64,000 nucleotides of DNA from Leptotrichia hofstadii (GTDB lineage Bacteria; Fusobacteriota; Fusobacteriia; Fusobacteriales; Leptotrichiaceae): assembly GCF_007990525.1 (NCBI RefSeq), contig NZ_AP019823.1, forward strand, positions 1,302,001 to 1,366,000. The letters run 5' to 3'. The position numbers were made by a program, and so were the translations under genes. The notes under the pieces are model-generated. The model worked only from the letters and a program-made list of their open reading frames with translations, searched no databases and was not told where the DNA came from. Position 1 is the stretch's first letter, and each line of letters begins with the position of its first letter. Below, piece after piece: positions 1 through 64,000 of this stretch.

Positions 1-588
1 GTTATAGTTTGTACATTCTTATTTGTAGACTTTTTTGATACTGTCGGAACATTGGTTGGTGTATGTTCAAAAGCTGATATGTTGGATGAAAATGGAAATG
101 TACCAAACGTAGGACGTGCTTTAATGGCAGATGCGCTTGCAACTACAGCTGGTGCCGCGCTTGGAGTTTCAACAGTTACAACTTATGTAGAAAGCTCAAC
201 AGGAGTTATCGCGGGAGGAAGAACAGGATGGACTGCCATCACAACAGGATTCCTATTCCTAATATCAATGTTTTTCTCACCAATATTTATTTCAATACCA
301 GGATGTGCCACAGCTCCAGCCCTAATTTACGTTGGTTACCTAATGCTAAGTTCAGTTAAGAACATAGACTTGCATGATATTCTGGAAGGTGTTCCATCTT
401 TCGTAACAATTACAACAATGGCTCTAACTTACAGTATCGGAGATGGTTTGACATTAGGAATATTATCTTACGTATTAATAAATCTATTTTACAATTTATT
501 CTCGAAAAAAGAAGACAGAAGACATGTTTCATGGGTAATGGTTATTTTAGGGGCATTATTTATAGTTAAATTATTATTTATGTCATAA
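1..588 (+). CDS. NCS2-family purine permease, C-terminal part (truncated by window edge)
   Basis: The reading frame is open from base 1, so this is the C-terminal ~195 residues of a longer gene. The opening FVDFFDTVGTLVGV is the signature helix of the AzgA/GhxP branch of nucleobase:cation symporters (guanine, hypoxanthine or adenine uptake). An STVTTYVESSTGV stretch and a GGRTGWTA stretch follow, both typical of this branch. At least four hydrophobic membrane segments are visible up to the end (LFIVKLLFMS). The protein would sit in the cytoplasmic membrane. The start and N-terminal helices lie outside the window, so the exact substrate cannot be judged. The internal TTG at 52 is not a real start because the conserved signature begins before it. 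Confidence 0.93.
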   Translation, partial: VIVCTFLFVDFFDTVGTLVGVCSKADMLDENGNVPNVGRALMADALATTAGAALGVSTVTTYVESSTGVIAGGRTGWTAITTGFLFLISMFFSPIFISIPGCATAPALIYVGYLMLSSVKNIDLHDILEGVPSFVTITTMALTYSIGDGLTLGILSYVLINLFYNLFSKKEDRRHVSWVMVILGALFIVKLLFMS

Positions 589-691
589 TCAAATTTATAA
601 ATTCTTATAAACAAAAAATATAATCTCTCATACATTAATCTGTATTTGAAATCATATTTTTTATTACTTTTACATAAAATAATTTAAAAAG

Positions 692-949
692 TTATTTGTA
701 ATGAATAGCACAAGCTATTATTATAACTTCATTTTCAGTCAATTTATAAATAAATCTGTGCTTATCAGTTATTCTTCTGCTCCAATACCCACTTAATTCA
801 TGCTTTAAAGCCTCTGCTTTACCTATTCCTTCATTTCCATTTCTCTGAATATCCTTTATAATTTCATTTATCTTTTTTATAACTTTTTTATCTTTTGATT
901 GCCAGTCTACATATTCCTTCCATGCTTCACTATTCCAATTTATGTTCAT
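692..949 (-). CDS. yoeB: YoeB-family mRNA interferase toxin
   Basis: An 85-residue protein of the Txe/YoeB family, ribosome-dependent endoribonucleases that cleave mRNA at the A site. Family hallmarks are visible: W-x-EY near the N-terminus, a central GIGKAEALKHELSGYWSRRI block, and the end HRFIYKL...ACAIHYK, where the C-terminal His-Tyr belongs to the catalytic site. I chose the ATG at 949, 4 nt after the antitoxin stop and preceded by a GAGGTGG ribosome site. A longer TTG-start version (from 967) would overlap the antitoxin and has a weaker site. It lies directly downstream of its antitoxin and is presumably co-transcribed with it. Confidence 0.93.
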   Translation of the reverse strand: MNINWNSEAWKEYVDWQSKDKKVIKKINEIIKDIQRNGNEGIGKAEALKHELSGYWSRRITDKHRFIYKLTENEVIIIACAIHYK

Positions 950-953
950 GTTA

Positions 954-1211
954 TTATTCCACCTCAATTAAATCATGTTTCTCAACCTTCCCTTTTTCAA
1001 CCTCATCTTTTCTTTTCAACAATTCATTATAATAATCTTTATTAGACATAATATACAAATTTTCCATAAGATTATTGTATTCTTCTTCACTCATTAATAC
1101 CACATTTTCATCATTTTTTCTAGTTACAATTATTGTTTCATAATCTCTTGTTGCCTTATCACAATACTTTTTAAAATTATTTCTAATATTAGAATAATTT
1201 GTAGCTATCAT
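954..1211 (-). CDS. yefM: YefM/Phd-family antitoxin
   Basis: An 85-residue antitoxin partner of the adjacent YoeB. The N-terminal half (MIATNYSNIRNNFKKY, then TIIVTRKNDENVVLMS) matches the Phd/YefM fold, which binds DNA as a dimer. The acidic, charged C-terminus is the part expected to fold onto and neutralise the toxin. The ATG at 1211 is chosen because AAAAGGAGTGAG lies directly upstream; the frame extends further to 1253 without a good ribosome site. Family members repress their own promoter, and the complex with toxin represses better. The promoter upstream contains the TGTACA core known for YefM operators. Confidence 0.92.
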   Translation of the reverse strand: MIATNYSNIRNNFKKYCDKATRDYETIIVTRKNDENVVLMSEEEYNNLMENLYIMSNKDYYNELLKRKDEVEKGKVEKHDLIEVE

Positions 1212-1244
1212 ATTTCTCACTCCTTTTAAACCTTTGTTCAATTT

Positions 1245-1273
1245 ATTGTACAATATATAATGAAAATTGTCAA
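1245..1273 (-). promoter_or_regulatory. yefM-yoeB promoter with TGTACA operator
   Basis: On the minus strand TTGACA (1268-1273) is followed after exactly 17 bp by TACAAT (1245-1250). A perfect 10-bp palindrome ATTGTACAAT (1245-1254) covers the -10 box and contains TGTACA, the hexamer bound by characterised YefM proteins. Autorepression by the antitoxin at this site is inferred. Confidence 0.82.
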
Positions 1274-1283
1274 TTATATTTAC

Positions 1284-1315
1284 AAAAAAATAGAGAACTA
1301 ATTTTTAATTCTCTA
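1284..1315 (-). terminator. Rho-independent terminator of the PBP1A gene
   Basis: TAGAGAA (1291-1297) pairs with TTCTCTA (1309-1315). Read on the minus strand the hairpin is followed by seven U from the A-run at 1284-1290. It lies about 40 nt past the stop of the penicillin-binding protein gene and separates it from the toxin-antitoxin promoter. Confidence 0.75.
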
Positions 1316-1355
1316 TCTTTTATAGTTTCAAATATTAAATTTCTATAACAAAATT

Positions 1356-3401
1356 TTAGAAAGTAATCCCATTCCTAAACTTACCTTCCGACTCAACCGG
1401 CTCTGTTCCAGCCTTAAACAACGCTGTCCGTTTATTCACACCATCTCTGTCAAGAAGTCCGATTTGTAAATCAATATCTCTTGTTGTCAAATCTTTTCTT
1501 GTAATATAGTCATCTATAAATTCAAACACTCCAACATTGTAATTTGGCAAGTCAACTACCGTCTGCATATAAGTTTTCCAAATTGGTGCCGCGGCGGCTC
1601 CTCCCGTCATTCCAGGCCCCATTGACTTGTTATCATCGTTTCCAACGTATACTACAGTCGCAAGAGTTGGAGTATAGCCTGTGAACCATGCTGAAACATA
1701 ATCAGAAGTTGTTCCTGTTTTTCCAGCCATCGGAATAAGCTGTCCGTCCTTAAATACTTTTGCAGATTGTCCAGTTCCATAATTTACAGCATTTTCAAGC
1801 ATGTAAGTTAATATTGCGACATCTTTTGAATCATAAACTTTTTTCATTTTTGGTTTTGCTTCATAAACAACTTCACCATATTTATTTTCGATTTTGTAAA
1901 TATATTGAGGCTGAACTTGATAACCTCCGTTTGCAAGTGCCGCATAAAACATTGCCATATCTATTGGTCTTGTGGAAATTGAACCAAGTGCCAATGTATA
2001 GTTTTTAGGAAAATCTCCTCCTACAACTCCTGCATCACGCCATACTTTTTCAGCCGAATTGATTCCAATACGCTGCAACAGTTTTACTGGTATTATATTG
2101 TTGGAAATTTCCAATGCTTTGGCAAGTGTCATGCTGTCTCTGAATACTCCGTCATAATTCTTTGGACTCCAGTTTCCAATTTTTACTGGCGAATCTTCCA
2201 TAACAGTATTCATTGCCATGTTTTTTTGCAGTGCCGCAAGGTAAACTACTGGCTTGTAAGATGAACCTGGCTGTCTTAATGAACTTAATGCACGATTAAA
2301 GTTACCTTTTTTATAATTTTTTCCTCCAACCATTGCTTTTACAAACCCGTTACTTGGGTCAATAGAAAGCAATGCACCATTTAAGCTCGCTCGGCTCTTC
2401 AAGTTATAATTATTATTAAATGCTGAATAAGCCGCCCTTTGTAAATCTAAATCAACTGTCGCATAAATTTTATAACCGTCAAATAAGAATTTTTGATCTT
2501 CTTCAGGTATTTTTAATATTTTTCTTACTTCGCTCAATACGACTGTTGTAAATTCAGGTGCCACATTTGAAGTTGAAATCTGTTCCTCTTCATTACGGCT
2601 TTTAATATTTCCATTTACAAATGTAATTTTTTCTTTAACGGCCTCATTGTACTCTTCCTCTGTTATAAATCCAAAGTTTCTCATCTGATGAAGCACAATT
2701 TTCTGTCTTTCCAGTGCATTTTCTATTTTTGAATATTTTGTTGGAGATTTTGGAAGGCTTGCTAAAATTGCCGCTTGTGCAATAGAAAGCTGTTTTGGCT
2801 GTTTATTAAAATATTTTATTGCCGCATTTTTTATTCCGTAAGCTCCTTGCCCAAAATAAATTGTATTCAAGTAATTTTCCAGAATTTCGTCTTTTGTATA
2901 TTTTCTCTCGATTTCTATTGCTAAAATCGCTTCCTTAATTTTTCTTGTCAACGTTTGTTCCGGCGATAAAAACGCATTTTTTGCAAGCTGCTGAGTAAGT
3001 GTACTTCCACCTTCACGCCGTCTTCCCGTGATTGTTAAAAACGCCGCTCTTGCTGTTCTTATAAAGTCAAATCCATGGTGCGTCCTAAACTTCCTATCCT
3101 CAATTGCCAAAAACGCATTTTGTACATGCAAAGGGATTTCCCCAATTCCAATCGGCGCTCTATTTTGAACCATTATCGTATCTATCTGATTTCCATTAAT
3201 GTCATAAATTACCGAAGGCGATACAGGTGCATACCCATCAATCAAATCAACAGGTGTTTCCTTGCTTACTGTATAAACCAGATAAGCTCCAGCTCCAGCT
3301 CCGATTACAAACAAAAACACAAAAACTTTGAAAAAAAATGAAAATAAACTAAATTTTTTTCTAGGTTTTGCCACTTTCTCTTTTTTCTTATTCTTTTTCA
3401 T
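1356..3401 (-). CDS. mrcA: Penicillin-binding protein 1A (class A, bifunctional glycosyltransferase/transpeptidase)
   Basis: A 681-residue class A PBP that polymerises glycan strands and cross-links peptides on the outer face of the cytoplasmic membrane. A basic cytosolic tail (residues 1-17) precedes one membrane anchor (about 18-43). The GT51 domain shows EDRKFRTHHG (E101) and GGSTLTQQLAKN. The transpeptidase domain has SSYK (S380, K383), SNN (433-435) and KTGTT (561-565). I prefer the ATG at 3401, which has AGAGGT upstream, over an ATG ten codons earlier without a ribosome site. It follows rlmN by about 50 nt on the same strand and is probably co-transcribed. Length and motifs are normal for the family. 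Confidence 0.95.
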   Translation of the reverse strand: MKKNKKKEKVAKPRKKFSLFSFFFKVFVFLFVIGAGAGAYLVYTVSKETPVDLIDGYAPVSPSVIYDINGNQIDTIMVQNRAPIGIGEIPLHVQNAFLAIEDRKFRTHHGFDFIRTARAAFLTITGRRREGGSTLTQQLAKNAFLSPEQTLTRKIKEAILAIEIERKYTKDEILENYLNTIYFGQGAYGIKNAAIKYFNKQPKQLSIAQAAILASLPKSPTKYSKIENALERQKIVLHQMRNFGFITEEEYNEAVKEKITFVNGNIKSRNEEEQISTSNVAPEFTTVVLSEVRKILKIPEEDQKFLFDGYKIYATVDLDLQRAAYSAFNNNYNLKSRASLNGALLSIDPSNGFVKAMVGGKNYKKGNFNRALSSLRQPGSSYKPVVYLAALQKNMAMNTVMEDSPVKIGNWSPKNYDGVFRDSMTLAKALEISNNIIPVKLLQRIGINSAEKVWRDAGVVGGDFPKNYTLALGSISTRPIDMAMFYAALANGGYQVQPQYIYKIENKYGEVVYEAKPKMKKVYDSKDVAILTYMLENAVNYGTGQSAKVFKDGQLIPMAGKTGTTSDYVSAWFTGYTPTLATVVYVGNDDNKSMGPGMTGGAAAAPIWKTYMQTVVDLPNYNVGVFEFIDDYITRKDLTTRDIDLQIGLLDRDGVNKRTALFKAGTEPVESEGKFRNGITF

Positions 3402-3449
3402 TACTACCTCTTTTCGTAACTGTTTCAACATTTACTTAAACTAAATTTT

Positions 3450-4547
3450 TTAAATATTATGTACAGAATCCATTTGTTTTTTTGCCTTCAACTGTCCACA
3501 GGCCGCTGCAATGTCCTGCCCTTTAGTTTCCCGCAACGTTACATTAACATTTTTATCTTTCAATAATTTATAAAATTCCCTTTGTTTTTGTTTTGATGGT
3601 GTTTTATAAGGCTTTCCACCAACAGGATTATAAGGAATCAAGTTTACTAGACACGAAAATGAATTTAAGAACCCAGCCAGTTCCCTTGCATCTTCAGGCT
3701 CACAGTTCAAATCATCAATCAAGATATATTCAAATGTAATACGATTTTTAGTTTGTTTCTGATACTCCAGAAGAGATTCTTTTAACTGTTTTACTCCCCA
3801 TCTTTTGTTTATTGGCATAATCTCACTTCTCACATCATCCTTTACCGAATGCAGTGAAATTGCCAAATTTATCTGATTTTCATTTTCTGTAAATCTTTTT
3901 ATTCCATTCACAATTCCGCTTGTAGAAATTGTAAAATTCCTTTTTGAAAAATTTTGCCCTTTTGGAGAATTTAACATATTAATTGAACCAAGAACAGCAT
4001 CATAATTTAAAAAAGGCTCTCCCATTCCCATATAAACTACATTTCCAAGTTTTTCTCCACGTTGCAGCAGATGTTTCTGAACATAATAGTATTGCAGTAA
4101 AATCTCAGAAATTGACAAGTTTCTTTCATAAGTCATTGTAGCTGTGGCACAGAAATCACATCCAATAAGACATCCAATTTGTGAAGATACACAAAGTGTA
4201 TGCCGATTTTTATGAGAAATAAGCACACTTTCAATCAGCCTTCTATCCTTCAGTTCAAACAAAAATTTCTCAGTATCCCCATCTTCCGAAACTTGATGTG
4301 TCTTAAACTCCAGTTTTGCCACATAAAATTTTTCTTTCAAGATTTCCCTATCTTTCTTAGAAATATTAGAAAATTCATCGAAGTCAAATACCAGTTTATT
4401 ATGCAGCCAGTCAAAAACTTGGCTCGCATTAAACTTTTTAAGACCAATCTCAACAAATTTCTTCTGCAAACTATCTAAATCCATCCCCAAAATATCAATT
4501 TTCTCAACTATATTTATATTTGTCATTTCATTATTATTTATCTCCAT
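3450..4547 (-). CDS. rlmN: Dual-specificity 23S rRNA/tRNA adenine-C2 methyltransferase RlmN
   Basis: A 365-residue radical SAM enzyme that methylates A2503 of 23S rRNA and A37 of some tRNAs. The CLIGCDFC cluster motif (CxxxCxxC) is present, followed by GNVVYMGMGEPFLNYD. The family's C-terminal catalytic cysteine is in AACGQLK. The N-terminal helical domain (FDWLHNK) fits rRNA recognition. The start is uncertain: the ATG at 4547 has AAAGGAGG about 19 nt upstream, which is long, and the ATG at 4526 has GGAG about 15 nt upstream. The first gene of a likely two-gene unit with the PBP1A gene. Confidence 0.95.
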   Translation of the reverse strand: MEINNNEMTNINIVEKIDILGMDLDSLQKKFVEIGLKKFNASQVFDWLHNKLVFDFDEFSNISKKDREILKEKFYVAKLEFKTHQVSEDGDTEKFLFELKDRRLIESVLISHKNRHTLCVSSQIGCLIGCDFCATATMTYERNLSISEILLQYYYVQKHLLQRGEKLGNVVYMGMGEPFLNYDAVLGSINMLNSPKGQNFSKRNFTISTSGIVNGIKRFTENENQINLAISLHSVKDDVRSEIMPINKRWGVKQLKESLLEYQKQTKNRITFEYILIDDLNCEPEDARELAGFLNSFSCLVNLIPYNPVGGKPYKTPSKQKQREFYKLLKDKNVNVTLRETKGQDIAAACGQLKAKKQMDSVHNI

Positions 4548-4654
4548 TATTTTATTTTTTTCAATTTCCTCCTTTTATTTTTACAATTTTCATTGCCTAT
4601 ATCATACCATATTTTGAAAAAATATTACAGCATAAAAAATAGAATTTTAAAAAT

Positions 4655-4705
4655 AAAAAAATGTTCAAAGTTTAATTTTACTTAATCTATTTCTGAACAT
4701 TTTTC
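4655..4705 (-). terminator. Likely terminator of the hicAB operon
   Basis: AAAAAATGTTCA (4655-4666) pairs with TGAACATTTTT (4694-4705) around a 27-nt loop. On the minus strand the stem is followed by a U-rich run. It sits just past the hicB stop. The long loop makes it weaker than a textbook terminator. Confidence 0.5.
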
Positions 4706-4719
4706 TTAATTTTTAATTT

Positions 4720-5112
4720 TTATATTCCCAAAGCCTCTTTTAATGCTGTTTGTAATATATTAGAAAAGTTTAATGACTGCTTTTCAGCCTCATCATTTAA
4801 CCATTTTGGAATTGTCAATGTCTTTTTCACAGCCTGATTTCGTGCTTTTTCTAAAATTGGAGAAATCCAGACATCAACATATATCAAAAATTCTCCATTT
4901 TCCAGTTTTATCTCACTATTTTCAGATTTTGGAAACGGAATATTATTTTTTGCCATTGTAAAAAGCATTCCCGATAAAACATCTTTTGCATTTCTTACAA
5001 CTTCCTCAAGTGTCTCTCCATCAGTAAAACATCCTTCAAAATTTACAAAATTTGCATAAAAAATACCGTCTTCTTCTTTTACAACACACGGATATAACAA
5101 TCTATTTTTCAT
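4720..5112 (-). CDS. hicB: HicB-family antitoxin
   Basis: A 130-residue antitoxin of the HicAB system. The N-terminal half has the partially degraded RNase H-like fold of HicB (YPCVVKEEDGIFYANFVNFEGCFTDGETLEEV), which blocks the toxin active site. The C-terminal part (LTIPKWLNDEAEKQSLNFSNILQTALKEAL) resembles a ribbon-helix-helix DNA-binding domain, so autoregulation of the upstream promoter is expected. It is downstream of hicA, the common order, with a spacing of about 29 nt. Confidence 0.92.
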   Translation of the reverse strand: MKNRLLYPCVVKEEDGIFYANFVNFEGCFTDGETLEEVVRNAKDVLSGMLFTMAKNNIPFPKSENSEIKLENGEFLIYVDVWISPILEKARNQAVKKTLTIPKWLNDEAEKQSLNFSNILQTALKEALGI

Positions 5113-5141
5113 AAAACTACTCTCCTATAAATATTACAAGG

Positions 5142-5333
5142 CTAGAATTTAAGCCCTGTAATACGTTCTATATTTGTTAAAGTTCCAGATAGTATATCTT
5201 TTTTTGTACATTTTACAGGACATATTTTACCATCTTTTATATAAATTTCATGTGAACCAGTTGTATGATCAAGTACCCATCCATTCTTTTTTAAAACTTT
5301 AACAATACTTCTGTAAGGTTTAGTTCTTGACAT
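5142..5333 (-). CDS. hicA: HicA-family mRNA interferase toxin
   Basis: A 63-residue double-stranded-RNA-binding-fold toxin that cleaves mRNA. The family motif G-S-H is present (TTGSHEIY), with His as the expected catalytic residue. The N-terminal KPYRSIVKVLKKNGW fits HicA. The start codon has a strong AAGGAGG seven bases upstream. It is the first gene of a two-gene operon with hicB and has its own near-perfect promoter. Confidence 0.92.
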   Translation of the reverse strand: MSRTKPYRSIVKVLKKNGWVLDHTTGSHEIYIKDGKICPVKCTKKDILSGTLTNIERITGLKF

Positions 5334-5352
5334 TATTCCTCCTTACAATATT

Positions 5353-5381
5353 ATTATACGTATTTTTTACACGTATGTCAA
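5353..5381 (-). promoter_or_regulatory. hicAB promoter with inverted-repeat operator in the spacer
   Basis: On the minus strand consensus TTGACA (5376-5381), a 17-bp spacer and consensus TATAAT (5353-5358). An inverted repeat ATACGT (5356-5361) and ACGTAT (5371-5376), 9 bp apart, bridges -35 and -10. The placement is ideal for repression by the HicB ribbon-helix-helix domain; that assignment is inferred. Confidence 0.85.
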
Positions 5382-5422
5382 TATATTTTAGAAATTTTAT
5401 AAAATTTTAAAAATACTAGGAT

Positions 5423-5995
5423 TCAAACATATTTTTCTTCTATTGGAAGATCACTATCCAAAAAACTCCTATTCTCAATCTTCTCTCTCATTTCTATAAC
5501 TTCCTCTGTAATATCAGTTATATTTACAATCCAGTCATTTACATATTTTTTCACCGTTTCTCCCTTTATACCTAACTGTATTGCTCTTCTTCCTATTGGA
5601 TTACCGTAAATATCCCTATCAGGATCCCACTGACATCTTACTTCTGACTTATCTAATTTATTTTTCCACTCTTCCTTAGATAAATCAGAAACTTCCCTAA
5701 AAGATGAAAGTACAGCATTTTTCACTATTTCATCAAATCCTTCCCTTTTCAGGTCAATTGCCAGTATTCTTTCTTGTCCTTGCTTACTAGCCCAGCCACT
5801 TCTGTACATCATCCAGAGAAACGATGGTTTTATCCAAGTCATTCTGTTTAAACTGAACTTACTTCCAAATTTTCCTAACTTTAAAGCTTCATCTGCTATT
5901 TCATTATTGTATGCCTGATAAACTCTTATTGTCTTGTCATCAAATACTGCATAAATATTTCTTTCTTCGTCTTTTTTCATAACCAATCCTTTCAT
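5423..5995 (-). CDS. DUF4291-family protein
   Basis: A 190-residue protein matching the DUF4291 family by its characteristic blocks: IRVYQAYN near the start, then FSLNRMTWIKPSFLWMMYRSGW, then VRCQWDPDRD in the last third. The biochemical function is not established to my knowledge. It is the last gene of a minus-strand run of immunity-like genes and overlaps the HEAT-repeat gene upstream by ATGA. A second possible ATG at 5980 also has a ribosome site (AAAGGA), so the true start may be five codons later. No signal peptide or membrane segment is seen. Confidence 0.85.
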   Translation of the reverse strand: MKGLVMKKDEERNIYAVFDDKTIRVYQAYNNEIADEALKLGKFGSKFSLNRMTWIKPSFLWMMYRSGWASKQGQERILAIDLKREGFDEIVKNAVLSSFREVSDLSKEEWKNKLDKSEVRCQWDPDRDIYGNPIGRRAIQLGIKGETVKKYVNDWIVNITDITEEVIEMREKIENRSFLDSDLPIEEKYV

Positions 5996-6528
5996 TCAAC
6001 ATCCTTATTTGTAAAATCACATCTCTTCAACTGCTCCACTGCATGTTCTCTTATCATTTCTTCATCACTTTGTAATAATAATTCCAATTTTTCTTTCGCC
6101 TTAGGAGTATTAATATCCCCCAAAGCAAAACAGCATTTTCTCACTAATGCAAAATTATCATCCCAACGGTATTTTTCAAAATTTGAAATTGCTAGTTCAT
6201 ATATGCAGTCTATTGTTCTTGGTAACCTCATTTCTTGAAAATAACTTGCAAAATCCTCATGTTCGTTATGCCAATTTTCTTTTGATAATTTGCATAAAAT
6301 ATCTATCCATTCTTCAGCTTCAGTATGTAAATTAAATTCCCATATTGCTGAACATACATAATAAAGCTTATCTTCGTCTTTTTCATCATAAGCCTCTTCT
6401 AGCCCTTTTTTAATAATTTTTACTTTTTCTTTATCGTTAATATTGAATTTATTTTTTATCTCATTTTTATTTTTACTTTTCATTAACTCAATCATTATAT
6501 TTAAAAGTTTATTATTTTTTGCTTCCAT
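5992..6528 (-). CDS. HEAT-repeat immunity-like protein, copy 1
   Basis: A 178-residue all-alpha cytosolic protein. The last 60 residues contain a HEAT-like repeat (ALGDINTPKAKEKLELL, then EMIREHAVEQL). It is paralogous to the gene at 6693-7250: both share NTPKxKEKLELL and end in DFTNKD. Its neighbours (an orphan toxin module and remnants of a second) suggest it neutralises the matching toxin, as HEAT-like immunity proteins do in polymorphic-toxin loci. This role is inferred from context. It overlaps DUF4291 by 4 nt. Confidence 0.8.
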   Translation of the reverse strand: MEAKNNKLLNIMIELMKSKNKNEIKNKFNINDKEKVKIIKKGLEEAYDEKDEDKLYYVCSAIWEFNLHTEAEEWIDILCKLSKENWHNEHEDFASYFQEMRLPRTIDCIYELAISNFEKYRWDDNFALVRKCCFALGDINTPKAKEKLELLLQSDEEMIREHAVEQLKRCDFTNKDVE

Positions 6529-6568
6529 TTTATTTATTCTCCTTTATAAATTCATACTTTTTCAAATT

Positions 6569-6664
6569 CTAATTAAATATTTCTAATCCTTTCCCTCCTT
6601 CTTGTCCTAATTGTATATCTATTGCATTTTCTCTAGTTACTTTATTCGCCTCTTCTTTAAAAGA
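6569..6664 (-). pseudogene. Remnant of a polymorphic-toxin C-terminus
   Basis: A stretch of about 29 codons ending at a TAG (6569-6571) encodes a tail with IQLGQEGGKGLEIFN. This resembles the end of the orphan toxin at 7256 (NIGLGSEEGKALSIFN). No start codon is in frame, and a T-run separates it from an ATG-containing frame upstream. With the HEAT gene downstream it forms the relic of a second toxin-immunity cassette. Confidence 0.6.
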
Positions 6665-6692
6665 AATCATTTTTTTAACATCTTCAGTCTTC

Positions 6693-7250
6693 TCACTCAA
6701 AATCCTTATTTGTGAAATCACGTCTATTCAACTCTCTTTTTGCTGATTCCCTTAAGTCTTGTGTTTCATTTAAATTATTAGCCAAAAGTTCCAATTTTTC
6801 TTTTGATTTAGGAGTATTTATTTTCCCTAGTGCATGAATACATTTTCTAGCCATTGCAATTCCCCCTTCATATCCTTCAAACTGATGTGCCAATGCTAAA
6901 TAATACACCCATTCTATTGTTTTTGGTGAAGCTATATCTTCAAATGCACCTGCTATATTTTCATGGTCATAGTGCCAATCTCCTGTTATCATTTCCTCAA
7001 TACTGTCTTTAATTTCATCAAAATCTATTTTTGATGAAAAAACTAAACAAAAAACTAAATGAGAGTAATACATCATCATATCTCCATTTTTCAAAGTACA
7101 AGCTTCTTTTAATTTTTCTTTTGCAATATTAGGAACTTCTCTTCTATACCTAATTTTTTCCGATTTAAATTTTTCTAAAAACTCATCATCAGTTAATTCT
7201 TTATTATACCATTTTGATAGTAATATAATTTCCTCAAGATATTTGTCCAT
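6693..7250 (-). CDS. HEAT-repeat immunity-like protein, copy 2
   Basis: A 185-residue helical cytosolic protein paralogous to the gene at 5992-6528. Shared blocks include W-H-x-(E/D)HE in the middle, an ALGxINTPKSKEKLELL repeat, and the end RRDFTNKDFE. It begins 5 nt after the stop of the orphan toxin at 7256, the classic toxin-then-immunity order. I infer it is the cognate immunity protein. No signal peptide or membrane segment. Confidence 0.8.
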   Translation of the reverse strand: MDKYLEEIILLSKWYNKELTDDEFLEKFKSEKIRYRREVPNIAKEKLKEACTLKNGDMMMYYSHLVFCLVFSSKIDFDEIKDSIEEMITGDWHYDHENIAGAFEDIASPKTIEWVYYLALAHQFEGYEGGIAMARKCIHALGKINTPKSKEKLELLANNLNETQDLRESAKRELNRRDFTNKDFE

Positions 7251-7255
7251 AATTA

Positions 7256-7630
7256 TTATTCTCCTATTACTTTGTAATCGATAATGTTATCATTAAATAT
7301 ACTCAATGCCTTTCCTTCTTCACTTCCTAATCCTATATTTACATTATAAGGATCTTTTATTATAGGATTTTTTTGAATTGTTTTTTCTAATTTAAACATC
7401 GCATGATTATTTCCCCAACCTTTAAAATCATTTGGCAATTTTGAATAATTATAATTAGGATTCACCATTATGCCACTTATTTGTTTTTTACTTTTAACCC
7501 CTATATTCATTAATTCATTCGTTGTTCCTGGATTAAGTTTAAATTCCAACGTTACTCCACCATAATCATATTTTTGTACATATAAAGAAGATGGAGAAAT
7601 AAAGGTTTCACTGTTATGTCCTGCAGGCAT
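7256..7630 (-). CDS. Orphan polymorphic-toxin C-terminal domain
   Basis: 124 codons from the first ATG, but the frame is open and plausibly conserved upstream to 7723 (YYRTIGQEHYDILRSTGR), where no ATG, GTG or TTG occurs. The domain thus looks like the detached C-terminal tip of a large secreted toxin that has lost its delivery part. Features: a YRT...G(R/K)MP start, ETFISPSSLYVQKY, and VTLEFKLNPGTTNEL. This layout recalls ADP-ribosyltransferase-like toxin tips (Arg, Ser/Thr, Glu), but I cannot assign the activity firmly. The immunity-like gene follows after 5 nt. It may be untranslated or expressed only after recombination. Confidence 0.6.
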   Translation of the reverse strand: MPAGHNSETFISPSSLYVQKYDYGGVTLEFKLNPGTTNELMNIGVKSKKQISGIMVNPNYNYSKLPNDFKGWGNNHAMFKLEKTIQKNPIIKDPYNVNIGLGSEEGKALSIFNDNIIDYKVIGE

Positions 7631-7726
7631 TCTTCCTGTACTTCTTAATATATCATAATGCTCTTGACCTATTGTTCTATAATAAATTTCATATATGGAA
7701 TAATCATTAATAAAAAATATTAATTA

Positions 7727-8165
7727 TTATTCATTATAAGCAACTGAAATTTCTTTTTTAATTGTAGCTATTTTACCTTCATTTTCTATTAAAAATTCTA
7801 AATCAAATCCTTTTTCCATATAGATAGATGTGGTAATTTCATATTTTTCGTTTTTTGAACCTAAAATGTCAGTTATTTCTTTATCTGTTGAATAAATAAA
7901 TTCTTTTTTATCGACGTCAATATATTTGGCATCTTTTAAATCATCAATTCCCAATCTTTCATTTACAATAATTTCACTAATTTTTTTATCTTTATAATAA
8001 TATTTTTAAAATAATGAATTTCAATATTTTCAACTTCAAAAATCTTTTCTTTATTGTCAGAATAAAAAATGAAACTGAGTAAAATCCTTCTTTTTTTACT
8101 TTTTTTGAATTATTAAAATAAAGAAATACAACTAATATAATTAATAATACAATAATTTTTTTTAT
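7727..8165 (-). pseudogene. Frameshifted membrane-anchored immunity-like protein
   Basis: Three frames together encode one plausible protein. It has an N-terminal hydrophobic anchor (KKIIVLLIILVVFLYF), then GFYSVSFF, then SDNKEKIFEVENIEIHYF, then KDKKISEIIVNERLGIDD and a tail to YNE. Continuity needs one extra T in the T-run near 8065 and one extra A in the A-run near 8005. The expected start is ATA instead of ATG, 6 nt after a GAGGA site at the end of the upstream gene. Only the last 75 codons (to 7954) form an open frame. The gene is decayed, or the assembly has two homopolymer errors; the ATA favours decay. The family is not recognised. Confidence 0.65.
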
Positions 8166-8166
8166 T

Positions 8167-8583
8167 TTATTTCCTCAAACTTTCTAGCCAATTTTCATAA
8201 AACTCTTCTTGTTCCTTAACACTGCCAATTTTTAATTCACTATCGTAATCAAAAATATCTACTACATCAGATAAAGTTGCTTGTTTTCCCATTTGTAATT
8301 TATACGCCTTTGTCCCTCCAAATTCTTTTTGCATTCCAGAAGGATAAACATTAATAGCTGAAGCATTACAAAGTAAATAAATGTTTTTTAATTCTAATTT
8401 TTTTCGCAATTCTACAATAGAATCAAAGATATTATCACTTTTTGAAAAATATATTGTTCTTTCAATTTCTATTTTTAAATTAATTTCATCTTCAATTTCT
8501 GATAAAAATAGTTTATTTTTTTCTGTTTTTCCATTATTAATAATGTTAATCTCCAATATTTCCATATTATTTTCATCTTTCAT
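8167..8583 (-). CDS. Immunity-like cytosolic protein of the toxin island
   Basis: A 138-residue protein without signal or membrane segments. A block with YLLCNASAINVYPSGMQ and a KAYKLQMGKQA stretch recurs, as far as I recall, in small proteins beside polymorphic toxins. I do not know a named function. The ATG at 8583 is chosen because GAAGGA lies upstream; a TTG nine codons earlier is weaker. It is the first gene of the minus-strand immunity/toxin run that ends at 5423. Confidence 0.7.
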   Translation of the reverse strand: MKDENNMEILEINIINNGKTEKNKLFLSEIEDEINLKIEIERTIYFSKSDNIFDSIVELRKKLELKNIYLLCNASAINVYPSGMQKEFGGTKAYKLQMGKQATLSDVVDIFDYDSELKIGSVKEQEEFYENWLESLRK

Positions 8584-11082
<2,499 letters not shown>

Positions 11083-11379
11083 TTTTTTATATGTATACTT
11101 AATGATGAAATTTAATTAAAAAGAGATATTTTGATAGTTAATAAATAAGTATATATAGCATGATATTGTAAAAAATGACTTTAATTTCATAAATTTTAAT
11201 TTCCGTTATTTATAATAGGAATAGTATAAATATAAATTTGTAAAAATTTCAAAATACTATTGATTTTTTTTTAAAATGTAGTATAATTAAATAGATTGGG
11301 AAAAAAATAATTTGATTTAACAATTATTATAAATTTTGTTTGAAATTAAAATATGAATATAGTGAAGGAGAGGAAATAG
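11083..11379. other. AT-rich intergenic region with the NADH oxidase promoter
   Basis: About 300 nt without a supportable gene. A promoter TTGATT (11260-11265), 16-bp spacer, TATAAT (11282-11287) precedes the NADH oxidase gene. I see no clear terminator for ligA. Confidence 0.6.
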
Positions 11380-12711
11380 ATGAAAGTAGTTGTAATTGGA
11401 TGTACACACGCTGGTACGGCGGCAATCTTAAATTTGAGAAAGACAAATCCTGATGCGGAGATAACGGTATTTGAAAGAAATGACAATATTTCATTCTTGT
11501 CTTGTGGGATTGCTTTGTATGTAGGAGGAGTAGTAAAAGATCCTCAAGGGCTGTTTTACTGTTCACCTGAAAAATTAAGAGAATTAAACGTTGACACTAG
11601 AATGAGACATGAAGTAAAGAATGTTGATATTGAAGGTAAAAAAATAAGAGTTGTGAATTTGGAAACTGGAATTGAATTTAATGAAACTTTTGACAAATTA
11701 ATCATTACATCTGGTTCCTGGCCTATTATTCCACCAATTGAAGGAATTGACTTGAATAATATTTTGCTTTGTAAAAATTACAATCATTCAAATGAAATTA
11801 TTGAAAGAGCAAAATATTCACAAAAAGTTGTTGTTGTTGGAGCAGGATACATTGGAGTGGAACTTGTTGAAGCATTTAGAGATAATGGGAAAGAAGTTGT
11901 CCTAGTTGATGCAGAAGAAAGAATTTTGAGCAAATATTTTGACAAGGAATTTACAGATGTTGCTGAAGAATCGTTTAAACATAGAGGAATTGTAATTGCA
12001 ACTGGAGAAAAAGTTGTTAAATTTGAAGGAAGCAATGGAAATGTAACAAAAGTAGTTACTGACAAAAATGAATATGAAGCTGACATGGTAATCATGTGTG
12101 TTGGATTCCTGCCAAGCACTTCATTGTTTAAAGGACAGCTTGAAATGCTTCCAAATGGAGCGATTAAAGTTGACGAATATATGAGAACAAGCAATAAAGA
12201 CGTTATGGCTGCAGGAGACTGCTGTTCAGTATTCTACAATCCATTGCAAAAGGAAAGATATATTCCACTTGCAACAAATGCTGTAAGAATGGGAACATTG
12301 GCAGGTATAAACTTGCTTGAAAATAAGGTTAGACATCTTGGGACACAAGGTACTTCAGGAATTAAAATTTATGAAAACAATATGGCTGCAACTGGATTAA
12401 CAGAGGACAGTGCAAAAGAAGAAGGAATAGAAGTGGAAAGCGTAATTGCAGTTGACAACTATCGTCCTGAATTTATGCCGACTTATGAAAAAGTAACCTT
12501 AAAAGTGGTATTTGAAAAAAATAGCAGAAGAATTTTAGGAGCACAGTTAACTTCTAAAATTGACTTAACACAATCAATCAACACATTGTCAGTATGTATT
12601 CAAAATAAAATGACTGTAGAAGAATTGGCATTTGTAGACTTCTTCTTCCAGCCTCATTATAACAAGCCTTGGAACTTCTTAAATTTAACAGGATTAAACG
12701 CTTTAAAATAG
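11380..12711 (+). CDS. nox: Water-forming NADH oxidase / CoA-disulfide-reductase-family flavoprotein
   Basis: A 443-residue FAD-dependent pyridine nucleotide disulfide oxidoreductase. FAD site: VVVIGCTHAGTAA at the N-terminus. The single redox cysteine is C42 in SFLSCGIALY, as in NADH oxidases that reduce O2 to water via a sulfenic acid. A second GxGxxG motif (VVVGAGYIGVELVE) binds NADH. The C-terminal dimerisation domain ends with FQPHYNKPWNFLNL. In an oxygen-sensitive fermenter this enzyme regenerates NAD and removes oxygen. CoA-disulfide reductase activity cannot be excluded. An OsmC gene follows, suggesting an oxidative-stress unit. Confidence 0.9.
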   Translation: MKVVVIGCTHAGTAAILNLRKTNPDAEITVFERNDNISFLSCGIALYVGGVVKDPQGLFYCSPEKLRELNVDTRMRHEVKNVDIEGKKIRVVNLETGIEFNETFDKLIITSGSWPIIPPIEGIDLNNILLCKNYNHSNEIIERAKYSQKVVVVGAGYIGVELVEAFRDNGKEVVLVDAEERILSKYFDKEFTDVAEESFKHRGIVIATGEKVVKFEGSNGNVTKVVTDKNEYEADMVIMCVGFLPSTSLFKGQLEMLPNGAIKVDEYMRTSNKDVMAAGDCCSVFYNPLQKERYIPLATNAVRMGTLAGINLLENKVRHLGTQGTSGIKIYENNMAATGLTEDSAKEEGIEVESVIAVDNYRPEFMPTYEKVTLKVVFEKNSRRILGAQLTSKIDLTQSINTLSVCIQNKMTVEELAFVDFFFQPHYNKPWNFLNLTGLNALK

Positions 12712-12736
12712 AATTTAAGATAATTAAGGGATAAAA

Positions 12737-13135
12737 ATGGAAAAAATAATAGTAAAATATGACAAAAATTTTAGAATGAAAATCGAAAATAACAGAAATA
12801 GCGAGATTATTTTGACAGACCGTAATGGCGAAATGCTTTCTCCGTCAGAACTTCTCGCTGCCTCTGTAGCTTCATGTGCAATGACAGTTTTATCAATAAA
12901 ATTGGAGGCTAATAACCAAAATTTTCAAAATTGCTATGCAGAAGTTGGAAAAACAGTCGATTTAACAACTTTTAAAGTTACAGAAATCAATATTGCATTT
13001 CATTTGAAAAAGGAATATAGTCAGGAAGTAAGAGAAAAAGCTGAAAAATCAGTAGAAGAAATGTGTGTAGTTGGCAGAAGTTTAAGTAAAGATGTGAGAC
13101 AGAATTATTCTTTTATTTATGATGTTGAAAATTAA
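12737..13135 (+). CDS. OsmC/Ohr-family peroxide-reducing protein
   Basis: 132 residues. The two cysteines of the OsmC fold are present: C47-type in ASVASCAMTVLSIK and the second in EMCVVGRSL. These reduce organic hydroperoxides with a thiol partner. The N-terminal beta region (DRNGEMLSPSELLAAS) is typical. It follows the NADH oxidase by 25 nt with a GGGAT ribosome site and is likely co-transcribed, giving a two-step oxygen and peroxide defence. Cytosolic; OsmC and Ohr subgroups cannot be told apart here. Confidence 0.85.
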   Translation: MEKIIVKYDKNFRMKIENNRNSEIILTDRNGEMLSPSELLAASVASCAMTVLSIKLEANNQNFQNCYAEVGKTVDLTTFKVTEINIAFHLKKEYSQEVREKAEKSVEEMCVVGRSLSKDVRQNYSFIYDVEN

Positions 13136-13156
13136 AACTGCATATAGGTGAGAAAA

Positions 13157-13699
13157 ATGATATATGATATATTAGATTTTTTAGAAGAACTATTTTGGAA
13201 AGTAAGAGCTTACTACAGGAAAAGAAAAAGTACAGTTATAAGTATTTTTATTTTTATAATTTCAATTTATGCAGGAAGTTTAATTTATTTTCTAAAAGAT
13301 GAGAGAATTAGGCTTGTAAAAGAAAATCGAAAATATAATTTCTGGTTTGTTCAGGATTTTGATTTCAAAAGAAAACTTTACGCAATGAATTATGGATTTT
13401 CACTTAATGAGACAGTTAGGCTATATCGTTTTAACTTTAAAAGACATTTAATCGGATGGAAATGGAAAATAGGCAGTAAAGATGTATTTTATGTTTTTAT
13501 ATTGCCATATAATAGAAAATACTTTTATGTTCCAGAAAGACAGATATTGTATTTGAAAAAAGTTGATTATTCAAAAGAATTTGAAAAAGAAGCTATAGAT
13601 TATAAAAATATTGGAAAATTTCTTGAAGTAAAATTAGTGGAAGATGAAAAAGACAGAAAAATACGGAAATTTTTAAAATTTTTAGAAGAAAATAATTAA
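13157..13699 (+). CDS. Small single-pass membrane protein, unknown function
   Basis: 180 residues. A charged N-terminus (about 1-27) is followed by one membrane segment (STVISIFIFIISIYAGSLIYFL) and a basic, aromatic-rich soluble domain. I recognise no family. The ATG at 13157 with AGGTGAG upstream is preferred to the GTG at 13148, which lies inside that ribosome site. It ends the nox-osmC unit and is followed by a strong bidirectional terminator. Confidence 0.7.
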   Translation: MIYDILDFLEELFWKVRAYYRKRKSTVISIFIFIISIYAGSLIYFLKDERIRLVKENRKYNFWFVQDFDFKRKLYAMNYGFSLNETVRLYRFNFKRHLIGWKWKIGSKDVFYVFILPYNRKYFYVPERQILYLKKVDYSKEFEKEAIDYKNIGKFLEVKLVEDEKDRKIRKFLKFLEENN

Positions 13700-13700
13700 G

Positions 13701-13748
13701 AAAAAAGGAGAAATCTCACAAGATTAATCATGAGAGAACTCCTTTTTT
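13701..13748. terminator. Bidirectional Rho-independent terminator
   Basis: A long two-part hairpin: AAAAAAGGAG pairs with CTCCTTTTTT, and inside it TCTCA pairs with TGAGA. Symmetry gives U-runs on both strands. It separates the convergent genes ending at 13699 (+) and 13803 (-). Confidence 0.88.
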
Positions 13749-13802
13749 GTTATATTAGCTTTTTAATTTTGAAAAAATTAAGATTATAATTGTAAATATT
13801 TA

Positions 13803-14171
13803 CTACATTTTAAAATTTCCAGTTTCACCATTATTGGCTTTATCAATTAGAAAGTTTGACATTTCTTTAAATTCTGATACTGCTTTTGCATCTTTTCCTG
13901 TTACAGAACTTACATTTTGAGAATTTATAAGATTTCTTGAAATTTCAAGAGCTATATCCCTGAATGAGTTTTGGCTCATTGAGAATAATTCACCTTTCTG
14001 ATTTTTTCTGTCATATTGGGCACCGATTATTTTTCCGTCCTTAACTGTTAATTTTACGAATGAATTCCAGTTGCCGTCGTACCTTTTTTCAACAGAATAA
14101 ATACCATTTTTCAATGCTGAAAATCCTAAAATATTTACAAAAAGCATTAAAGCAAATAATATTTTTTTCAT
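13803..14171 (-). CDS. Secreted FMN-binding-domain-like protein
   Basis: A 122-residue protein with a signal peptide (MKKILFALMLFVNILGFSA). The mature part follows the pattern of small extracytoplasmic FMN-binding domains: GIYSVEKRYDG-W-xx-VKLTVKDGKIIGAQYD, then SSVTGKDAKAVSEF near the end. The flavin-attachment motif of true members ([SD]GA[ST]) is replaced by TGKDA, so covalent FMN is unlikely. Possible role in extracytoplasmic redox chemistry is inferred from the fold only. A GTG four codons upstream is an alternative start. Confidence 0.65.
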   Translation of the reverse strand: MKKILFALMLFVNILGFSALKNGIYSVEKRYDGNWNSFVKLTVKDGKIIGAQYDRKNQKGELFSMSQNSFRDIALEISRNLINSQNVSSVTGKDAKAVSEFKEMSNFLIDKANNGETGNFKM

Positions 14172-14276
14172 AATTAACACCACTTTTCTAAGTAAATTTT
14201 TTTCTTTTAAATCTCCTTTAAAACACTTGTTATATAATATATTATACCTTTAAAATTAAAATAAATCAAGCCTTTT

Positions 14277-15188
14277 TTAATAAAATCCCTGCGTATCAGT
14301 CAAATGTCCGTCTTTGTTATAGAAGTTCCAGTTTCCAGAAGCCTTGTAGTTTCTTAATGCCCCTTGAACTTTGATTTTTCCATTGTCATAATATTGCGTG
14401 AAATTTCCGTTTCCATTTACGAGCTTCATTTCACGTTCTTTCGCACCATTTCTTGAATAGCCAAGAATATCGGTAATTAAACCATTTTGATATGTTTCAA
14501 TCAGTTTTTTTGTACCATTTTCATAGTTCCATGTCCATTGACCGTGTCTTAGATTACGTGAATAGTTTCCGTTGGAACGCAGAGTTCCGTTGGAATAATA
14601 GGATTTTGTCTCGCCGTTCAGCTGTCCGTTGGCGTAAGTGTTCTCATTTGTAACAATACCGTTTGAATATTTTATTTCCTTTCCGTGTCTGACGTTGTTT
14701 GAATACTGCATTGTAGAAACAAGCCTTCCAAATTCATCGAAATCATAGCTGTCGCCATTCAGCACGCCATTTTTATAACGTCTTAGCGTCTTCGAGTTTC
14801 CATTTCCGTAAAAGTCTACATCTTCGCCATCCCTTACGCCGTTTACATAATTTGTGGCTTTTAATATATTTCCATTTTCATAGTATAGAAACATAGGCCC
14901 GTGTAATTTTCCGTCCTGATAACTTCTTAGGGCCTGCACTCGTCCAACTTCATTAAATTCTGCATAAGTTCCTGTAAAGGGCTGACCAGTTTCCTTTAGA
15001 GTGGCAAAGCTGCCTGAAACAGTTACATTTGCAACAGTGCTGTAGGGTGAAGACAATGCACGTGCTGACTGAGCTGAATATTCACTAGCTCTTTTGGGGG
15101 AGATTTTTGGAATCGCCGCTGAAGATAAAATGCTTATGGATAAACATGAAATTAAGACTATCATTGATTTTTTAAATGATTTTAACAT
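14277..15188 (-). CDS. Secreted MORN-variant repeat protein (YwqK-like)
   Basis: 303 residues. Signal peptide at the start (MIVLISCLSISILSSAA), then a linker, then about eight repeats of the form G-x-Y-x-x-G-x-x-x-(H/N)G-x-x-x-x-(Y/F)-Y-x-NG, the MORN variant found in YwqK-family proteins. Such beta-repeat proteins are abundant in Fusobacteriota. Some are annotated as antitoxins, but no toxin gene is adjacent, so I give no such role. The ATG at 15188 has AGGAGAG upstream; the frame continues to 15218 without a ribosome site. Probably located at the cell surface or in the periplasm. Confidence 0.8.
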   Translation of the reverse strand: MLKSFKKSMIVLISCLSISILSSAAIPKISPKRASEYSAQSARALSSPYSTVANVTVSGSFATLKETGQPFTGTYAEFNEVGRVQALRSYQDGKLHGPMFLYYENGNILKATNYVNGVRDGEDVDFYGNGNSKTLRRYKNGVLNGDSYDFDEFGRLVSTMQYSNNVRHGKEIKYSNGIVTNENTYANGQLNGETKSYYSNGTLRSNGNYSRNLRHGQWTWNYENGTKKLIETYQNGLITDILGYSRNGAKEREMKLVNGNGNFTQYYDNGKIKVQGALRNYKASGNWNFYNKDGHLTDTQGFY

Positions 15189-15328
15189 AATAAACTCTCC
15201 TTCTTTTTTAGATATCATTTTTATTATATCAATAATTCATTATATTTCTCTTAGAATAGTAAATTATATTTGTCTTAAATATTTTAGTGCTCTTTTTCAT
15301 AAAAAAGTTTTTAAAAATAAATAAAGTA

Positions 15329-15337
15329 TGCTATAAT
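15329..15337 (+). promoter_or_regulatory. Extended -10 promoter of the membrane-protein array
   Basis: TGCTATAAT (TG-n-TATAAT, extended -10) lies about 43 nt before the first gene of the five-paralog array. The -35 region is poor (TTTTAA at 17 bp), as is common for extended -10 promoters. Confidence 0.6.
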
Positions 15338-15379
15338 TTTTGATATGAAAAATAAAAATAGAAAAGGGAGGCAGTCCTG

Positions 15380-16246
15380 ATGGATTTTAATAAATTAAGG
15401 AATGATTTGCAGAGCAAATATTTTTCAGCTTGGGAATACTTTAGCAACGGTTCCGCTCTTTTGAAAATATTTGTAAGAAATCATCCTGTATTGCTTTTTT
15501 TCCATTTGGTATTTTTGTTTTTTCTTGGAGTTGTAGTCCGGTTTCAAGGATCAGAAATACTTGCAGTAATGGAGAAGATTGTAGAAAAATATGGAAAAAC
15601 TAAGATTGATTCCAATCAGTTTTTGAGAAGTAGGGAGTTTAATGAGCTGGTGTCAGAAGTGATGTTGTTTATACTGTGCTATATTATAGTCTGGCTCGTT
15701 GTTCAGTTTATACTTGCTATTATAAGAAAAAAAATGGGACTGGAAGTGGAAGGGCGGGAAAATGAATTTAGTTTAGTTGAAATTACCGTTAAATTTTTGG
15801 TAATGACATTTGTAAATATAATATTGGCAGTATTTCTAGTAATAGCAGGAATTATAATGATGATATTTACAAATTCAGTACTTCCATTTATAATTTTCTG
15901 GGCTATTCTGCAACTAAACCTTCTGTATTTTCAGCAGGCGTATTATCTCAGAAACATAAATATAGTCGAAGCGTTTAAATATAATTTATATATAAGCAGA
16001 GGAAACAGGATACGGATACTGCACGTATTATTAATAGTTTTTGCTGTATCTGCAGGATTTAATTATTTTTCAAGCTGGCTGTTTGAAGCTGCAGTTAAGG
16101 ATCAGGTTGTACGAATGACAGTTAATGCCTTCTTTGGAGGAGTGGTTGGACTTTTTTATACGATTTTTGAAGCAATGGCAGGCAATCTTATTTACTTGAA
16201 TTTAGAATACATAGACTTTAATACAGATAATGCCGTTCTTAGCTAA
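15380..16246 (+). CDS. Multi-pass membrane protein, tandem paralog 1 of 5
   Basis: 288 residues with about six membrane segments. It starts MDFNKLRNDLQSKYFSAWEY and carries two landmarks shared by all five genes: a cytosolic EGRENEFSL-type motif near residue 128, and a YNLYISRGNR motif near residue 200. The family resembles 'glycerophosphoryl diester phosphodiesterase membrane domain'-type or DUF4013-type proteins, but I cannot assign a function. First gene of the array; the next starts 19 nt downstream of its stop. Confidence 0.8.
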   Translation: MDFNKLRNDLQSKYFSAWEYFSNGSALLKIFVRNHPVLLFFHLVFLFFLGVVVRFQGSEILAVMEKIVEKYGKTKIDSNQFLRSREFNELVSEVMLFILCYIIVWLVVQFILAIIRKKMGLEVEGRENEFSLVEITVKFLVMTFVNIILAVFLVIAGIIMMIFTNSVLPFIIFWAILQLNLLYFQQAYYLRNINIVEAFKYNLYISRGNRIRILHVLLIVFAVSAGFNYFSSWLFEAAVKDQVVRMTVNAFFGGVVGLFYTIFEAMAGNLIYLNLEYIDFNTDNAVLS

Positions 16247-16265
16247 ATCTGGAAGGAGAAAGAAT

Positions 16266-17093
16266 ATGGATTTTCAAAATTTGCGAGATAAATTGAGAGA
16301 GAAGAAGTTAAATCTGACAGAATATTTTAAAGAATCAAAAGAAGTCGTAAAAGTATTTTTAAAAGAAAATAAATTATGGACAGTATTTTTTATAATTGCA
16401 AACATTTGGATGCTGTTTTCGGCGACAATTCAGAAAAAATTAACTACGGAAAGTTATGTAAGACTGTATGATTCCTTTAGTTATTTAATTTCAATGTTAA
16501 ATACAGTTGCATCAGTTTACAGCAATTTATTTTATACGGCTGCAATTATGAAAATTGGATTTAAAATTGAGAACAGGGAAGATGAATTTACATTCAAGAA
16601 ACTATTTCTCAAATTTTTGATGCTTACTTTAGTGTATTTTGTAATTAGTGTGATATGCGGATTTTTAACTCTTCCAGCTGCAATTATATTGCTGTATTCT
16701 AATGCTAGTTTTCTAGGAATGATAATAGCTGGAATCATAATAATCGCCGTAATTGTCTTTGGGATAATAATGTTTCTTTATTTCATACAAATTTACTGTA
16801 TTCGAAAAATGATGATATTTGATGTGTTCCAGTATAATTTAGAAATATCTGAGGGAAATAGAATGAGAGCAATTATTCCAATCATTATTTTTGTATTGTT
16901 AAATGCTATCCTTAGAGTACCATTTTCTTTACATCTTTTTGACAAGATACCATTAATTATAATTTTTCCGATATCTGTGATAGGTGGAATTATTTCAAGC
17001 TTTTTAGGAATATTTATATCAATAATGGGAGTTATAATTTTTTTGAATGTGGAGTATGATTATTTGAAAAAACAGAATAAAAATTTACAATAA
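16266..17093 (+). CDS. Multi-pass membrane protein, tandem paralog 2 of 5
   Basis: 275 residues. The ATG at 16266 (MDFQNLRDKLREKKLNLTEYF) is chosen because it matches the other paralogs and has GGAAGGAG upstream; the frame opens earlier inside the previous gene. It keeps the ENREDEFTF motif and the YNLEISEGNR motif. About six membrane segments. It shares with copies 1, 4 and 5 the KENKLW-type motif before the first helix. Confidence 0.8.
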   Translation: MDFQNLRDKLREKKLNLTEYFKESKEVVKVFLKENKLWTVFFIIANIWMLFSATIQKKLTTESYVRLYDSFSYLISMLNTVASVYSNLFYTAAIMKIGFKIENREDEFTFKKLFLKFLMLTLVYFVISVICGFLTLPAAIILLYSNASFLGMIIAGIIIIAVIVFGIIMFLYFIQIYCIRKMMIFDVFQYNLEISEGNRMRAIIPIIIFVLLNAILRVPFSLHLFDKIPLIIIFPISVIGGIISSFLGIFISIMGVIIFLNVEYDYLKKQNKNLQ

Positions 17094-17118
17094 ATTTTGA
17101 AAGGAAATAGAATAAATT

Positions 17119-17913
17119 ATGGATTTTAAAGATTTGCAGAAGGAACTGTTTGAACGGAAATTTAATGTGTTGGAATATTTTATGTGGATGTTTCGGATTT
17201 TGGGAGTTTTTATATGGGAAAATAAGTTATGGGTTACAGGCTTTGTACTTTCAAATATACTGATTGGAATAATGCCAGCGAATTTCGTAAAGAAATACTG
17301 GTTTATGAGTACAGTGCTAGTATATTATGGCAGAATTTTTATTTTCATTTCGTATGCTAAAGTGCTTCATCGGATAGAAAGTACAGAAAATGAATACAAG
17401 TTTACAAACCTGATTGTTAAATATTTAAAACTTTTGCTAGTGCTGATATTTTCTGTTCCTCTTTTACTTGTTTTGATAAAACAGCTAAAGTTTGTTACAA
17501 AAATAATTACAAAGAATCAGATTTTAAATGGGCAGATAATTGGGATGGTATTTGTAGTTCTGTCATTAATATTTATTCCCTACTTTACTCAGATATATGC
17601 AGGGCGAAATATGAAAATGTGGCAATCCTTAAAGTATAACTTTATGCTGGCAAGAAAAAGCAGGCTAAGAGTTGCAATTCCTATTATTATTCTGACTGTA
17701 CTGAATAATTTGTTATTAATGATGAATTATTATCACAATAATTTCGGACAGCTTTATGCAAGAAACATTGTTACTTCGTTTGTAATAGTTATTTCAAGCA
17801 TTTTTCAGGTTGTCATTGTAATAATGTATGTTGTTGTATTTTTGAACGTGGAGTACGATTATCTCAAATCACATAGAAAAGATACAGAAAAAATGATAGA
17901 AAATGAAATATGA
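17119..17913 (+). CDS. Multi-pass membrane protein, tandem paralog 3 of 5
   Basis: 264 residues, the shortest of the five. It starts MDFKDLQKELFERKFNVLEYF. The first landmark is degenerate (ESTENEYKF instead of EGRENEFS), and the second reads YNFMLARKSR, lacking the Gly-Asn of the others. It is thus the most diverged copy and may differ in function. Spacing to copy 4 is 27 nt with a GGGAGG ribosome site. Confidence 0.8.
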   Translation: MDFKDLQKELFERKFNVLEYFMWMFRILGVFIWENKLWVTGFVLSNILIGIMPANFVKKYWFMSTVLVYYGRIFIFISYAKVLHRIESTENEYKFTNLIVKYLKLLLVLIFSVPLLLVLIKQLKFVTKIITKNQILNGQIIGMVFVVLSLIFIPYFTQIYAGRNMKMWQSLKYNFMLARKSRLRVAIPIIILTVLNNLLLMMNYYHNNFGQLYARNIVTSFVIVISSIFQVVIVIMYVVVFLNVEYDYLKSHRKDTEKMIENEI

Positions 17914-17940
17914 TTTCAGATTTAGGGAGGAGAAAAAATT

Positions 17941-18852
17941 ATGGATTTTAAGAATTTACAGAAAGAGCTGTTTGAGAAAAAATTCAAGCTGGATGAGTAC
18001 ATGGGAAACACTTTTGATATATTTGGAAGCATTGTAAAGGAAAATAAGCTATGGATTGCGATTCTGGTAATATTGAATATATGGGCGCTATACTCGACCA
18101 CATTGCAGAATACGATAAATACAAACATCAGGGTGGCGGCCAGCTATGGCGATGTCAGCAATATGGCAAGGTATTCGGGAATGCAGCTTAGCATTAGCCT
18201 TTTTAATACTGTTATATCAGTTTATTCAACATTATTTTCAATAATGATGTATTCAAAGGTTGTAATGAAAATAGAAGGCAGGGAAAATGAATACAGCTTT
18301 AAGGAGACGTTTTTCAAGTTCCTGAAGATTTTTGGGCTTACTATCGTGTTTCTTGCGGCATTTTTTATTGTGATGTTTATTCCTGTTTTAATCGGTATTT
18401 TCATAGGAATAATAGCTGAATATAATTATTCGAAAGTTCTTATGGCTGTTGCGATTGCGGTTCCAGTCATAACTTGGATAGTAATTGTAATTATAGCGTG
18501 GATAAAACTGCTGTATTTCAGGGAAACATTTTATATAAGAAATATGAAGATAGTACAGACGTACAAATATAATCTGGCTATATCAAAGGGGAACAAGTTG
18601 AGAAAAATTTTGCCAAATATTGTGCTTTCCCTTATAGTTCTAGTTTTTGCATTGCCATTTTTGCTGAATATGTTTCTTTTTACATTTCTTTTTACATCAG
18701 TTTACATTGTAATACTGATTGCTGTAATTTCCTCAGTTGCGACATCTGCAATCGGAATTGTTTCAATAATATTAAATTCGCTTATATTTTTAAATGTGGA
18801 ATATAATTATTTAAAAAGCATAGATGAAAAAAAAGAAGAAATTCAAGCTTAA
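17941..18852 (+). CDS. Multi-pass membrane protein, tandem paralog 4 of 5
   Basis: 303 residues. N-terminus MDFKNLQKELFEKKFKLDEY is nearly the same as copy 3, so these two look like the most recent duplication at that end, while the body (EGRENEYSF, YNLAISKGNK) is closer to copies 1 and 2. About six membrane segments. GC content is visibly higher in its first 250 nt than in its neighbours. Confidence 0.8.
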   Translation: MDFKNLQKELFEKKFKLDEYMGNTFDIFGSIVKENKLWIAILVILNIWALYSTTLQNTINTNIRVAASYGDVSNMARYSGMQLSISLFNTVISVYSTLFSIMMYSKVVMKIEGRENEYSFKETFFKFLKIFGLTIVFLAAFFIVMFIPVLIGIFIGIIAEYNYSKVLMAVAIAVPVITWIVIVIIAWIKLLYFRETFYIRNMKIVQTYKYNLAISKGNKLRKILPNIVLSLIVLVFALPFLLNMFLFTFLFTSVYIVILIAVISSVATSAIGIVSIILNSLIFLNVEYNYLKSIDEKKEEIQA

Positions 18853-18855
18853 GGT

Positions 18856-18884
18856 TTGAAAAATTTTGTATCTTAGTGTATAAT
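18856..18884 (+). promoter_or_regulatory. Separate promoter for array gene 5
   Basis: TTGAAA (18856-18861), 17-bp spacer, TATAAT (18879-18884), about 30 nt before the ATG at 18914. It lets the fifth paralog be expressed independently of the first four. Confidence 0.75.
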
Positions 18885-18913
18885 TATAAAAAAATAGAAA
18901 GGAAAAATAAATT

Positions 18914-19819
18914 ATGTATTTAGAAAATTTAAGAGAAAAAATCTTTAAAAAAGATCTTGGAATTGGAGAAACTTTTAGTGCGGCACTTGATTTATTTAAG
19001 ATAATTCTTAAAGAGAATAAGCTGCTTGCGTTTTTACAGTTTATTTTAATATTTATTCCGATTATAGGTTTTTATTTAGGTTACTTCTGGATTGTTATGC
19101 TGGCTCTTTCGGGTTATGTGCAGCTAATTCCTGTATTTATTTTATTAGGTTTTGGTTTGATGCTTGCATTTACAATAGTAAATAATTACTTTATAGCATA
19201 TTTTTTAAGAAAAATTGCGTTAAAAGTGGAAGGAAGGGCAGACAAATTTTCAACAGAAGGAATTTTTATAAAGTCTCTTGTGATATTTGGAATAGGTGCT
19301 GGTTTAAGGATAATTTTATTTGTGCTGGAAAAATTCCCTTTCATAGGAACTTTTTTAGCCTTTTTAGCGAACGTAGCTATAATAATTGTTTTTATATGGG
19401 CCTTGCTTTACTTTTATGGCGTATACTATATTCGTAATTTCACTCTTTCAGAATCCTTGGACTACAGCTTAAAGCTATCTAAAGGAAATAGGCTAAAAAT
19501 AATAATTCCTGGAATAATACTTGTAGTAGCGGTTGTTATAGCGAGTATAGTAGTTATCTTGCCACTTTCCGGAATCATAAGAAATGATTCTTTTGTTATG
19601 CTGGGCGTATTGCTGATAGTTACTGTTTTTTCGATAGTTCTTTGTTTATTTCTGTTATATTCTCAAGCTTTGCAAATTGTAGTTTATCTGAATGTTGAGA
19701 ATAATTACTTGGAAAATGAAGAAAAAGACAGCAAATATAATTTTAAGAATAAAGAAGAAGTTAGCTATGAAAACAATCAAAACCTTAATAATTTTTTAGA
19801 TAAAGATGATGAAAAGTAA
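18914..19819 (+). CDS. Multi-pass membrane protein, tandem paralog 5 of 5
   Basis: 301 residues. It starts MYLENLREKIFKKDLGIGETF and keeps the EGRADKFST and YSLKLSKGNR landmarks. It differs from the others by a longer charged C-terminal tail (YLENEEKDSKYNFKNKEE onward, about 40 residues) expected in the cytosol. It has its own promoter and is followed by a terminator. Confidence 0.8.
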   Translation: MYLENLREKIFKKDLGIGETFSAALDLFKIILKENKLLAFLQFILIFIPIIGFYLGYFWIVMLALSGYVQLIPVFILLGFGLMLAFTIVNNYFIAYFLRKIALKVEGRADKFSTEGIFIKSLVIFGIGAGLRIILFVLEKFPFIGTFLAFLANVAIIIVFIWALLYFYGVYYIRNFTLSESLDYSLKLSKGNRLKIIIPGIILVVAVVIASIVVILPLSGIIRNDSFVMLGVLLIVTVFSIVLCLFLLYSQALQIVVYLNVENNYLENEEKDSKYNFKNKEEVSYENNQNLNNFLDKDDEK

Positions 19820-19832
19820 AAATTTCTTAATT

Positions 19833-19860
19833 GTGGGATTTTAATAATCTCACTTTTTTT
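19833..19860 (+). terminator. Rho-independent terminator of the membrane-protein array
   Basis: GTGGGATT pairs with AATCTCAC (one G-U pair) around a 5-nt loop, followed by TTTTTTT. It lies 14 nt past the stop of the fifth paralog. Confidence 0.87.
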
Positions 19861-20221
19861 ATTTTGTTTTTTGTCATTTCATTTAATTAGTCTGGAATAG
19901 ATGTATTTTTTCATAAAAACTGCTATTTTAAATTTTTTTTATTCTAACTCCGTTGTGTTTTAAGAATATTTGTGATAAAATTAATATTGTTTAAAGAAGT
20001 TTAGTATAAATTAATGATTTTAGTAAAAATTTCTTAGTAAAAATAATATTAATTTTTTCAGTAAAATAAAAAAATTGTGAATGATTTTTAAATTAAGTAT
20101 AGGATTAGCAAAAAATAATGATGTATTATTAAATAAATTATGCTATACTATTATATATTATGGAGATTTTATAGCCATAACAGGATAGGCTATAAGGATT
20201 ACTTTTAAGATAGGAGGATGT
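19861..20221 (+). promoter_or_regulatory. Long leader region of the TPR-amidase operon
   Basis: About 360 nt with no gene. An extended -10 promoter TGCTATACT is at 20141-20149. Just downstream, in the predicted 5' leader, an 8-bp perfect inverted repeat TTATAGCC (20169-20176) and GGCTATAA (20188-20195) with an 11-nt loop can form a stem-loop. The ribosome site TAGGAGG is at 20211-20217. The stem-loop does not cover the ribosome site. Confidence 0.6.
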
Positions 20222-22198
20222 ATGGGGATTTTTGATTTTTTTAAATCTTCTGAAAAAAAAGAAAAGAAGAAAAACTATTCAGGTGGCGACGGCAGCCAGC
20301 AGCAAATTAGAAGAGAGATTTACGATATTGTAAACAATGAATCAGAAATTATGGAAAATGGCAGATATGACAATTATTCGGATGATTTTAAAGAAATTTC
20401 CTACTATGACGAGTTTGGGAAAGAATTTAAGATGCCCAAAAAAGAATGGCTTGATAAAAAACTGTATCCAGCCATAAGAAAAAACTGGAGCAACATGGAA
20501 GGGCTGTATCCTATAATTCAGGATGCCTTTTCAAAGGAGCTGTACCCTGAAATAAAGGAGGCTGTGCTTAGATTTTATGCGGCTGATGAAAATTTTGAGA
20601 GAAAGCTGGTTATGCTTGGGACTTATCACATAAAGACAGGTTCTTGCGAAAGTGCAGTCGAACTGTATGAAAAAAACTTGAATATAGACAATACGACAGA
20701 AGGGCTTTGTATAGCCTATGCTGAGGCATTGGAGCTTTGCGGCCGTATTGAGGAGAGCGAGAAGAAATATTATGAGGCGCTTGAAATCAATCCGAATTCG
20801 GCGACAGCGTTTAAAAGATACTTTGACATAGTAAAGAAAAGAAGTGTCAAGGAATATGAAAATAAGCTGGAAAAACTTTCGGAAATAAAGGGAAACTGGC
20901 GAGCCAAGATGATGCAGGCAATAGTTTACTTTAAAAAAGGGGATAAGGAAACTGGAAACTATTTCCTGATAACTGCATTAAAGGAATCTGGCTATAATTC
21001 AGAAGTGATGTATATCACATCAAGCATTTACATGCTAAACGAACTTTACGATGAGTTTAAGCAATATGTATTGGCATATTACAATCCTGAAAAGCATAAC
21101 GTTTACACAGCGCTAAATGTATTGAAGTACTACAAGGTAAAGGGAATGTACAAGGAAGGGCTGGAGCTTTGCAAATTTACTTCTAAATTTCCATGGATAG
21201 AGCATTATAAGAAATTTATGCATTATGAGGACTATTTTTGGAAACTTAAAGTAAAAAAGGAAAATGGCGATGCAAAAGAGAACACAGCAAATCGCTTTTT
21301 TTCTACAAACAAGCCTATATGGTATTATGAGTTTAACCATCCGGAATTTATGCTGAATCAGAGCAGACGTGTAAAGCCTAATATTCTTATTCTTACATTG
21401 ACATCAATTGGGGAAAAGTCCGAACTTGCTGAAAATCTGGCGGTTTCATTGCCACTGTATCTGAATGAGAATCTTCATTACAAGACAAACTTGAATTATC
21501 AGCTTGCAATAGCTTATAACAATGAAAGCCTGTTCGTTTCGAGAAAGCGTTACAGTACCGATTATATGAAGCTGATAAGACAGCAGAACAACAACTTGAA
21601 TTTCGTTTTGGCAGGAAATATACTGAAAATGCCAAATGTTGAGAAATATGAAATTGAAATATATCTATATGATACGTTTAATGAGCAGAAATCAAGCCTA
21701 ATTAACAAGATTTACGATGAAAATACGATTTATAATGTTCAGAATGATTTGCTTAAAGCAGTGAGCGGATTCTTTGGAAGGGATTTTTCAATAAAATACG
21801 AAAAAAATATGGATAATCTTATACTGTTCTCTCCAAAAATGAAATTCCTCATACAGAGCAAGGCTCACAGGGAACACCAGTCATGGCGGTATAAGAAGCT
21901 TCTTTCAGATCAGATCGACGTAGTTCTTGAGGACAGGAATAATGACTTGAAGAAAATCAATCTTCTTGCACTGCTGTGTGAAATAAAACATACAAACAGT
22001 CAGCTTTTGAAGTTCCAGAAACCGCTCATTTACAGCATGAACATTCATGGAATCTTTGAAACCCAGACGTTAAAGATATTAGCTCCTATCATATTCAGAA
22101 TATACGATGACGATGTAAACTTTCAGGCACATATAGAGGCATTGAATATAACAGATTCAAATTATCTTGGATGGATAAATAAATTTATGGGGGAATAG
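20222..22198 (+). CDS. TPR-repeat protein, unknown function
   Basis: 658 residues. The N-terminal tail (FFKSSEKKEKKKNYSGGDGS) is basic and flexible. TPR-like helices run from about residue 135 to 200 (ALELCGRIEESEKKYYEALEINPNSATAFKRYF). The C-terminal half (about 370-658) is a distinct alpha/beta region that I do not recognise, with ILILTLTSIGEKSELAENLA and a tail ending GWINKFMGE. No signal peptide, so cytosolic or membrane-associated through its partner. Only 3 nt separate it from the membrane-protein gene downstream, and the amidase follows, so a role in envelope assembly is plausible but inferred. Confidence 0.8.
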   Translation: MGIFDFFKSSEKKEKKKNYSGGDGSQQQIRREIYDIVNNESEIMENGRYDNYSDDFKEISYYDEFGKEFKMPKKEWLDKKLYPAIRKNWSNMEGLYPIIQDAFSKELYPEIKEAVLRFYAADENFERKLVMLGTYHIKTGSCESAVELYEKNLNIDNTTEGLCIAYAEALELCGRIEESEKKYYEALEINPNSATAFKRYFDIVKKRSVKEYENKLEKLSEIKGNWRAKMMQAIVYFKKGDKETGNYFLITALKESGYNSEVMYITSSIYMLNELYDEFKQYVLAYYNPEKHNVYTALNVLKYYKVKGMYKEGLELCKFTSKFPWIEHYKKFMHYEDYFWKLKVKKENGDAKENTANRFFSTNKPIWYYEFNHPEFMLNQSRRVKPNILILTLTSIGEKSELAENLAVSLPLYLNENLHYKTNLNYQLAIAYNNESLFVSRKRYSTDYMKLIRQQNNNLNFVLAGNILKMPNVEKYEIEIYLYDTFNEQKSSLINKIYDENTIYNVQNDLLKAVSGFFGRDFSIKYEKNMDNLILFSPKMKFLIQSKAHREHQSWRYKKLLSDQIDVVLEDRNNDLKKINLLALLCEIKHTNSQLLKFQKPLIYSMNIHGIFETQTLKILAPIIFRIYDDDVNFQAHIEALNITDSNYLGWINKFMGE

Positions 22199-22201
22199 AC
22201 T

Positions 22202-22891
22202 ATGCTGTTTTATTATAAGAAAATATTTGGAGCAGTAATATCCTTTTTTTACATTCTTGTAAACTTCAATTTTTATAATTCAATTTTTCATGAATATGTA
22301 AATGACAGGATTTTTCACATAACGCTTTGGCTTGGAATAGTTGAGACGCTTTTCTGGATTATGCTCCTTTACTCAGTTTTCTATCTTGAAGACAGAAGCA
22401 GCGGTGCAAATGCCAAAAGTCAGCAAGAGGCTGAAAAGGGAGCGGCAAGGGATGTAAGGGATCTTTTGATATGTTTTGCCATATTCCTTCTGAGCTTGGC
22501 ATGTGTAAATATTTCGCGTGTAATCTTGCAAAGTTCACCGTATATGAATGATACTGTTTCAAGTGTAAGTTCGTATGTGCTGTTTGTAGGCGGAACTAGA
22601 GTTCTGTTCATATTTGCCTCAATAGTATTTATTATTATTGCGATAAGCCGGAGAAGTATCCTGCTAATTATTATAGCGGTGCTGAATCTAGGAAATTCAG
22701 CAATGATATGGCTGGACTTTGACGCTAATATTACTGCGATTCTGCGAATTGTTATTGCTGTATTGGCAATTATTCATTATATATTTTTAAAAAATACTGT
22801 AAAATATACTTTTAGGGAAAATAATAATACGGAAATTGAGATGAAATCCAATAAAGAATTAAAATTAAATAAACAGGAGGATGAGAAATAA
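22202..22891 (+). CDS. Multi-pass membrane protein of the amidase operon
   Basis: 229 residues with about six hydrophobic segments (for example FGAVISFFYILVNF, GIVETLFWIMLLYSVFYL, LICFAIFLLSLACVNI, VLFIFASIVFIIIAI). A cytosolic loop near residues 62-85 is charged (SQQEAEKGAARD). The tail is hydrophilic and Asn/Lys/Glu-rich. No family recognised. It is translationally close to the TPR gene upstream and abuts the amidase gene, so the three form one operon. Confidence 0.75.
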   Translation: MLFYYKKIFGAVISFFYILVNFNFYNSIFHEYVNDRIFHITLWLGIVETLFWIMLLYSVFYLEDRSSGANAKSQQEAEKGAARDVRDLLICFAIFLLSLACVNISRVILQSSPYMNDTVSSVSSYVLFVGGTRVLFIFASIVFIIIAISRRSILLIIIAVLNLGNSAMIWLDFDANITAILRIVIAVLAIIHYIFLKNTVKYTFRENNNTEIEMKSNKELKLNKQEDEK

Positions 22892-22892
22892 A

Positions 22893-23849
22893 ATGAGAAA
22901 AAATAGGACAAAACTACTGTTTCTAGCATTGGCTCTGTCTGCTGGAAATGTATTGAATGCAAATAATCAGGATGTTTCAAAAGACGTGAAGAAACCACCG
23001 GTAGAAATACGTATTGAAAATGGAAGAGGAAAAGTTATAGAAAGGCCTGAAAACAATAATAGCGGAAATTCTGTCTCGGGCAGAGGAGGAATGCAGACAA
23101 TAAGAAATTCGGCAGGATCAATAACTGTAGATTCGTCATATTCCTCAAAAGGGCAGAATTATAGACAGAGATTTATAATTCTTCACTATACAGCGATGGA
23201 CAGGGACGGATCTTTAAGAGCATTGACAAACAATGAAGTAAGTGCTCATTACCTAATATCAAACCAGAAAAATGATCCAGTATTTTATTTAGTTGATGAA
23301 AACAGAAGGGCATGGCACGCGGGGGCAAGTGAATGGAAAACTAGCAAGAATTTGAATGACAGCTCAATCGGAATTGAAATTGTAAACAGCGGTAACGTAA
23401 GCGGAAGTTTTGAGCCGTTCAGAGATTTTCAAATTAAAGACGTGGCTGTCCTTGTAAAATATTTGGCAGATAAATACGAAATTCCCGCAACGAATATTTT
23501 GGGACATTCAGACATTGCTCCTCAAAGAAAGCCTGATCCAGGTCCATTATTCCCATGGGAAGAGCTTTATAGAAAATATAACTTAGGAATGTGGTATGAC
23601 AATGATAGAAAATCTGCATTTGAGAATGAATATTCACTTTCATGGGCATCCTTGCCAGCCGCAACCGTACAAGCTGAATTAAGCAAGTTCGGATATTCCA
23701 TAAGTACAACTGGAAGATGGGATGAGCAGACAAAGAATGTAATAAAAGTATTTCAGTATCATTTCAGACCATCTAAATACGATGGAAAGCTTGATTTAGA
23801 AACTTATGCCATCTTAAAGGCGTTAAATGAAAAATACAACAAGCAGTAG
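22893..23849 (+). CDS. N-acetylmuramoyl-L-alanine amidase (amidase_2) with peptidoglycan-binding domain
   Basis: 318 residues. A signal peptide (KLLFLALALSAGNVLNA) precedes a linker and an AmpD/PGRP-type zinc amidase domain (about 88-230). Zinc ligands are visible: His in ILHYTAMD, and the His/Asp pair in GHSDIAPQRKPDPG. WHAG is the conserved substrate-side motif. The last 60 residues (VQAELSKFGYSISTTGRWDEQTKNVIKVFQYHF) form a PG_binding_1 domain. It cleaves the bond between muramic acid and L-alanine in the envelope. The ATG at 22893, 12 nt after AGGAGG, is preferred to the ATG at 22881 that directly abuts it. Confidence 0.9.
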   Translation: MRKNRTKLLFLALALSAGNVLNANNQDVSKDVKKPPVEIRIENGRGKVIERPENNNSGNSVSGRGGMQTIRNSAGSITVDSSYSSKGQNYRQRFIILHYTAMDRDGSLRALTNNEVSAHYLISNQKNDPVFYLVDENRRAWHAGASEWKTSKNLNDSSIGIEIVNSGNVSGSFEPFRDFQIKDVAVLVKYLADKYEIPATNILGHSDIAPQRKPDPGPLFPWEELYRKYNLGMWYDNDRKSAFENEYSLSWASLPAATVQAELSKFGYSISTTGRWDEQTKNVIKVFQYHFRPSKYDGKLDLETYAILKALNEKYNKQ

Positions 23850-23894
23850 CTTGGCAATAAATTGGATATAGATAAATAAGGAAGGAATTACAGA

Positions 23895-25100
23895 ATGAAA
23901 AAATTTTCAAAAAGAGTTTTAAACATGCACTATTCACCAATTAGAAAATTAGTGCCGTATATTGATGAAGCAAAGAAATCCGGTGTGAAAGTGTATCAAC
24001 TGCATATAGGACAGCCAGATGTAGAAACGCCGGATACATTCTTTGAAGGATTAAACAACTATAAGGAAAAAATCGTTAAATATACAAATTCGGCAGGAAT
24101 CATTGAATTGAGGGAATCATTTTCAAAATCTTATGAAAAAGTGGGAATTGATATTTTGCCTGAGGATATATTGATTACTCAAGGTGGAAGCGAGGCTATT
24201 CAAATTACATTGCAGACAATTTGCAATCCAGGAGATGAAGTTTTAGTCCCTGAACCATATTACACAAATTATGACAGTTTTTTGAGAATTGCCGACGCAA
24301 AATTAGTTCCAATTGAAACTTCTATTGAAAATCATTATCATTTGCCGGAAAAGGAAGAAATTGAAAAATTAATCACTCCAAAAACAAAGGCAATAATGTT
24401 TTCAAATCCAAGCAATCCTACTGGAATTGTTTTCAAAACAGAAGAAATGGAATTAATTAGGGATATTGCGATAAAACATGATTTATATATTATTACTGAT
24501 GAAGTTTACAGGCAGTTTATTTACGATGAAGAAATTGAGAAAAGTTATCAGTCGTTTATGTCAATCAAAGAAATTGAAGAGAGAGTGATTTTAGTTGACA
24601 GTATTTCAAAACACTATAGTGCATGTGGGGCAAGAATAGGAGTTATTGCTTCTAAAAATAAAGACTTTTTAGCACAAGCCCTAAAATTCTGTCAGGCAAG
24701 ACTATCAGTATCGACAATTGAGCAATATGCAAGTACAAACTTAATTAATACGTTAGATACTTACATTGACAATACAAAATTAGAATACAAAGTAAGACGT
24801 GATATGATTTATAATAATATCATAAAAATACCAGGAGTTGTAACATATAAGCCAAGCAGCGCATTATACTTAATCGCAGAACTTCCAGTAGATGATATTG
24901 AAAAATTTGCAATCTGGCTATTGACTGAATTTAGATATGAAAATCAAACATTATCGTTTGCACCAGGGCCTGGATTTTATACAACGCCAGGAAAAGGTAC
25001 AAAGGAAGCTAGATTTTCGTTTTGTACACATAACTTGATTGAAATTGAAAATGGAATGAAAGTGTTGAAAAAGGCACTGGAAGAGTATAATAAAAAATAG
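23895..25100 (+). CDS. PLP-dependent aminotransferase, class I/II (aspartate aminotransferase-like)
   Basis: 401 residues, fold type I aminotransferase. Landmarks: QLHIGQPDVETP near residue 35, the SNPSNPTG substrate loop near 173, ITDEVYRQF near 202, and the PLP lysine in DSISKHYSACGARIG near 237. C-terminal FSFCTHNL carries the region equivalent to the alpha-carboxylate arginine (EARFSF). The substrate cannot be decided; aspartate, alanine or aromatic amino acids are all possible. It is separated from the amidase by 45 nt. Confidence 0.88.
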   Translation: MKKFSKRVLNMHYSPIRKLVPYIDEAKKSGVKVYQLHIGQPDVETPDTFFEGLNNYKEKIVKYTNSAGIIELRESFSKSYEKVGIDILPEDILITQGGSEAIQITLQTICNPGDEVLVPEPYYTNYDSFLRIADAKLVPIETSIENHYHLPEKEEIEKLITPKTKAIMFSNPSNPTGIVFKTEEMELIRDIAIKHDLYIITDEVYRQFIYDEEIEKSYQSFMSIKEIEERVILVDSISKHYSACGARIGVIASKNKDFLAQALKFCQARLSVSTIEQYASTNLINTLDTYIDNTKLEYKVRRDMIYNNIIKIPGVVTYKPSSALYLIAELPVDDIEKFAIWLLTEFRYENQTLSFAPGPGFYTTPGKGTKEARFSFCTHNLIEIENGMKVLKKALEEYNKK

Positions 25101-25115
25101 TTTTTAAAATTTTAG

Positions 25116-25162
25116 TAGACTTGTTTAATAATTCAAAACGCTTGATTATGTAGACAAGTCTA
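25116..25162 (+). terminator. Stem-loop after the aminotransferase gene
   Basis: TAGACTTGT (25116-25124) and ACAAGTCTA (25154-25162) form a perfect 9-bp stem around a 29-nt loop, followed by AATTTTAT. The weak T-tract makes it a possible, not certain, terminator. Confidence 0.5.
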
Positions 25163-25202
25163 ATTTTATAATCTAGCAGAAAGTAAAATTTATGATTGTT
25201 TA

Positions 25203-25325
25203 ATACTATTTCCCATTTAAATAGTAGAAATCATGAAATTCATAAAATTAAAGCATTTTTTTGACAAGGCTATTAAATTAATTATTATAGAATTTTATTA
25301 TTATTTTTTAAATGGGGTTTAGTAT
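25203..25325 (+). repeat. Dispersed repeat family 2, copy a (123 bp, terminal inverted repeats)
   Basis: The left end ATACTATTTCCCATTTAAA is the imperfect inverse of the right end TTTAAATGGGGTTTAGTAT. No open frame inside. The same right end recurs at 34393 and 39240. It sits between the aminotransferase and queH and ends about 36 nt before the queH start, so its right end could influence that promoter. MITE-like by structure. Confidence 0.65.
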
Positions 25326-25361
25326 AAATATATAAAAAAATTTGGGAGAGAAAATAATTTA

Positions 25362-26114
25362 ATGAAAAATATTGGAAATATTGAACAATTGGAAAGTACA
25401 AAAAATACGGAAAGCTATATTGAAAGGGATATAAAAAATGCAAAGGAAATTCTGGAAAGAATGAATCCTAATCAGAAAATCAATTATCATACGATTTTGA
25501 CAAAACTGATTTCAGATTGGAAAAATAAGGATATTCGTCCTAAAATATTGATTCATAGCTGCTGTGCGCCTTGCAGTACTTATACGCTGGAATTTTTAAC
25601 GCAATATGCAGACGTGACCGTTCTGTTTGCAAATAATAACATCCATCCAAAAGCAGAATATGTAAAAAGGGCCTTAGTGCAGGAGGAATTTATTAGGAAA
25701 TTCAACGAGCGTACTGGAAATAATGTTGGATTTATTGAAGATGAATATAAGCCGATGGATTTTTATAAGGCTGTGAAAGGACTGGAAAATGAAAAGGAAG
25801 GTGGAGCAAGATGTACAGCCTGTTTTCAGATGAGGCTTGACATTGTGGCAAAAAAGGCTCAGGAATTGGGGTTTGACTATTTTGGAAGTGCCTTGACGTT
25901 AAGTCCGCATAAGAACAGCCAGCTGATAAACACGTTGGGACTGGAAATTCAGGAAATTTTTGATGTAAAATACCTGCCATCTGACTTTAAGAAAAATAAC
26001 GGATACAAACGTTCAGTTGATATGTGTGCAGAATATGATGTGTATAGGCAATGTTACTGTGGCTGCGTATTTGCCGCGATGGATCAAGGGATTGATTTGA
26101 ACGAGTATAAATAG
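25362..26114 (+). CDS. queH: Epoxyqueuosine reductase QueH
   Basis: 250 residues, the DUF208/QueH family that performs the last step of queuosine synthesis in tRNA in bacteria lacking QueG. Conserved cysteines are all present: HSCCAPCSTY (about 66-71), CTACFQMR (about 149-152) and RQCYCGC near the C-terminus. These bind an iron-sulfur cluster and a second metal. The sequence between shows the HUP-like nucleotide-binding pattern (ADVTVLFANNNIHP). GGGAG lies upstream of the ATG. Single-gene unit. Confidence 0.92.
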   Translation: MKNIGNIEQLESTKNTESYIERDIKNAKEILERMNPNQKINYHTILTKLISDWKNKDIRPKILIHSCCAPCSTYTLEFLTQYADVTVLFANNNIHPKAEYVKRALVQEEFIRKFNERTGNNVGFIEDEYKPMDFYKAVKGLENEKEGGARCTACFQMRLDIVAKKAQELGFDYFGSALTLSPHKNSQLINTLGLEIQEIFDVKYLPSDFKKNNGYKRSVDMCAEYDVYRQCYCGCVFAAMDQGIDLNEYK

Positions 26115-26175
26115 AAGATGGAGAAATTAAAAAAATTGATTTATTAAGAAACAGTGAGAAAATTAAAAATTTACC

Positions 26176-26204
26176 TTGAAAAATAAACGGAAATATAGTA
26201 TAAT
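26176..26204 (+). promoter_or_regulatory. Promoter of the type III antitoxin RNA
   Basis: TTGAAA (26176-26181), 17-bp spacer, TATAAT (26199-26204). It places a start site near 26211, about 20 nt before the first antitoxin repeat. Confidence 0.82.
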
Positions 26205-26229
26205 TTTCTTAAAGAAATAATTGACAAAA

Positions 26230-26403
26230 TTAGGTATTAAAAAATAGACCTTAAAGGAGCGAGAAGCCTAAATCTTCCTAAACGTAAGTTAGGTATTAAA
26301 AAATAGGCACGAATAGGAGCGAGAAGTCTAAATCTCCCTAAATGTAAATTTTAGGTATTAAAAAATAGGCACGAATAGGAGCGAGAAGTCTAAATCTCCC
26401 TAA
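26230..26403 (+). ncRNA. toxI: ToxI-type antitoxin RNA: three tandem repeats
   Basis: Three near-identical units start with TTAGGTATTAAAAAATAG at 26230, 26289 and 26351. The conserved core is 52-53 nt and the spacing is 59 and 62 nt. Copies 2 and 3 are identical over the core; copy 1 differs at about ten positions. Each core can close with TTAGG/CCTAA, and GGAG pairs with CTCC in copies 2 and 3 and with CTTC (G-U pair) in copy 1, so pairing is kept. In known type III systems the toxin cuts this RNA into single repeats, which then wrap and inhibit it as pseudoknots. Promoter upstream, terminator and toxin gene downstream match that plan. Confidence 0.85.
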
Positions 26404-26433
26404 TTTTGTTTATTTTAGTTATAAAGTATTTTT

Positions 26434-26466
26434 AAAAGACGGTATAAATACAAAATATCGTCTTTT
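26434..26466 (+). terminator. Terminator between antitoxin RNA and toxin gene
   Basis: AAAAGACG (26434-26441) pairs with CGTCTTTT (26459-26466). In type III toxin-antitoxin loci such a leaky terminator sets the excess of antitoxin RNA over toxin mRNA. The toxin ribosome site (AAAGGAGG) follows 10 nt later. Confidence 0.85.
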
Positions 26467-26489
26467 ATTATTATAAAAGGAGGTTAATT

Positions 26490-27041
26490 ATGAGAAAGAA
26501 AAAAGGAGAGGAGCTATATTTTGTAACTTTAACTTCTAGTTATTTAGCATACTTGGGTAGTTATGAAAGTAAAGTGTCAAAAAAAACAGACAGGCCTTTT
26601 ATTGGAGTTATATTAAAAGTTGAAAATAGAGAATATTTTGCTCCGTTATCTTCTCCTAAAGAGAAACACAAAAAAATGAGAGAAACTATGGATATTATAA
26701 AAATAAAAAATGGAAAGTTGGGAGTAATAAATCTTAATAATATGATACCAGTTTTAAATCATTATAAATCAATGGTTAAAGTCAATTTGAGCATGTTGAA
26801 AAAAAGTGATAATATTAATGATAAAAAATATTATTTACTTTTAGACAAACAACTAAAATTTTGTAATGAAATCCATCAAGAAATTTTTGAAAAAGCTCAA
26901 ATATTATATGATACATTTTCAAAAGATTTTTCAGAGTTAACAAAAATTGAAAGAAGAATGTATAGAAGAGTAAATAATTTTAAAGTATTGGAGCATGCTT
27001 CAAAAGAATTCGAGAAGGAATACATAACAGGATCACTTTAA
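26490..27041 (+). CDS. toxN: Type III toxin-antitoxin endoribonuclease toxin (ToxN/AbiQ family)
   Basis: 183 residues. Family hallmarks: YFVTLTSSYLAYLGSYESKV at the start, RPFIGVIL, YFAPLSSPKEKHKKM, and GVINLNNMIPV. The Ser/Lys region of PLSSPKxKH is the known active-site segment of ToxN. These toxins cleave mRNA and their own antitoxin repeats and cause abortive infection during phage attack. AAAGGAGG precedes the ATG. It lies directly after the three-repeat RNA and terminator, which makes the assignment firm. It has no other partner gene. Confidence 0.92.
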   Translation: MRKKKGEELYFVTLTSSYLAYLGSYESKVSKKTDRPFIGVILKVENREYFAPLSSPKEKHKKMRETMDIIKIKNGKLGVINLNNMIPVLNHYKSMVKVNLSMLKKSDNINDKKYYLLLDKQLKFCNEIHQEIFEKAQILYDTFSKDFSELTKIERRMYRRVNNFKVLEHASKEFEKEYITGSL

Positions 27042-27148
27042 AATCAAATTTAGAAAACAATTAATTTAATAGGCTGATATTAAATAAATTTTGAATAAAT
27101 AAAAAATATTTAATTGGAAACAAAATAATGGGAACGAGGATTTGAAAA

Positions 27149-27835
27149 ATGAGAATTTTGATAGTAGAAGACGAGAGAATGATAAATGATATTATAGCTA
27201 GAACGCTAAGAAAAGAGAATTATAGTGTTGATAGCTGTTTTGATGGGCAAGAGGCGTTAGATTATATTTTTTCTGCAGAATATGATGTGCTGATACTGGA
27301 TATAATGCTTCCTAAACTAGATGGGTTTGAAGTGTTGAAGAAAATACGGAATAAGGGAATACAGACTCCTGTATTGTTTCTTACTGCGAGAGAAAGTGTT
27401 CAGGATAGGGTAAAAGGGCTGGATTATGGAGCTGATGATTATTTGGTAAAACCGTTTGATTTTGAAGAACTGCTTGCACGTATCCGTGTAATTCTTAGGA
27501 AAAATAGCATAAAGTCTGATTCAGTAGGAAATATTTTTAAAATAGCTAATCTTACAGTTGATTGCAATGAACATACTGTATTCAGAGATGAGAAGAGAAT
27601 AAAGCTGTCACCAAAAGAATTTTCAATATTAGAATATATGATAAGAAACAAAAAAAGAGTTATCTCAAAAGATAAAATTGAACAGCATATTTACGATTTT
27701 GACTCTGAAATAAACAGTAATGTAATAGAAGTGCATGTAAGACTTTTAAGAAAAAAAATTGATACGGATTTTACGCCTAAATTAATTCATACTATAAGAG
27801 GTGTAGGATATGTCTTGAAGGAAGAAAATGAATAA
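27149..27835 (+). CDS. OmpR-family response regulator
   Basis: 228 residues. Receiver domain (1-120) with acidic pair near residues 7-9 (VEDER), phosphoacceptor D51 (LILDIMLPKLDGF), Thr in LFLTARES and K101 in LVKPFD. The C-terminal winged-helix DNA-binding domain (about 130-225) ends IHTIRGVGYVLKEE. It overlaps the sensor kinase gene by 8 nt, so the two are translationally coupled. A likely DNA site is the direct repeat seen upstream of the genes at 30251 and 31758. Confidence 0.93.
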   Translation: MRILIVEDERMINDIIARTLRKENYSVDSCFDGQEALDYIFSAEYDVLILDIMLPKLDGFEVLKKIRNKGIQTPVLFLTARESVQDRVKGLDYGADDYLVKPFDFEELLARIRVILRKNSIKSDSVGNIFKIANLTVDCNEHTVFRDEKRIKLSPKEFSILEYMIRNKKRVISKDKIEQHIYDFDSEINSNVIEVHVRLLRKKIDTDFTPKLIHTIRGVGYVLKEENE

Positions 27836-29246
27836 TAAAATTAGTTATAATAAAAAAAGAATTTCAATAAAAACCAAAATTACGTTATGGTATACAAGCA
27901 TGATAATTATAATTGTGTTGTGCTTTTTGGGAGCTATGTTCTATATCAGTTCTATTGCTGTGAAAAATTCTGTTTATAAAAGGCTTGAAACAACAGTAGA
28001 GAAAATCAATAAGAGCATTGAACTTGAAAATGGGGAGTTAATAATTGACAATAATCTTAGCGTAATAACCGACGATATTTTTATTTCAATTTATGATAAA
28101 AATCTTAACTTTATATACGGAAATACAGATATTGATTTAGAAGTTTCTCAAAATTCTGATGAAAGCAATAAAGTAAAAATAGTAAAACAGAAAAATTCAA
28201 ATTCAAAATGGTACGTTTATGATATAAGGAAAAATTTTATCGGACACGGAGAAATATTAATTAGAGGAATTACACCTTTTTCCAGCCTTGAAAAAAATAT
28301 AGAACTAATTATTTTAATATTTATTATTATATTTCCATTCTTAATAATTGTTTCTATTTTAAGCGGAAAATTTATAACAAAAAAATCTTTTAGCCCAATT
28401 GAGCAAATAGTTAAAACGGTTAACAAAATTTCGAGAGGGGATGACCTTTCTCAAAGAATTAATTTACAAAGTGGAGAGAGGGAAATCTATGATTTGGCTG
28501 AAACTTTTAATCAGATGTTTAATCGCTTACAGGAGGCATTTGATAGAGAGGCTCAATTTACATCGGATGTGGCTCACGAATTAAGGACTCCGCTTTCAGC
28601 AATTCGTATGCAAAGTGAGTACAGCTTGAAATATTTGAACTTAAATGAAGAATCAGAAGATATATTAAAAAATATTTTGGAAAAATCTAAAAAAATGTCA
28701 AGGTTGATTTCTCAACTGCTTATGCTTGCCAGAATGGATAAAAAGAATCAAAAACTTAATATCGAGAATGAGAATTTGAATGAAATTATTCAGTTAGTTA
28801 TCGAAATTGAAAGTAATTATGCTAAAGAAAAAAATATTAAAATTATTTACGATGAGAAAAATGATATTTTTGCAGATGTTGACAGGGATATGCTTACACG
28901 AGTTTTTATAAACCTTATTTCAAATGCAATTACTTATGGGAATGAAAATGGAACAATAAAAATAACTTTAGATAAAATAGAAAATGAATCTGAAAATACT
29001 GATTTGCAAAATTCAAAAATACAATGTAAAATTATTGATGACGGAATCGGAATTTCAAGTGAACATATTAATAAAATATGGAATCGCTTTTATCAGGTTG
29101 ATTCTTCCCGTTCCAGCGATAATTCAGGACTTGGGCTTTCTATTGTGAAATGGATAATAGAAGAGCATAAGGGGACAATTATGGTAGAAAGTGAATTAGG
29201 GAAAGGGACAATTTTTACTTTTTATTTGCCTGAAAAAATTTTGTAG
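27828..29246 (+). CDS. Membrane sensor histidine kinase
   Basis: 472 residues. A first membrane segment (about 20-42) and a second (about 160-182) flank an extracytoplasmic sensor domain of about 115 residues. A HAMP linker follows (FSPIEQIVKTVNKISRGDDL). The H-box has H250 in SDVAHELRTPLSA. The N-box (INLISNAITYG), G1 (DDGIGIS), F-box and G2 (GLGLSIVKWIIEEHKG) are complete, so kinase activity is expected. The sensor domain is not recognised. Partner of the adjacent OmpR-type regulator; the PepSY gene downstream is a frequent companion of such systems. Confidence 0.93.
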   Translation: MNNKISYNKKRISIKTKITLWYTSMIIIIVLCFLGAMFYISSIAVKNSVYKRLETTVEKINKSIELENGELIIDNNLSVITDDIFISIYDKNLNFIYGNTDIDLEVSQNSDESNKVKIVKQKNSNSKWYVYDIRKNFIGHGEILIRGITPFSSLEKNIELIILIFIIIFPFLIIVSILSGKFITKKSFSPIEQIVKTVNKISRGDDLSQRINLQSGEREIYDLAETFNQMFNRLQEAFDREAQFTSDVAHELRTPLSAIRMQSEYSLKYLNLNEESEDILKNILEKSKKMSRLISQLLMLARMDKKNQKLNIENENLNEIIQLVIEIESNYAKEKNIKIIYDEKNDIFADVDRDMLTRVFINLISNAITYGNENGTIKITLDKIENESENTDLQNSKIQCKIIDDGIGISSEHINKIWNRFYQVDSSRSSDNSGLGLSIVKWIIEEHKGTIMVESELGKGTIFTFYLPEKIL

Positions 29247-29277
29247 CATAAAATTAAAAAAATTATTTTGATTAATA

Positions 29278-29385
29278 TTATAGTAAAACCACTTTAAAAC
29301 CGAACTCAAAAGATGTGACTATTTAGTAAAACCCTTTGTTTATATAGTTTTTAATAGTTTAATTTTAAATGGGTTAGAGTGTAAT
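29278..29385 (+). repeat. Dispersed repeat family 1, copy A (about 108 bp)
   Basis: Starts TTATAGTAAAACCACTTTAA and ends AAATGGGTTAGAGTGTAA. The left end and the inverted right end match at about 17 of 22 positions. The interior contains GAACTCAAAAG, GACTATTTA and TAATAGTTTAATTTTAAA, shared with copies at 31571, 39080 and 44821 (inverted). It lies between the kinase gene and the PepSY gene. No coding potential. Confidence 0.8.
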
Positions 29386-29412
29386 AAAGATTTATTTATA
29401 GAAAGGAAAAAA

Positions 29413-30135
29413 ATGAAAACATTAAAGAAAAAAGTAAAGCCGTTTCTAATTTTAACGATGATTCCTGCTGTATCTGGCATAAATTTATATTCTTCAGAAA
29501 TAACGACTGTAACAATAAGAAACAATAGAGTGAAAATAAATTTGGAAAAAGCCAAAAAAATTGTTTTCGAACATTCTAAAGTGCATTCAAATAATGTAAA
29601 ATTGACAAAGCTTATTTTGGAAAAAGAAAATAAGAAATATATTTATGCAATTGAATTTTATTATAAAAATAAAAGATATAGATATAATGTTGATGCAAAT
29701 ACAGGAAAAGTAATCACATATAGTTCTAGTGAAAGACTTGTATCTGATTCTCGTTGGAACATAGGAAGCGCTATAACATTGCCACCGAAAGAGGCGCCAA
29801 TAGCAGTGCCGCCAGCACCATCACCAATAGAACAAAAGTCTGAGCCTGATGAATATGCCGATATGGAGAACAAGTTGGAATACAGCAAGAGAAGATACAG
29901 TGAGGAAGGTTCTGCTAAGCATGTTGAGAAAGAAAAAAATGTGGAAGAGATGATTTTAGGGAAACTGAAACGAAAAGTTTCTGAAAACCTTGAAAATGCT
30001 TCATTTGAAGAAATTATTCTTGTAGATGTTGAAAAATCAGTTTATAAAGGAATAATAAAAGCAAATTATACAGAATATTACTTTAGAGTTAATTTATCAA
30101 CAGGCGAGGTTTTAAGCTGGAAATTAAAAAAATAA
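29413..30135 (+). CDS. Secreted protein with two PepSY-like domains
   Basis: 240 residues. A signal peptide or anchor (FLILTMIPAVSGINLYSS) is followed by two PepSY-type modules: residues about 45-110 (LEKAKKIVFEHSKV...YRYNVDANTGKVI) and about 180-240 (EIILVDVEKSVYKGIIKANYTEYYFRVNLSTGEVLSW). A proline-rich linker (KEAPIAVPPAPSP) and a charged stretch separate them. PepSY domains often inhibit proteases or report envelope state. Its place right after a two-component system suggests it modulates or is controlled by that system; this is inferred. Confidence 0.82.
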   Translation: MKTLKKKVKPFLILTMIPAVSGINLYSSEITTVTIRNNRVKINLEKAKKIVFEHSKVHSNNVKLTKLILEKENKKYIYAIEFYYKNKRYRYNVDANTGKVITYSSSERLVSDSRWNIGSAITLPPKEAPIAVPPAPSPIEQKSEPDEYADMENKLEYSKRRYSEEGSAKHVEKEKNVEEMILGKLKRKVSENLENASFEEIILVDVEKSVYKGIIKANYTEYYFRVNLSTGEVLSWKLKK

Positions 30136-30165
30136 AATCAAAAAAAGTTTATTTCTTCTAAAAAC

Positions 30166-30199
30166 TTTCAGTTAAATTTAAGGTTAATTTGCTAATATA
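30166..30199 (+). promoter_or_regulatory. Putative response-regulator site, copy 1
   Basis: AGTTAAATTTA followed immediately by AGGTTAATTTG: an 11-nt direct repeat as bound by OmpR/PhoB-type dimers. A -10-like TAATAT follows (30193-30198) with no consensus -35, as expected for an activated promoter. Nearly the same block is at 31697. Binding by the regulator at 27149 is inferred. Confidence 0.5.
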
Positions 30200-30250
30200 T
30201 ACTTGAATCTTTTTAAATTTAAACATATCATAATATTTAAGGAAGATTTT

Positions 30251-31471
30251 ATGATAAGAAAGTGGGTAATTATTATGGAAAAGAAATCAAGAAAATTATC
30301 AGCAATGGTTGTGGCAGGATTAATGCTCTGTGTTACAAATGTATTTTCTGTACCAGCAATAGAAATGGATTATACTTGTCCAATAGGAAAGGAGAAGTTT
30401 AGAAGCATTGATTATTCACCACAATGCCCAACTAATAAATTTGTAATGTTTAAGAATGAATTTACAAAAGAAGAGTTGAAAAAATATGAAAAAATAATAA
30501 ACTCAAAAGAATACAAGGCTGTTCCCAAAACTTCGCCTAAAGAATATTATTTAGGAAGATTTTACGAAATGGCAGGAGGATTTTCAGATAAGGAAATAGG
30601 CGAAACATATTACAAAGCGTATAGAGCGCAAATTAATTGGAATTCTGAAAATATTGATATTTTAAAGGAAAGTTTGACAAAAGGTATAAGTTATCTTGAA
30701 AAATCTTTGCCTATGGAAAATAAAAGCGAATTTCCTTGGAAGCTAGCTTATTTATATATTAGTAACAAAGAATTTGATAAAGCAAATGCCTTAGTGGAAA
30801 AACAGGATAAGAACGTTCATTTGGAAAGAATAGCAAATTTTTACTACACTCTCTCTGATATAGAAAAATCTCAAATAAACTATTATGGTTATGACTATAT
30901 GGATTTTAATAAGGAAAGTATTGATAAAAAAACAGAAAAAGAATTTAGAGAAAAAGCGTTGTATTATTTACAGGCAGTAATTAAGAAAAATAAAGGACAT
31001 TATTCAGAGAAAGAACTTTTCAGACTGGTAGATTTATACAAATCTTTAGGAAATGAAAAGGCAATTGACGAAGTATTTTCTAAAGCGCCATCAGAATACT
31101 GGAGTTTGATTGTGTCATATTATTTAGACGAGCCTATAGGAAGTATTGGTGATGTCTATGATGAAAAAAAATTAGCGACGGAAGATAATTTGAAAAAAGC
31201 ACTAAGCTATGCTGACAAATTAGTAAAAATGATTTCTAAAAATTCTAAGGATAGTATTGAAAAAAATCAATATAATCTATCTATAATTTTAAAAGCTGAA
31301 GCTGAGCGTCGTTTAGGAAAATTTGAAGAAGCGTCAAAAACTTTAAGTAAAATAAATATAACGGATATAAAAGATACTATTTACAGATATGATTTTGAAA
31401 GACTTAAGGAACTGACAGAGAAAAAAGATAGTAGTGTAAGAGAATACACTCCGTTACCAATTATGTATTAG
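30251..31471 (+). CDS. Secreted helical-repeat protein with N-terminal CP-x4-K / CPT motifs
   Basis: 406 residues from the ATG at 30251 (AAGGAAG upstream); another ATG at 30275 is possible. Signal peptide (LSAMVVAGLMLCVTNVFS), then a four-residue-spaced Cys-Pro pair (DYTCPIGKEKF and PQCPTNKFVMF). This resembles a family in which the cysteines may bind zinc at the head of a TPR-like solenoid; it recalls DUF2225, a weak guess. The rest consists of helical repeats (EYYLGRFYEMAGG, WKLAYLYISNKEFDKANAL, KAEAERRLGKFEEASKTL). The putative regulator site directly upstream suggests control by the nearby two-component system. Confidence 0.72.
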   Translation: MIRKWVIIMEKKSRKLSAMVVAGLMLCVTNVFSVPAIEMDYTCPIGKEKFRSIDYSPQCPTNKFVMFKNEFTKEELKKYEKIINSKEYKAVPKTSPKEYYLGRFYEMAGGFSDKEIGETYYKAYRAQINWNSENIDILKESLTKGISYLEKSLPMENKSEFPWKLAYLYISNKEFDKANALVEKQDKNVHLERIANFYYTLSDIEKSQINYYGYDYMDFNKESIDKKTEKEFREKALYYLQAVIKKNKGHYSEKELFRLVDLYKSLGNEKAIDEVFSKAPSEYWSLIVSYYLDEPIGSIGDVYDEKKLATEDNLKKALSYADKLVKMISKNSKDSIEKNQYNLSIILKAEAERRLGKFEEASKTLSKINITDIKDTIYRYDFERLKELTEKKDSSVREYTPLPIMY

Positions 31472-31570
31472 TGCTATAAATCATAATAAAAACACTAAAT
31501 TATCATAAACAAACTTAGGAGTAATAAAAAAACTGTATTTGAAATTTTCTTCATTTACAATTTTTTTATT

Positions 31571-31679
31571 GTATAGTAAAACTTCTTTAAAACAGAACTC
31601 AAAAACTGTGGCTATTTTACTTAAATCCTAAATTTATATAATTTTTAGTAGTTCAATTTTAAATGGGTTTGAGTGTAAT
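31571..31679 (+). repeat. Dispersed repeat family 1, copy B (about 109 bp)
   Basis: Same order of blocks as copy A: TATAGTAAAAC, then TTTAAAACAGAACTCAAAA, then GGCTATTTTAC, and the end AATTTTAAATGGGTTTGAG. It is about 80 percent identical to copy A by eye. It lies 18 nt upstream of the second putative regulator site. Confidence 0.78.
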
Positions 31680-31696
31680 TTCATTTTTTTAAAAAT

Positions 31697-31730
31697 TTTC
31701 AGTTAATTTTAAGGTTCATTTGTTAAAATA
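31697..31730 (+). promoter_or_regulatory. Putative response-regulator site, copy 2
   Basis: TTTCAGTTAATTTTAAGGTT then CATTTGTTAAAATA matches the block at 30166 at most positions, including the 11-nt direct repeat and a -10-like TAAAAT. It stands 28 nt before the ATG of the secreted protein at 31758. Confidence 0.5.
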
Positions 31731-31757
31731 GATTTATCAAAGGAAAAGGAGAAAAAC

Positions 31758-32303
31758 ATGAAAAAATTAGTTTTAACAGGATTGCTTGTATTAAGTATAA
31801 TGGCATTTGCAGCAAAAATTACTACAACGGGAAAAAGCTGGGAGAAAATTGAAAAAGAAAATAAAGTTCCCGGACAGGAAAGCAGCATAATGAATTTTAG
31901 CTGGTTGGATAAAAAAGATGATGTAGAGGGTGTATATAACACATATAGCTTTAAAATAGGAAAATTAGAATCTGCTAAAAATAATGACTTTTATCTATCA
32001 TCATATTATGATGAAAAACCTGAAAATGGTCTTCCGTTAGTATCAGATTTTAATAATATCAAAAATTTAAATGGTTTTACCATTAAAGAAAGTCTTGATG
32101 AAAATTCTGAAGCTTATGTTTCATATTATAAAATAAGAAAAACAGCTGTAAAAGGAATTTATTATATAGACAACTATATTGGTCAAAATGGGAAAAAACA
32201 TTCTAAATTGTACTTTGGGTTTGATGAAAAAACTAAAAAGGTTGTAATTACTGATAAAAATGGTAATATAAAGAATGTATTGGAATATTATCCAGCGGGT
32301 TAA
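31758..32303 (+). CDS. Small secreted protein, unknown function
   Basis: 181 residues with a clear signal peptide (MKKLVLTGLLVLSIMAFAA). The mature part is hydrophilic and probably beta-rich, with a repeated Y-x-(S/I)-x-K-I pattern (YNTYSFKIGK, YVSYYKIRK). It ends GNIKNVLEYYPAG. No family recognised. It has AAAGGAG upstream and begins a run of four small exported proteins. Confidence 0.75.
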   Translation: MKKLVLTGLLVLSIMAFAAKITTTGKSWEKIEKENKVPGQESSIMNFSWLDKKDDVEGVYNTYSFKIGKLESAKNNDFYLSSYYDEKPENGLPLVSDFNNIKNLNGFTIKESLDENSEAYVSYYKIRKTAVKGIYYIDNYIGQNGKKHSKLYFGFDEKTKKVVITDKNGNIKNVLEYYPAG

Positions 32304-32352
32304 TTATAAAATTAATATTTAAAAAAATATAAATGAAAGCAAGGGATAAAAA

Positions 32353-32970
32353 ATGCTAAAAAAAATAGGAATAGCAATGTTAATTATAGCAAGTTTAGGA
32401 ATTGCAGCTGCAACAAATGAATCAAAACAAATTAAATTCCATAAGACATTTAAAGAAAGTAATCAGGTAAATAAAAATTTAAGCAATGAAGATAAGGAAA
32501 TAATAAATATAGCAATAAACTTTGCAAATGAATATATACAATTAAAAAACCCTGATGAGTTCGATAAATGGTTTGCAAAAGCTCCAATTACAGAAAAATT
32601 TAGAAAGGAATATTTTAGAAAAGAAAAATATATAGATTTAAAGGAAAAAGAATTGTATGCAGTAACAAGTGAATCACCTAAAGAAAAATTAACTCCTGCT
32701 GAAAAGAAATTTTTAAAAGAAAACAATGATATATATTCCTATTATCAATACGATCCTTTATTGGGATTAGGAATAGGAGATTTAGTACAGGAAAGTGAAT
32801 TTTTACTGAAAGAATATAATTCTAAATTTAAAATAGTTCATTTAAAAGATAAGTATGAGGAAGAATTTGTTATTGATGGTAGAAAAGGTTATTTAGGTGG
32901 AACAGAAATAGTATTAAAACTTGTAAAACAAAATGGAAAATGGTTGATTGATGAATCAAAAATAAAATAA
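32353..32970 (+). CDS. Exported protein, paralog 1 of the KAPITEKF pair
   Basis: 205 residues. Short signal peptide (KKIGIAMLIIASLGIAAA). The body contains a block with DKWFAKAPITEKFRKEY and ends in LVKQNGKWLIDESK, a pattern seen in DUF3828-like and NTF2-like exported proteins. It is paralogous to the gene at 33515, with about 60 percent identity by eye. A different small exported gene lies between them. Confidence 0.75.
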   Translation: MLKKIGIAMLIIASLGIAAATNESKQIKFHKTFKESNQVNKNLSNEDKEIINIAINFANEYIQLKNPDEFDKWFAKAPITEKFRKEYFRKEKYIDLKEKELYAVTSESPKEKLTPAEKKFLKENNDIYSYYQYDPLLGLGIGDLVQESEFLLKEYNSKFKIVHLKDKYEEEFVIDGRKGYLGGTEIVLKLVKQNGKWLIDESKIK

Positions 32971-32996
32971 TTTAAGAAAAATAAAGGAGACTAACT

Positions 32997-33479
32997 ATGA
33001 AAAAAATGTTATTATTTATGATGTTATTATTATCAGCAACAGTATTTGGAGAAAGAGTTACGAATAAAATTAATTTTGAAATTTCTCCAAAAGAATTGAG
33101 AAATATTGTGAAAAGTGAACCGTTATCAAATTCACACGATAATGGTAGTTATGCTGTTTATTATTATGCAAATGTAGAGGATCCGTTAGGTGTAAAAAGA
33201 CAATTTAATAGCTTTGCTTTTTCTGAAAATAAGCTGTATTCGACAATCTTTGATTCAGCAACAACAGATGAGGAACATGCAAAAATAATTGAAGCTTATA
33301 AAAAAAATATAAGTAAGATTTCTAAAGAAAAAATGAATATAAAAGAGCGTAAAGGAGCTTTATTATTATATAATTCGAAAAAAATAATTGAAATATATAG
33401 AGTAGTAGACCATACATTTATAAATGTTGCTCTTTATAGTGCCGGAAAATTAAACAATAGTTTGAAAAATTATGAATAA
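32997..33479 (+). CDS. Small secreted protein, unknown function
   Basis: 160 residues with a signal peptide (MLLFMMLLLSATVFG). The rest is mixed alpha/beta without a recognised motif. It is sandwiched between the two paralogs at 32353 and 33515 with short spacers, so the group may be a duplicated two-gene unit that lost one member. Confidence 0.7.
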   Translation: MKKMLLFMMLLLSATVFGERVTNKINFEISPKELRNIVKSEPLSNSHDNGSYAVYYYANVEDPLGVKRQFNSFAFSENKLYSTIFDSATTDEEHAKIIEAYKKNISKISKEKMNIKERKGALLLYNSKKIIEIYRVVDHTFINVALYSAGKLNNSLKNYE

Positions 33480-33514
33480 ATATAAAAAATAAAAAATGAA
33501 AGCGAGTGATAAAA

Positions 33515-34096
33515 ATGTTAAAAAAAGTAGGAATAGCTATGTTAATCGTAGCAAGTTTAGGAATGTCAGTTACAAGAAATAAATCAAAAGTAGGTAAAGT
33601 TCAAAAAACAGTTAAAGAAAGTAATCAGGCAAACACAAAATTAAGTAGTGAGGATAAAGAAGCGATAAATACAGCAATAAACTTTATGAATGAATATATA
33701 CAAATTAGAGATCCTGATGAGCTCGATAAATGGCTTGCAAAAGCTCCAATTACAGAAAAATTCAGAAAAGAATACCGAAGAAGAGAAAAATATATAGAAT
33801 TAAGTCAAAAATCACTTGAAGGAAAATTATCTCCTGCTGATGAGAAATTTTTAAAAGAAAATGACGATATTAATTATGACTATGATGCCTTATTAGGAGC
33901 AGGAATAATAGATATAAGAGAAGAAAGTGGATTTCAATTGAAAAAATATGATTCTAAGTCTAAAACAGTTTATTTAAAAGATAAATACGAAGAAGATTTT
34001 GTTGTTGATGGTAGAAAAGGTCATCAAGGTGGAACAGAGATAACATTAAAACTTGTAAAACAAAATGGAAAATGGTTAATTGATGACTCAAAATAA
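33515..34096 (+). CDS. Exported protein, paralog 2 of the KAPITEKF pair
   Basis: 193 residues. Near-identical signal peptide to paralog 1 (KKVGIAMLIVASLGMS). Shared blocks: NTAINFMNEYIQIRDPDELD, AKAPITEKFRKEYRRREKY, and GGTEITLKLVKQNGKWLID. The middle is shorter by about 12 residues. The ATG at 33515 aligns with paralog 1; a GTG three codons earlier is ignored. Followed by a strong terminator. Confidence 0.75.
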   Translation: MLKKVGIAMLIVASLGMSVTRNKSKVGKVQKTVKESNQANTKLSSEDKEAINTAINFMNEYIQIRDPDELDKWLAKAPITEKFRKEYRRREKYIELSQKSLEGKLSPADEKFLKENDDINYDYDALLGAGIIDIREESGFQLKKYDSKSKTVYLKDKYEEDFVVDGRKGHQGGTEITLKLVKQNGKWLIDDSK

Positions 34097-34147
34097 ATTG
34101 GACAAAGAAACAAATGATATAGTGAAATAACAATTCATTGAAATAAA

Positions 34148-34190
34148 AATAGGGATTACTGTAATTTAAGGAAATCCCTATTATTTTTTG
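34148..34190 (+). terminator. Rho-independent terminator of the secreted-protein run
   Basis: AATAGGGATT (34148-34157) pairs perfectly with AATCCCTATT (34173-34182), then TTTTTT. It lies about 50 nt past the stop at 34096. Confidence 0.9.
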
Positions 34191-34452
34191 TTTAATAACG
34201 ATTTTTACTACTTTTATTATATTTCTCTTTATTTTTGCGGGATTGCTCATTACCGAAAATCCTTATCTTGCTGTAAAGGTTTATCCTGATAATTTCACTT
34301 TTCAAAGCAAAAAAATTATATTTAATTGTTTTGAAATACTGGATTTTTATTTTTTGTTGGGAAAAACTGCTATATAAAATACAGTTTTTGCTTTTAAATG
34401 GAGTTTAGTAGAAAAAATTTTTAAAACTTACTAAAAATAACAGTTGAGAAAT
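34191..34452. repeat. Intergenic region with a degenerate repeat-family-2 end
   Basis: No gene. CTTTTAAATGGAGTTTAGTA at about 34391-34410 is the right end of repeat family 2. A possible left end ATACTGGATTTTTAT is at 34336. Between them AAAAACTG and CAGTTTTT can pair (34362-34389). The copy is degenerate and about 75 bp long. Confidence 0.45.
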
Positions 34453-34489
34453 AAAAAAACGGAAGTAAATCTAATATGAATAACTTCCG
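34453..34489 (-). terminator. Rho-independent terminator of mscL
   Basis: CGGAAGT (34460-34466) pairs with ACTTCCG (34483-34489); on the minus strand a run of seven U follows (A-run 34453-34459). It lies just past the mscL stop. Confidence 0.88.
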
Positions 34490-34501
34490 ATTATAATTTT
34501 G

Positions 34502-34903
34502 TTACTTATTTTTTAAAATATCTCTAATTTCAGATAATAATATTTCTTCTTTTGTTGGAACAGCTTCAGCAACTTCTTCTGTAGTTTCAGCATCAGTTTT
34601 TCTTAGTTTATTGATAAATTTTACCATTAAGAAAATAACAAATGCCATGATTAAAAAATTAACTATATTTTGAATAAATAATCCATATTTTACTGCGGCT
34701 TCTGGAGTAGTTGCAGTAGCAGGCGTAATAACAAATTTTAAGTTTGAAAAATCGATTTTTCCTAAAATAATTCCAATAATAGGCATAATTATATCGTCAA
34801 CCAATGAAGTTACTATTTTCCCAAAAGCGGCACCAATGATAACTCCAACTGCTAAATCCATTACATTCCCTTTTGAGATAAATTCTTTGAATTCTTTAAA
34901 CAT
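34502..34903 (-). CDS. mscL: Large-conductance mechanosensitive channel MscL
   Basis: 133 residues. It opens under membrane tension and releases solutes on osmotic downshift. The N-terminal helix ([31 protein letters not shown]) is the family signature, including the pore-lining first transmembrane segment. The second segment ([18 protein letters not shown]) and a charged C-terminal helix ([15 protein letters not shown]) follow. The ATG at 34903 has AAAGGAGA upstream; the frame upstream of it is not conserved sequence. Single-gene unit with its own promoter and terminator. Confidence 0.95.
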
Positions 34904-34939
34904 TAAAATAATTCTCCTTTCAAAATTTTTATACCGTTT

Positions 34940-34968
34940 ATTATAATGTATTTTTTTTAAAATTGCAA
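34940..34968 (-). promoter_or_regulatory. mscL promoter
   Basis: On the minus strand TTGCAA (34963-34968), 17-bp spacer, TATAAT (34940-34945), about 36 nt before the ATG. Confidence 0.78.
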
Positions 34969-35091
34969 CTTTTTTATTTAGAAAATAGCACAAAATTTTG
35001 AAAATTTTATTCGTCAAACAGTCGTAGGCAAAGAAATAGAAGTTTCATCGGCTTATTAAAATTAATTTTCGTTTTTAAACAGGAAATAGTG

Positions 35092-35448
35092 TTAAGCTTC
35101 TTTTATACTTAATTTTTCCTGTTTTCTCTTTCTTCTTATATCTAAAGCATGAAAAAATACTTTATTAAGAGAAATTAGAAGTTTTTTTCTATCTTCATCG
35201 CTGATAATACCATTATTGGTATACACAAAACTGTCAGAAATTAGACATTTGATATATTGAAAAGTTTCTGACTTATTTAGTAAAGCTACTCGTTTATCAT
35301 TAGACAGGTTATATTTTTGGGCTTCTTTACTTAATTTATCAATGCTATATTTTTTTATTTCTTTAAGGTATTCTAATTTATCCTTTTTAAAATCAAAATT
35401 GCCGTTTTCATCTATAACTGCAGAAATAGGGCCTTTAACTAATGTCAT
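35092..35448 (-). CDS. Small hypothetical protein in the repressor operon
   Basis: 118 residues, soluble, rich in Lys. N-terminus TLVKGPISAVIDENGNFDF and C-terminus KVFFHALDIRRKRKQEKLS. No family recognised. Its start overlaps the 59-residue gene upstream by 14 nt, so translation is coupled. Third gene of the unit led by the S24-type repressor. Confidence 0.68.
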   Translation of the reverse strand: MTLVKGPISAVIDENGNFDFKKDKLEYLKEIKKYSIDKLSKEAQKYNLSNDKRVALLNKSETFQYIKCLISDSFVYTNNGIISDEDRKKLLISLNKVFFHALDIRRKRKQEKLSIKEA

Positions 35449-35614
35449 TTTTCTTATCCTCCTTTATTTTATTGTTTAAATTTTCAAGATATTCTTCCGC
35501 TCCATCAACAAATGAAACTGTTTCAGTCTCAGAATCTAGAATAGATAAAATAGGAATTTTAACTCCATTTATCTCAATATACTCAAATTTTTCTTCTTTG
35601 TTTTTATTAGACAT
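35435..35614 (-). CDS. 59-residue protein in the repressor operon
   Basis: A short gene with ATG at 35614 and a good GGAGGT ribosome site 7 nt upstream. It encodes an acidic protein with KFEYIEINGVKIPILSILD and VSFVDGAEEYLENLN. The end overlaps the next gene by 14 nt. Position, ribosome site and coupling support it as real. No family recognised. A pairing of a small acidic protein with a basic 118-residue protein could be a toxin-antitoxin-like couple, but this is only a guess. Confidence 0.62.
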   Translation of the reverse strand: MSNKNKEEKFEYIEINGVKIPILSILDSETETVSFVDGAEEYLENLNNKIKEDKKNDIS

Positions 35615-35635
35615 ATTTATACCTCCATTTCATTT

Positions 35636-36295
35636 TTACCATTGATTTTCCACAAAAGTTCTGATAACTCTGCCTTTACAATATAATAATTCTGCATTTA
35701 AAACTATGATGTCGTCATAGCTGGGATTGAATGAACGCAGCCTTATAATTCCCTGCTTGTCTATTATTAATTGTTTTATATATGTTTCGTCATTGTATTC
35801 AAAGACACATACTTTTCCATTTAAACTTGCTGGATTGCTGCAAAGCTCAGGGTCAACGATGGCAATCGAGCCATCAGGAATACTTTTATCAAGTCCAGTC
35901 ATACTTTCTCCAGAAACTTTAATTGCAAAAATTCCTTTTCTATAAATGTTTTGCGGCACAGGATAAGTGCCTATTTCTTCTGAAAGATTGATGTATCCTG
36001 TTCCTGCGCTTGCTTTTCCGTACATTGGAATTTCCAGTATTTCAATAGGAGTTAAAGATTCTGGAGCTGGATTTTTTATGTCTGTAATACCAGCCAGATA
36101 ATTTAAGTCAATATTAAAAAATTTTGCATAAGCTGTAATAAATTTGCTGCTTGGCTCAGATAGATTATTTTCCCAGCGTGAAATCATGCTCTTGGTTATA
36201 TTTAAATTATATTTTCTGTTTAGCTTTTCGACAAGGGAATCCATTGATAAGGCATTTTCTTTTCGTAATTCCTTTAGTCTTTTACCAATATTCAT
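35636..36295 (-). CDS. XRE-family repressor with S24 (LexA/CI-like) self-cleavage domain
   Basis: 219 residues. An N-terminal helix-turn-helix (about 1-70; IGKRLKELRKENALSMDSL, then SMISRWENNLSEPSS) is followed by a C-terminal S24 peptidase domain. The nucleophile Ser is in VSGESMTG and the base Lys in TYIKQLIID. The cleavage site is probably the ASAG linker (KASAGTGY). Such repressors are inactivated after DNA damage via RecA. No phage gene is nearby, so it probably controls the two small genes downstream and itself. Confidence 0.9.
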   Translation of the reverse strand: MNIGKRLKELRKENALSMDSLVEKLNRKYNLNITKSMISRWENNLSEPSSKFITAYAKFFNIDLNYLAGITDIKNPAPESLTPIEILEIPMYGKASAGTGYINLSEEIGTYPVPQNIYRKGIFAIKVSGESMTGLDKSIPDGSIAIVDPELCSNPASLNGKVCVFEYNDETYIKQLIIDKQGIIRLRSFNPSYDDIIVLNAELLYCKGRVIRTFVENQW

Positions 36296-36321
36296 ATTAT
36301 TTCCTCCATATCTATATTTTT

Positions 36322-36355
36322 ATTATAACACTTTTGTTCCTAAAATGCAACAAAA
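36322..36355 (-). promoter_or_regulatory. Repressor promoter with palindromic operator
   Basis: On the minus strand TTGCAT (36345-36350), 17-bp spacer, TATAAT (36322-36327). A perfect 7-bp inverted repeat TTTTGTT (36332-36338) / AACAAAA (36349-36355), 10 bp apart, covers the -35 and most of the spacer. Autorepression is the natural reading. Confidence 0.78.
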
Positions 36356-36450
36356 ATATAAAAATTATTTTTTTTTCGTCTTTATATAAAATTTAGTTGC
36401 TTAAAAGGTACGAATTAAAAGTAAAATTTTTATAAAAAATTAAAATTCCT

Positions 36451-36479
36451 TTGATTAATTTATGAAAACATAGTACAAT
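36451..36479 (+). promoter_or_regulatory. Promoter of the PH/SHOCT gene
   Basis: TTGATT (36451-36456), 17-bp spacer, TACAAT (36474-36479), about 35 nt before the ATG. Confidence 0.68.
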
Positions 36480-36514
36480 TAGATAAAATATAGATTGAGA
36501 AAGGAATTATAAAT

Positions 36515-37030
36515 ATGAGAAGCTTAAAGGATATAAAGCTGATGCTGTCAAAATGTGGAGCGGCAATTTGGGGAACAAAAAAAGAAGTTAAAGAACTGAC
36601 AAATATTATTGGCGATGATGAAATTATTACCTATGCGACTTCAGGGGTGTATGAAGGGCATACTTGGCTTATTGTTTCAACGAGTAAAAGAATTATTCTC
36701 TTGGATAAAGGAATGCTTTTTGGCGTGAATCAGATTGAAATTCCACTTAGCAAGGTAAATGCTGTAAAGTATAGGAAAGGGCTGTTTGTAGGCGAGATAG
36801 AAATATGGGATGGCGCTTCCATGTTTAGGGTAAAAAATGTATTAAAAAAGACACTTATTCCATTTGTAAATGCTGTAAACGATTCAATAGAAGAAATTGA
36901 AAAATCACAAAAATATTCAAAGCCATCTGCAGCAGATGAAATTATTAAATTTAAAAAATTACTGGATGAAGGGACAATAACACAGGAAGAATTTAATAAG
37001 AAAAAGAAAGAGCTTTTGGCACAGGAATAG
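36515..37030 (+). CDS. Bacterial PH-domain protein with C-terminal SHOCT domain
   Basis: 171 residues, cytosolic. Residues about 30-120 match the YokE-like bacterial PH domain (THTWLIVSTSKRIILLDKGML-type core: HTWLIVSTSKRIILLDKG). Residues about 138-168 form a SHOCT motif (DEIIKFKKLLDEGTITQEEF), a short oligomerisation element. The role is unknown; such proteins often bind membranes or partner proteins under stress. Confidence 0.83.
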   Translation: MRSLKDIKLMLSKCGAAIWGTKKEVKELTNIIGDDEIITYATSGVYEGHTWLIVSTSKRIILLDKGMLFGVNQIEIPLSKVNAVKYRKGLFVGEIEIWDGASMFRVKNVLKKTLIPFVNAVNDSIEEIEKSQKYSKPSAADEIIKFKKLLDEGTITQEEFNKKKKELLAQE

Positions 37031-37083
37031 TTGAAAACGTTCTAGGAATTTTTTAAAAATTAATACAATTATTTAATAAATTA

Positions 37084-37092
37084 TGGTATAAT
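37084..37092 (+). promoter_or_regulatory. Extended -10 promoter
   Basis: TGGTATAAT (TG-n-TATAAT) about 35 nt before the gene at 37127; the -35 region is poor. Confidence 0.55.
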
Positions 37093-37126
37093 TAAACATA
37101 CTGATAAATGGAAGGATGTAGATAAA

Positions 37127-37669
37127 ATGAAAAAATTAATATTTTCACTTATATTTTTAGTTGGGATGCAAGGATTTAGTGATACATGCAGTTTTGCACC
37201 TAATCCTGATATATTTTTAGACAGGGTTATAAAAAAAATTCAATCTGAAAAGCGTACAAATGATATTTTTTGTGATAGAGACAAAGTAAAAATGGCATAT
37301 TATACGATTGAAGATGAAGATTATAATGCGAATGTAGGAGTTGCCATAAAAGTAGCTCCAACAACTACAAACGATGATTTTAAGAAAGAGTTTTATAAAA
37401 AATTCAATGATTACAAAGATTTCTTTACAAACATTGATACAAAAAATCTTGGAAAAACTCCATTGCCGGATAAAGAAATAGTACGTTTCTATGTACAATT
37501 TCCAGATGAAAAAAGTATTATTATAATTGGAAAATATGAATATGACCTAAAGACAAAAGAATACCAGATGGTGGCTAATCTGAAGGCAAAAGATTATTTT
37601 GAAAAATTAAATTTATTTCAGCCATTAGCAGTAAAAGTTACATATTCTGACGATGGTCACATATTTTAA
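37127..37669 (+). CDS. Small secreted protein, unknown function
   Basis: 180 residues with a signal peptide (KLIFSLIFLVGMQGFS). Two cysteines early in the mature part (DTCSFAPN and DIFCDRDK) could form a disulfide. The body is mixed alpha/beta, with PDEKSIIIIGKYEYDLKT near the end. No family recognised. It has its own extended -10 promoter; galU follows. Confidence 0.72.
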   Translation: MKKLIFSLIFLVGMQGFSDTCSFAPNPDIFLDRVIKKIQSEKRTNDIFCDRDKVKMAYYTIEDEDYNANVGVAIKVAPTTTNDDFKKEFYKKFNDYKDFFTNIDTKNLGKTPLPDKEIVRFYVQFPDEKSIIIIGKYEYDLKTKEYQMVANLKAKDYFEKLNLFQPLAVKVTYSDDGHIF

Positions 37670-37746
37670 CACAATTCTAAAAGCAATATGTTCTAGTCTT
37701 TTCTAGAATGAAAATAATGTTTATCAATATTTTGGAGGGAAAAATT

Positions 37747-38649
37747 ATGAGTATAAAAAGGATAAGAAAAGCTGTTATTCCAGCTGCTGGACTTGGGACG
37801 AGAGTTTTACCAGCAACAAAAGCGCAACCTAAAGAAATGCTTGTAATAGTTGACAAACCTGCACTACAGTATCTTGTAGAAGAACTTGTATCTGCGGGAA
37901 TTGAAGAAATTCTTATTATTACTGGAAGAAATAAGGGATCAATAGAAAATCATTTTGATTATTCTTATGAACTGGAAAAAACATTAGAAGAAAAAGGAAA
38001 AAAAGATTTATTGAAAATAGTAAACAATATTTCTGAAATGTCAAATATTTATTATGTTCGTCAAAAAAGACCATTAGGTTTAGGACACGCAATAAGCTGT
38101 GCAGAAGCATTTGTGGGAGATGAACCATTTGTTGTACTTTTAGGAGATGATATTATTTATACAGATAGTGAAAAGGGGCAGAAACCCGTTACAAAACAGC
38201 TTGTAGATAAGTATAATGAATTACAAGGCGGTACAATTTTAGGAGTACAGGAAGTTCCACATGAAAATGTTTCAAAATATGGGATAATAAAGCCATTAAA
38301 GCAAATTGACGAGAAAACAGTGGCAGTAGAAGATTTCATTGAAAAACCATCAATTGCTGAAGCTCCGAGTAATCTTGCTGCATTAGGGCGATATGTGTTG
38401 GAGCCTGAAATCTTTTCATATTTAAAAAGGACAAAACCTGGAAAAGGTGGAGAAATTCAGTTGACAGATGCAATTTTGGCAATGAAGAACGATGGTGAAA
38501 AATTGTATGCGTATAATTTTGATGGATTAAGATACGATACTGGAGATAAATTTGGAATGTTTGTTGCAAATGTCGAATTTGGATTAAGACATGAAGAATT
38601 AAAAGATAAAGTAAAAGATTACTTGAAAGATTTAGTAGAAAAACTATAA
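37747..38649 (+). CDS. galU: UTP-glucose-1-phosphate uridylyltransferase GalU
   Basis: 300 residues. It makes UDP-glucose for surface polysaccharides. Nucleotide-binding start IRKAVIPAAGLGTRVLPATKAQPKEML (split here as AAGLGTR and PKEML signatures), the metal site region LLGDDIIY, and EKPS at about residue 200 are all typical. The ATG at 37747 has TTGGAGGG upstream; an earlier in-frame ATG at 37708 lacks this. Confidence 0.95.
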   Translation: MSIKRIRKAVIPAAGLGTRVLPATKAQPKEMLVIVDKPALQYLVEELVSAGIEEILIITGRNKGSIENHFDYSYELEKTLEEKGKKDLLKIVNNISEMSNIYYVRQKRPLGLGHAISCAEAFVGDEPFVVLLGDDIIYTDSEKGQKPVTKQLVDKYNELQGGTILGVQEVPHENVSKYGIIKPLKQIDEKTVAVEDFIEKPSIAEAPSNLAALGRYVLEPEIFSYLKRTKPGKGGEIQLTDAILAMKNDGEKLYAYNFDGLRYDTGDKFGMFVANVEFGLRHEELKDKVKDYLKDLVEKL

Positions 38650-38696
38650 TTTAAAAATGTGGTATTCGCCCTTTATAATAAAATTATAAGATAAAT

Positions 38697-38716
38697 AAAA
38701 AAAAAAAAAAAAAAAA
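38697..38716 (+). repeat. Homopolymer of 20 A
   Basis: A run of 20 A between galU and the small lipoprotein gene, about 30 nt upstream of a TATAAT (38746-38751). Tracts this long are prone to slippage, and the position is that of an UP element. Confidence 0.85.
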
Positions 38717-38787
38717 CGGTAACTATGATAAAATTATAGCAAATATATAATTTAGTAAGGATAAAATAATACAAAGGAGTGAATGCT

Positions 38788-38970
38788 ATGAAAAATGTAT
38801 TTAGAATTCTGGCTGTAATTTTGTTGGGACTAAGTGTAGCAGGCTGTGAATTGTTTAGTCCAAGTTATTGGAACAGAGTAAATAAAAGATGGGAAGAAAG
38901 AGGCGTACAATGTTATGAAAGATATGATGGACATGTCTATTGTGAAGATAAGGACGGAAATCGTTTTTAA
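38788..38970 (+). CDS. Small lipoprotein
   Basis: 60 residues. Signal peptide with lipobox LSVAGC, so the mature lipoprotein is about 41 residues. Mature part ELFSPSYWNRVNKRWEERG then CYERYDGHVYCEDKDGNRF: two cysteines that may form a disulfide. AAAGGAGTG upstream of the ATG. Similar tiny lipoproteins with a Cys-Tyr pattern exist in relatives, but no function is known to me. A terminator follows. Confidence 0.78.
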   Translation: MKNVFRILAVILLGLSVAGCELFSPSYWNRVNKRWEERGVQCYERYDGHVYCEDKDGNRF

Positions 38971-39004
38971 TTTGTAAGTTTATCTAAATAGATTGTTATG
39001 CTTG

Positions 39005-39038
39005 GAAGTAGAATTTTTAGGATTCTGCTTCTTTTTTT
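39005..39038 (+). terminator. Rho-independent terminator of the lipoprotein gene
   Basis: GAAGTAGAAT pairs with ATTCTGCTTC (one G-U), 7-nt loop, then TTTTTTT. Confidence 0.9.
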
Positions 39039-39079
39039 GAGAAAAATTTAGAAATATTAAAATTTATCATGTTTTGTAA

Positions 39080-39300
39080 TTTAAAAAACAAAAATTACTG
39101 AACTCAAAAGTTATGACTATTTACTCAAACCCTTAGTTATACTATTCCCTATCAAAACAATGTAGTTTTTATAATTCCGTTTAGCAAGGGGTCAAGACCC
39201 CTTGTCAGAAAGTGAAATAGGAAATCATTTCTTTTTTCAAATGGGGTTTAGTATTGATATAATTTTTAATAGTTTAATTTTAAATGGATTCGAGTATATA
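39080..39300 (+). repeat. Dispersed repeat family 1, copy D, interrupted by an insertion
   Basis: Left part (about 39080-39138) contains ACTGAACTCAAAAG and GACTATTTACTCAAACCCTT. Right part (about 39255-39300) contains ATAATTTTTAATAG and TTTAATTTTAAATGGATTCG. Joined together they match copies A-C. The 116 bp between them belong to repeat family 2. Confidence 0.75.
39139..39254 (+). repeat. Dispersed repeat family 2, copy b, nested in family 1
   Basis: Left end ATACTATTCCCTATCAAAA, right end CAAATGGGGTTTAGTAT, imperfect inverted repeats as in copy a. Inside is the hairpin CAAGGGG/CCCCTTG (39185-39204) followed by TCAGAA, also found at 52959. No gene. Inserted in the middle of a family 1 copy, so it is the younger of the two here. 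Confidence 0.7.
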
Positions 39301-39306
39301 TTAAAA

Positions 39307-39372
39307 ATACTAGGTTTTATACGCTGTCAAATAAGTTTGTAATAAATTTCTTATTTAGGCGGAGTTTAGTAT
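39307..39372 (+). repeat. Short repeat-family-2 derivative
   Basis: ATACTAGGTTTTATA at the left and GGCGGAGTTTAGTAT at the right enclose 66 bp. It looks like an internally deleted family 2 copy. It ends 74 nt before the folB start. Confidence 0.4.
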
Positions 39373-39445
39373 TAACACTATTTATTTTTAAGATTTTATA
39401 TGTTAAAATATACACAAACTTTAAATAGAAATGAGGTAGATTCAA

Positions 39446-39796
39446 TTGTATATAATAAAGATTAATAACATGAAATTTCATTCATATATAGGTGTTTATG
39501 AAGAAGAAAAAAAAATTGGACAAAATATTGAAATTGATTTAATCATTTCACTTTCAAAGGAAATCATTAAAAATGATGACATAAATAGTACATTGAGTTA
39601 TGGAGATTGTTATAGAAAAATAGAGGAAATTGTTAAAGCAAGCAGAGTAGATTTGCTGGAAACATTGGCTTTGGATATTATAAAAGAGATAAAAGAAATG
39701 AATGAAAAAATCGAATATGTGCAAGTAAATATACGAAAATTAGCAGTTCCGATTAATGGAATTTTTGACAGTGTTGAAATTCAGATAAAAGATTAG
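39446..39796 (+). CDS. folB: Dihydroneopterin aldolase FolB
   Basis: 116 residues. It converts dihydroneopterin to hydroxymethyl-dihydropterin in folate synthesis. FHSYIGVYEEEKKIGQNIEIDL is the conserved N-terminal region with the catalytic Tyr/Glu, and LLETLALDI and VRKLAVP-like (IRKLAVPINGIFD) are the later signatures. The start is a TTG at 39446 preceded by GAGGTAG. folK follows 27 nt downstream, as in many folate operons. Confidence 0.92.
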   Translation: MYIIKINNMKFHSYIGVYEEEKKIGQNIEIDLIISLSKEIIKNDDINSTLSYGDCYRKIEEIVKASRVDLLETLALDIIKEIKEMNEKIEYVQVNIRKLAVPINGIFDSVEIQIKD

Positions 39797-39823
39797 GCGG
39801 AGCAAGAAGGGATAAAATAAAAA

Positions 39824-40312
39824 ATGGCTAAAAACAAAGTTTATTTAAGTTTGGGCAGTAATATTGGAAAAAGAGAAGAATATATTCAAAAAGCTATTGA
39901 AGCAATTGAAAAAACTGAAGGAATTGAAGTATTGAAAAAATCAGGATTATACGAAACAACTCCTGTTGGATATTTAGAGCAAGATTTATTTTTAAATGCA
40001 GTAATTAAGATTAAAACTGATTTTTCAGCAAGAGAAATCTTAAAAATCATAAATAAAATTGAAGCTGAACTGGATAGAAAAAGGGAAATTAGATGGGGAC
40101 CAAGAACGATTGACATTGATATTTTGATTTTTTCAGATAAAAAAATTAACGAACCTGATTTGATAGTTCCACATAAGGAAATGCTGAATAGATTATTTGT
40201 ATTAGTTCCATTGATTGAAATTTACGATGGAGAGTATTTTGACAAAGAAGAAATTGCAGAAAAAATAAATGAGTTAGTTAAAGCAGGGGATCAAAAAATT
40301 GAAAAAATTTGA
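39824..40312 (+). CDS. folK: Hydroxymethyl-dihydropterin pyrophosphokinase FolK
   Basis: 162 residues. It transfers pyrophosphate from ATP to hydroxymethyl-dihydropterin. YLSLGSNIGKREEYI is the signature start; RKREIRWGPRTIDIDIL carries the HPPK motif with the metal-binding Asp pair; VPHKEMLNRLFVLVPL completes the family pattern. Directly follows folB. Confidence 0.95.
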   Translation: MAKNKVYLSLGSNIGKREEYIQKAIEAIEKTEGIEVLKKSGLYETTPVGYLEQDLFLNAVIKIKTDFSAREILKIINKIEAELDRKREIRWGPRTIDIDILIFSDKKINEPDLIVPHKEMLNRLFVLVPLIEIYDGEYFDKEEIAEKINELVKAGDQKIEKI

Positions 40313-40741
40313 AAAAACCAATAATTATAAAATTAATAGATCAAATTAAAATATTTGAATACAATAAAAAGAATTATCATAATTCTTATATTTTTTGAAT
40401 CTTTAAATTAAATTATCGGACGTTAGTTATTATTTTATTTAGAACAATATATTGCGACAAACTAAAAAATGTAAAAACTCATTTAACAATTATTAATGTA
40501 ATTGAGTAAATTTAGAAATATAATTAAATAACTACTATTTATAAAGGAGTTCATCTTCTTTACTAAAGATGAATAATGTTAAGTTAGTAATCATTTATTA
40601 TAAATAATAAATTACGAAGATAAAATCATATAATAAATATATACTAAACTTATTTAAGAGCATATAAATATGAGAATAAAATTTGCCAAGATGAATTGAA
40701 GAGTAGCATTTGTTATATAAATAAAAAGAAAGGTTAAGAAA
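40313..40741. other. Long AT-rich gap between folK and folE
   Basis: About 430 nt without a gene. A stem AAGAAT/ATTCTT (40369-40387) plus TTTTTT may end folBK. A second stem-loop TTCATCTT/AAAGATGAA lies near 40550-40573 after AAAGGAG. I compared the stretch with the tetrahydrofolate riboswitch pattern from memory and do not see it. The folE promoter must lie here, but I cannot single it out. Confidence 0.45.
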
Positions 40742-41332
40742 ATGAAAAAAAACAAAAACATAGATAAAGAAACGAGATTAAAAAATATTGAAAACGCAGT
40801 ACGTGAAATTTTAATAAATATTGGGGAAGATGTCGATAGAGAAGGGCTTATTGAGACTCCTAAAAGAGTTGCAAAAATGTATGACGAGATTCTGAGTACA
40901 AAAAGTGTAGATAATTTTGAAAATTATAAATTATTTGATGTAGATTTAGGCGATTCGCAGGAAATGGTGCTTGTGAAGGAAATACCCTTTTTTTCGATGT
41001 GTGAACATCATATGTTGCCATTTTTTGGAAAAGTGCATGTTGCATATATTCCGAGAGAGAATAAAGTTATTGGACTTAGCAAGATACCAAGACTTGTGGA
41101 ATTTGTTTCACGAAAACTGAGTGTTCAGGAAGAAATTACTGTAAATGTTGCAAAAAAATTGATAGAAATATTAAATCCATTGGGAGTTGCTGTTGTGGTT
41201 GAGGCACGACACATGTGCATTGAAATGAGAGGAGTTAATAAAATTGGTTCTGTGACTAGAACTTCTTTTTATAGTGGCGAATTTAAGGAGAATGTGGATA
41301 GGAAGAAGGAGTTTTTGGAAGGGATAAAATAA
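40742..41332 (+). CDS. folE: GTP cyclohydrolase I FolE
   Basis: 196 residues. First enzyme of folate synthesis, GTP to dihydroneopterin triphosphate. Zinc site: C87 and H90 in CEHHMLPFFGKVHVAYIP, and C159 in ARHMCIEMRG. The substrate motif GLSKIPRLV and the end VTRTSFYSGEF are present. AGAAAGG precedes the start. It is the same family as in other folate loci; length normal. Confidence 0.95.
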   Translation: MKKNKNIDKETRLKNIENAVREILINIGEDVDREGLIETPKRVAKMYDEILSTKSVDNFENYKLFDVDLGDSQEMVLVKEIPFFSMCEHHMLPFFGKVHVAYIPRENKVIGLSKIPRLVEFVSRKLSVQEEITVNVAKKLIEILNPLGVAVVVEARHMCIEMRGVNKIGSVTRTSFYSGEFKENVDRKKEFLEGIK

Positions 41333-41374
41333 GAACAACACGGAATGAGAACTGAGAGATAGAGGTGCATATTA

Positions 41375-42193
41375 ATGAAAAAATATATTTTTCTTTTATT
41401 TAACTTAATTTATTTAATTGGTTTTAGTACAGATGTAAGAAATATCACTAGAAGACTTAGTGATAAGCAAATTGAAAATATTAAGTCAGTTGAAGATTTT
41501 TTCTATTACGAAATTGGAAGCAAACTGATTCAATTTAAAGGTAATGTAACAATAGAAGTTAATAAAAATAATATTCCGGTTTGGTTACTCAGTGATTATA
41601 CATTTGCTAGTAAGACAATTAATAATATTGATAATAAGTTCCTTTTAAGAGACTTTAATATTAGCATAAATGAAAAAAAATTAGATTTTTTTAATGAAAA
41701 AGATTTAATGAAAATAAAAAAATCAAAGATTAGAGAAAAAATAGAAAATATTGAAAAAAATTCTAATATTTTAGGGTACTATAAAAGAATGAAAGCAAAT
41801 TATTATTCACCTTCAATGGCTCCAGAGCCTAATTTTGATAGCATTTCTTCTGAATTTATTTGGATTGTATTTTCTAAAGCTTCGCTGTTAATTGATATTC
41901 AAGGATTTAAGAAATTTGAAAAAGAAGTTTTATCAATTCCTAATATAGATGAAAAAATTATGGAATTGAAGGAATTTGTTGAGTATATTGACAAAAATAG
42001 AACTTTGTCGTACGAAGAAAAAGAAGAAGAAAAGAAATTTGAAAAATTATTATCTATTGAAGCTGAAGATAACCGTATTCAAGCTGAAAGAGAAGCTAAA
42101 CGAGGATATGATAATACATATAAAAAAATTTATTTTTACATGTTAGCAAAAGATATAATAGAATTAAATAATCTAATAAAAGAAATAAAATAA
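41375..42193 (+). CDS. Secreted coiled-coil-like protein, unknown function
   Basis: 272 residues. Signal peptide (MKKYIFLLFNLIYLIGFS). The last 90 residues are highly charged and helical (EKKFEKLLSIEAEDNRIQAE), likely a coiled coil. No recognised family. It sits inside the folate cluster between folE and folC with an AGAGGTG ribosome site, so it is probably a later insertion rather than a folate gene. Confidence 0.7.
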   Translation: MKKYIFLLFNLIYLIGFSTDVRNITRRLSDKQIENIKSVEDFFYYEIGSKLIQFKGNVTIEVNKNNIPVWLLSDYTFASKTINNIDNKFLLRDFNISINEKKLDFFNEKDLMKIKKSKIREKIENIEKNSNILGYYKRMKANYYSPSMAPEPNFDSISSEFIWIVFSKASLLIDIQGFKKFEKEVLSIPNIDEKIMELKEFVEYIDKNRTLSYEEKEEEKKFEKLLSIEAEDNRIQAEREAKRGYDNTYKKIYFYMLAKDIIELNNLIKEIK

Positions 42194-42287
42194 AAGTATT
42201 AAAATTTAAAAATGCTGAATGCTGTGTTTAATGGAATTTTTAAACTTTTACAAACGAAAAAAAATTTAAAAATAGGAGAAAAAAGTG

Positions 42288-43667
42288 ATGAAAGAATCAT
42301 TATATGGGGAAAAGAAAAGAGTAAAATTGCTTGCGGAAATTTTAGACAAAATGAATAATCCAGCGAGCGATGTTCAAGTTATTCATGTTAGTGGGACGAA
42401 TGGGAAAGGTTCAACTTGCCATATGATTAATAGCATTTTGTGTGAAACGGGATATAAAGTTGGATTATTTACGAGTCCTCAAATAACGACAATTTATGAA
42501 TTGATTAAGGTTAATGGGGTTGAAATTACAGAATTGGAATTTGAAGAGTGTAAAAATAAGTTAAGACAGGTTTTGAATGAGCTGGGTTTAGATTTGGAAA
42601 ATGATTTGTCGTATTTTGAGATGGTGTTTTTGATTGCGATGATACATTTTAAAAATAAGAATGTGAATGTTTTGATTTTGGAATGTGGGCTTGGAGGGGA
42701 GCTGGATGCAACGAATGCAGTTTCAAAAATTGATTATACTATTTTTACAAAGATTGGGATTGATCATAAAAATATTTTGGGGAATACGATTGAGGAAATT
42801 TGCCAAACAAAATCAAAAATTATAAGAAAATATAGCAATGTTATAATTGCTCCAAATCAGAGAGATGTAGTTTATGAAATTTTGGAAAAAGAAGCAAAAT
42901 ATAAAAATTGTGATATTTTTTTAGCTGAAAAAAATATAAAAATCGAAAAAGTGAAAAATATAGAAGAGAATAGGCAAAATATTTATGAAAAAGAAGATTT
43001 AAAATCTAAAAACAGTTTAGAATTTCAAAATAAAGTTAGAGCTGAAATAATTGGAAATTATGATTTTGGGAAAAATTTTAAAAATAATGAATATTTTTTT
43101 AGATTTGGGCTAAAAGGTGAACAACAGCTGGAGAATCTAGCAACAGTTTTAATGTGGTATTTTAGATTTTGTAATGAAAATATTCTACAAAATACAGAAA
43201 AAATATTGGATAGAGCTTTGGGAACATTGCAAATTGAAGGAAGAATGGAAAAAGTTCGAGAAATTAAAAATGTGTATTTGGATGTGGCACATAATGAGGA
43301 TAGCGTCGAGGCATTTGTAGATTATGTTAAAAAGAATTTTGACAATAGAAAAAAAATTTTTGTAGTTGGATTTTTAAAGGATAAGGAAGTCGAGAAATGT
43401 GTGAATCTTTTAAAAATAGCTGGAGATAATTTTATACTTACAGAGCCAAATAATGCAGAAAGAAAATTGAATTCAGAGATTTTGGAAAAATATTTTGAAG
43501 ATAAAAAAATTGAAAATCCTAAAAATATTATAATTTCTGAAAAGAATATTGAGAAGGCTTTTTTGAAAGCATTGGAATTGAGGGAGAATGAAGATGAGTG
43601 TGTTTTTGTAGTAGGATCATTTTATTTGTTAGGGGAAGCAAAAAAAGTTATTGAAAAGTATTTTTAA
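42288..43667 (+). CDS. folC: Folylpolyglutamate synthase / dihydrofolate synthase FolC
   Basis: 459 residues of the Mur ligase-like family. P-loop VSGTNGKGST (residues 34-43), ECGLGGELDATNAV, and KIGIDHKNILGNT are the family signatures. C-terminal domain has YLDVAHNEDSVEAF. It adds glutamate to dihydropteroate and folates. ATG at 42288 with AGGAG upstream, preceded by an in-frame GTG. It is co-directional with folP 69 nt downstream. Separate DHFS and FPGS activities cannot be told apart. Confidence 0.94.
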   Translation: MKESLYGEKKRVKLLAEILDKMNNPASDVQVIHVSGTNGKGSTCHMINSILCETGYKVGLFTSPQITTIYELIKVNGVEITELEFEECKNKLRQVLNELGLDLENDLSYFEMVFLIAMIHFKNKNVNVLILECGLGGELDATNAVSKIDYTIFTKIGIDHKNILGNTIEEICQTKSKIIRKYSNVIIAPNQRDVVYEILEKEAKYKNCDIFLAEKNIKIEKVKNIEENRQNIYEKEDLKSKNSLEFQNKVRAEIIGNYDFGKNFKNNEYFFRFGLKGEQQLENLATVLMWYFRFCNENILQNTEKILDRALGTLQIEGRMEKVREIKNVYLDVAHNEDSVEAFVDYVKKNFDNRKKIFVVGFLKDKEVEKCVNLLKIAGDNFILTEPNNAERKLNSEILEKYFEDKKIENPKNIIISEKNIEKAFLKALELRENEDECVFVVGSFYLLGEAKKVIEKYF

Positions 43668-43735
43668 TTTAATCAGAATAAAGATTTAAATAGAAAAAAC
43701 AGATATATCATTTAAGAAGGGAAAGAAATAAAAAA

Positions 43736-44818
43736 ATGATTAAAATCAATGAAATTAAGAATAGGGATTCAAAAAATATTGTTATTGAATTTAATGGAAA
43801 TAAAGAAGAACTACGTAAATTTGAGAATTTTTTGGAAAAAAAGAATATTTTTTCATTTAATAAAAATGAAGGGATTACATCTATTTTTAAATATTTAGAA
43901 TTAAAACAATTAGTTGAGATTTTGAAAATGGAAAATAGTTTTGAATTTGAAAATGGAATTGAAAAATTGGAAGAGATTTTACAAGAAAATAGACTGATTT
44001 GGAAGGGGAATAGGTTTGAGTTTGATTTGACAACTGAGTCGGTTATTTATTCAATTTTGAATATTACGCCAGATTCATTTTATGATGGAGGGGGAAATTC
44101 GAGTGTAGATAAGGTTTTGAAGCGGATTGAGGAAGATATTAGGAATGGGGCTAAAATATTTGAGTTTGGAGGAAAATCGTCTAAGCCTAATTTTGATGAT
44201 ATTTCGGCAGAAGAAGAATGGAATCGGATTGAAAAATATATTGAGGCTGTGAAAAAGGAGTTTCCAGATATTGTGCTGGCTTTGGACAGTGATACTGAGG
44301 AAGTTATTGAAAAAGGACTGGATACGGGAATTGATATTATTAATGATTTTAATGGATTCACTTCGGAAAGAAAATTGAAATTGGTTGAAAAATATAAACC
44401 TGCGTTGGTTGTGATGAATAATGGACGGTTTGATGAAATTCCAAACTTGAAAAATTATTTGGAAAATTATTTTGATAAGCGAGTAAAAGCAATTTTAAAA
44501 ACTGGAATTGAAAGAGAAAAAATTTCGATAGATCCAGGAGTTGGATATTCTTCAAATAATAGCATGAATACGCCTGAAGATATGGAAAGAATTAAGTCGA
44601 TAAAATATTTACGTAATATGAGATTACCAATAATGATTGCAATTTCAAGAAAAAGTTTTAATGAAAAAATATTTGGACTGTCGTTAGAAGAAAGACTTAT
44701 GGGAACATTGATGTTTGAGAGTCTAATGGTGCAAGATGGCGGAAGGATTTTGAGAGTTCATGATGTGAAGGAAACTAGGGATATTTTGAATATGCTGGAA
44801 GTTTATAATAAAATTTAA
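43736..44818 (+). CDS. folP: Dihydropteroate synthase FolP with N-terminal extension
   Basis: 360 residues. The catalytic TIM barrel begins at about residue 103: YSILNITPDSFYDGGG, then KIFEFGGKSSKPN (where the usual motif is GGxSTRP), NDFNGF, and the end RRVHDVKE-like (ILRVHDVKETRDIL). The Ser-Lys-Pro in place of Thr-Arg-Pro is notable. About 95 N-terminal residues of alpha/beta character precede the barrel; typical DHPS is 270-290 residues. The extension is also seen in some long-form DHPS proteins. It is the target enzyme for sulfonamides. Last folate gene here. Confidence 0.9.
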   Translation: MIKINEIKNRDSKNIVIEFNGNKEELRKFENFLEKKNIFSFNKNEGITSIFKYLELKQLVEILKMENSFEFENGIEKLEEILQENRLIWKGNRFEFDLTTESVIYSILNITPDSFYDGGGNSSVDKVLKRIEEDIRNGAKIFEFGGKSSKPNFDDISAEEEWNRIEKYIEAVKKEFPDIVLALDSDTEEVIEKGLDTGIDIINDFNGFTSERKLKLVEKYKPALVVMNNGRFDEIPNLKNYLENYFDKRVKAILKTGIEREKISIDPGVGYSSNNSMNTPEDMERIKSIKYLRNMRLPIMIAISRKSFNEKIFGLSLEERLMGTLMFESLMVQDGGRILRVHDVKETRDILNMLEVYNKI

Positions 44819-44820
44819 TT

Positions 44821-44927
44821 TTATACTCGAACCCGTTTAAAATTAAACTATTAAAAATTATACAAACTTAGGGTTTGAGTAAATAGTCATAGCCTTTGAG
44901 TTTTGTTTTAAAGTGGTTTTACTATAA
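44821..44927 (-). repeat. Dispersed repeat family 1, copy C (inverted)
   Basis: Read on the minus strand it starts TTATAGTAAAACCACTTTAA and ends TTTTAAACGGGTTCGAGTAT, in full agreement with copy A. It begins 2 nt after the folP stop. It contains an apparent in-frame start (44896) for the next gene, which is an artefact. Confidence 0.82.
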
Positions 44928-44958
44928 AATTAAAGAAAATATCCAAAAGGAGAACATT

Positions 44959-45495
44959 TTGAAAATAGAAAATATAAATTTTTTGAAAAAACATTTACAA
45001 AATTTAGCAGAATACGAGCCTGAATTGAAAATAAAAATAGAAAAAATTTCGGAAATATTATCACAAACGAAAATAGAGGATTTTAGGAATAGAAAGTCAA
45101 AAGTTCATTTATCAGCGAGTGCTGTAGTTTTTAAGAATGATAAATGTTATTTTATAAAACATCCATATTTAAAAACTATTTTACTGCCAGCAGGACATGT
45201 AGAAAATGGTGAAATGCCTATAGATACTGCTATTCGTGAATTTGTAGAAGAAACTGGTTTTTTTGCAAAAATTGATGAAAATATGCAAAATATAGGATTG
45301 ATAGATGTGAATATGATTGAGATTCCTGAGAATCCTGTGAAAAGTGAAGGGGAGCATATTCATATTGATTTTCGGTATAAACTTGTTTTGGATGAAGAGA
45401 GAGAAGGGCAAAAAGAGGCTGAATTGGAGTGGTTTTTATTGGAAAAAAGGGAAGTTGATAGTGAATTTAATAAATATTATAAATATTTGGAATAA
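44959..45495 (+). CDS. NUDIX hydrolase
   Basis: 178 residues. The Nudix box is visible (GHVENGEMPIDTAIREFVEETGF, matching G-x5-E-x7-REUxEExGU) near residues 80-100. The preceding GAVVFKNDKCYFI-like strand (ASAVVFKNDKCYFIKHP) fits the fold. The true start is a TTG at 44959, 6 nt after AAAAGGAGA. Starting at the upstream ATG (44896) would make 21 residues from the repeat element. A sanitising phosphohydrolase; substrate unknown. A dihydroneopterin-triphosphate pyrophosphatase role (folQ-like) is possible from the folate neighbours, but not shown. Confidence 0.85.
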   Translation: MKIENINFLKKHLQNLAEYEPELKIKIEKISEILSQTKIEDFRNRKSKVHLSASAVVFKNDKCYFIKHPYLKTILLPAGHVENGEMPIDTAIREFVEETGFFAKIDENMQNIGLIDVNMIEIPENPVKSEGEHIHIDFRYKLVLDEEREGQKEAELEWFLLEKREVDSEFNKYYKYLE

Positions 45496-45661
45496 CAGGA
45501 ATAATGAGGTACAATATAATATATAAGATCTGTCAAATCAAATTATACAATAAAGAGTTTTGTAGGAAGCTTCAGATGATTTATTTATAATGATAAGGAA
45601 GTAAAAAAATAGAGTTTTCTATAATAAAGGTAAATTCAGAAAAAAAGGAGACGTGAATAAT

Positions 45662-46363
45662 ATGAAAAAAATAATTTTAAGTTTATTTGTATTGCTAAGT
45701 TTATCGACTTTTACACAGGAAAAATATCAAGTGGAAATAGAACCATCTGCAAAAATATCTCAAAATGTTGTTCAGAGCTATAATTCTCAAATTGAAAAGG
45801 AAGTTAGTAAAATATATTCAAAAGAAGAAATGTTTGGAATTATGAATAAAATGATGAATGGAGCTTCTGTTCAAGGGAAAAACGAGGGAAATGACTTAAA
45901 AGAATTAATGAATGGTTTTTTTGGAGAAGAGTATATTTCTAAAATGATGGATATGATGTTTAAATATTATAAAATTGAAATAGAAAAGATAAATTATATT
46001 TCTGAAAATAAAGCGTATGTAAAAGTTAAATTGGGATTTCCTATTAATATGGATGAAATAAAAAGCATGGGCAGTATTGATAAAATGCTAGAAAAAGCCG
46101 AGGAGAGCTCTAAAAAACTTGAAGTGGCCTTTAAGAAAAGAACAGGAAAAACAATGGAAGAATATACAAAGTCAATTTCAGAAAAAGATGAAAAAGCAAT
46201 GAAAAAATATTTTAAAATAATGGGTGAAATTCAAATGGAAATCATGGATGAAGAGTTTGCTAAAATAACGAAAAATGGAAAATATGTCGGAAGAAAAGAA
46301 ATTTTAGAGGCTAACAAGAAGAATGGAAAATGGGTAATTGAAAATCCTAATTTTGGGTATTAA
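45662..46363 (+). CDS. Secreted protein related to the gene at 51159
   Basis: 233 residues with a signal peptide (KKIILSLFVLLSLSTFT). The mature protein has YQVEIEPSAKISQNVVQSYN near the start, a Met-rich helical middle, and NGKWVIENPNFGY at the end, a pattern common in DUF5105-like exported proteins. The gene at 51159 has the same architecture (signal, Y-x-V-x...KISQ, NGKW tail). AAGGAG precedes the ATG. Confidence 0.72.
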   Translation: MKKIILSLFVLLSLSTFTQEKYQVEIEPSAKISQNVVQSYNSQIEKEVSKIYSKEEMFGIMNKMMNGASVQGKNEGNDLKELMNGFFGEEYISKMMDMMFKYYKIEIEKINYISENKAYVKVKLGFPINMDEIKSMGSIDKMLEKAEESSKKLEVAFKKRTGKTMEEYTKSISEKDEKAMKKYFKIMGEIQMEIMDEEFAKITKNGKYVGRKEILEANKKNGKWVIENPNFGY

Positions 46364-46491
46364 AATAATATTAAGACAGGAAAAACAAATTTGAATAGTA
46401 AGATTAAAGCAGAGAAAATATAATAAAAATAATACACATAGTTCAAAAAGATGGTATCAAATAAAGGAGGGAATCTATTGTAAAAGAAGTA

Positions 46492-46517
46492 GGGGAGTGT
46501 GAAAACTTCCTTTTTTT
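46492..46517 (+). terminator. Rho-independent terminator upstream of the his locus
   Basis: GGGGAGT (46492-46498) pairs with ACTTCCT (46505-46511) including two G-U pairs, 6-nt loop, then TTTTTTT. Confidence 0.75.
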
Positions 46518-46530
46518 GCAATTATTTTGA

Positions 46531-46548
46531 TTATATGATAAGATAAAA
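46531..46548 (+). promoter_or_regulatory. Shared promoter-like block upstream of hisZ
   Basis: TTATATGATAAGATAAAA here recurs at 54832 before the PLD/ATPase gene, in both cases after a T7-G run and before TAAAACA. It is about 30 nt before the hisZ start, so it is likely the promoter. Confidence 0.5.
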
Positions 46549-46578
46549 GTAAAACAGGTGTGGAAAGTGAAGTAAATT

Positions 46579-47712
46579 ATGAAAAATTATATAAAAAATA
46601 TGAGTAAAAAAGATTTAGTGTTACTAAATATACGGAAAATATATGATTCGTATGGATATAAAAAGATTTCTCTTCCGAGTTTCGAGGAATATGATTTGTA
46701 TAATGAAAATAAGGATTTTATTGATAGAAATGTATTGACTGTTATGAGTCCGAATGGAAAATTGTTAGCGTTGAGGCCCGATATTACGTTGTCGGTTGCT
46801 AAAAAGGTGTCTAAAGATCAGTCTTTGAAATACAGTAAAATTTATTATCAGGAAAATACTTACAATCTAACAAAATATGTTGGTTACGAAGAGGATGAAC
46901 AGCTGGGGATTGAATTAATTGGGAAAGAATCGACGTTTTTGGATTTTGAGATTATTAATCTTGCGGTAAAAAGTTTGAATATTATAAATAAAAAGAGTAT
47001 GATTGTTTTGTCGCATGCAGGGTTTATTTCTTCGATTTTTGAAAATTTTGATTTAGAATACGAGATAAAGGAGCAAATATTTGATTGCATAAATAGAAAA
47101 AATAGCCACGATATACAGAAAACACTGGAAAATAACAAGCATATTTCAGAAAATGTGAAAAAATTAATTTATAAAATTCCTGAATTGTCGGGGAATTTGG
47201 AAAATATTGAAAAGGAACTTTTAAAATATGAAATAAATGTCAATACGAAAAAAATATTATCTGAACTTAAACAGCTAAACAGTTTATTGATGAAATTTTA
47301 CAAGAAATCAAAAATTATATTTGACTTTTCTGTTGTAAAAAATTTGAATTATTACAACGGAATTATTTTGCAAGGGTATATCGAAGGCTTTCCAAACGTA
47401 ATTTTAACTGGTGGCAGATACGACAAATTGTTTGAAAAATTTGGGGTTGATACTGGAGCGGTTGGATTTGCGATTTTGACTGATGGATTGAAGGGGTATT
47501 ATAAGGATACTGATAAAAAGGATTTTGAGGTTTTGATTGCTTATGATAACAGCGATTTTGAAAAATTGGTGGAAATTGTGAATGATTTTCAGAAAAAGGG
47601 GCTTAGAGTAAGGACGGAAAATATTGAGAATTTAGGTGAAAGTGATTTTGAAATTTTTAATTTTGATGAGAAATATATTTTTCAAAACGGGGAATTGAAA
47701 AAGGAGGAATAG
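46579..47712 (+). CDS. hisZ: ATP phosphoribosyltransferase regulatory subunit HisZ
   Basis: 377 residues, a histidyl-tRNA-synthetase-like protein without synthetase activity that is needed by short-form HisG. HisRS-like motif 1 to 3 regions: YGYKKISLPSFEEYDLY, LLALRPDITLSVAKK, and GAVGFAIL near residue 293. The HisRS anticodon domain is absent or degenerate. It lies 1 nt from hisG, the strongest support for the assignment. Confidence 0.92.
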   Translation: MKNYIKNMSKKDLVLLNIRKIYDSYGYKKISLPSFEEYDLYNENKDFIDRNVLTVMSPNGKLLALRPDITLSVAKKVSKDQSLKYSKIYYQENTYNLTKYVGYEEDEQLGIELIGKESTFLDFEIINLAVKSLNIINKKSMIVLSHAGFISSIFENFDLEYEIKEQIFDCINRKNSHDIQKTLENNKHISENVKKLIYKIPELSGNLENIEKELLKYEINVNTKKILSELKQLNSLLMKFYKKSKIIFDFSVVKNLNYYNGIILQGYIEGFPNVILTGGRYDKLFEKFGVDTGAVGFAILTDGLKGYYKDTDKKDFEVLIAYDNSDFEKLVEIVNDFQKKGLRVRTENIENLGESDFEIFNFDEKYIFQNGELKKEE

Positions 47713-47713
47713 T

Positions 47714-48331
47714 ATGATAAATATAGCTCTTCCTAAAGGGAGATTAGGAAATAAAGTGTATAATTTATTTGAGCAAATAGGTTATGAAAGTTCGGAAATG
47801 AAGGAAGATAACAGGAAATTGATTTTTGAGAATAAGGAAAAAAATATTAGATTTCTTTTGGTGAAACCGTCGGATGTAGGGGTTTATGTGGAAAAGGGAA
47901 GTGCGGATATTGGAGTTGTAGGAAGGGATATACTGCTTGAAGAAAATCCTGATGTGTATGAATTAATGGACTTGGGATTTGGGAAATGCAGGTTTTCGAT
48001 TGCAGGACCGATGGATTTTAAGGAAAATTTTGACAGGCCTCTTGTGGTTGCAACAAAGTATCTTAATGTGGCTAAAAAATACTTTGACTCAATTAATAGG
48101 GATGTGGAGCTTATAAAATTAAATGGTTCTATTGAAATAGCACCGATTTTGGGACTTTCGGATGTGATAATGGATATAGTTGAAACTGGGACAACTTTGA
48201 AGGAAAATAATTTGAAGATTCTTACAAACATCGAAGATATAAGTGCCAGATTTGTTGCCAATAAGTCAAGTTACAGATTTAAGAATAAAAAAATCAAGGA
48301 AATCGTTAACAAGATAAAAGAAATTTTGTAA
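47714..48331 (+). CDS. hisG: ATP phosphoribosyltransferase HisG (short form)
   Basis: 205 residues, the short form that lacks the regulatory domain and works with HisZ. It makes phosphoribosyl-ATP, the first step of histidine synthesis. INIALPKGRLGNKVY at the N-terminus, DIGVVGRDILLEE near residue 67, and the PRPP-binding DVIMDIVETGTTLKEN near 150 are conserved. Confidence 0.95.
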   Translation: MINIALPKGRLGNKVYNLFEQIGYESSEMKEDNRKLIFENKEKNIRFLLVKPSDVGVYVEKGSADIGVVGRDILLEENPDVYELMDLGFGKCRFSIAGPMDFKENFDRPLVVATKYLNVAKKYFDSINRDVELIKLNGSIEIAPILGLSDVIMDIVETGTTLKENNLKILTNIEDISARFVANKSSYRFKNKKIKEIVNKIKEIL

Positions 48332-48392
48332 AATAAAAATATTGATAAAAATATTTTAAATATAATAAAAAAGTGAAATGGAGTGATGCGTT

Positions 48393-49673
48393 ATGATTAA
48401 GACGATAAAGTATTCAAAAAATGTTGATTTGGAAAAGGAGCTTGCTAGAAGCCAGTTTTCGTACGATGATGTAAATGAAACTGTGGAAAGCATTCTGAAA
48501 GATGTTAAAGCTAGAGGAGATAAGGCTTTGATAGAATATACTGAAAAATTTGATGGTGTAAAACTGGAAAATCTGGAAGTTACACAGGAGGAAATTCAAA
48601 AAGCCTTTGACACAATTGACAAGGAATTAATGGAAGTTATTCAGTATTCACACGACAACATCAAGAAATTTCACGAAAAGCAAGTTAGGAATGATTTTTT
48701 AATAAGACAGGAAAATGGCGTAATTTTGGGGCAAGTAGTTAATCCGATTGAAAAAGTTGGACTTTATGTACCTGGCGGAACAGCGGCTTACCCTTCGACT
48801 GTGCTTATGAATGCAGTTCCAGCTAAAATTGCTGGATGTGATGAAATTATAATGGTAACACCTCCAACTGCAGATGGAACAATTTTATCCTCTATTCTTG
48901 TTGCGGCAAAAATTTCTGGAGTTGACAGAATCTTTAAAGTGGGTGGAGCTCAGTCAATAGCTGCCCTTAGTTATGGTACGGAAACTATTCCAAAAGTATA
49001 TAAAATTGGCGGGCCAGGAAATATTTACGTTGCAATGGCTAAAAAAATGGTTTATGGGGAAGTTTCGATTGACATGATAGCAGGACCAAGCGAAGTGCTT
49101 ATAATAGCTGATGAAAGTGCAGACCCAGTTCATACAGCGGCAGATTTATTGTCACAGGCGGAACACGACAAACTGGCAGCCTGCATATTAGTTACGACTT
49201 CTGAAAAGTTGGCAAATGAAGTTACTAAGGAATTGGAAAAGCAGTTAAAGGAATTGCCAAGAGAGGAAATTGCAAGGGCATCGATTGAAACTCAAGGAAG
49301 AATAGTTATTGTAGACAATATGGATGATGCTGTCTTTGTAAGCGATTATGTTGCACCGGAACATTTGGAACTGGCAGTAGACAATCCATTTGAATTATTG
49401 CCAAGAATAAAAAATGCAGGATCAATATTTATGGGACACAACACGCCTGAACCAATTGGAGATTATCTAGCAGGCCCAAATCACACATTGCCGACAAGCG
49501 GTACTGCCAAATTCTCTTCTCCGCTCTCAGTAGACGATTTCGTTAAAAAATCTTCGTTTATTTACTATTCAAAACAAGGACTTGAAGAAGTTAAGGATAA
49601 AGTAATTAAATTTGCTGAAAATGAAGGGCTTACAGCACATGCTCGTTCAGTTTCTAAAAGATTTGAGAAATAA
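48393..49673 (+). CDS. hisD: Histidinol dehydrogenase HisD
   Basis: 426 residues. It oxidises histidinol to histidine in the last two steps. Signatures: VGLYVPGGTAAYPSTVLMNA, GGAQSIAALSYGTETIP, DMIAGPSEVLIIAD, and the zinc/catalytic region LLSQAEHDKLA, then APEHLELAVDNP, and NHTLPTSGTAKFSSPLSVDDF. GGAGTG ribosome site. Third gene of the his run. Confidence 0.96.
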   Translation: MIKTIKYSKNVDLEKELARSQFSYDDVNETVESILKDVKARGDKALIEYTEKFDGVKLENLEVTQEEIQKAFDTIDKELMEVIQYSHDNIKKFHEKQVRNDFLIRQENGVILGQVVNPIEKVGLYVPGGTAAYPSTVLMNAVPAKIAGCDEIIMVTPPTADGTILSSILVAAKISGVDRIFKVGGAQSIAALSYGTETIPKVYKIGGPGNIYVAMAKKMVYGEVSIDMIAGPSEVLIIADESADPVHTAADLLSQAEHDKLAACILVTTSEKLANEVTKELEKQLKELPREEIARASIETQGRIVIVDNMDDAVFVSDYVAPEHLELAVDNPFELLPRIKNAGSIFMGHNTPEPIGDYLAGPNHTLPTSGTAKFSSPLSVDDFVKKSSFIYYSKQGLEEVKDKVIKFAENEGLTAHARSVSKRFEK

Positions 49674-49873
49674 AAAATATTAATTTGTCTGAAAACAGAT
49701 TTTTAATAATTTTTTGAGAAGATTGAAAATTATAAATTTCTAGTTTTCAGGCTTTTTCAAAATATTAAAATTTTTCATTTTTAAAATAAAAAGTATTTAA
49801 TTTTTGAAAGTTTTTGTTTTAGAAAATAAAAAGTTTTCAAAATTTTGGAGTTTTTTGATTTGAGAATAAAAAA

Positions 49874-49902
49874 TTGATTATTTTTCTTTTTTTTGGTATA
49901 CT
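49874..49902 (+). promoter_or_regulatory. Promoter of the AAA/DUF4143 gene
   Basis: TTGATT (49874-49879), 17-bp spacer, TATACT (49897-49902) with TGG just before it (extended -10). It starts 18 nt before the ATG, so the leader is short. Confidence 0.72.
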
Positions 49903-49919
49903 TTGTATGAGGTGATTTT

Positions 49920-51119
49920 ATGGTTAAAAGAACTGAATACTTGAAAAAATTGAAAAAAATAAAAGATATGCAGATAATAAAGGTTATCACAGGCGTTAGG
50001 CGGTGCGGAAAATCTACATTGCTATCTCAATTTAGAAATTTTTTAATAGAATCTGGTGTATTGGAAGAACAGATAATTTCCATAAATTTTGAGGATTTAA
50101 AGTTTGAAGATTTAAAAGATTATAAATTATTGTATCAATATATAAACGAAAGACTTGTGCCTAATAAAAAAAATTATATATTTATTGATGAAATTCAGGA
50201 AGTTGAGAATTTTCAAAGGGCAGTGGATTCTTTATTTATAAAGGATAACACAGATATTTATATAACAGGCTCCAATGCGATGATGTTATCAGGCGAATTG
50301 GCAACACTGCTTTCGGGCAGATATATTGAAATATCCATATTGCCCTTATCTTTTTCTGAATATCTTAAATTGGATGAAACACAGGATATGAGACAGGCTT
50401 GGAATAAATATTTTGAAAATGGCGGATTTCCTTATGCGACACAAATAAATGATGATGATATAAGAAAAGACTATTTAATGGGAATATACAACACAGTTTT
50501 GCTAAAAGATATAGTTGCAAGAAATAAAGTACAGGACATTACTTTGCTTGAATCTGTAGTAAAATTTCTATTTGAAAACATTGGAAATATTGTTTCGCCT
50601 AAAAAAATAGCTGATACACTTGTTTCTTATGGCAGAAAAACTACATCGTCTACTGTTGAAAATTATATAGAAGCCTTGAAATCGTCGTTTATATTGTACA
50701 AAACTGGACGTTATGACATAAAAGGAAAACAGCATTTAAAGTCGCTGGAGAAATATTACATAGTTGACATAGGACTAAGAAAATTGCTTATAAATAAAAA
50801 ACATAGCGATATTGGGCATATTTTGGAAAATATAGTTTATTTGGAATTAATTAGACGTGGATATACTGTGTATATTGGTAAAATTGGAGATTTGGAAATA
50901 GATTTTATAGCAGAACGAAATAATGAAAGAGAATATTATCAAGTGTCAGCAACGATACTTGATGAAAATACATTCAAGAGAGAGATAACGCCATTAAAGA
51001 AAGTTAAGGATAATTTTCAGAAGTTTATAATTTCGATGGATGAAATGAATCTGAGCGAAGATGGAATAAAGCATATAAATATTTTAGATTTTTTGCAAAA
51101 TACAGAACAAAACTACTAA
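49920..51119 (+). CDS. AAA_14/DUF4143-family ATPase
   Basis: 399 residues. Walker A GVRRCGKST (residues 25-33), Walker B YIFIDEIQEV near 85, sensor ITGSNAMMLSGELA near 117, and FPYATQ region. The C-terminal DUF4143 domain has a PD-(D/E)XK-like pattern (EIDFIAERNNEREYYQVS, near 320-337), though catalytic status is unclear. Such proteins are widespread, often multicopy accessory genes of unknown function. It interrupts the his genes and has its own promoter. A decayed relative lies at 54434-54735 on the other strand. Confidence 0.88.
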   Translation: MVKRTEYLKKLKKIKDMQIIKVITGVRRCGKSTLLSQFRNFLIESGVLEEQIISINFEDLKFEDLKDYKLLYQYINERLVPNKKNYIFIDEIQEVENFQRAVDSLFIKDNTDIYITGSNAMMLSGELATLLSGRYIEISILPLSFSEYLKLDETQDMRQAWNKYFENGGFPYATQINDDDIRKDYLMGIYNTVLLKDIVARNKVQDITLLESVVKFLFENIGNIVSPKKIADTLVSYGRKTTSSTVENYIEALKSSFILYKTGRYDIKGKQHLKSLEKYYIVDIGLRKLLINKKHSDIGHILENIVYLELIRRGYTVYIGKIGDLEIDFIAERNNEREYYQVSATILDENTFKREITPLKKVKDNFQKFIISMDEMNLSEDGIKHINILDFLQNTEQNY

Positions 51120-51158
51120 ATTAAAATAAAAAATTAATAACAGAATATTGGAGGATAA

Positions 51159-51824
51159 ATGAAAAAAATACTACTAGGATTATTTATTTTGGGAACACTA
51201 GGAATGGCAGAAAGTAATTATGAGGTTTATGTGAAAAGTGGGGTTAAAATTTCACAAAGTGAAGTTGATAGAGATAGTAAAGAAATTGAAAATACTGTTA
51301 ATAAGATGATTAATGATTATGAAACTCGTGATAAAAAAATTATGTTGGAAAAATCAAGAATTATGTTTTTAAGAAATATGAAAAATCAATATCATAATAA
51401 CAATAATTACTATATTAAAGATATAGAATTTTTTGATAAAATGTCTGAAGTTATGGCAAATGAAATGATAACTGGCTTATCTAAAAGTAAATATGTTCCA
51501 AAATCTATTTCTTTTACAGGTAAAAATATTGCTAAAGTGGAAATAATTGAAATATTACCTGATTTTAATAATCTTTCTGTCAGCGATGAAGATGTGGAAA
51601 AAGCAGTAAAAAAAGCAGGAGTAACAGATGAAGAAATAAATAATTTAGAACACATTAGCGATCTAAGTAATCAAAAAAGAGAAAAAATCTTAAAGTATTT
51701 AGGTGAAGAGCTTAGAAAACAAATAAGTGAAACTACTGAAGAAAGTAATGTGCTTGAGTTTAGAAAAGTAAATGGAAAATGGGAAACAAAGGATAAATTA
51801 TATGATTTGTCAGAATTCAAGTAA
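51159..51824 (+). CDS. Secreted protein related to the gene at 45662
   Basis: 221 residues with a signal peptide (MKKILLGLFILGTLGMAES). Mature N-terminus YEVYVKSGVKISQSEVDRDS parallels YQVEIEPSAKISQ of the gene at 45662, and the C-terminus has KVNGKWETKDKLY. The two probably belong to one exported family flanking the his genes. TTGGAGG precedes the ATG. Confidence 0.7.
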   Translation: MKKILLGLFILGTLGMAESNYEVYVKSGVKISQSEVDRDSKEIENTVNKMINDYETRDKKIMLEKSRIMFLRNMKNQYHNNNNYYIKDIEFFDKMSEVMANEMITGLSKSKYVPKSISFTGKNIAKVEIIEILPDFNNLSVSDEDVEKAVKKAGVTDEEINNLEHISDLSNQKREKILKYLGEELRKQISETTEESNVLEFRKVNGKWETKDKLYDLSEFK

Positions 51825-51852
51825 AAATTGTGCTTAAGGAGGAAATTATAAA

Positions 51853-52932
51853 ATGAGTAAATTTTGGAATGATAAAATAAAGGAAATAGAGCCTTATACA
51901 CCGGGAGAACAGCCAAAAGACAAAAAATATATTAAACTTAATACAAATGAAAATCCTTATCCGCCGTCATCAAAAGTTATAGAAAAAATAAAATCTATGA
52001 ATTTAGAAGATTTGAAATTGTATCCAGATCCAGATGTAATGGAGCTTGGAAAAGTTATTGCTGAATATTTTTCTAATAAAATAAACGATAAAGTTATACA
52101 TAAGCAAGTGTTTATTGGAAATGGATCGGATGAAGTTTTGGCATTTATTTTTATGACATTTTTTAATGCGGGAGATAAAGTGTATTATCCAGATATTACA
52201 TACAGTTTTTATCCAGTTTATGCCGATTTATTTAATGTGAAGGAAGTCAAAATTCCGTTAAATAACAGTTTTGAAATTGAAATTCAAAAATATTTTGGCT
52301 TGGATGGGCATATAATTATTGCAAATCCGAATGCACCAACTTCGATTGCTTTAAAATTGGATGAAATTGAAGAAATAATAAAAAATAATCCAAATCAGCT
52401 AGTTATCGTTGACGAGGCGTATGTTGACTTTGGGGCAGAAAGTGCTGTAAAATTAATAAATAAATACGATAATGTTCTTGTAGTTCAGACGTTTTCAAAG
52501 TCACGTTCTATGGCGGGAATACGGCTTGGATATGCACTTGGATCTGAAAATATAATTGAAGGGTTAAATAGACTAAAATTTTCATTTAACTCATACACAA
52601 TCGACAGAATTTCAATTGAAGCTGGAATCGAGTCGTTTAAGGATAATGAATATTTTGAAAAAACTAATGTTAAAATTATTCAGACTAGAGAAAAAACGGT
52701 TGAAAAATTGAAAAAATTAGGATTTAAAGTATTAAATTCAAGTGCTAATTTTATTTTTATTTCTCATAACAAAGTTTTCGCAAGTGATTTGTATAAACAG
52801 CTAAAAGAAAATGGAGTTTTAGTAAGATATTTTGCAAAAGATAGAATTGATAATTATTTGAGGGTTACGATTGGGACGGATGAGGAAATGGGGATTTTTA
52901 TTGAGAAATTGGAAAATTTGTTGGAAAAATAA
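51853..52932 (+). CDS. hisC: Histidinol-phosphate aminotransferase HisC
   Basis: 359 residues, PLP enzyme. KLNTNENPYPPSSKV is the family start. VIVDEAYVDFG and the PLP lysine in TFSKSRSMAGIRLGYALG (near residue 219) are present, and YLRVTIGTDEEM at the C-terminus carries the carboxylate Arg. It converts imidazole-acetol phosphate to histidinol phosphate. It is separated from hisD by about 2.2 kb of accessory genes. Confidence 0.95.
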   Translation: MSKFWNDKIKEIEPYTPGEQPKDKKYIKLNTNENPYPPSSKVIEKIKSMNLEDLKLYPDPDVMELGKVIAEYFSNKINDKVIHKQVFIGNGSDEVLAFIFMTFFNAGDKVYYPDITYSFYPVYADLFNVKEVKIPLNNSFEIEIQKYFGLDGHIIIANPNAPTSIALKLDEIEEIIKNNPNQLVIVDEAYVDFGAESAVKLINKYDNVLVVQTFSKSRSMAGIRLGYALGSENIIEGLNRLKFSFNSYTIDRISIEAGIESFKDNEYFEKTNVKIIQTREKTVEKLKKLGFKVLNSSANFIFISHNKVFASDLYKQLKENGVLVRYFAKDRIDNYLRVTIGTDEEMGIFIEKLENLLEK

Positions 52933-52958
52933 CATAAATTAAAAATAAACTGAATATG

Positions 52959-52978
52959 CAAGGGGTTAATTCCCCTTG
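52959..52978. terminator. GC-rich hairpin after hisC (dispersed family)
   Basis: CAAGGGG pairs with CCCCTTG around a 6-nt loop, followed by TCAGAA. The same hairpin with the same flank is at 39185-39204. There is no U-run, so it may be a repeat element that stops or stabilises convergent transcripts. Confidence 0.6.
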
Positions 52979-52990
52979 TCAGAATACTGA

Positions 52991-53410
<420 letters not shown>

Positions 53411-53490
53411 TTAGAATATGTTAAATTACCCACAAAATTATAACACGATTTTTAATATTTCAAAACAAATTTCTTGTTTTTTGGTTAATC

Positions 53491-53519
53491 TTGAAAAAGA
53501 GAAAAAAATAGATTATACT
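53491..53519 (+). promoter_or_regulatory. hisB promoter
   Basis: TTGAAA (53491-53496), 17-bp spacer, TATACT (53514-53519), about 36 nt before the ATG. hisB is thus independent of the hisC transcript. Confidence 0.75.
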
Positions 53520-53554
53520 ATTTATAATTAAAGGTATAACGAAAGGATGAAGTT

Positions 53555-54145
53555 ATGAGAAAATCTAAAATTGAAAGAAATACATTTGAAACAAAAATAA
53601 AAGTTGAATTAAATATTGATGGAACTGGGAAATATGAGAATAATACAGGGGTTGGATTTTTGGACCATATGCTTGACTTGTTTGCGAAGCATGGGAGATT
53701 TGATTTGAAGGTTTATTGTGATGGGGATACGCAGGTGGATGATCATCATAGTACGGAGGATATTGGAATTGCATTGGGAAAATGTTTTTATGAGGCGTTA
53801 GGGGACTTGAAGGGTGTGAGAAGGTATGGGAACTTTCTTTTGCCGATGGATGAGGCTCTGACATTAGTTGCTGTTGATTTAAGCGGGAGATATTTTTTGA
53901 ATTTTGATGTGAATATTCCGACTGAGAAAGTTGGGACTTTTGATACCGAATTAGTGGAAGAGTTTTTTATTGGCTTTACACGGCATTTGAATGCGACGTT
54001 GCATATAAAGAATATGGCTGGGACAAATTCGCATCATATAATTGAGTCGATTTTTAAAGGAGTTGCTAGAGCTTTGGCAGAGGCTGTGAGTATTGATGAA
54101 AAGTATAAGGATGAGATTCCTTCGACTAAAGGGGTTTTGGTTTAA
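53555..54145 (+). CDS. hisB: Imidazoleglycerol-phosphate dehydratase HisB
   Basis: 196 residues, monofunctional form. Metal-binding His motifs are all visible: GFLDHMLDLFAKHGRFD, DDHHSTEDIGIALG, and GTNSHHIIESIFKG. GMDEALTLVAVDLSGR-like (LPMDEALTLVAVDLSGR) is conserved. Its 5' half has locally raised GC in a run of GGG-rich codons. The histidinol-phosphatase part of bifunctional HisB is absent and must be elsewhere. Confidence 0.95.
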   Translation: MRKSKIERNTFETKIKVELNIDGTGKYENNTGVGFLDHMLDLFAKHGRFDLKVYCDGDTQVDDHHSTEDIGIALGKCFYEALGDLKGVRRYGNFLLPMDEALTLVAVDLSGRYFLNFDVNIPTEKVGTFDTELVEEFFIGFTRHLNATLHIKNMAGTNSHHIIESIFKGVARALAEAVSIDEKYKDEIPSTKGVLV

Positions 54146-54336
54146 TGAGAATTAAGAAGATACTGTTTATAAGTATGTTTTCTTTGATGTGTTCAGTAAA
54201 TTCGTTTACCAAACCATTGTTTAATGAGAATGTAACAAAAGAATTAAAAGAAACCACAATAAATTTATTTATTGGAACTTCTTTTGAAAAAAATATCAAA
54301 AAAAAATTAGAAGATATAGAAAAAATAAAAATTTAA
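54145..54336 (+). CDS. Small exported peptide overlapping hisB
   Basis: 63 residues; ATG overlaps the hisB stop as TAATG. N-terminal signal-like segment (KKILFISMFSLMCSVNSF), then a short charged tail (TSFEKNIKKKLEDIEKI). It may be the truncated start of a larger exported protein whose remainder is gone, as the downstream region is decayed. Its codon use is normal. No family recognised. Confidence 0.55.
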   Translation: MRIKKILFISMFSLMCSVNSFTKPLFNENVTKELKETTINLFIGTSFEKNIKKKLEDIEKIKI

Positions 54337-54433
54337 GGGGAATAATATTAATTTATTTCCCCCAACAAATTATTTAGTTTTTTAAAATTATTGTTCCAAT
54401 AAAAAGTCTATAATTTTTTTTCTCTCAATTCCA

Positions 54434-54735
54434 TTATTGAGAATTTTTTAATCCTAAATCAAGAAGATAAAATTTTTCTTGTGTTTCTAAAATGGATTTT
54501 CCTTTTATGCCGTATCTTTGAACTTTTGAAATAATATAGGCATTTTCAAGTGCTTTTAGATAATTAAAGACTCAAAATTAATAAAAATAGTATTTTTCTT
54601 GTTTATCCCATTTTCTTCAAGTTCTTTAGATATTAATTTTAATACCATAGATTTGCCACTTCTACGCATACCAGTAATAACTTTTATTACAGGTTTATCC
54701 ATAAATTTTCTGATTTCTTTTAAATATTGTAAAGT
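54434..54735 (-). pseudogene. Internally deleted AAA_14/DUF4143 ATPase
   Basis: On the minus strand from an ATG at 54702 a frame reads IKVITGMRRSGKSMVLKL, the same Walker A region as the gene at 49920. After about 45 codons the frame shifts to one reading NYLKALENAYIISKVQRYGI, then KFYLLDLGLKNS, which corresponds to the start of the C-terminal domain of that gene. About 200 residues are missing between, and the tail is cut. A deletion-derived relic. Confidence 0.75.
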
Positions 54736-54831
54736 TTTTCAACTTATAAGAGAAAAAATATAAAAATTTGTAACTTATTTCTGTTATATAAGAAAAAATT
54801 ATCAAAAGTATTTCCCTATCTTTTTTTGAAA

Positions 54832-54849
54832 TTATATGATAAGATAAAA
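54832..54849 (+). promoter_or_regulatory. Shared promoter-like block upstream of the PLD/ATPase gene
   Basis: TTATATGATAAGATAAAA, identical over 18 nt to the block at 46531 before hisZ, also with a T7-G run upstream. It lies about 32 nt before the ATG at 54882. Confidence 0.5.
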
Positions 54850-54881
54850 TAAAACAATATTTTAAGAGGAAAAGTATAAAT

Positions 54882-57167
54882 ATGGAAGAAAAAGAAACGA
54901 TGAATATTAATGAAAATAGTAAAGAAAAAAATACATTGTTTACTATTTTGAATAATGAAAGAGTAGATTTGACGATTGAGGAAATTTTTGACAGTAATAG
55001 GTTTTATGAGATAAAGGCGGTTACATTTTCTGCTGAGGAAAGTTTTTTGAATAAATATTTGACTCCATTTAGAAGCGTTGACTTGATTATTGGGATACAG
55101 GATACTGATGTTCAGGCAAGAGGGATAATGGCTTTAAAAAATGAAACACGAAATCTGATTGAAAGTCAGAAACGAATTATAAAAAAGGAGCAGATTAAGT
55201 TTTTTGAGAATCTTTCGAGGGAAAATCAGGAAAATTGTGTTAAAGAAAAATGGAAATTACGAGTACCAATAAACTCAACAATTCATAGTAAATTTTATCT
55301 TTTGAGAAATGATTCTGAAACAAGGCTGATTTTGGGATCGGCCAATTTATCTTTTCAGGCTTTTTCAAATAAGAGAAATCAGTTTGAAAATATTATAATG
55401 TTTGACAATTCACAGTTATTCTATCAATTTGAAAAATACTTTGATGAAATAAGTTTGACTTGTACAGATTTTATTACTTCTGCAATAAAGAAAAAAGCAG
55501 AAAGTAAGATTAAAATTATGAATGAAAATATTGATAAAAATCAAGAAGAAATGTTTTCTGTAAAATTTACCAATGATGAAAGTGCAAAATTGCAAATAGA
55601 TATTTCAAAAGATGTCATTAAAAATTTGAATGAAGTTATCGTCAAGGAAGAAAATGAGGTTGCGTTGCCCATAATTGAAGAGATAAAGACAATTGATGAA
55701 ATACATAGAATAATTGAAAATGAGCAAAAGGAAGCTGTGGAAATTGAAAAATTTGCTTACGAATTGTCAGTTAATACTATTTCAAAACAAGCTAAAAAGA
55801 AGGAAAGTCTAATTGTAACTCCTGAAACGTTTGCCAAAAAGATAAAGCCTAAACTGGAAGTCAAAATTGCTGCGAGATTAAATCAAGCAACTCCAGAAAG
55901 AGAACTGCTGTTTTCAAAAGATACAGATCGTGGTTTTGGACGTTCGGGCTTATATATTGAAGAAAATGGCGACACTAAACCTTTTGGACAGAAGGCTGGG
56001 AAAGAAGAAATAAAAAACTCTGTTGAAAGCATTGTAAAATTAATTGATAATTACAAAAAATATGTTATTGATTACAATGATAATTACGGCTCAAGAATAC
56101 TTGAGATTATTTTGTATGCCTTTACCTCGCCTTTTATTCAGGATATAAGATTTAAGCTGGAATCTGATTCTGAAAAATTGGATGTTCCTCAGTTTCTTTT
56201 TATTGGAGGAACAGCAGGTTCAGGTAAAAGCAATTTGCTGCAAATATTACAAAAAATGCTGGGGCTTTCCAAATCAAAGCCTATTTTATACAACAACATT
56301 ATTCCAACAGGAAGGACAAAAAAAGCTGATACAATAACTCAAATTCAATTATGGATGAGTGAAAATAATGTCGCTCCGATTTTAATTGATGAAATAGACG
56401 AGGAATTTTTTTCAAATAAGGACAGAGGGAACAATCTCATTGTCAATGTTTCTAATCTTTCCACTTCCAATTATGATTTTACCCCATGCTTTATCGGAAC
56501 TACAAATGCGTTGGAATATTCGTTGCCTCAACGTTCGCAAAGAAGATCCTATTATGTAAAAAATGACAAAGTTTTTGACACAGAACTCAAGAAAAAATCT
56601 GTAAAAGCATATACAGAAGTGCTTGAAATGGTTAATGATACTCTTTTTCAAGATTTTGTAATTAGATTTGCAGAAAAATTGGCAGATGATAACTTGAACT
56701 GGAAAAATTATTCGCTTCATTCTTCGACGGGATTAATAGATTTTCTTTACTGGAGCCGTGAAATTTTTAAGGAATATTTTGAAATTGCTCAAACGGAAGT
56801 TCCCGCTTGGTTTCCTGAAACGAGATACGATGACACTGTGGAAAATAATCAGTCCTTATGGAGAAAACTGTATGAATATAATTACAGGGATTTTAAGCCA
56901 AAAGAAGACAAATCTGTTTATTTGTTTAAATTGAAAAGCCTGGATAGTGAAGATGCACAAAGTAACAGATACGGCACAAAAGTTCTTCCTTCAATAAAAT
57001 ATTTGAATGCATTGTCGCAAAAGTGTAAAAATGATAATAATTCTTCCGATATTATTGAAATAAAGATAAAAGAATTTCACGATTGGATAGGAGTGCCTGT
57101 TCCAAAAGAATTAGAACATAAAAAGACATTTTTTGACTTTTTCAAGAAGAATAAAAATGAAAAATAA
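54882..57167 (+). CDS. PLD-like nuclease domain fused to AAA-type ATPase, putative defence effector
   Basis: 761 residues, cytosolic. The N-terminal part (about 25-190) has a single phospholipase D-type HKD-like motif: H135-S-K137 in IHSKFYLLRND, then GSANLS (152-157) and NQFENII. PLD nucleases usually dimerise to join two such motifs. A charged linker (about 200-320) follows. The ATPase part has Walker A GTAGSGKS (443-450), Walker B LIDEID (501-506), a sensor-like CFIGTTNALE, and RSQRR as possible arginine finger. A helical C-terminus ends in a Lys-rich tail. I know no named system with this single-protein layout. It stands alone, just before a DUF1703-type gene and a type III-A CRISPR operon, which suggests antiviral function. 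Confidence 0.78.
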   Translation: MEEKETMNINENSKEKNTLFTILNNERVDLTIEEIFDSNRFYEIKAVTFSAEESFLNKYLTPFRSVDLIIGIQDTDVQARGIMALKNETRNLIESQKRIIKKEQIKFFENLSRENQENCVKEKWKLRVPINSTIHSKFYLLRNDSETRLILGSANLSFQAFSNKRNQFENIIMFDNSQLFYQFEKYFDEISLTCTDFITSAIKKKAESKIKIMNENIDKNQEEMFSVKFTNDESAKLQIDISKDVIKNLNEVIVKEENEVALPIIEEIKTIDEIHRIIENEQKEAVEIEKFAYELSVNTISKQAKKKESLIVTPETFAKKIKPKLEVKIAARLNQATPERELLFSKDTDRGFGRSGLYIEENGDTKPFGQKAGKEEIKNSVESIVKLIDNYKKYVIDYNDNYGSRILEIILYAFTSPFIQDIRFKLESDSEKLDVPQFLFIGGTAGSGKSNLLQILQKMLGLSKSKPILYNNIIPTGRTKKADTITQIQLWMSENNVAPILIDEIDEEFFSNKDRGNNLIVNVSNLSTSNYDFTPCFIGTTNALEYSLPQRSQRRSYYVKNDKVFDTELKKKSVKAYTEVLEMVNDTLFQDFVIRFAEKLADDNLNWKNYSLHSSTGLIDFLYWSREIFKEYFEIAQTEVPAWFPETRYDDTVENNQSLWRKLYEYNYRDFKPKEDKSVYLFKLKSLDSEDAQSNRYGTKVLPSIKYLNALSQKCKNDNNSSDIIEIKIKEFHDWIGVPVPKELEHKKTFFDFFKKNKNEK

Positions 57168-57254
57168 TATATTTTATAACAATTTTCTGAATTGTAGCAG
57201 TTTAATTTTTTGATATGATTCAATTAATAAAAAATGGAAGGAAAAGGTTTAATT

Positions 57255-58922
57255 ATGAAAGAAAAAAATATGAAAAAAAAGAAAAAAGGACTAGCAATAG
57301 GAAAATCCGATTTTAAGGAAATAATAACACGAAATGCTTATTATATTGACAAAACTAAATTTATAGAAGAAATAATAGAGGATTTATCAGAAGTTAAATT
57401 ATTTACAAGGCCCAGAAGATTTGGAAAAACCTTAAATTTATCAATGCTGAAATACTTTTTTGATGTGGAAAATTCTGAAGAAAATAAAAAGTTATTTGAG
57501 AACCTGTATATTTCTAAAAGCGAGTATATGGAACATCAGGGACAAAATTCAGTGATTTTTATAAGCATGAAAAATGCTGAAGCAGAAAGTTGGGAAGATA
57601 GCTTTTCAAATATTAAAAATCTTATTTCAGATTTATATGATAAATTTGAGTATATTTCTAAAAATTTTAAAAAAAGAGATTTAGTTGAATTTGAAAAAAT
57701 ATGGATAAAAAAAGAAGAGGCTGATTGGGAGAGTTCAATAAAAAATCTATCAAGATATTTATATGAATATTATGGTAAAAAAGTAATTATTTTAATAGAT
57801 GAATACGATACTCCCATGACAAGTGCGTGGAATGAGGGATATTATGAAAAGTCACGAAGATTTTTTAAAAGTTTTTACTCAAATGCGTTAAAGGATAATG
57901 AATATTTGGAATTTTCGGTTGTAACAGGGATACTTAGGGTGGCAAAGGAAGGGATATTTTCTGGTTTGAATAATTTGAAAACTTATACAGTTTTGAATAA
58001 TAAATATGCAGAAAGTTTTGGTCTGATTGAAACAGAAGTAAAAAATGCTTTGGAATATTATGGATTAGACAAAAATATTGAAGAAGTGAGAAAATGGTAT
58101 AATGGCTATAAGTTCGGAAATATTCAAATTTATAATCCGTGGAGTATAATTAATTATCTCGATGAAAAAGAAATCAATGTTTATTGGATAAACACTTCTG
58201 ATAACAGACTGATACATTCAGCAATAGAAAATTCTAATAAAGAATTATTTGACGAGTTAAAGGATTTATTTAATAATGGAACGACAGAACAGACTGTTAT
58301 GGCCTCCTCAAATATGGATAATTTGAAGGATCCGGAAGAAGTGTGGCAATTATTACTTTTTGGAGGTTATTTAACTGTTGAAGAAAAAGTAGCTATGAAT
58401 GAGTATACTTTAAAATTGCCAAATTATGAGATAAAAACATTTTTTAAAGATATGTTTGTCCAGAATCTGGGTGGTTCAAGCAGATTTAAAGAAATGATAA
58501 AAGCATTTAAAAATCTTGAAATTGAAAAATTTGAAGAAATTTTGAATGAAATATTTTTAGTGTCAATGAGCTATTATGATACTTCTAAAACAGAAAAACC
58601 ATATCATACATTAATTTTAGGAATGATGTTGTATCTTGACAGCGAATATACAGTTTTGTCAAATAATGAAACAGGGTATGGAAGGAACGATTTAGCTTTG
58701 GAGCCGATAAATAAAAATAATATAGGATATATTTTTGAGTTTAAAGTGGCTAAAACTGGAGAAGAACTTGAAATAAAAGTAAAAGAAGCATTGAATCAAA
58801 TTGAACATAAAAAATATCCTGTAATGCTAAAAGAAAAAGGAGTAAAGGAAATTGTATATATGGGAATGGCATTTTATGGGAAAAAAGTTAAAGTGGAATG
58901 TAAAATAGTGAAAAATAGTTGA
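57255..58922 (+). CDS. DUF1703-type protein: AAA-like ATPase with PD-(D/E)XK nuclease-like domain
   Basis: 555 residues. The N-terminal AAA-ATPase-like domain (ATP site TRPRRFGKT, 51-59; IGKSDFKEII and YYIDKT are its signatures). Walker B IILIDEYDTP has D182 and E183. The C-terminal PD-(D/E)XK-type domain has YGRNDLALEP and YIFEFKVAKTGEE (Asp, then E-x-K). The family is abundant and multicopy in Fusobacteriota; its role is unknown, with a nuclease function inferred. The ATG at 57255 with AAGGAAAAGG upstream is preferred to 57234. A terminator follows, so it is transcribed separately from csm1. Confidence 0.88.
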   Translation: MKEKNMKKKKKGLAIGKSDFKEIITRNAYYIDKTKFIEEIIEDLSEVKLFTRPRRFGKTLNLSMLKYFFDVENSEENKKLFENLYISKSEYMEHQGQNSVIFISMKNAEAESWEDSFSNIKNLISDLYDKFEYISKNFKKRDLVEFEKIWIKKEEADWESSIKNLSRYLYEYYGKKVIILIDEYDTPMTSAWNEGYYEKSRRFFKSFYSNALKDNEYLEFSVVTGILRVAKEGIFSGLNNLKTYTVLNNKYAESFGLIETEVKNALEYYGLDKNIEEVRKWYNGYKFGNIQIYNPWSIINYLDEKEINVYWINTSDNRLIHSAIENSNKELFDELKDLFNNGTTEQTVMASSNMDNLKDPEEVWQLLLFGGYLTVEEKVAMNEYTLKLPNYEIKTFFKDMFVQNLGGSSRFKEMIKAFKNLEIEKFEEILNEIFLVSMSYYDTSKTEKPYHTLILGMMLYLDSEYTVLSNNETGYGRNDLALEPINKNNIGYIFEFKVAKTGEELEIKVKEALNQIEHKKYPVMLKEKGVKEIVYMGMAFYGKKVKVECKIVKNS

Positions 58923-58928
58923 TTATAT

Positions 58929-58967
58929 GAAGCACAAAAAGAGGTAGTTATATTTTGCTTCTTTTTT
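58929..58967 (+). terminator. Terminator between the DUF1703 gene and csm1
   Basis: GAAGCA (58929-58934) pairs with TGCTTC (58956-58961), the stem extended by AAAA/TTTT with a bulge, then TTTTTT. Confidence 0.75.
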
Positions 58968-59011
58968 GCATATATAAAAAAAATAAATTTGAAAGTTGGA
59001 GAAAGTAAAGT

Positions 59012-61696
59012 ATGGATGAGAAATTAATTAATCTTCAAATAGGAGCTTTGTTACATGATGTTGGAAAAATAGTACGAAGGGCTGGTGTAAGCAGTAAGAG
59101 ACATTCTATTGCAGGAGCTGATTATTTGGAGAAAGAAGAATTGCTAGATGTAGAAAAATATAAAGAAATTTATGATATGATAAAGTATCATCATAATGAA
59201 GAAATAAATGAAAAAATGAAAGAAAATGAAAAATTAGATGATGATTCTTTGGCGTATCTTATATACGAAGCTGATAATATTGCATCGGGAGTGGATAGAG
59301 TAAACTATGATGACGAAATAAGTGATGAAGGAGATAAGAAAAAAGGTAAAAAAAAAGAAGGTTTGCCATTAAATTCAATATTTAATAGACTTAATGTTCA
59401 GAAAAATAATATAGAAAAAAATTTTAAATCTTTAAAATACGATAGACTTAGTTTTAATATTCCAAAGAAAAAAATAAATGAAAAGAAAATAGAAAAGGAA
59501 GAATATTTAGATAATGTATTAAAGCAACTAAAAGAAGATTTGGAAGAAATGAAGCAAAAGAATATTTTGACACCTGAAAAATTAAATTCGGTATTGGAAG
59601 AAAGTTGTATATATTTTCCCTCAAGTTCGTATGTAGATTATCCTGATGTTTCTTATTATGATCATGTAAAATTAACAGCAGCAGTTGCTTCGTGCATGTA
59701 TCTTTATGATATTGAAAAACAAAATAACAAAATAAATTATAAAGATACATACTTTAAGAAAAACCAAAAAAAAGAAAGGGAAAAAACAAAATTTCTATTT
59801 GTATCTAGTGAATTTACAGGAATACAAAATTTTATTTATACAATTACATCTAAAATGGCTATGAAATCATTGAGAGGACGATCATTTTACTTGGAACTTT
59901 TTATTGAGCATATAATAGATGAAATTTTAGAATCACTTAATTTATCAAGAGTGAATTTAGTTTATTCGGCAGGAAGTCAATTTTATATGTTGTTGCCAAA
60001 TATTCCTGAAACTGTGGAAATTTTAGAAGAGTATAAAAAAATAATAAATGATTTTCTTTTGAAAGAACTCGGGACATCGGTTTATTATGAAATTTCATAT
60101 ACTGAAACAAATGCCGAAGAATTAGGAAATGGCTTGAGCCAAGAGATAAAAAAAGAAAATAAAATTAAAGAAATTTTCAAAAGAAATTCTATTGAAACTT
60201 CTAGAAAAAAACTTAACAGATATTCTCAACAACAATTGGAAAAACTATTTAATGAAAATAGTGATTTGAATAAAATTCATAATGACACAAAAGAATGTGT
60301 TATTTGTAAAAAATCTGAAAAAGAAGAAATTTTAATAAAAAATTCTCAAAATGAAAATAATGGAAATCTTGAAATATGCGATTCTTGTAAAAATTATATC
60401 CAATTAGGTAAAGATATTTCAAAATCGTTTCATTTGCAAGATAAAAGAGTATTTTTTGTAGAGGAGAATTGTAATGAAAATAGTAGTAAGTTAAAATTTC
60501 CAAAATATCCAGAAGGATTTGCAGAAATAAGTTTTAAAAAATTTAAAACAGTTGAAGAAGTAGAAAAGGAGAGTGACAAATTTTATAGATTTTATTCAAT
60601 AAATGATGATTATTTTGGAAAAGGAAATTCGAGAAATATTAAAGTTGGAAATTATAATATAAAATCAATAAATGAAGAAAAAGAAAATAGCCTTATTGAA
60701 TTTTCGGAACTAGTTAAAAAGAGTAAAGGAATTGAAAGACTTGCTGTGTTAAGAGCGGACATTGATAATTTGGGAACTTTATTTCAAACAGGTTTTGAAG
60801 ATAGGGGATTTGTTAATATAGATGGAGAAAAAGAACCGTATAAATTTGTAAGATTCTCAAAAACAGTAGTTTTGTCAAGATATTTGTCTGATTTCTTTAA
60901 AAGAGTGATAAATTTGATATTAGAAAGAAAAAATTTGACCGATGAAAAGAATGAATTGTTTAAAGAATACTGTAATATAATAACGGAAAGAACAAAAGAA
61001 AAAACAGAGGGAAGAAATATTGTGCTAGTGTATTCTGGTGGAGATGATGTTTTTGCAATTGGGACTTGGAACGATATTATTGAATTTTCTGTTGATTTAA
61101 GAACGGCATTTAAAGAACTTTCAAGTGATAGAGTTACATTGTCGGCAGGAATAGGATTTTTTGATGAAAATTATCCGATATTTCAAATGGCACAAAAAAC
61201 AGGAGAATTAGAAAAACTTGCAAAATCATATAATGAAAATAAAATTTACAAAACTGCAAAAGATGCTATTGCATTATTTGGAGTGGAAAAAAATGACAAA
61301 TTAAACCATGTTTATAAATGGGATGATTTTATAGGAAAAGTTTTAAATGAAAAATATAAATATTTGAAATCTAGGATTAGTTTGGATGAAAATGAAGAGA
61401 CAGAAAAAGTGTTTGTAGGAAAGTCAAAATGGTATAGTCTTATGAATCTTATAAGAAGCCAGTTTGAAGAAAAAGAAAATGAAAAACATAGAATTGATAT
61501 TGCTCGATTTGCCTACACAATTACAAGAATAAAATATGATAAACAAAATGAAAAACAGGAAAAAAATTATTTAGATTTGAAAAAACAGCTGTTTGAATGG
61601 ATAAAAAATGAAGAAGATGCAAAACAATTATTGACGGCAATAAATATATTGATTTATGAGTATAGAGATAGAGAAAAAAATGAGGAGTCGAAATAA
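59012..61696 (+). CDS. csm1: Type III-A CRISPR Cas10/Csm1
   Basis: 894 residues, the signature subunit of the Csm complex. The N-terminal HD nuclease domain has LLHDVGKIV (H14-D15) and a downstream YHHNEE. A zinc-binding CxxC pair (CVICKK and ICDSCKN) lies near residues 430-460. The Palm 2 cyclase motif is intact: SGGDD at 675-679, so ATP conversion to cyclic oligoadenylate is expected when target RNA is bound. The first Palm domain (FVSSEFTGIQNFIY) and helical domain D4 are present. GGAGAAAG upstream. It begins the csm operon; no cas6 or array precedes it. Confidence 0.96.
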   Translation: MDEKLINLQIGALLHDVGKIVRRAGVSSKRHSIAGADYLEKEELLDVEKYKEIYDMIKYHHNEEINEKMKENEKLDDDSLAYLIYEADNIASGVDRVNYDDEISDEGDKKKGKKKEGLPLNSIFNRLNVQKNNIEKNFKSLKYDRLSFNIPKKKINEKKIEKEEYLDNVLKQLKEDLEEMKQKNILTPEKLNSVLEESCIYFPSSSYVDYPDVSYYDHVKLTAAVASCMYLYDIEKQNNKINYKDTYFKKNQKKEREKTKFLFVSSEFTGIQNFIYTITSKMAMKSLRGRSFYLELFIEHIIDEILESLNLSRVNLVYSAGSQFYMLLPNIPETVEILEEYKKIINDFLLKELGTSVYYEISYTETNAEELGNGLSQEIKKENKIKEIFKRNSIETSRKKLNRYSQQQLEKLFNENSDLNKIHNDTKECVICKKSEKEEILIKNSQNENNGNLEICDSCKNYIQLGKDISKSFHLQDKRVFFVEENCNENSSKLKFPKYPEGFAEISFKKFKTVEEVEKESDKFYRFYSINDDYFGKGNSRNIKVGNYNIKSINEEKENSLIEFSELVKKSKGIERLAVLRADIDNLGTLFQTGFEDRGFVNIDGEKEPYKFVRFSKTVVLSRYLSDFFKRVINLILERKNLTDEKNELFKEYCNIITERTKEKTEGRNIVLVYSGGDDVFAIGTWNDIIEFSVDLRTAFKELSSDRVTLSAGIGFFDENYPIFQMAQKTGELEKLAKSYNENKIYKTAKDAIALFGVEKNDKLNHVYKWDDFIGKVLNEKYKYLKSRISLDENEETEKVFVGKSKWYSLMNLIRSQFEEKENEKHRIDIARFAYTITRIKYDKQNEKQEKNYLDLKKQLFEWIKNEEDAKQLLTAINILIYEYRDREKNEESK

Positions 61697-61697
61697 A

Positions 61698-62102
61698 ATG
61701 GAAAAAGTAGAAAAAATATTAATAGATTATATTAAAGAAAAATATACCAAAAATGATAAAAATTCTATTGAAATTGAAGAAATCGCCAAGAAAATTAAAG
61801 ATAAAATTTTTAGTACAACACAGTTAAGATTATTGTTGTCAAATTCAGTAATAGTAAAAAATAAAATATCTTCAAAGGTACTAAAGAAAGAAGACAACTT
61901 ATCAGATAAATTATTAAACGATGTAAAATATCTTTTAATAAAACATACATATCAATGTGGTAGAGAATCTAAAGTAAAGGAATTTGATAAAAAATTTGAA
62001 ATTTCGGAAAAATTAAAAAAAATAAAAACAAAAGAAGATTTTGATAGATTTTACCGTTATTTAGAAGAAATAGTAGCATATGTGAAATATTATATTGGAT
62101 AA
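61698..62102 (+). CDS. csm2: Type III-A CRISPR Csm2 (small subunit)
   Basis: 134 residues, helical Cas11-type small subunit that lines the target RNA along the Csm complex. Typical features: TTQLRLLLSNS, YLLIKHTYQCGRE (Arg-rich contact region), and FDRFYRYLEEIVAYVKYY at the C-terminus. The ATG at 61698, 1 nt after the csm1 stop, has GAGGAG upstream. An earlier in-frame ATG would lie inside csm1. Confidence 0.92.
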   Translation: MEKVEKILIDYIKEKYTKNDKNSIEIEEIAKKIKDKIFSTTQLRLLLSNSVIVKNKISSKVLKKEDNLSDKLLNDVKYLLIKHTYQCGRESKVKEFDKKFEISEKLKKIKTKEDFDRFYRYLEEIVAYVKYYIG

Positions 62103-62139
62103 TAGAACTGAAAATAAAAAATAGGAGTGAAAAATAGTT

Positions 62140-62862
62140 ATGAATACATTAAAAGGAAAATTTATTATAACAGGGAAAATAAAAGTTTTAACAGGGCTTC
62201 ATATAGGAACATCTGGAGATTTTTCGGCGATAGGAGCGGTAGATAACATTGTAATTAGAGATACTGTTACGAATAAACCGATAATACCAGGATCTTCGTT
62301 AAAAGGAAAAATGAGATATTTACTTTCGAGAACTAAGTATAATGACAATTCTACATTAACAATGCCGAGTATAAAAAAGGAAAGTGATAATATTAAAAGA
62401 TTATTTGGAGCTTCTGAAAAACCAATAACTTTATCAAGATTACAATTTTGTGATATGTTACTTAGTGAAAAAGAGTATGAAAGGGATGTGGAATTTGATT
62501 TGCCATATACAGAAATAAAATATGAAAATACAATAGATAGGGGAACTGGTGTTGCAAATCCAAGACAGCAGGAAAGAGTTCCAGCAGGTTCGGAATTCGA
62601 TTTTAGATTGATTTATAATGTTGAAAATGCAGAAAAGATGGAAGAAGAAGTAAAACAAGATTTTGAAAATATACTTTTGATGTTTGAATTGCTTGAAGAT
62701 GATTATTTGGGAGGACATGGAACTAGAGGATATGGTCGTGTTAAATTTGAGGATTTAAAATTGACAGAAAAAGTGTATATAAAAGAAAATGAAGATGATA
62801 TTGAATATTTGAAATCAGAAATTCAAAATATTAAAGATTTTAGCGTAAGATTTGGAGAGTAG
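62140..62862 (+). CDS. csm3: Type III-A CRISPR Csm3 (Cas7-type backbone, target-RNA nuclease)
   Basis: 240 residues, RAMP fold. GLHIGTSGDFSAIGAVDN contains the conserved Asp (D35) that cuts target RNA every six nucleotides. PIIPGSSLKGKMRYL is the RAMP signature and GGHGTRGYGRV the glycine-rich loop near the C-terminus. Several copies are expected per complex. 37 nt after csm2; ribosome site AGGAG. Confidence 0.95.
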   Translation: MNTLKGKFIITGKIKVLTGLHIGTSGDFSAIGAVDNIVIRDTVTNKPIIPGSSLKGKMRYLLSRTKYNDNSTLTMPSIKKESDNIKRLFGASEKPITLSRLQFCDMLLSEKEYERDVEFDLPYTEIKYENTIDRGTGVANPRQQERVPAGSEFDFRLIYNVENAEKMEEEVKQDFENILLMFELLEDDYLGGHGTRGYGRVKFEDLKLTEKVYIKENEDDIEYLKSEIQNIKDFSVRFGE

Positions 62863-62871
62863 GAGAGAATA

Positions 62872-63885
62872 ATGGTTTATTTACTGTATAAATTAAAATT
62901 TCCAAGTGGAATCCATATTGGTACAAATGCTTCTTTAGAAGCGACGAGCTTAACTGTAAGTTCTGATATATTTTATTCTGCTTTTTATGCTGAATATATT
63001 AGAATATTTGGAGAAAATGATAGAGAATTATTACAATTGACAGAAAAAGATGAATTTAAAGTATCAGATTTATTACCTTTTAAAGAAATAGAAACAGAGA
63101 CGACCTTCTATCTTCCAAAGCCTTTTGTAAATGATATTGAAAGAAAACAAAGTAATGATGAAAATGAGCAAGTTGTAGATAGAAAAAAGGTAAAAAAATT
63201 AAGTTATATCCCTGCAAGCAGATTAAAGGAATATTTTGAATTTCTGAAAACAGGAAAAAATTTTCCTGAAATAGACGATGATTTTGGAGAAAAAGAACTG
63301 CATACTAAAAATAAGGTTTCAAGAATTGGAGAAGATACGGAACTTTATAATGTTGAAGTTTTTAGATTTAATAAAGATTCAGGACTTTATTTTATTGTGC
63401 AATTGCCAGAGAAATGGCAGGAAAAATTTGAAAATGTATTGGAAAGTTTATCGCTGACAGGAATAGGTGGGAAAAAGAGTGCTGGATATGGACAATTTAA
63501 TATTACAGATGATGCTATGATATTTGATGGAGAATATTTTGATATAATTGAGTCGGAGGATGATAGATTTATAAATGAATCTTTATATAAGGAAAGTGAG
63601 AAATATTTACTGTTATCGTCATATTTGCCACAAAAAGATGAAATTGAAAAAATAAAAAATAAAGAAAATGGTTATCAATTAATAAAAAGAAGTGGATTTG
63701 TAAATAGTCCTAAATATAGTGAAAATTCACAAAAAAGAAAGCAAATTTATATGATTTCTTCAGGAGCAGTATTGAATTTTAAACCAGCAGGAAGATTAGC
63801 AGATTTGAAATTGCATGGGAATCATAGTATTTACAGAATGGGAAAGCCGATAGTTATAGGAGTGACTTATGGGAAAGATAGTTAG
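62872..63885 (+). CDS. csm4: Type III-A CRISPR Csm4 (Cas5-type)
   Basis: 337 residues. RAMP protein that binds the crRNA 5' tag next to Csm1. N-terminal FPSGIHIG and the C-terminal glycine loop LTGIGGKKSAGYGQF are the family signatures. The middle (KPFVNDIERKQSNDENEQVVDRKK) carries a variable charged insertion. 9 nt after csm3; its last 17 nt overlap csm5. Confidence 0.93.
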   Translation: MVYLLYKLKFPSGIHIGTNASLEATSLTVSSDIFYSAFYAEYIRIFGENDRELLQLTEKDEFKVSDLLPFKEIETETTFYLPKPFVNDIERKQSNDENEQVVDRKKVKKLSYIPASRLKEYFEFLKTGKNFPEIDDDFGEKELHTKNKVSRIGEDTELYNVEVFRFNKDSGLYFIVQLPEKWQEKFENVLESLSLTGIGGKKSAGYGQFNITDDAMIFDGEYFDIIESEDDRFINESLYKESEKYLLLSSYLPQKDEIEKIKNKENGYQLIKRSGFVNSPKYSENSQKRKQIYMISSGAVLNFKPAGRLADLKLHGNHSIYRMGKPIVIGVTYGKDS

Positions 63886-64000
63886 ATATAAAATGGAGAT
63901 GGAAGTTTTAACGCCTGTGCATATTGCGGGGGCTGATTATAAATCGAAATTGAATAAGACAGAATATATTTTTAATCCTAATAAAAATGATTTGACAATA
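63869..64000 (+). CDS. csm5: Type III-A CRISPR Csm5, N-terminal part (truncated by window edge)
   Basis: 44 codons to the window end. MEMEVLTPVHIAGAD carries the RAMP start TPVHIG-like motif of Csm5. The ATG overlaps the end of csm4 by 17 nt, with ATAGGAG upstream, the usual csm4-csm5 coupling. Csm5 caps the 3' end of the crRNA and recruits maturation nucleases. Confidence 0.9.
   Translation, partial: MGKIVRYKMEMEVLTPVHIAGADYKSKLNKTEYIFNPNKNDLTI

Follow-up and report, generated by a model that had tools for sequence, protein, structure and literature searches.

The window analyzed here, a stretch of 64,000 nucleotides (G000:C1:1302001-1366000) from a 2.6-Mb source genome designated G000, contains nested repeats between a small lipoprotein-like open reading frame (positions 38779 to 38970 of the window) and a folB-like open reading frame (39446 to 39796). 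A whole-genome BLAST search with positions 39080 to 39300 as the query gave 59 matches and confirmed that two unrelated repeat families are nested in this galU-folB interval. A copy of family 1 (approximately 102 bp) is interrupted at 39137 to 39256 by a member of family 2 (114 bp). The two halves of family 1 (query positions 18 to 59 and 174 to 221) were contiguous at many other sites of the genome, and the middle part (query positions 58 to 183) had two further near-full copies with 92 to 94% identity.

All features of the nested locus were placed on the plus strand. The interrupted family 1 MITE consists of a left part (ACTGAACTC...CCCTTAG; 39097 to 39136) and a right part, which ends in GAGTA followed by TA (39257 to 39296); both were delimited by alignment to a consensus (TATAGTAAAACTnCTTTAAAACnGAACTCAAAAG...TTTTAAATGGGTTnGAGTATA) built from 20 aligned, uninterrupted copies found elsewhere in G000. 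Between them lie a TTA triplet (39137 to 39139), the 114-bp family 2 MITE with imperfect terminal inverted repeats (TIRs) (TACTATTCCC...GGGGTTTAGTA; 39140 to 39253), and a TTG triplet (39254 to 39256) that is one base off the left TTA. The limits of the family 2 element follow its other copies and the match of its TIRs to a 1111-bp IS630-type element. The triplets were assigned as target site duplications, the left one from the empty site of another family 2 copy and from a table of flanks (both described below) and the right one from L. hongkongensis and genome G003, where the TTA/TTG pair recurs. A core hairpin (CAAGGGGTCAAGACCCCTTG; 39185 to 39204) lies within family 2, an element with a folding z-score of -4.3, and recurs at 10 or more further sites of the genome, several of which belong to a different MITE family. 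A 5′-truncated member of a third MITE subfamily (39305 to 39371), with a right end of the family 2 type (GGAGTTTAGTA) followed by TTA and with fuller copies such as L022 and L027, adjoins family 1, placing three mobile remnants within less than 300 bases.

The family 1 consensus aligned locally to the window with a score of 125 once the insert was removed, up from 72 with it present. Taking out family 2 together with one TTA/TTG triplet restored the consensus across an ungapped junction, for which the predicted uninterrupted sequence is CCCTTAGTT(A/G)ATATAATTT. These results, like the BLAST matches and the 20-copy alignment, agree with the initial annotation that a family 1 copy is cut midway by family 2 and that joining the flanks restores it. 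The proposed boundaries, a 116-bp element with the ends ATACTA...TAGTAT, had to be revised, since they overshoot by one base at either end: the element is 114 bp with the ends TACTA...TAGTA, and removal of 116 bp leaves one extra base. The site was also said to give the exact ends of both elements. However, the nested family 1 copy is recognizable only from 39097 to 39298, and its first ~20 bases, with the 5′ terminal repeat TATAGTAAAACTGCTTTAAAAC, are degenerate or lost, so that this site does not define precisely where family 1 begins and ends. The reverse order of events, in which a family 2 copy would have acquired family 1 sequences on either side, found no support and has practically no chance of being correct: it is refuted by the consensus alignment, in which family 1 halves that are contiguous at many places are restored exactly on joining, and family 2 stands alone elsewhere in the genome.

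An uninterrupted, TA-flanked family 1 copy at approximately 44825 to 44925 (minus strand) is absent from G008, where the empty site reads AATTT-TA-AAATTAAAG. Comparison with the filled site, which has a TA on each side, gives a TA duplication for family 1. A scan of family 1 flanks found TA on the left in 12 and on the right in 15 of 16 rows, one of which is a false overlapping row.

Two other copies of family 2, G000:C1:68805-68918 and G000:C1:1442694-1442817, could be compared with empty sites. The filled site of the latter reads GAATTAATTT-TTA-TACATTCCCC...GGGGTTTAGTA-TTA-TTATAAACA. In G010 and G002 the site is empty (GAATTAATTT-TTA-TTATAAACA), with small changes further out only, and it is likewise empty, with small changes, in G003. 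The duplicated stretch is TTAT at most, and we chose TTA because the ends then become symmetrical. G003, G008, and G010 lack the copy at 68805, and its site fits TTA when small changes are allowed. Among 15 elements with ends of the family 2 type (TIR, TACTAWWCCCC; ends written TACTATTCCCC), 29 of the 30 flanking triplets were TNA. The left and right triplets were the same in 9 of the 15 pairs against a mean of 5.0 after shuffling, a modest excess over what the TNA preference itself yields, and flanks agreeing at one or four bases were found in none of the 15. The target site duplication of family 2, which the initial annotation had left to be defined, is thus 3 bp of the form TNA, seen as TTA/TTG at the nested site. 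A TA duplication was rejected for this family, since the empty site would then be 3 bases longer than the one observed. Empty sites were available for one copy of family 1 and two of family 2, and they show each family to be mobile as a discrete unit, as had been proposed for family 2, whose insertion into family 1 shows the same.

Both families have the hallmarks of MITEs. Family 1 is ~102 bp long and noncoding, with the TIRs TAGTAAAAC/TACTCAAAC; family 2, at 114 bp, is below 400 bp, noncoding, and bounded by TIRs; and both have dispersed copies, filled and empty orthologous sites, and a target duplication. It is very unlikely that family 2 is instead a static regulatory or structural repeat, such as a terminator- or REP-like palindrome, that arrived by recombination or gene conversion between repeats. 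Such an origin would suit its strong hairpin (z-score, -4.3), the presence of the core hairpin in another repeat family, and the near-identity of the nested element in three species (1 difference per 167 bases), but it is largely refuted by the sister species, whose empty sites are precise and reveal a 3-bp duplication, and the match of the TIRs to IS630-type elements and the TNA at 29 of 30 ends are signatures of transposition.

Parents of the two MITE families were sought at transposase loci, namely, those with PF13358 (DDE_3) in sister species and those with DDE_Tnp_4 and DDE_Tnp_1. Two insertion sequences (ISs) of sister Leptotrichia matched. The type A IS (940 bp; ends TATAGTGAAAC...GTTTTACTATA) matches family 1, with family 1 TIRs at loci L252, L253, L254, and L262, and the type B IS (1111 to 1113 bp; ends TACTAAACCCCG...GGGGTTTAGTA) matches family 2, with family 2 TIRs at L255, L257, and L266. 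Each family thus has TIRs that match those of an autonomous element, one that could supply a transposase in trans. The type A transposase matched PF13358, PF01710, and the NCBIfam IS630 profile NF033545 (120.9 bits), and the type B transposase matched PF13358 and NF033545 (124.4 bits). Type A has a spacing of 34 residues between the last two catalytic positions (D-34-E), and type B one of 31 (D-31-E). In intact-looking copies, both transposases are encoded in two overlapping frames, which suggests that they may be made by frameshifting.

The 2-bp TA duplication of IS630 elements was found for type A and family 1, in the empty site of G008 and in the flanks of the copies, but not for type B and family 2, which show the 3-bp TNA; copies of type B are flanked by TTA/TTA, TAA/TAA, and TTA/TGA. 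Type B is therefore placed in IS630 by its transposase only, as a variant. No empty site was found for an autonomous type B copy, its flanks not being contiguous in any sister genome. In G006, the family 2 TIR pattern gave paired ends ~115 bp apart and no more widely spaced, autonomous pair. The MITEs and the ISs have only the last ~20 to 25 bases at the ends in common, too little to show an origin of the MITEs by simple internal deletion of an IS. No intact transposase of either type was found in G000, only decayed fragments, one type A-like (72% over 57 amino acids, at 756.9 kb) and one type B-like (43% over 68 amino acids, at 1866.2 kb), and the MITE copies in this genome are thus probably no longer mobile.

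Some IS5-type elements generate TNA duplications, and an IS5/IS1031-like parent was first suspected for family 2 from its TTA duplication. None of the DDE_Tnp_4 and DDE_Tnp_1 ends checked matched; one candidate of the DDE_Tnp type defines a different MITE family, and another IS, in G001, has the ends GGGCGTGTCTGAAAACTC. Mobilization of family 2 by the IS5-type (DDE_Tnp_4) element of G000, rather than by an IS630-type transposase, would draw support from the copy of that element in the genome, with its frames disrupted, from MITEs that bear IS5-type ends and have the same core hairpin as family 2, and from the TNA duplications of some IS5-type elements. However, the ends of this IS (AGACCTGTTCGA(C/T)AACTT) are quite unlike TACTAWWCCCC and are borne by MITEs of its own, and the family 2 ends are matched by the IS630-type B element, leaving the IS5-type element only a slim chance of being the mover.

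The IS5-type element (L210; G000:C1, ~2450.6 to 2451.5 kb), whose ends AGACCTGTTCGACAACTT differ from those of family 2, probably gave rise to the hairpin MITEs that bear its ends. The core hairpin CAAGGGGTCAAGACCCCTTG (39185 to 39204; L013 to L019), which family 2 has in common with MITEs of an unrelated family (ends AGACCTGTTCGATAAC), is absent from the IS5-type element with AGACCTGTTCGATAAC ends. Several places in G000 (L132 to L139) also have elements of 196 to 460 bp whose family 2-type ends bracket a recurring module (CGTCGGAGCATTTTTCTG...GGATTTGCGGCAATGAGCAATCCTACG); they appear to be composites in which two MITEs flank a third repeat.

The nested form is present, with identical boundaries and TTA/TTG flanks, in G000, G002 (L. 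hongkongensis), and G003, the latter two being the species closest to G000. Among 13 genomes of the genus, these three had the nested form and the others were without the block that carries it, and none had a family 1 copy without family 2 at the same locus. This ~710-bp block (38653 to 39375), which comprises the lipoprotein gene and the nested repeats, lies between galU and folB only in these three genomes; it is missing as a whole from G004, G008, and G010, and in Leptotrichia sp. oral taxon 879 its place is taken by a short terminator-like sequence. The folK-like gene in the window shares 98% identity with its counterpart in Leptotrichia sp. oral taxon 879 and 93% with the one in L. hongkongensis JMUB5056. 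Across the three species with the nested form, the nested region (~39120 to 39286; L104 and L105) has 0 to 1 differences per 167 bases and the surrounding DNA differs by ~4%, possibly as a result of recent exchange or conversion. Since the nested arrangement and its flanks are common to all three, family 2 would have entered family 1 before these species diverged, barring an exchange of the block among them, for which the unusually low divergence leaves room.

From the observed nesting, the match of the TIRs to two ISs, the empty sites, and the duplications, we conclude with a probability of about 0.88 that these are nested IS630-type MITEs, in which a later family 2 element inserted into an older family 1 element, each probably moved in trans by a TIR-matched transposase of the IS630 family (DDE_3). 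The older family 1 MITE lies between the small lipoprotein gene and folB. Family 2 would later have inserted into a TTA (or TTG) in the middle of it, in the common ancestor of the three species, duplicating the three target bases. Neither element codes for protein, and the transposase would have been supplied by a full-length IS, probably the 940-bp, TA-duplicating type A IS for family 1 and the 1111-bp, TNA-flanked type B IS for family 2. By analogy with ISY100 (PMC2170065) and RUP/IS630-Spn1 (PMC2229807), on which this scheme is modeled, the transposase of the full element would bind the common ends, excise the MITE, and insert it at a TA target in the case of type A or at a TNA target in the case of type B. 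Such cut-and-paste mobilization in trans is what we infer from sequence.

RUP of Streptococcus pneumoniae, an intergenic MITE of ~107 bp with TIRs matching IS630-Spn1 and TA flanks, has been found inserted in other mobile elements, and its mobilization in trans has been inferred (PMC2229807). It is a direct parallel to family 1 in size, intergenic location, IS630 TIRs, and TA flanks, although its sequence and host phylum are different and family 2 is flanked by TNA instead of TA; unlike the RUP/IS630-Spn1 pair, the Leptotrichia parents reside mainly in sister species, and G000 has yielded fragments only. The Correia/NEMIS repeats of Neisseria, hairpin MITEs of ~107 to 155 bp with TA ends and with filled and empty sites (PMC2229807), are similarly short and hairpin forming, with TIRs unrelated to the Leptotrichia families. 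ISY100 and IS630 are bacterial ISs of the Tc1/mariner type with a TA duplication (PMC2170065); type A resembles them in its DDE transposase of the same family and its TA duplication, whereas type B has TNA triplet flanks and the D-31-E spacing in place of the D-34-E of type A.

Nested MITEs and IS630-derived MITEs are known kinds, and these Leptotrichia families were not found in the literature searched, which held nothing specific on Leptotrichia MITEs or on IS630 elements with TNA. Otherwise ordinary, these nested MITEs are slightly unusual only in that an IS630-type family duplicates 3 bp (TNA), where the bacterial members studied duplicate TA. The IS630-Tc1-mariner group does include departures from TA, such as the TAA and TAAA of Fot (PMC7386202) and the TATA of Sailor (PMC8533490); the portions of those two papers drawn on here describe no TNA in a bacterial IS630 element. 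On balance, we lean slightly toward the view that in the type B lineage and its MITEs a bacterial Tc1/mariner-type transposase changed its cut stagger and target rule, using a 3-bp TNA and not TA, and that TA and TNA lineages coexist and nest within one genus. Duplications of 3 bp may likewise be made by the Zator elements of eukaryotes and by TP36 of bacteria, which lowers the claim of novelty for TNA.

With these results, many of the repeats dispersed between Leptotrichia genes can be understood as IS630-type MITEs, two of the families have defined ends and target rules, and their relative date is set, family 1 being the older. If confirmed biochemically, the TNA rule would provide a bacterial relative of IS630 with a 3-bp stagger for comparing how such transposases choose and cut their targets.
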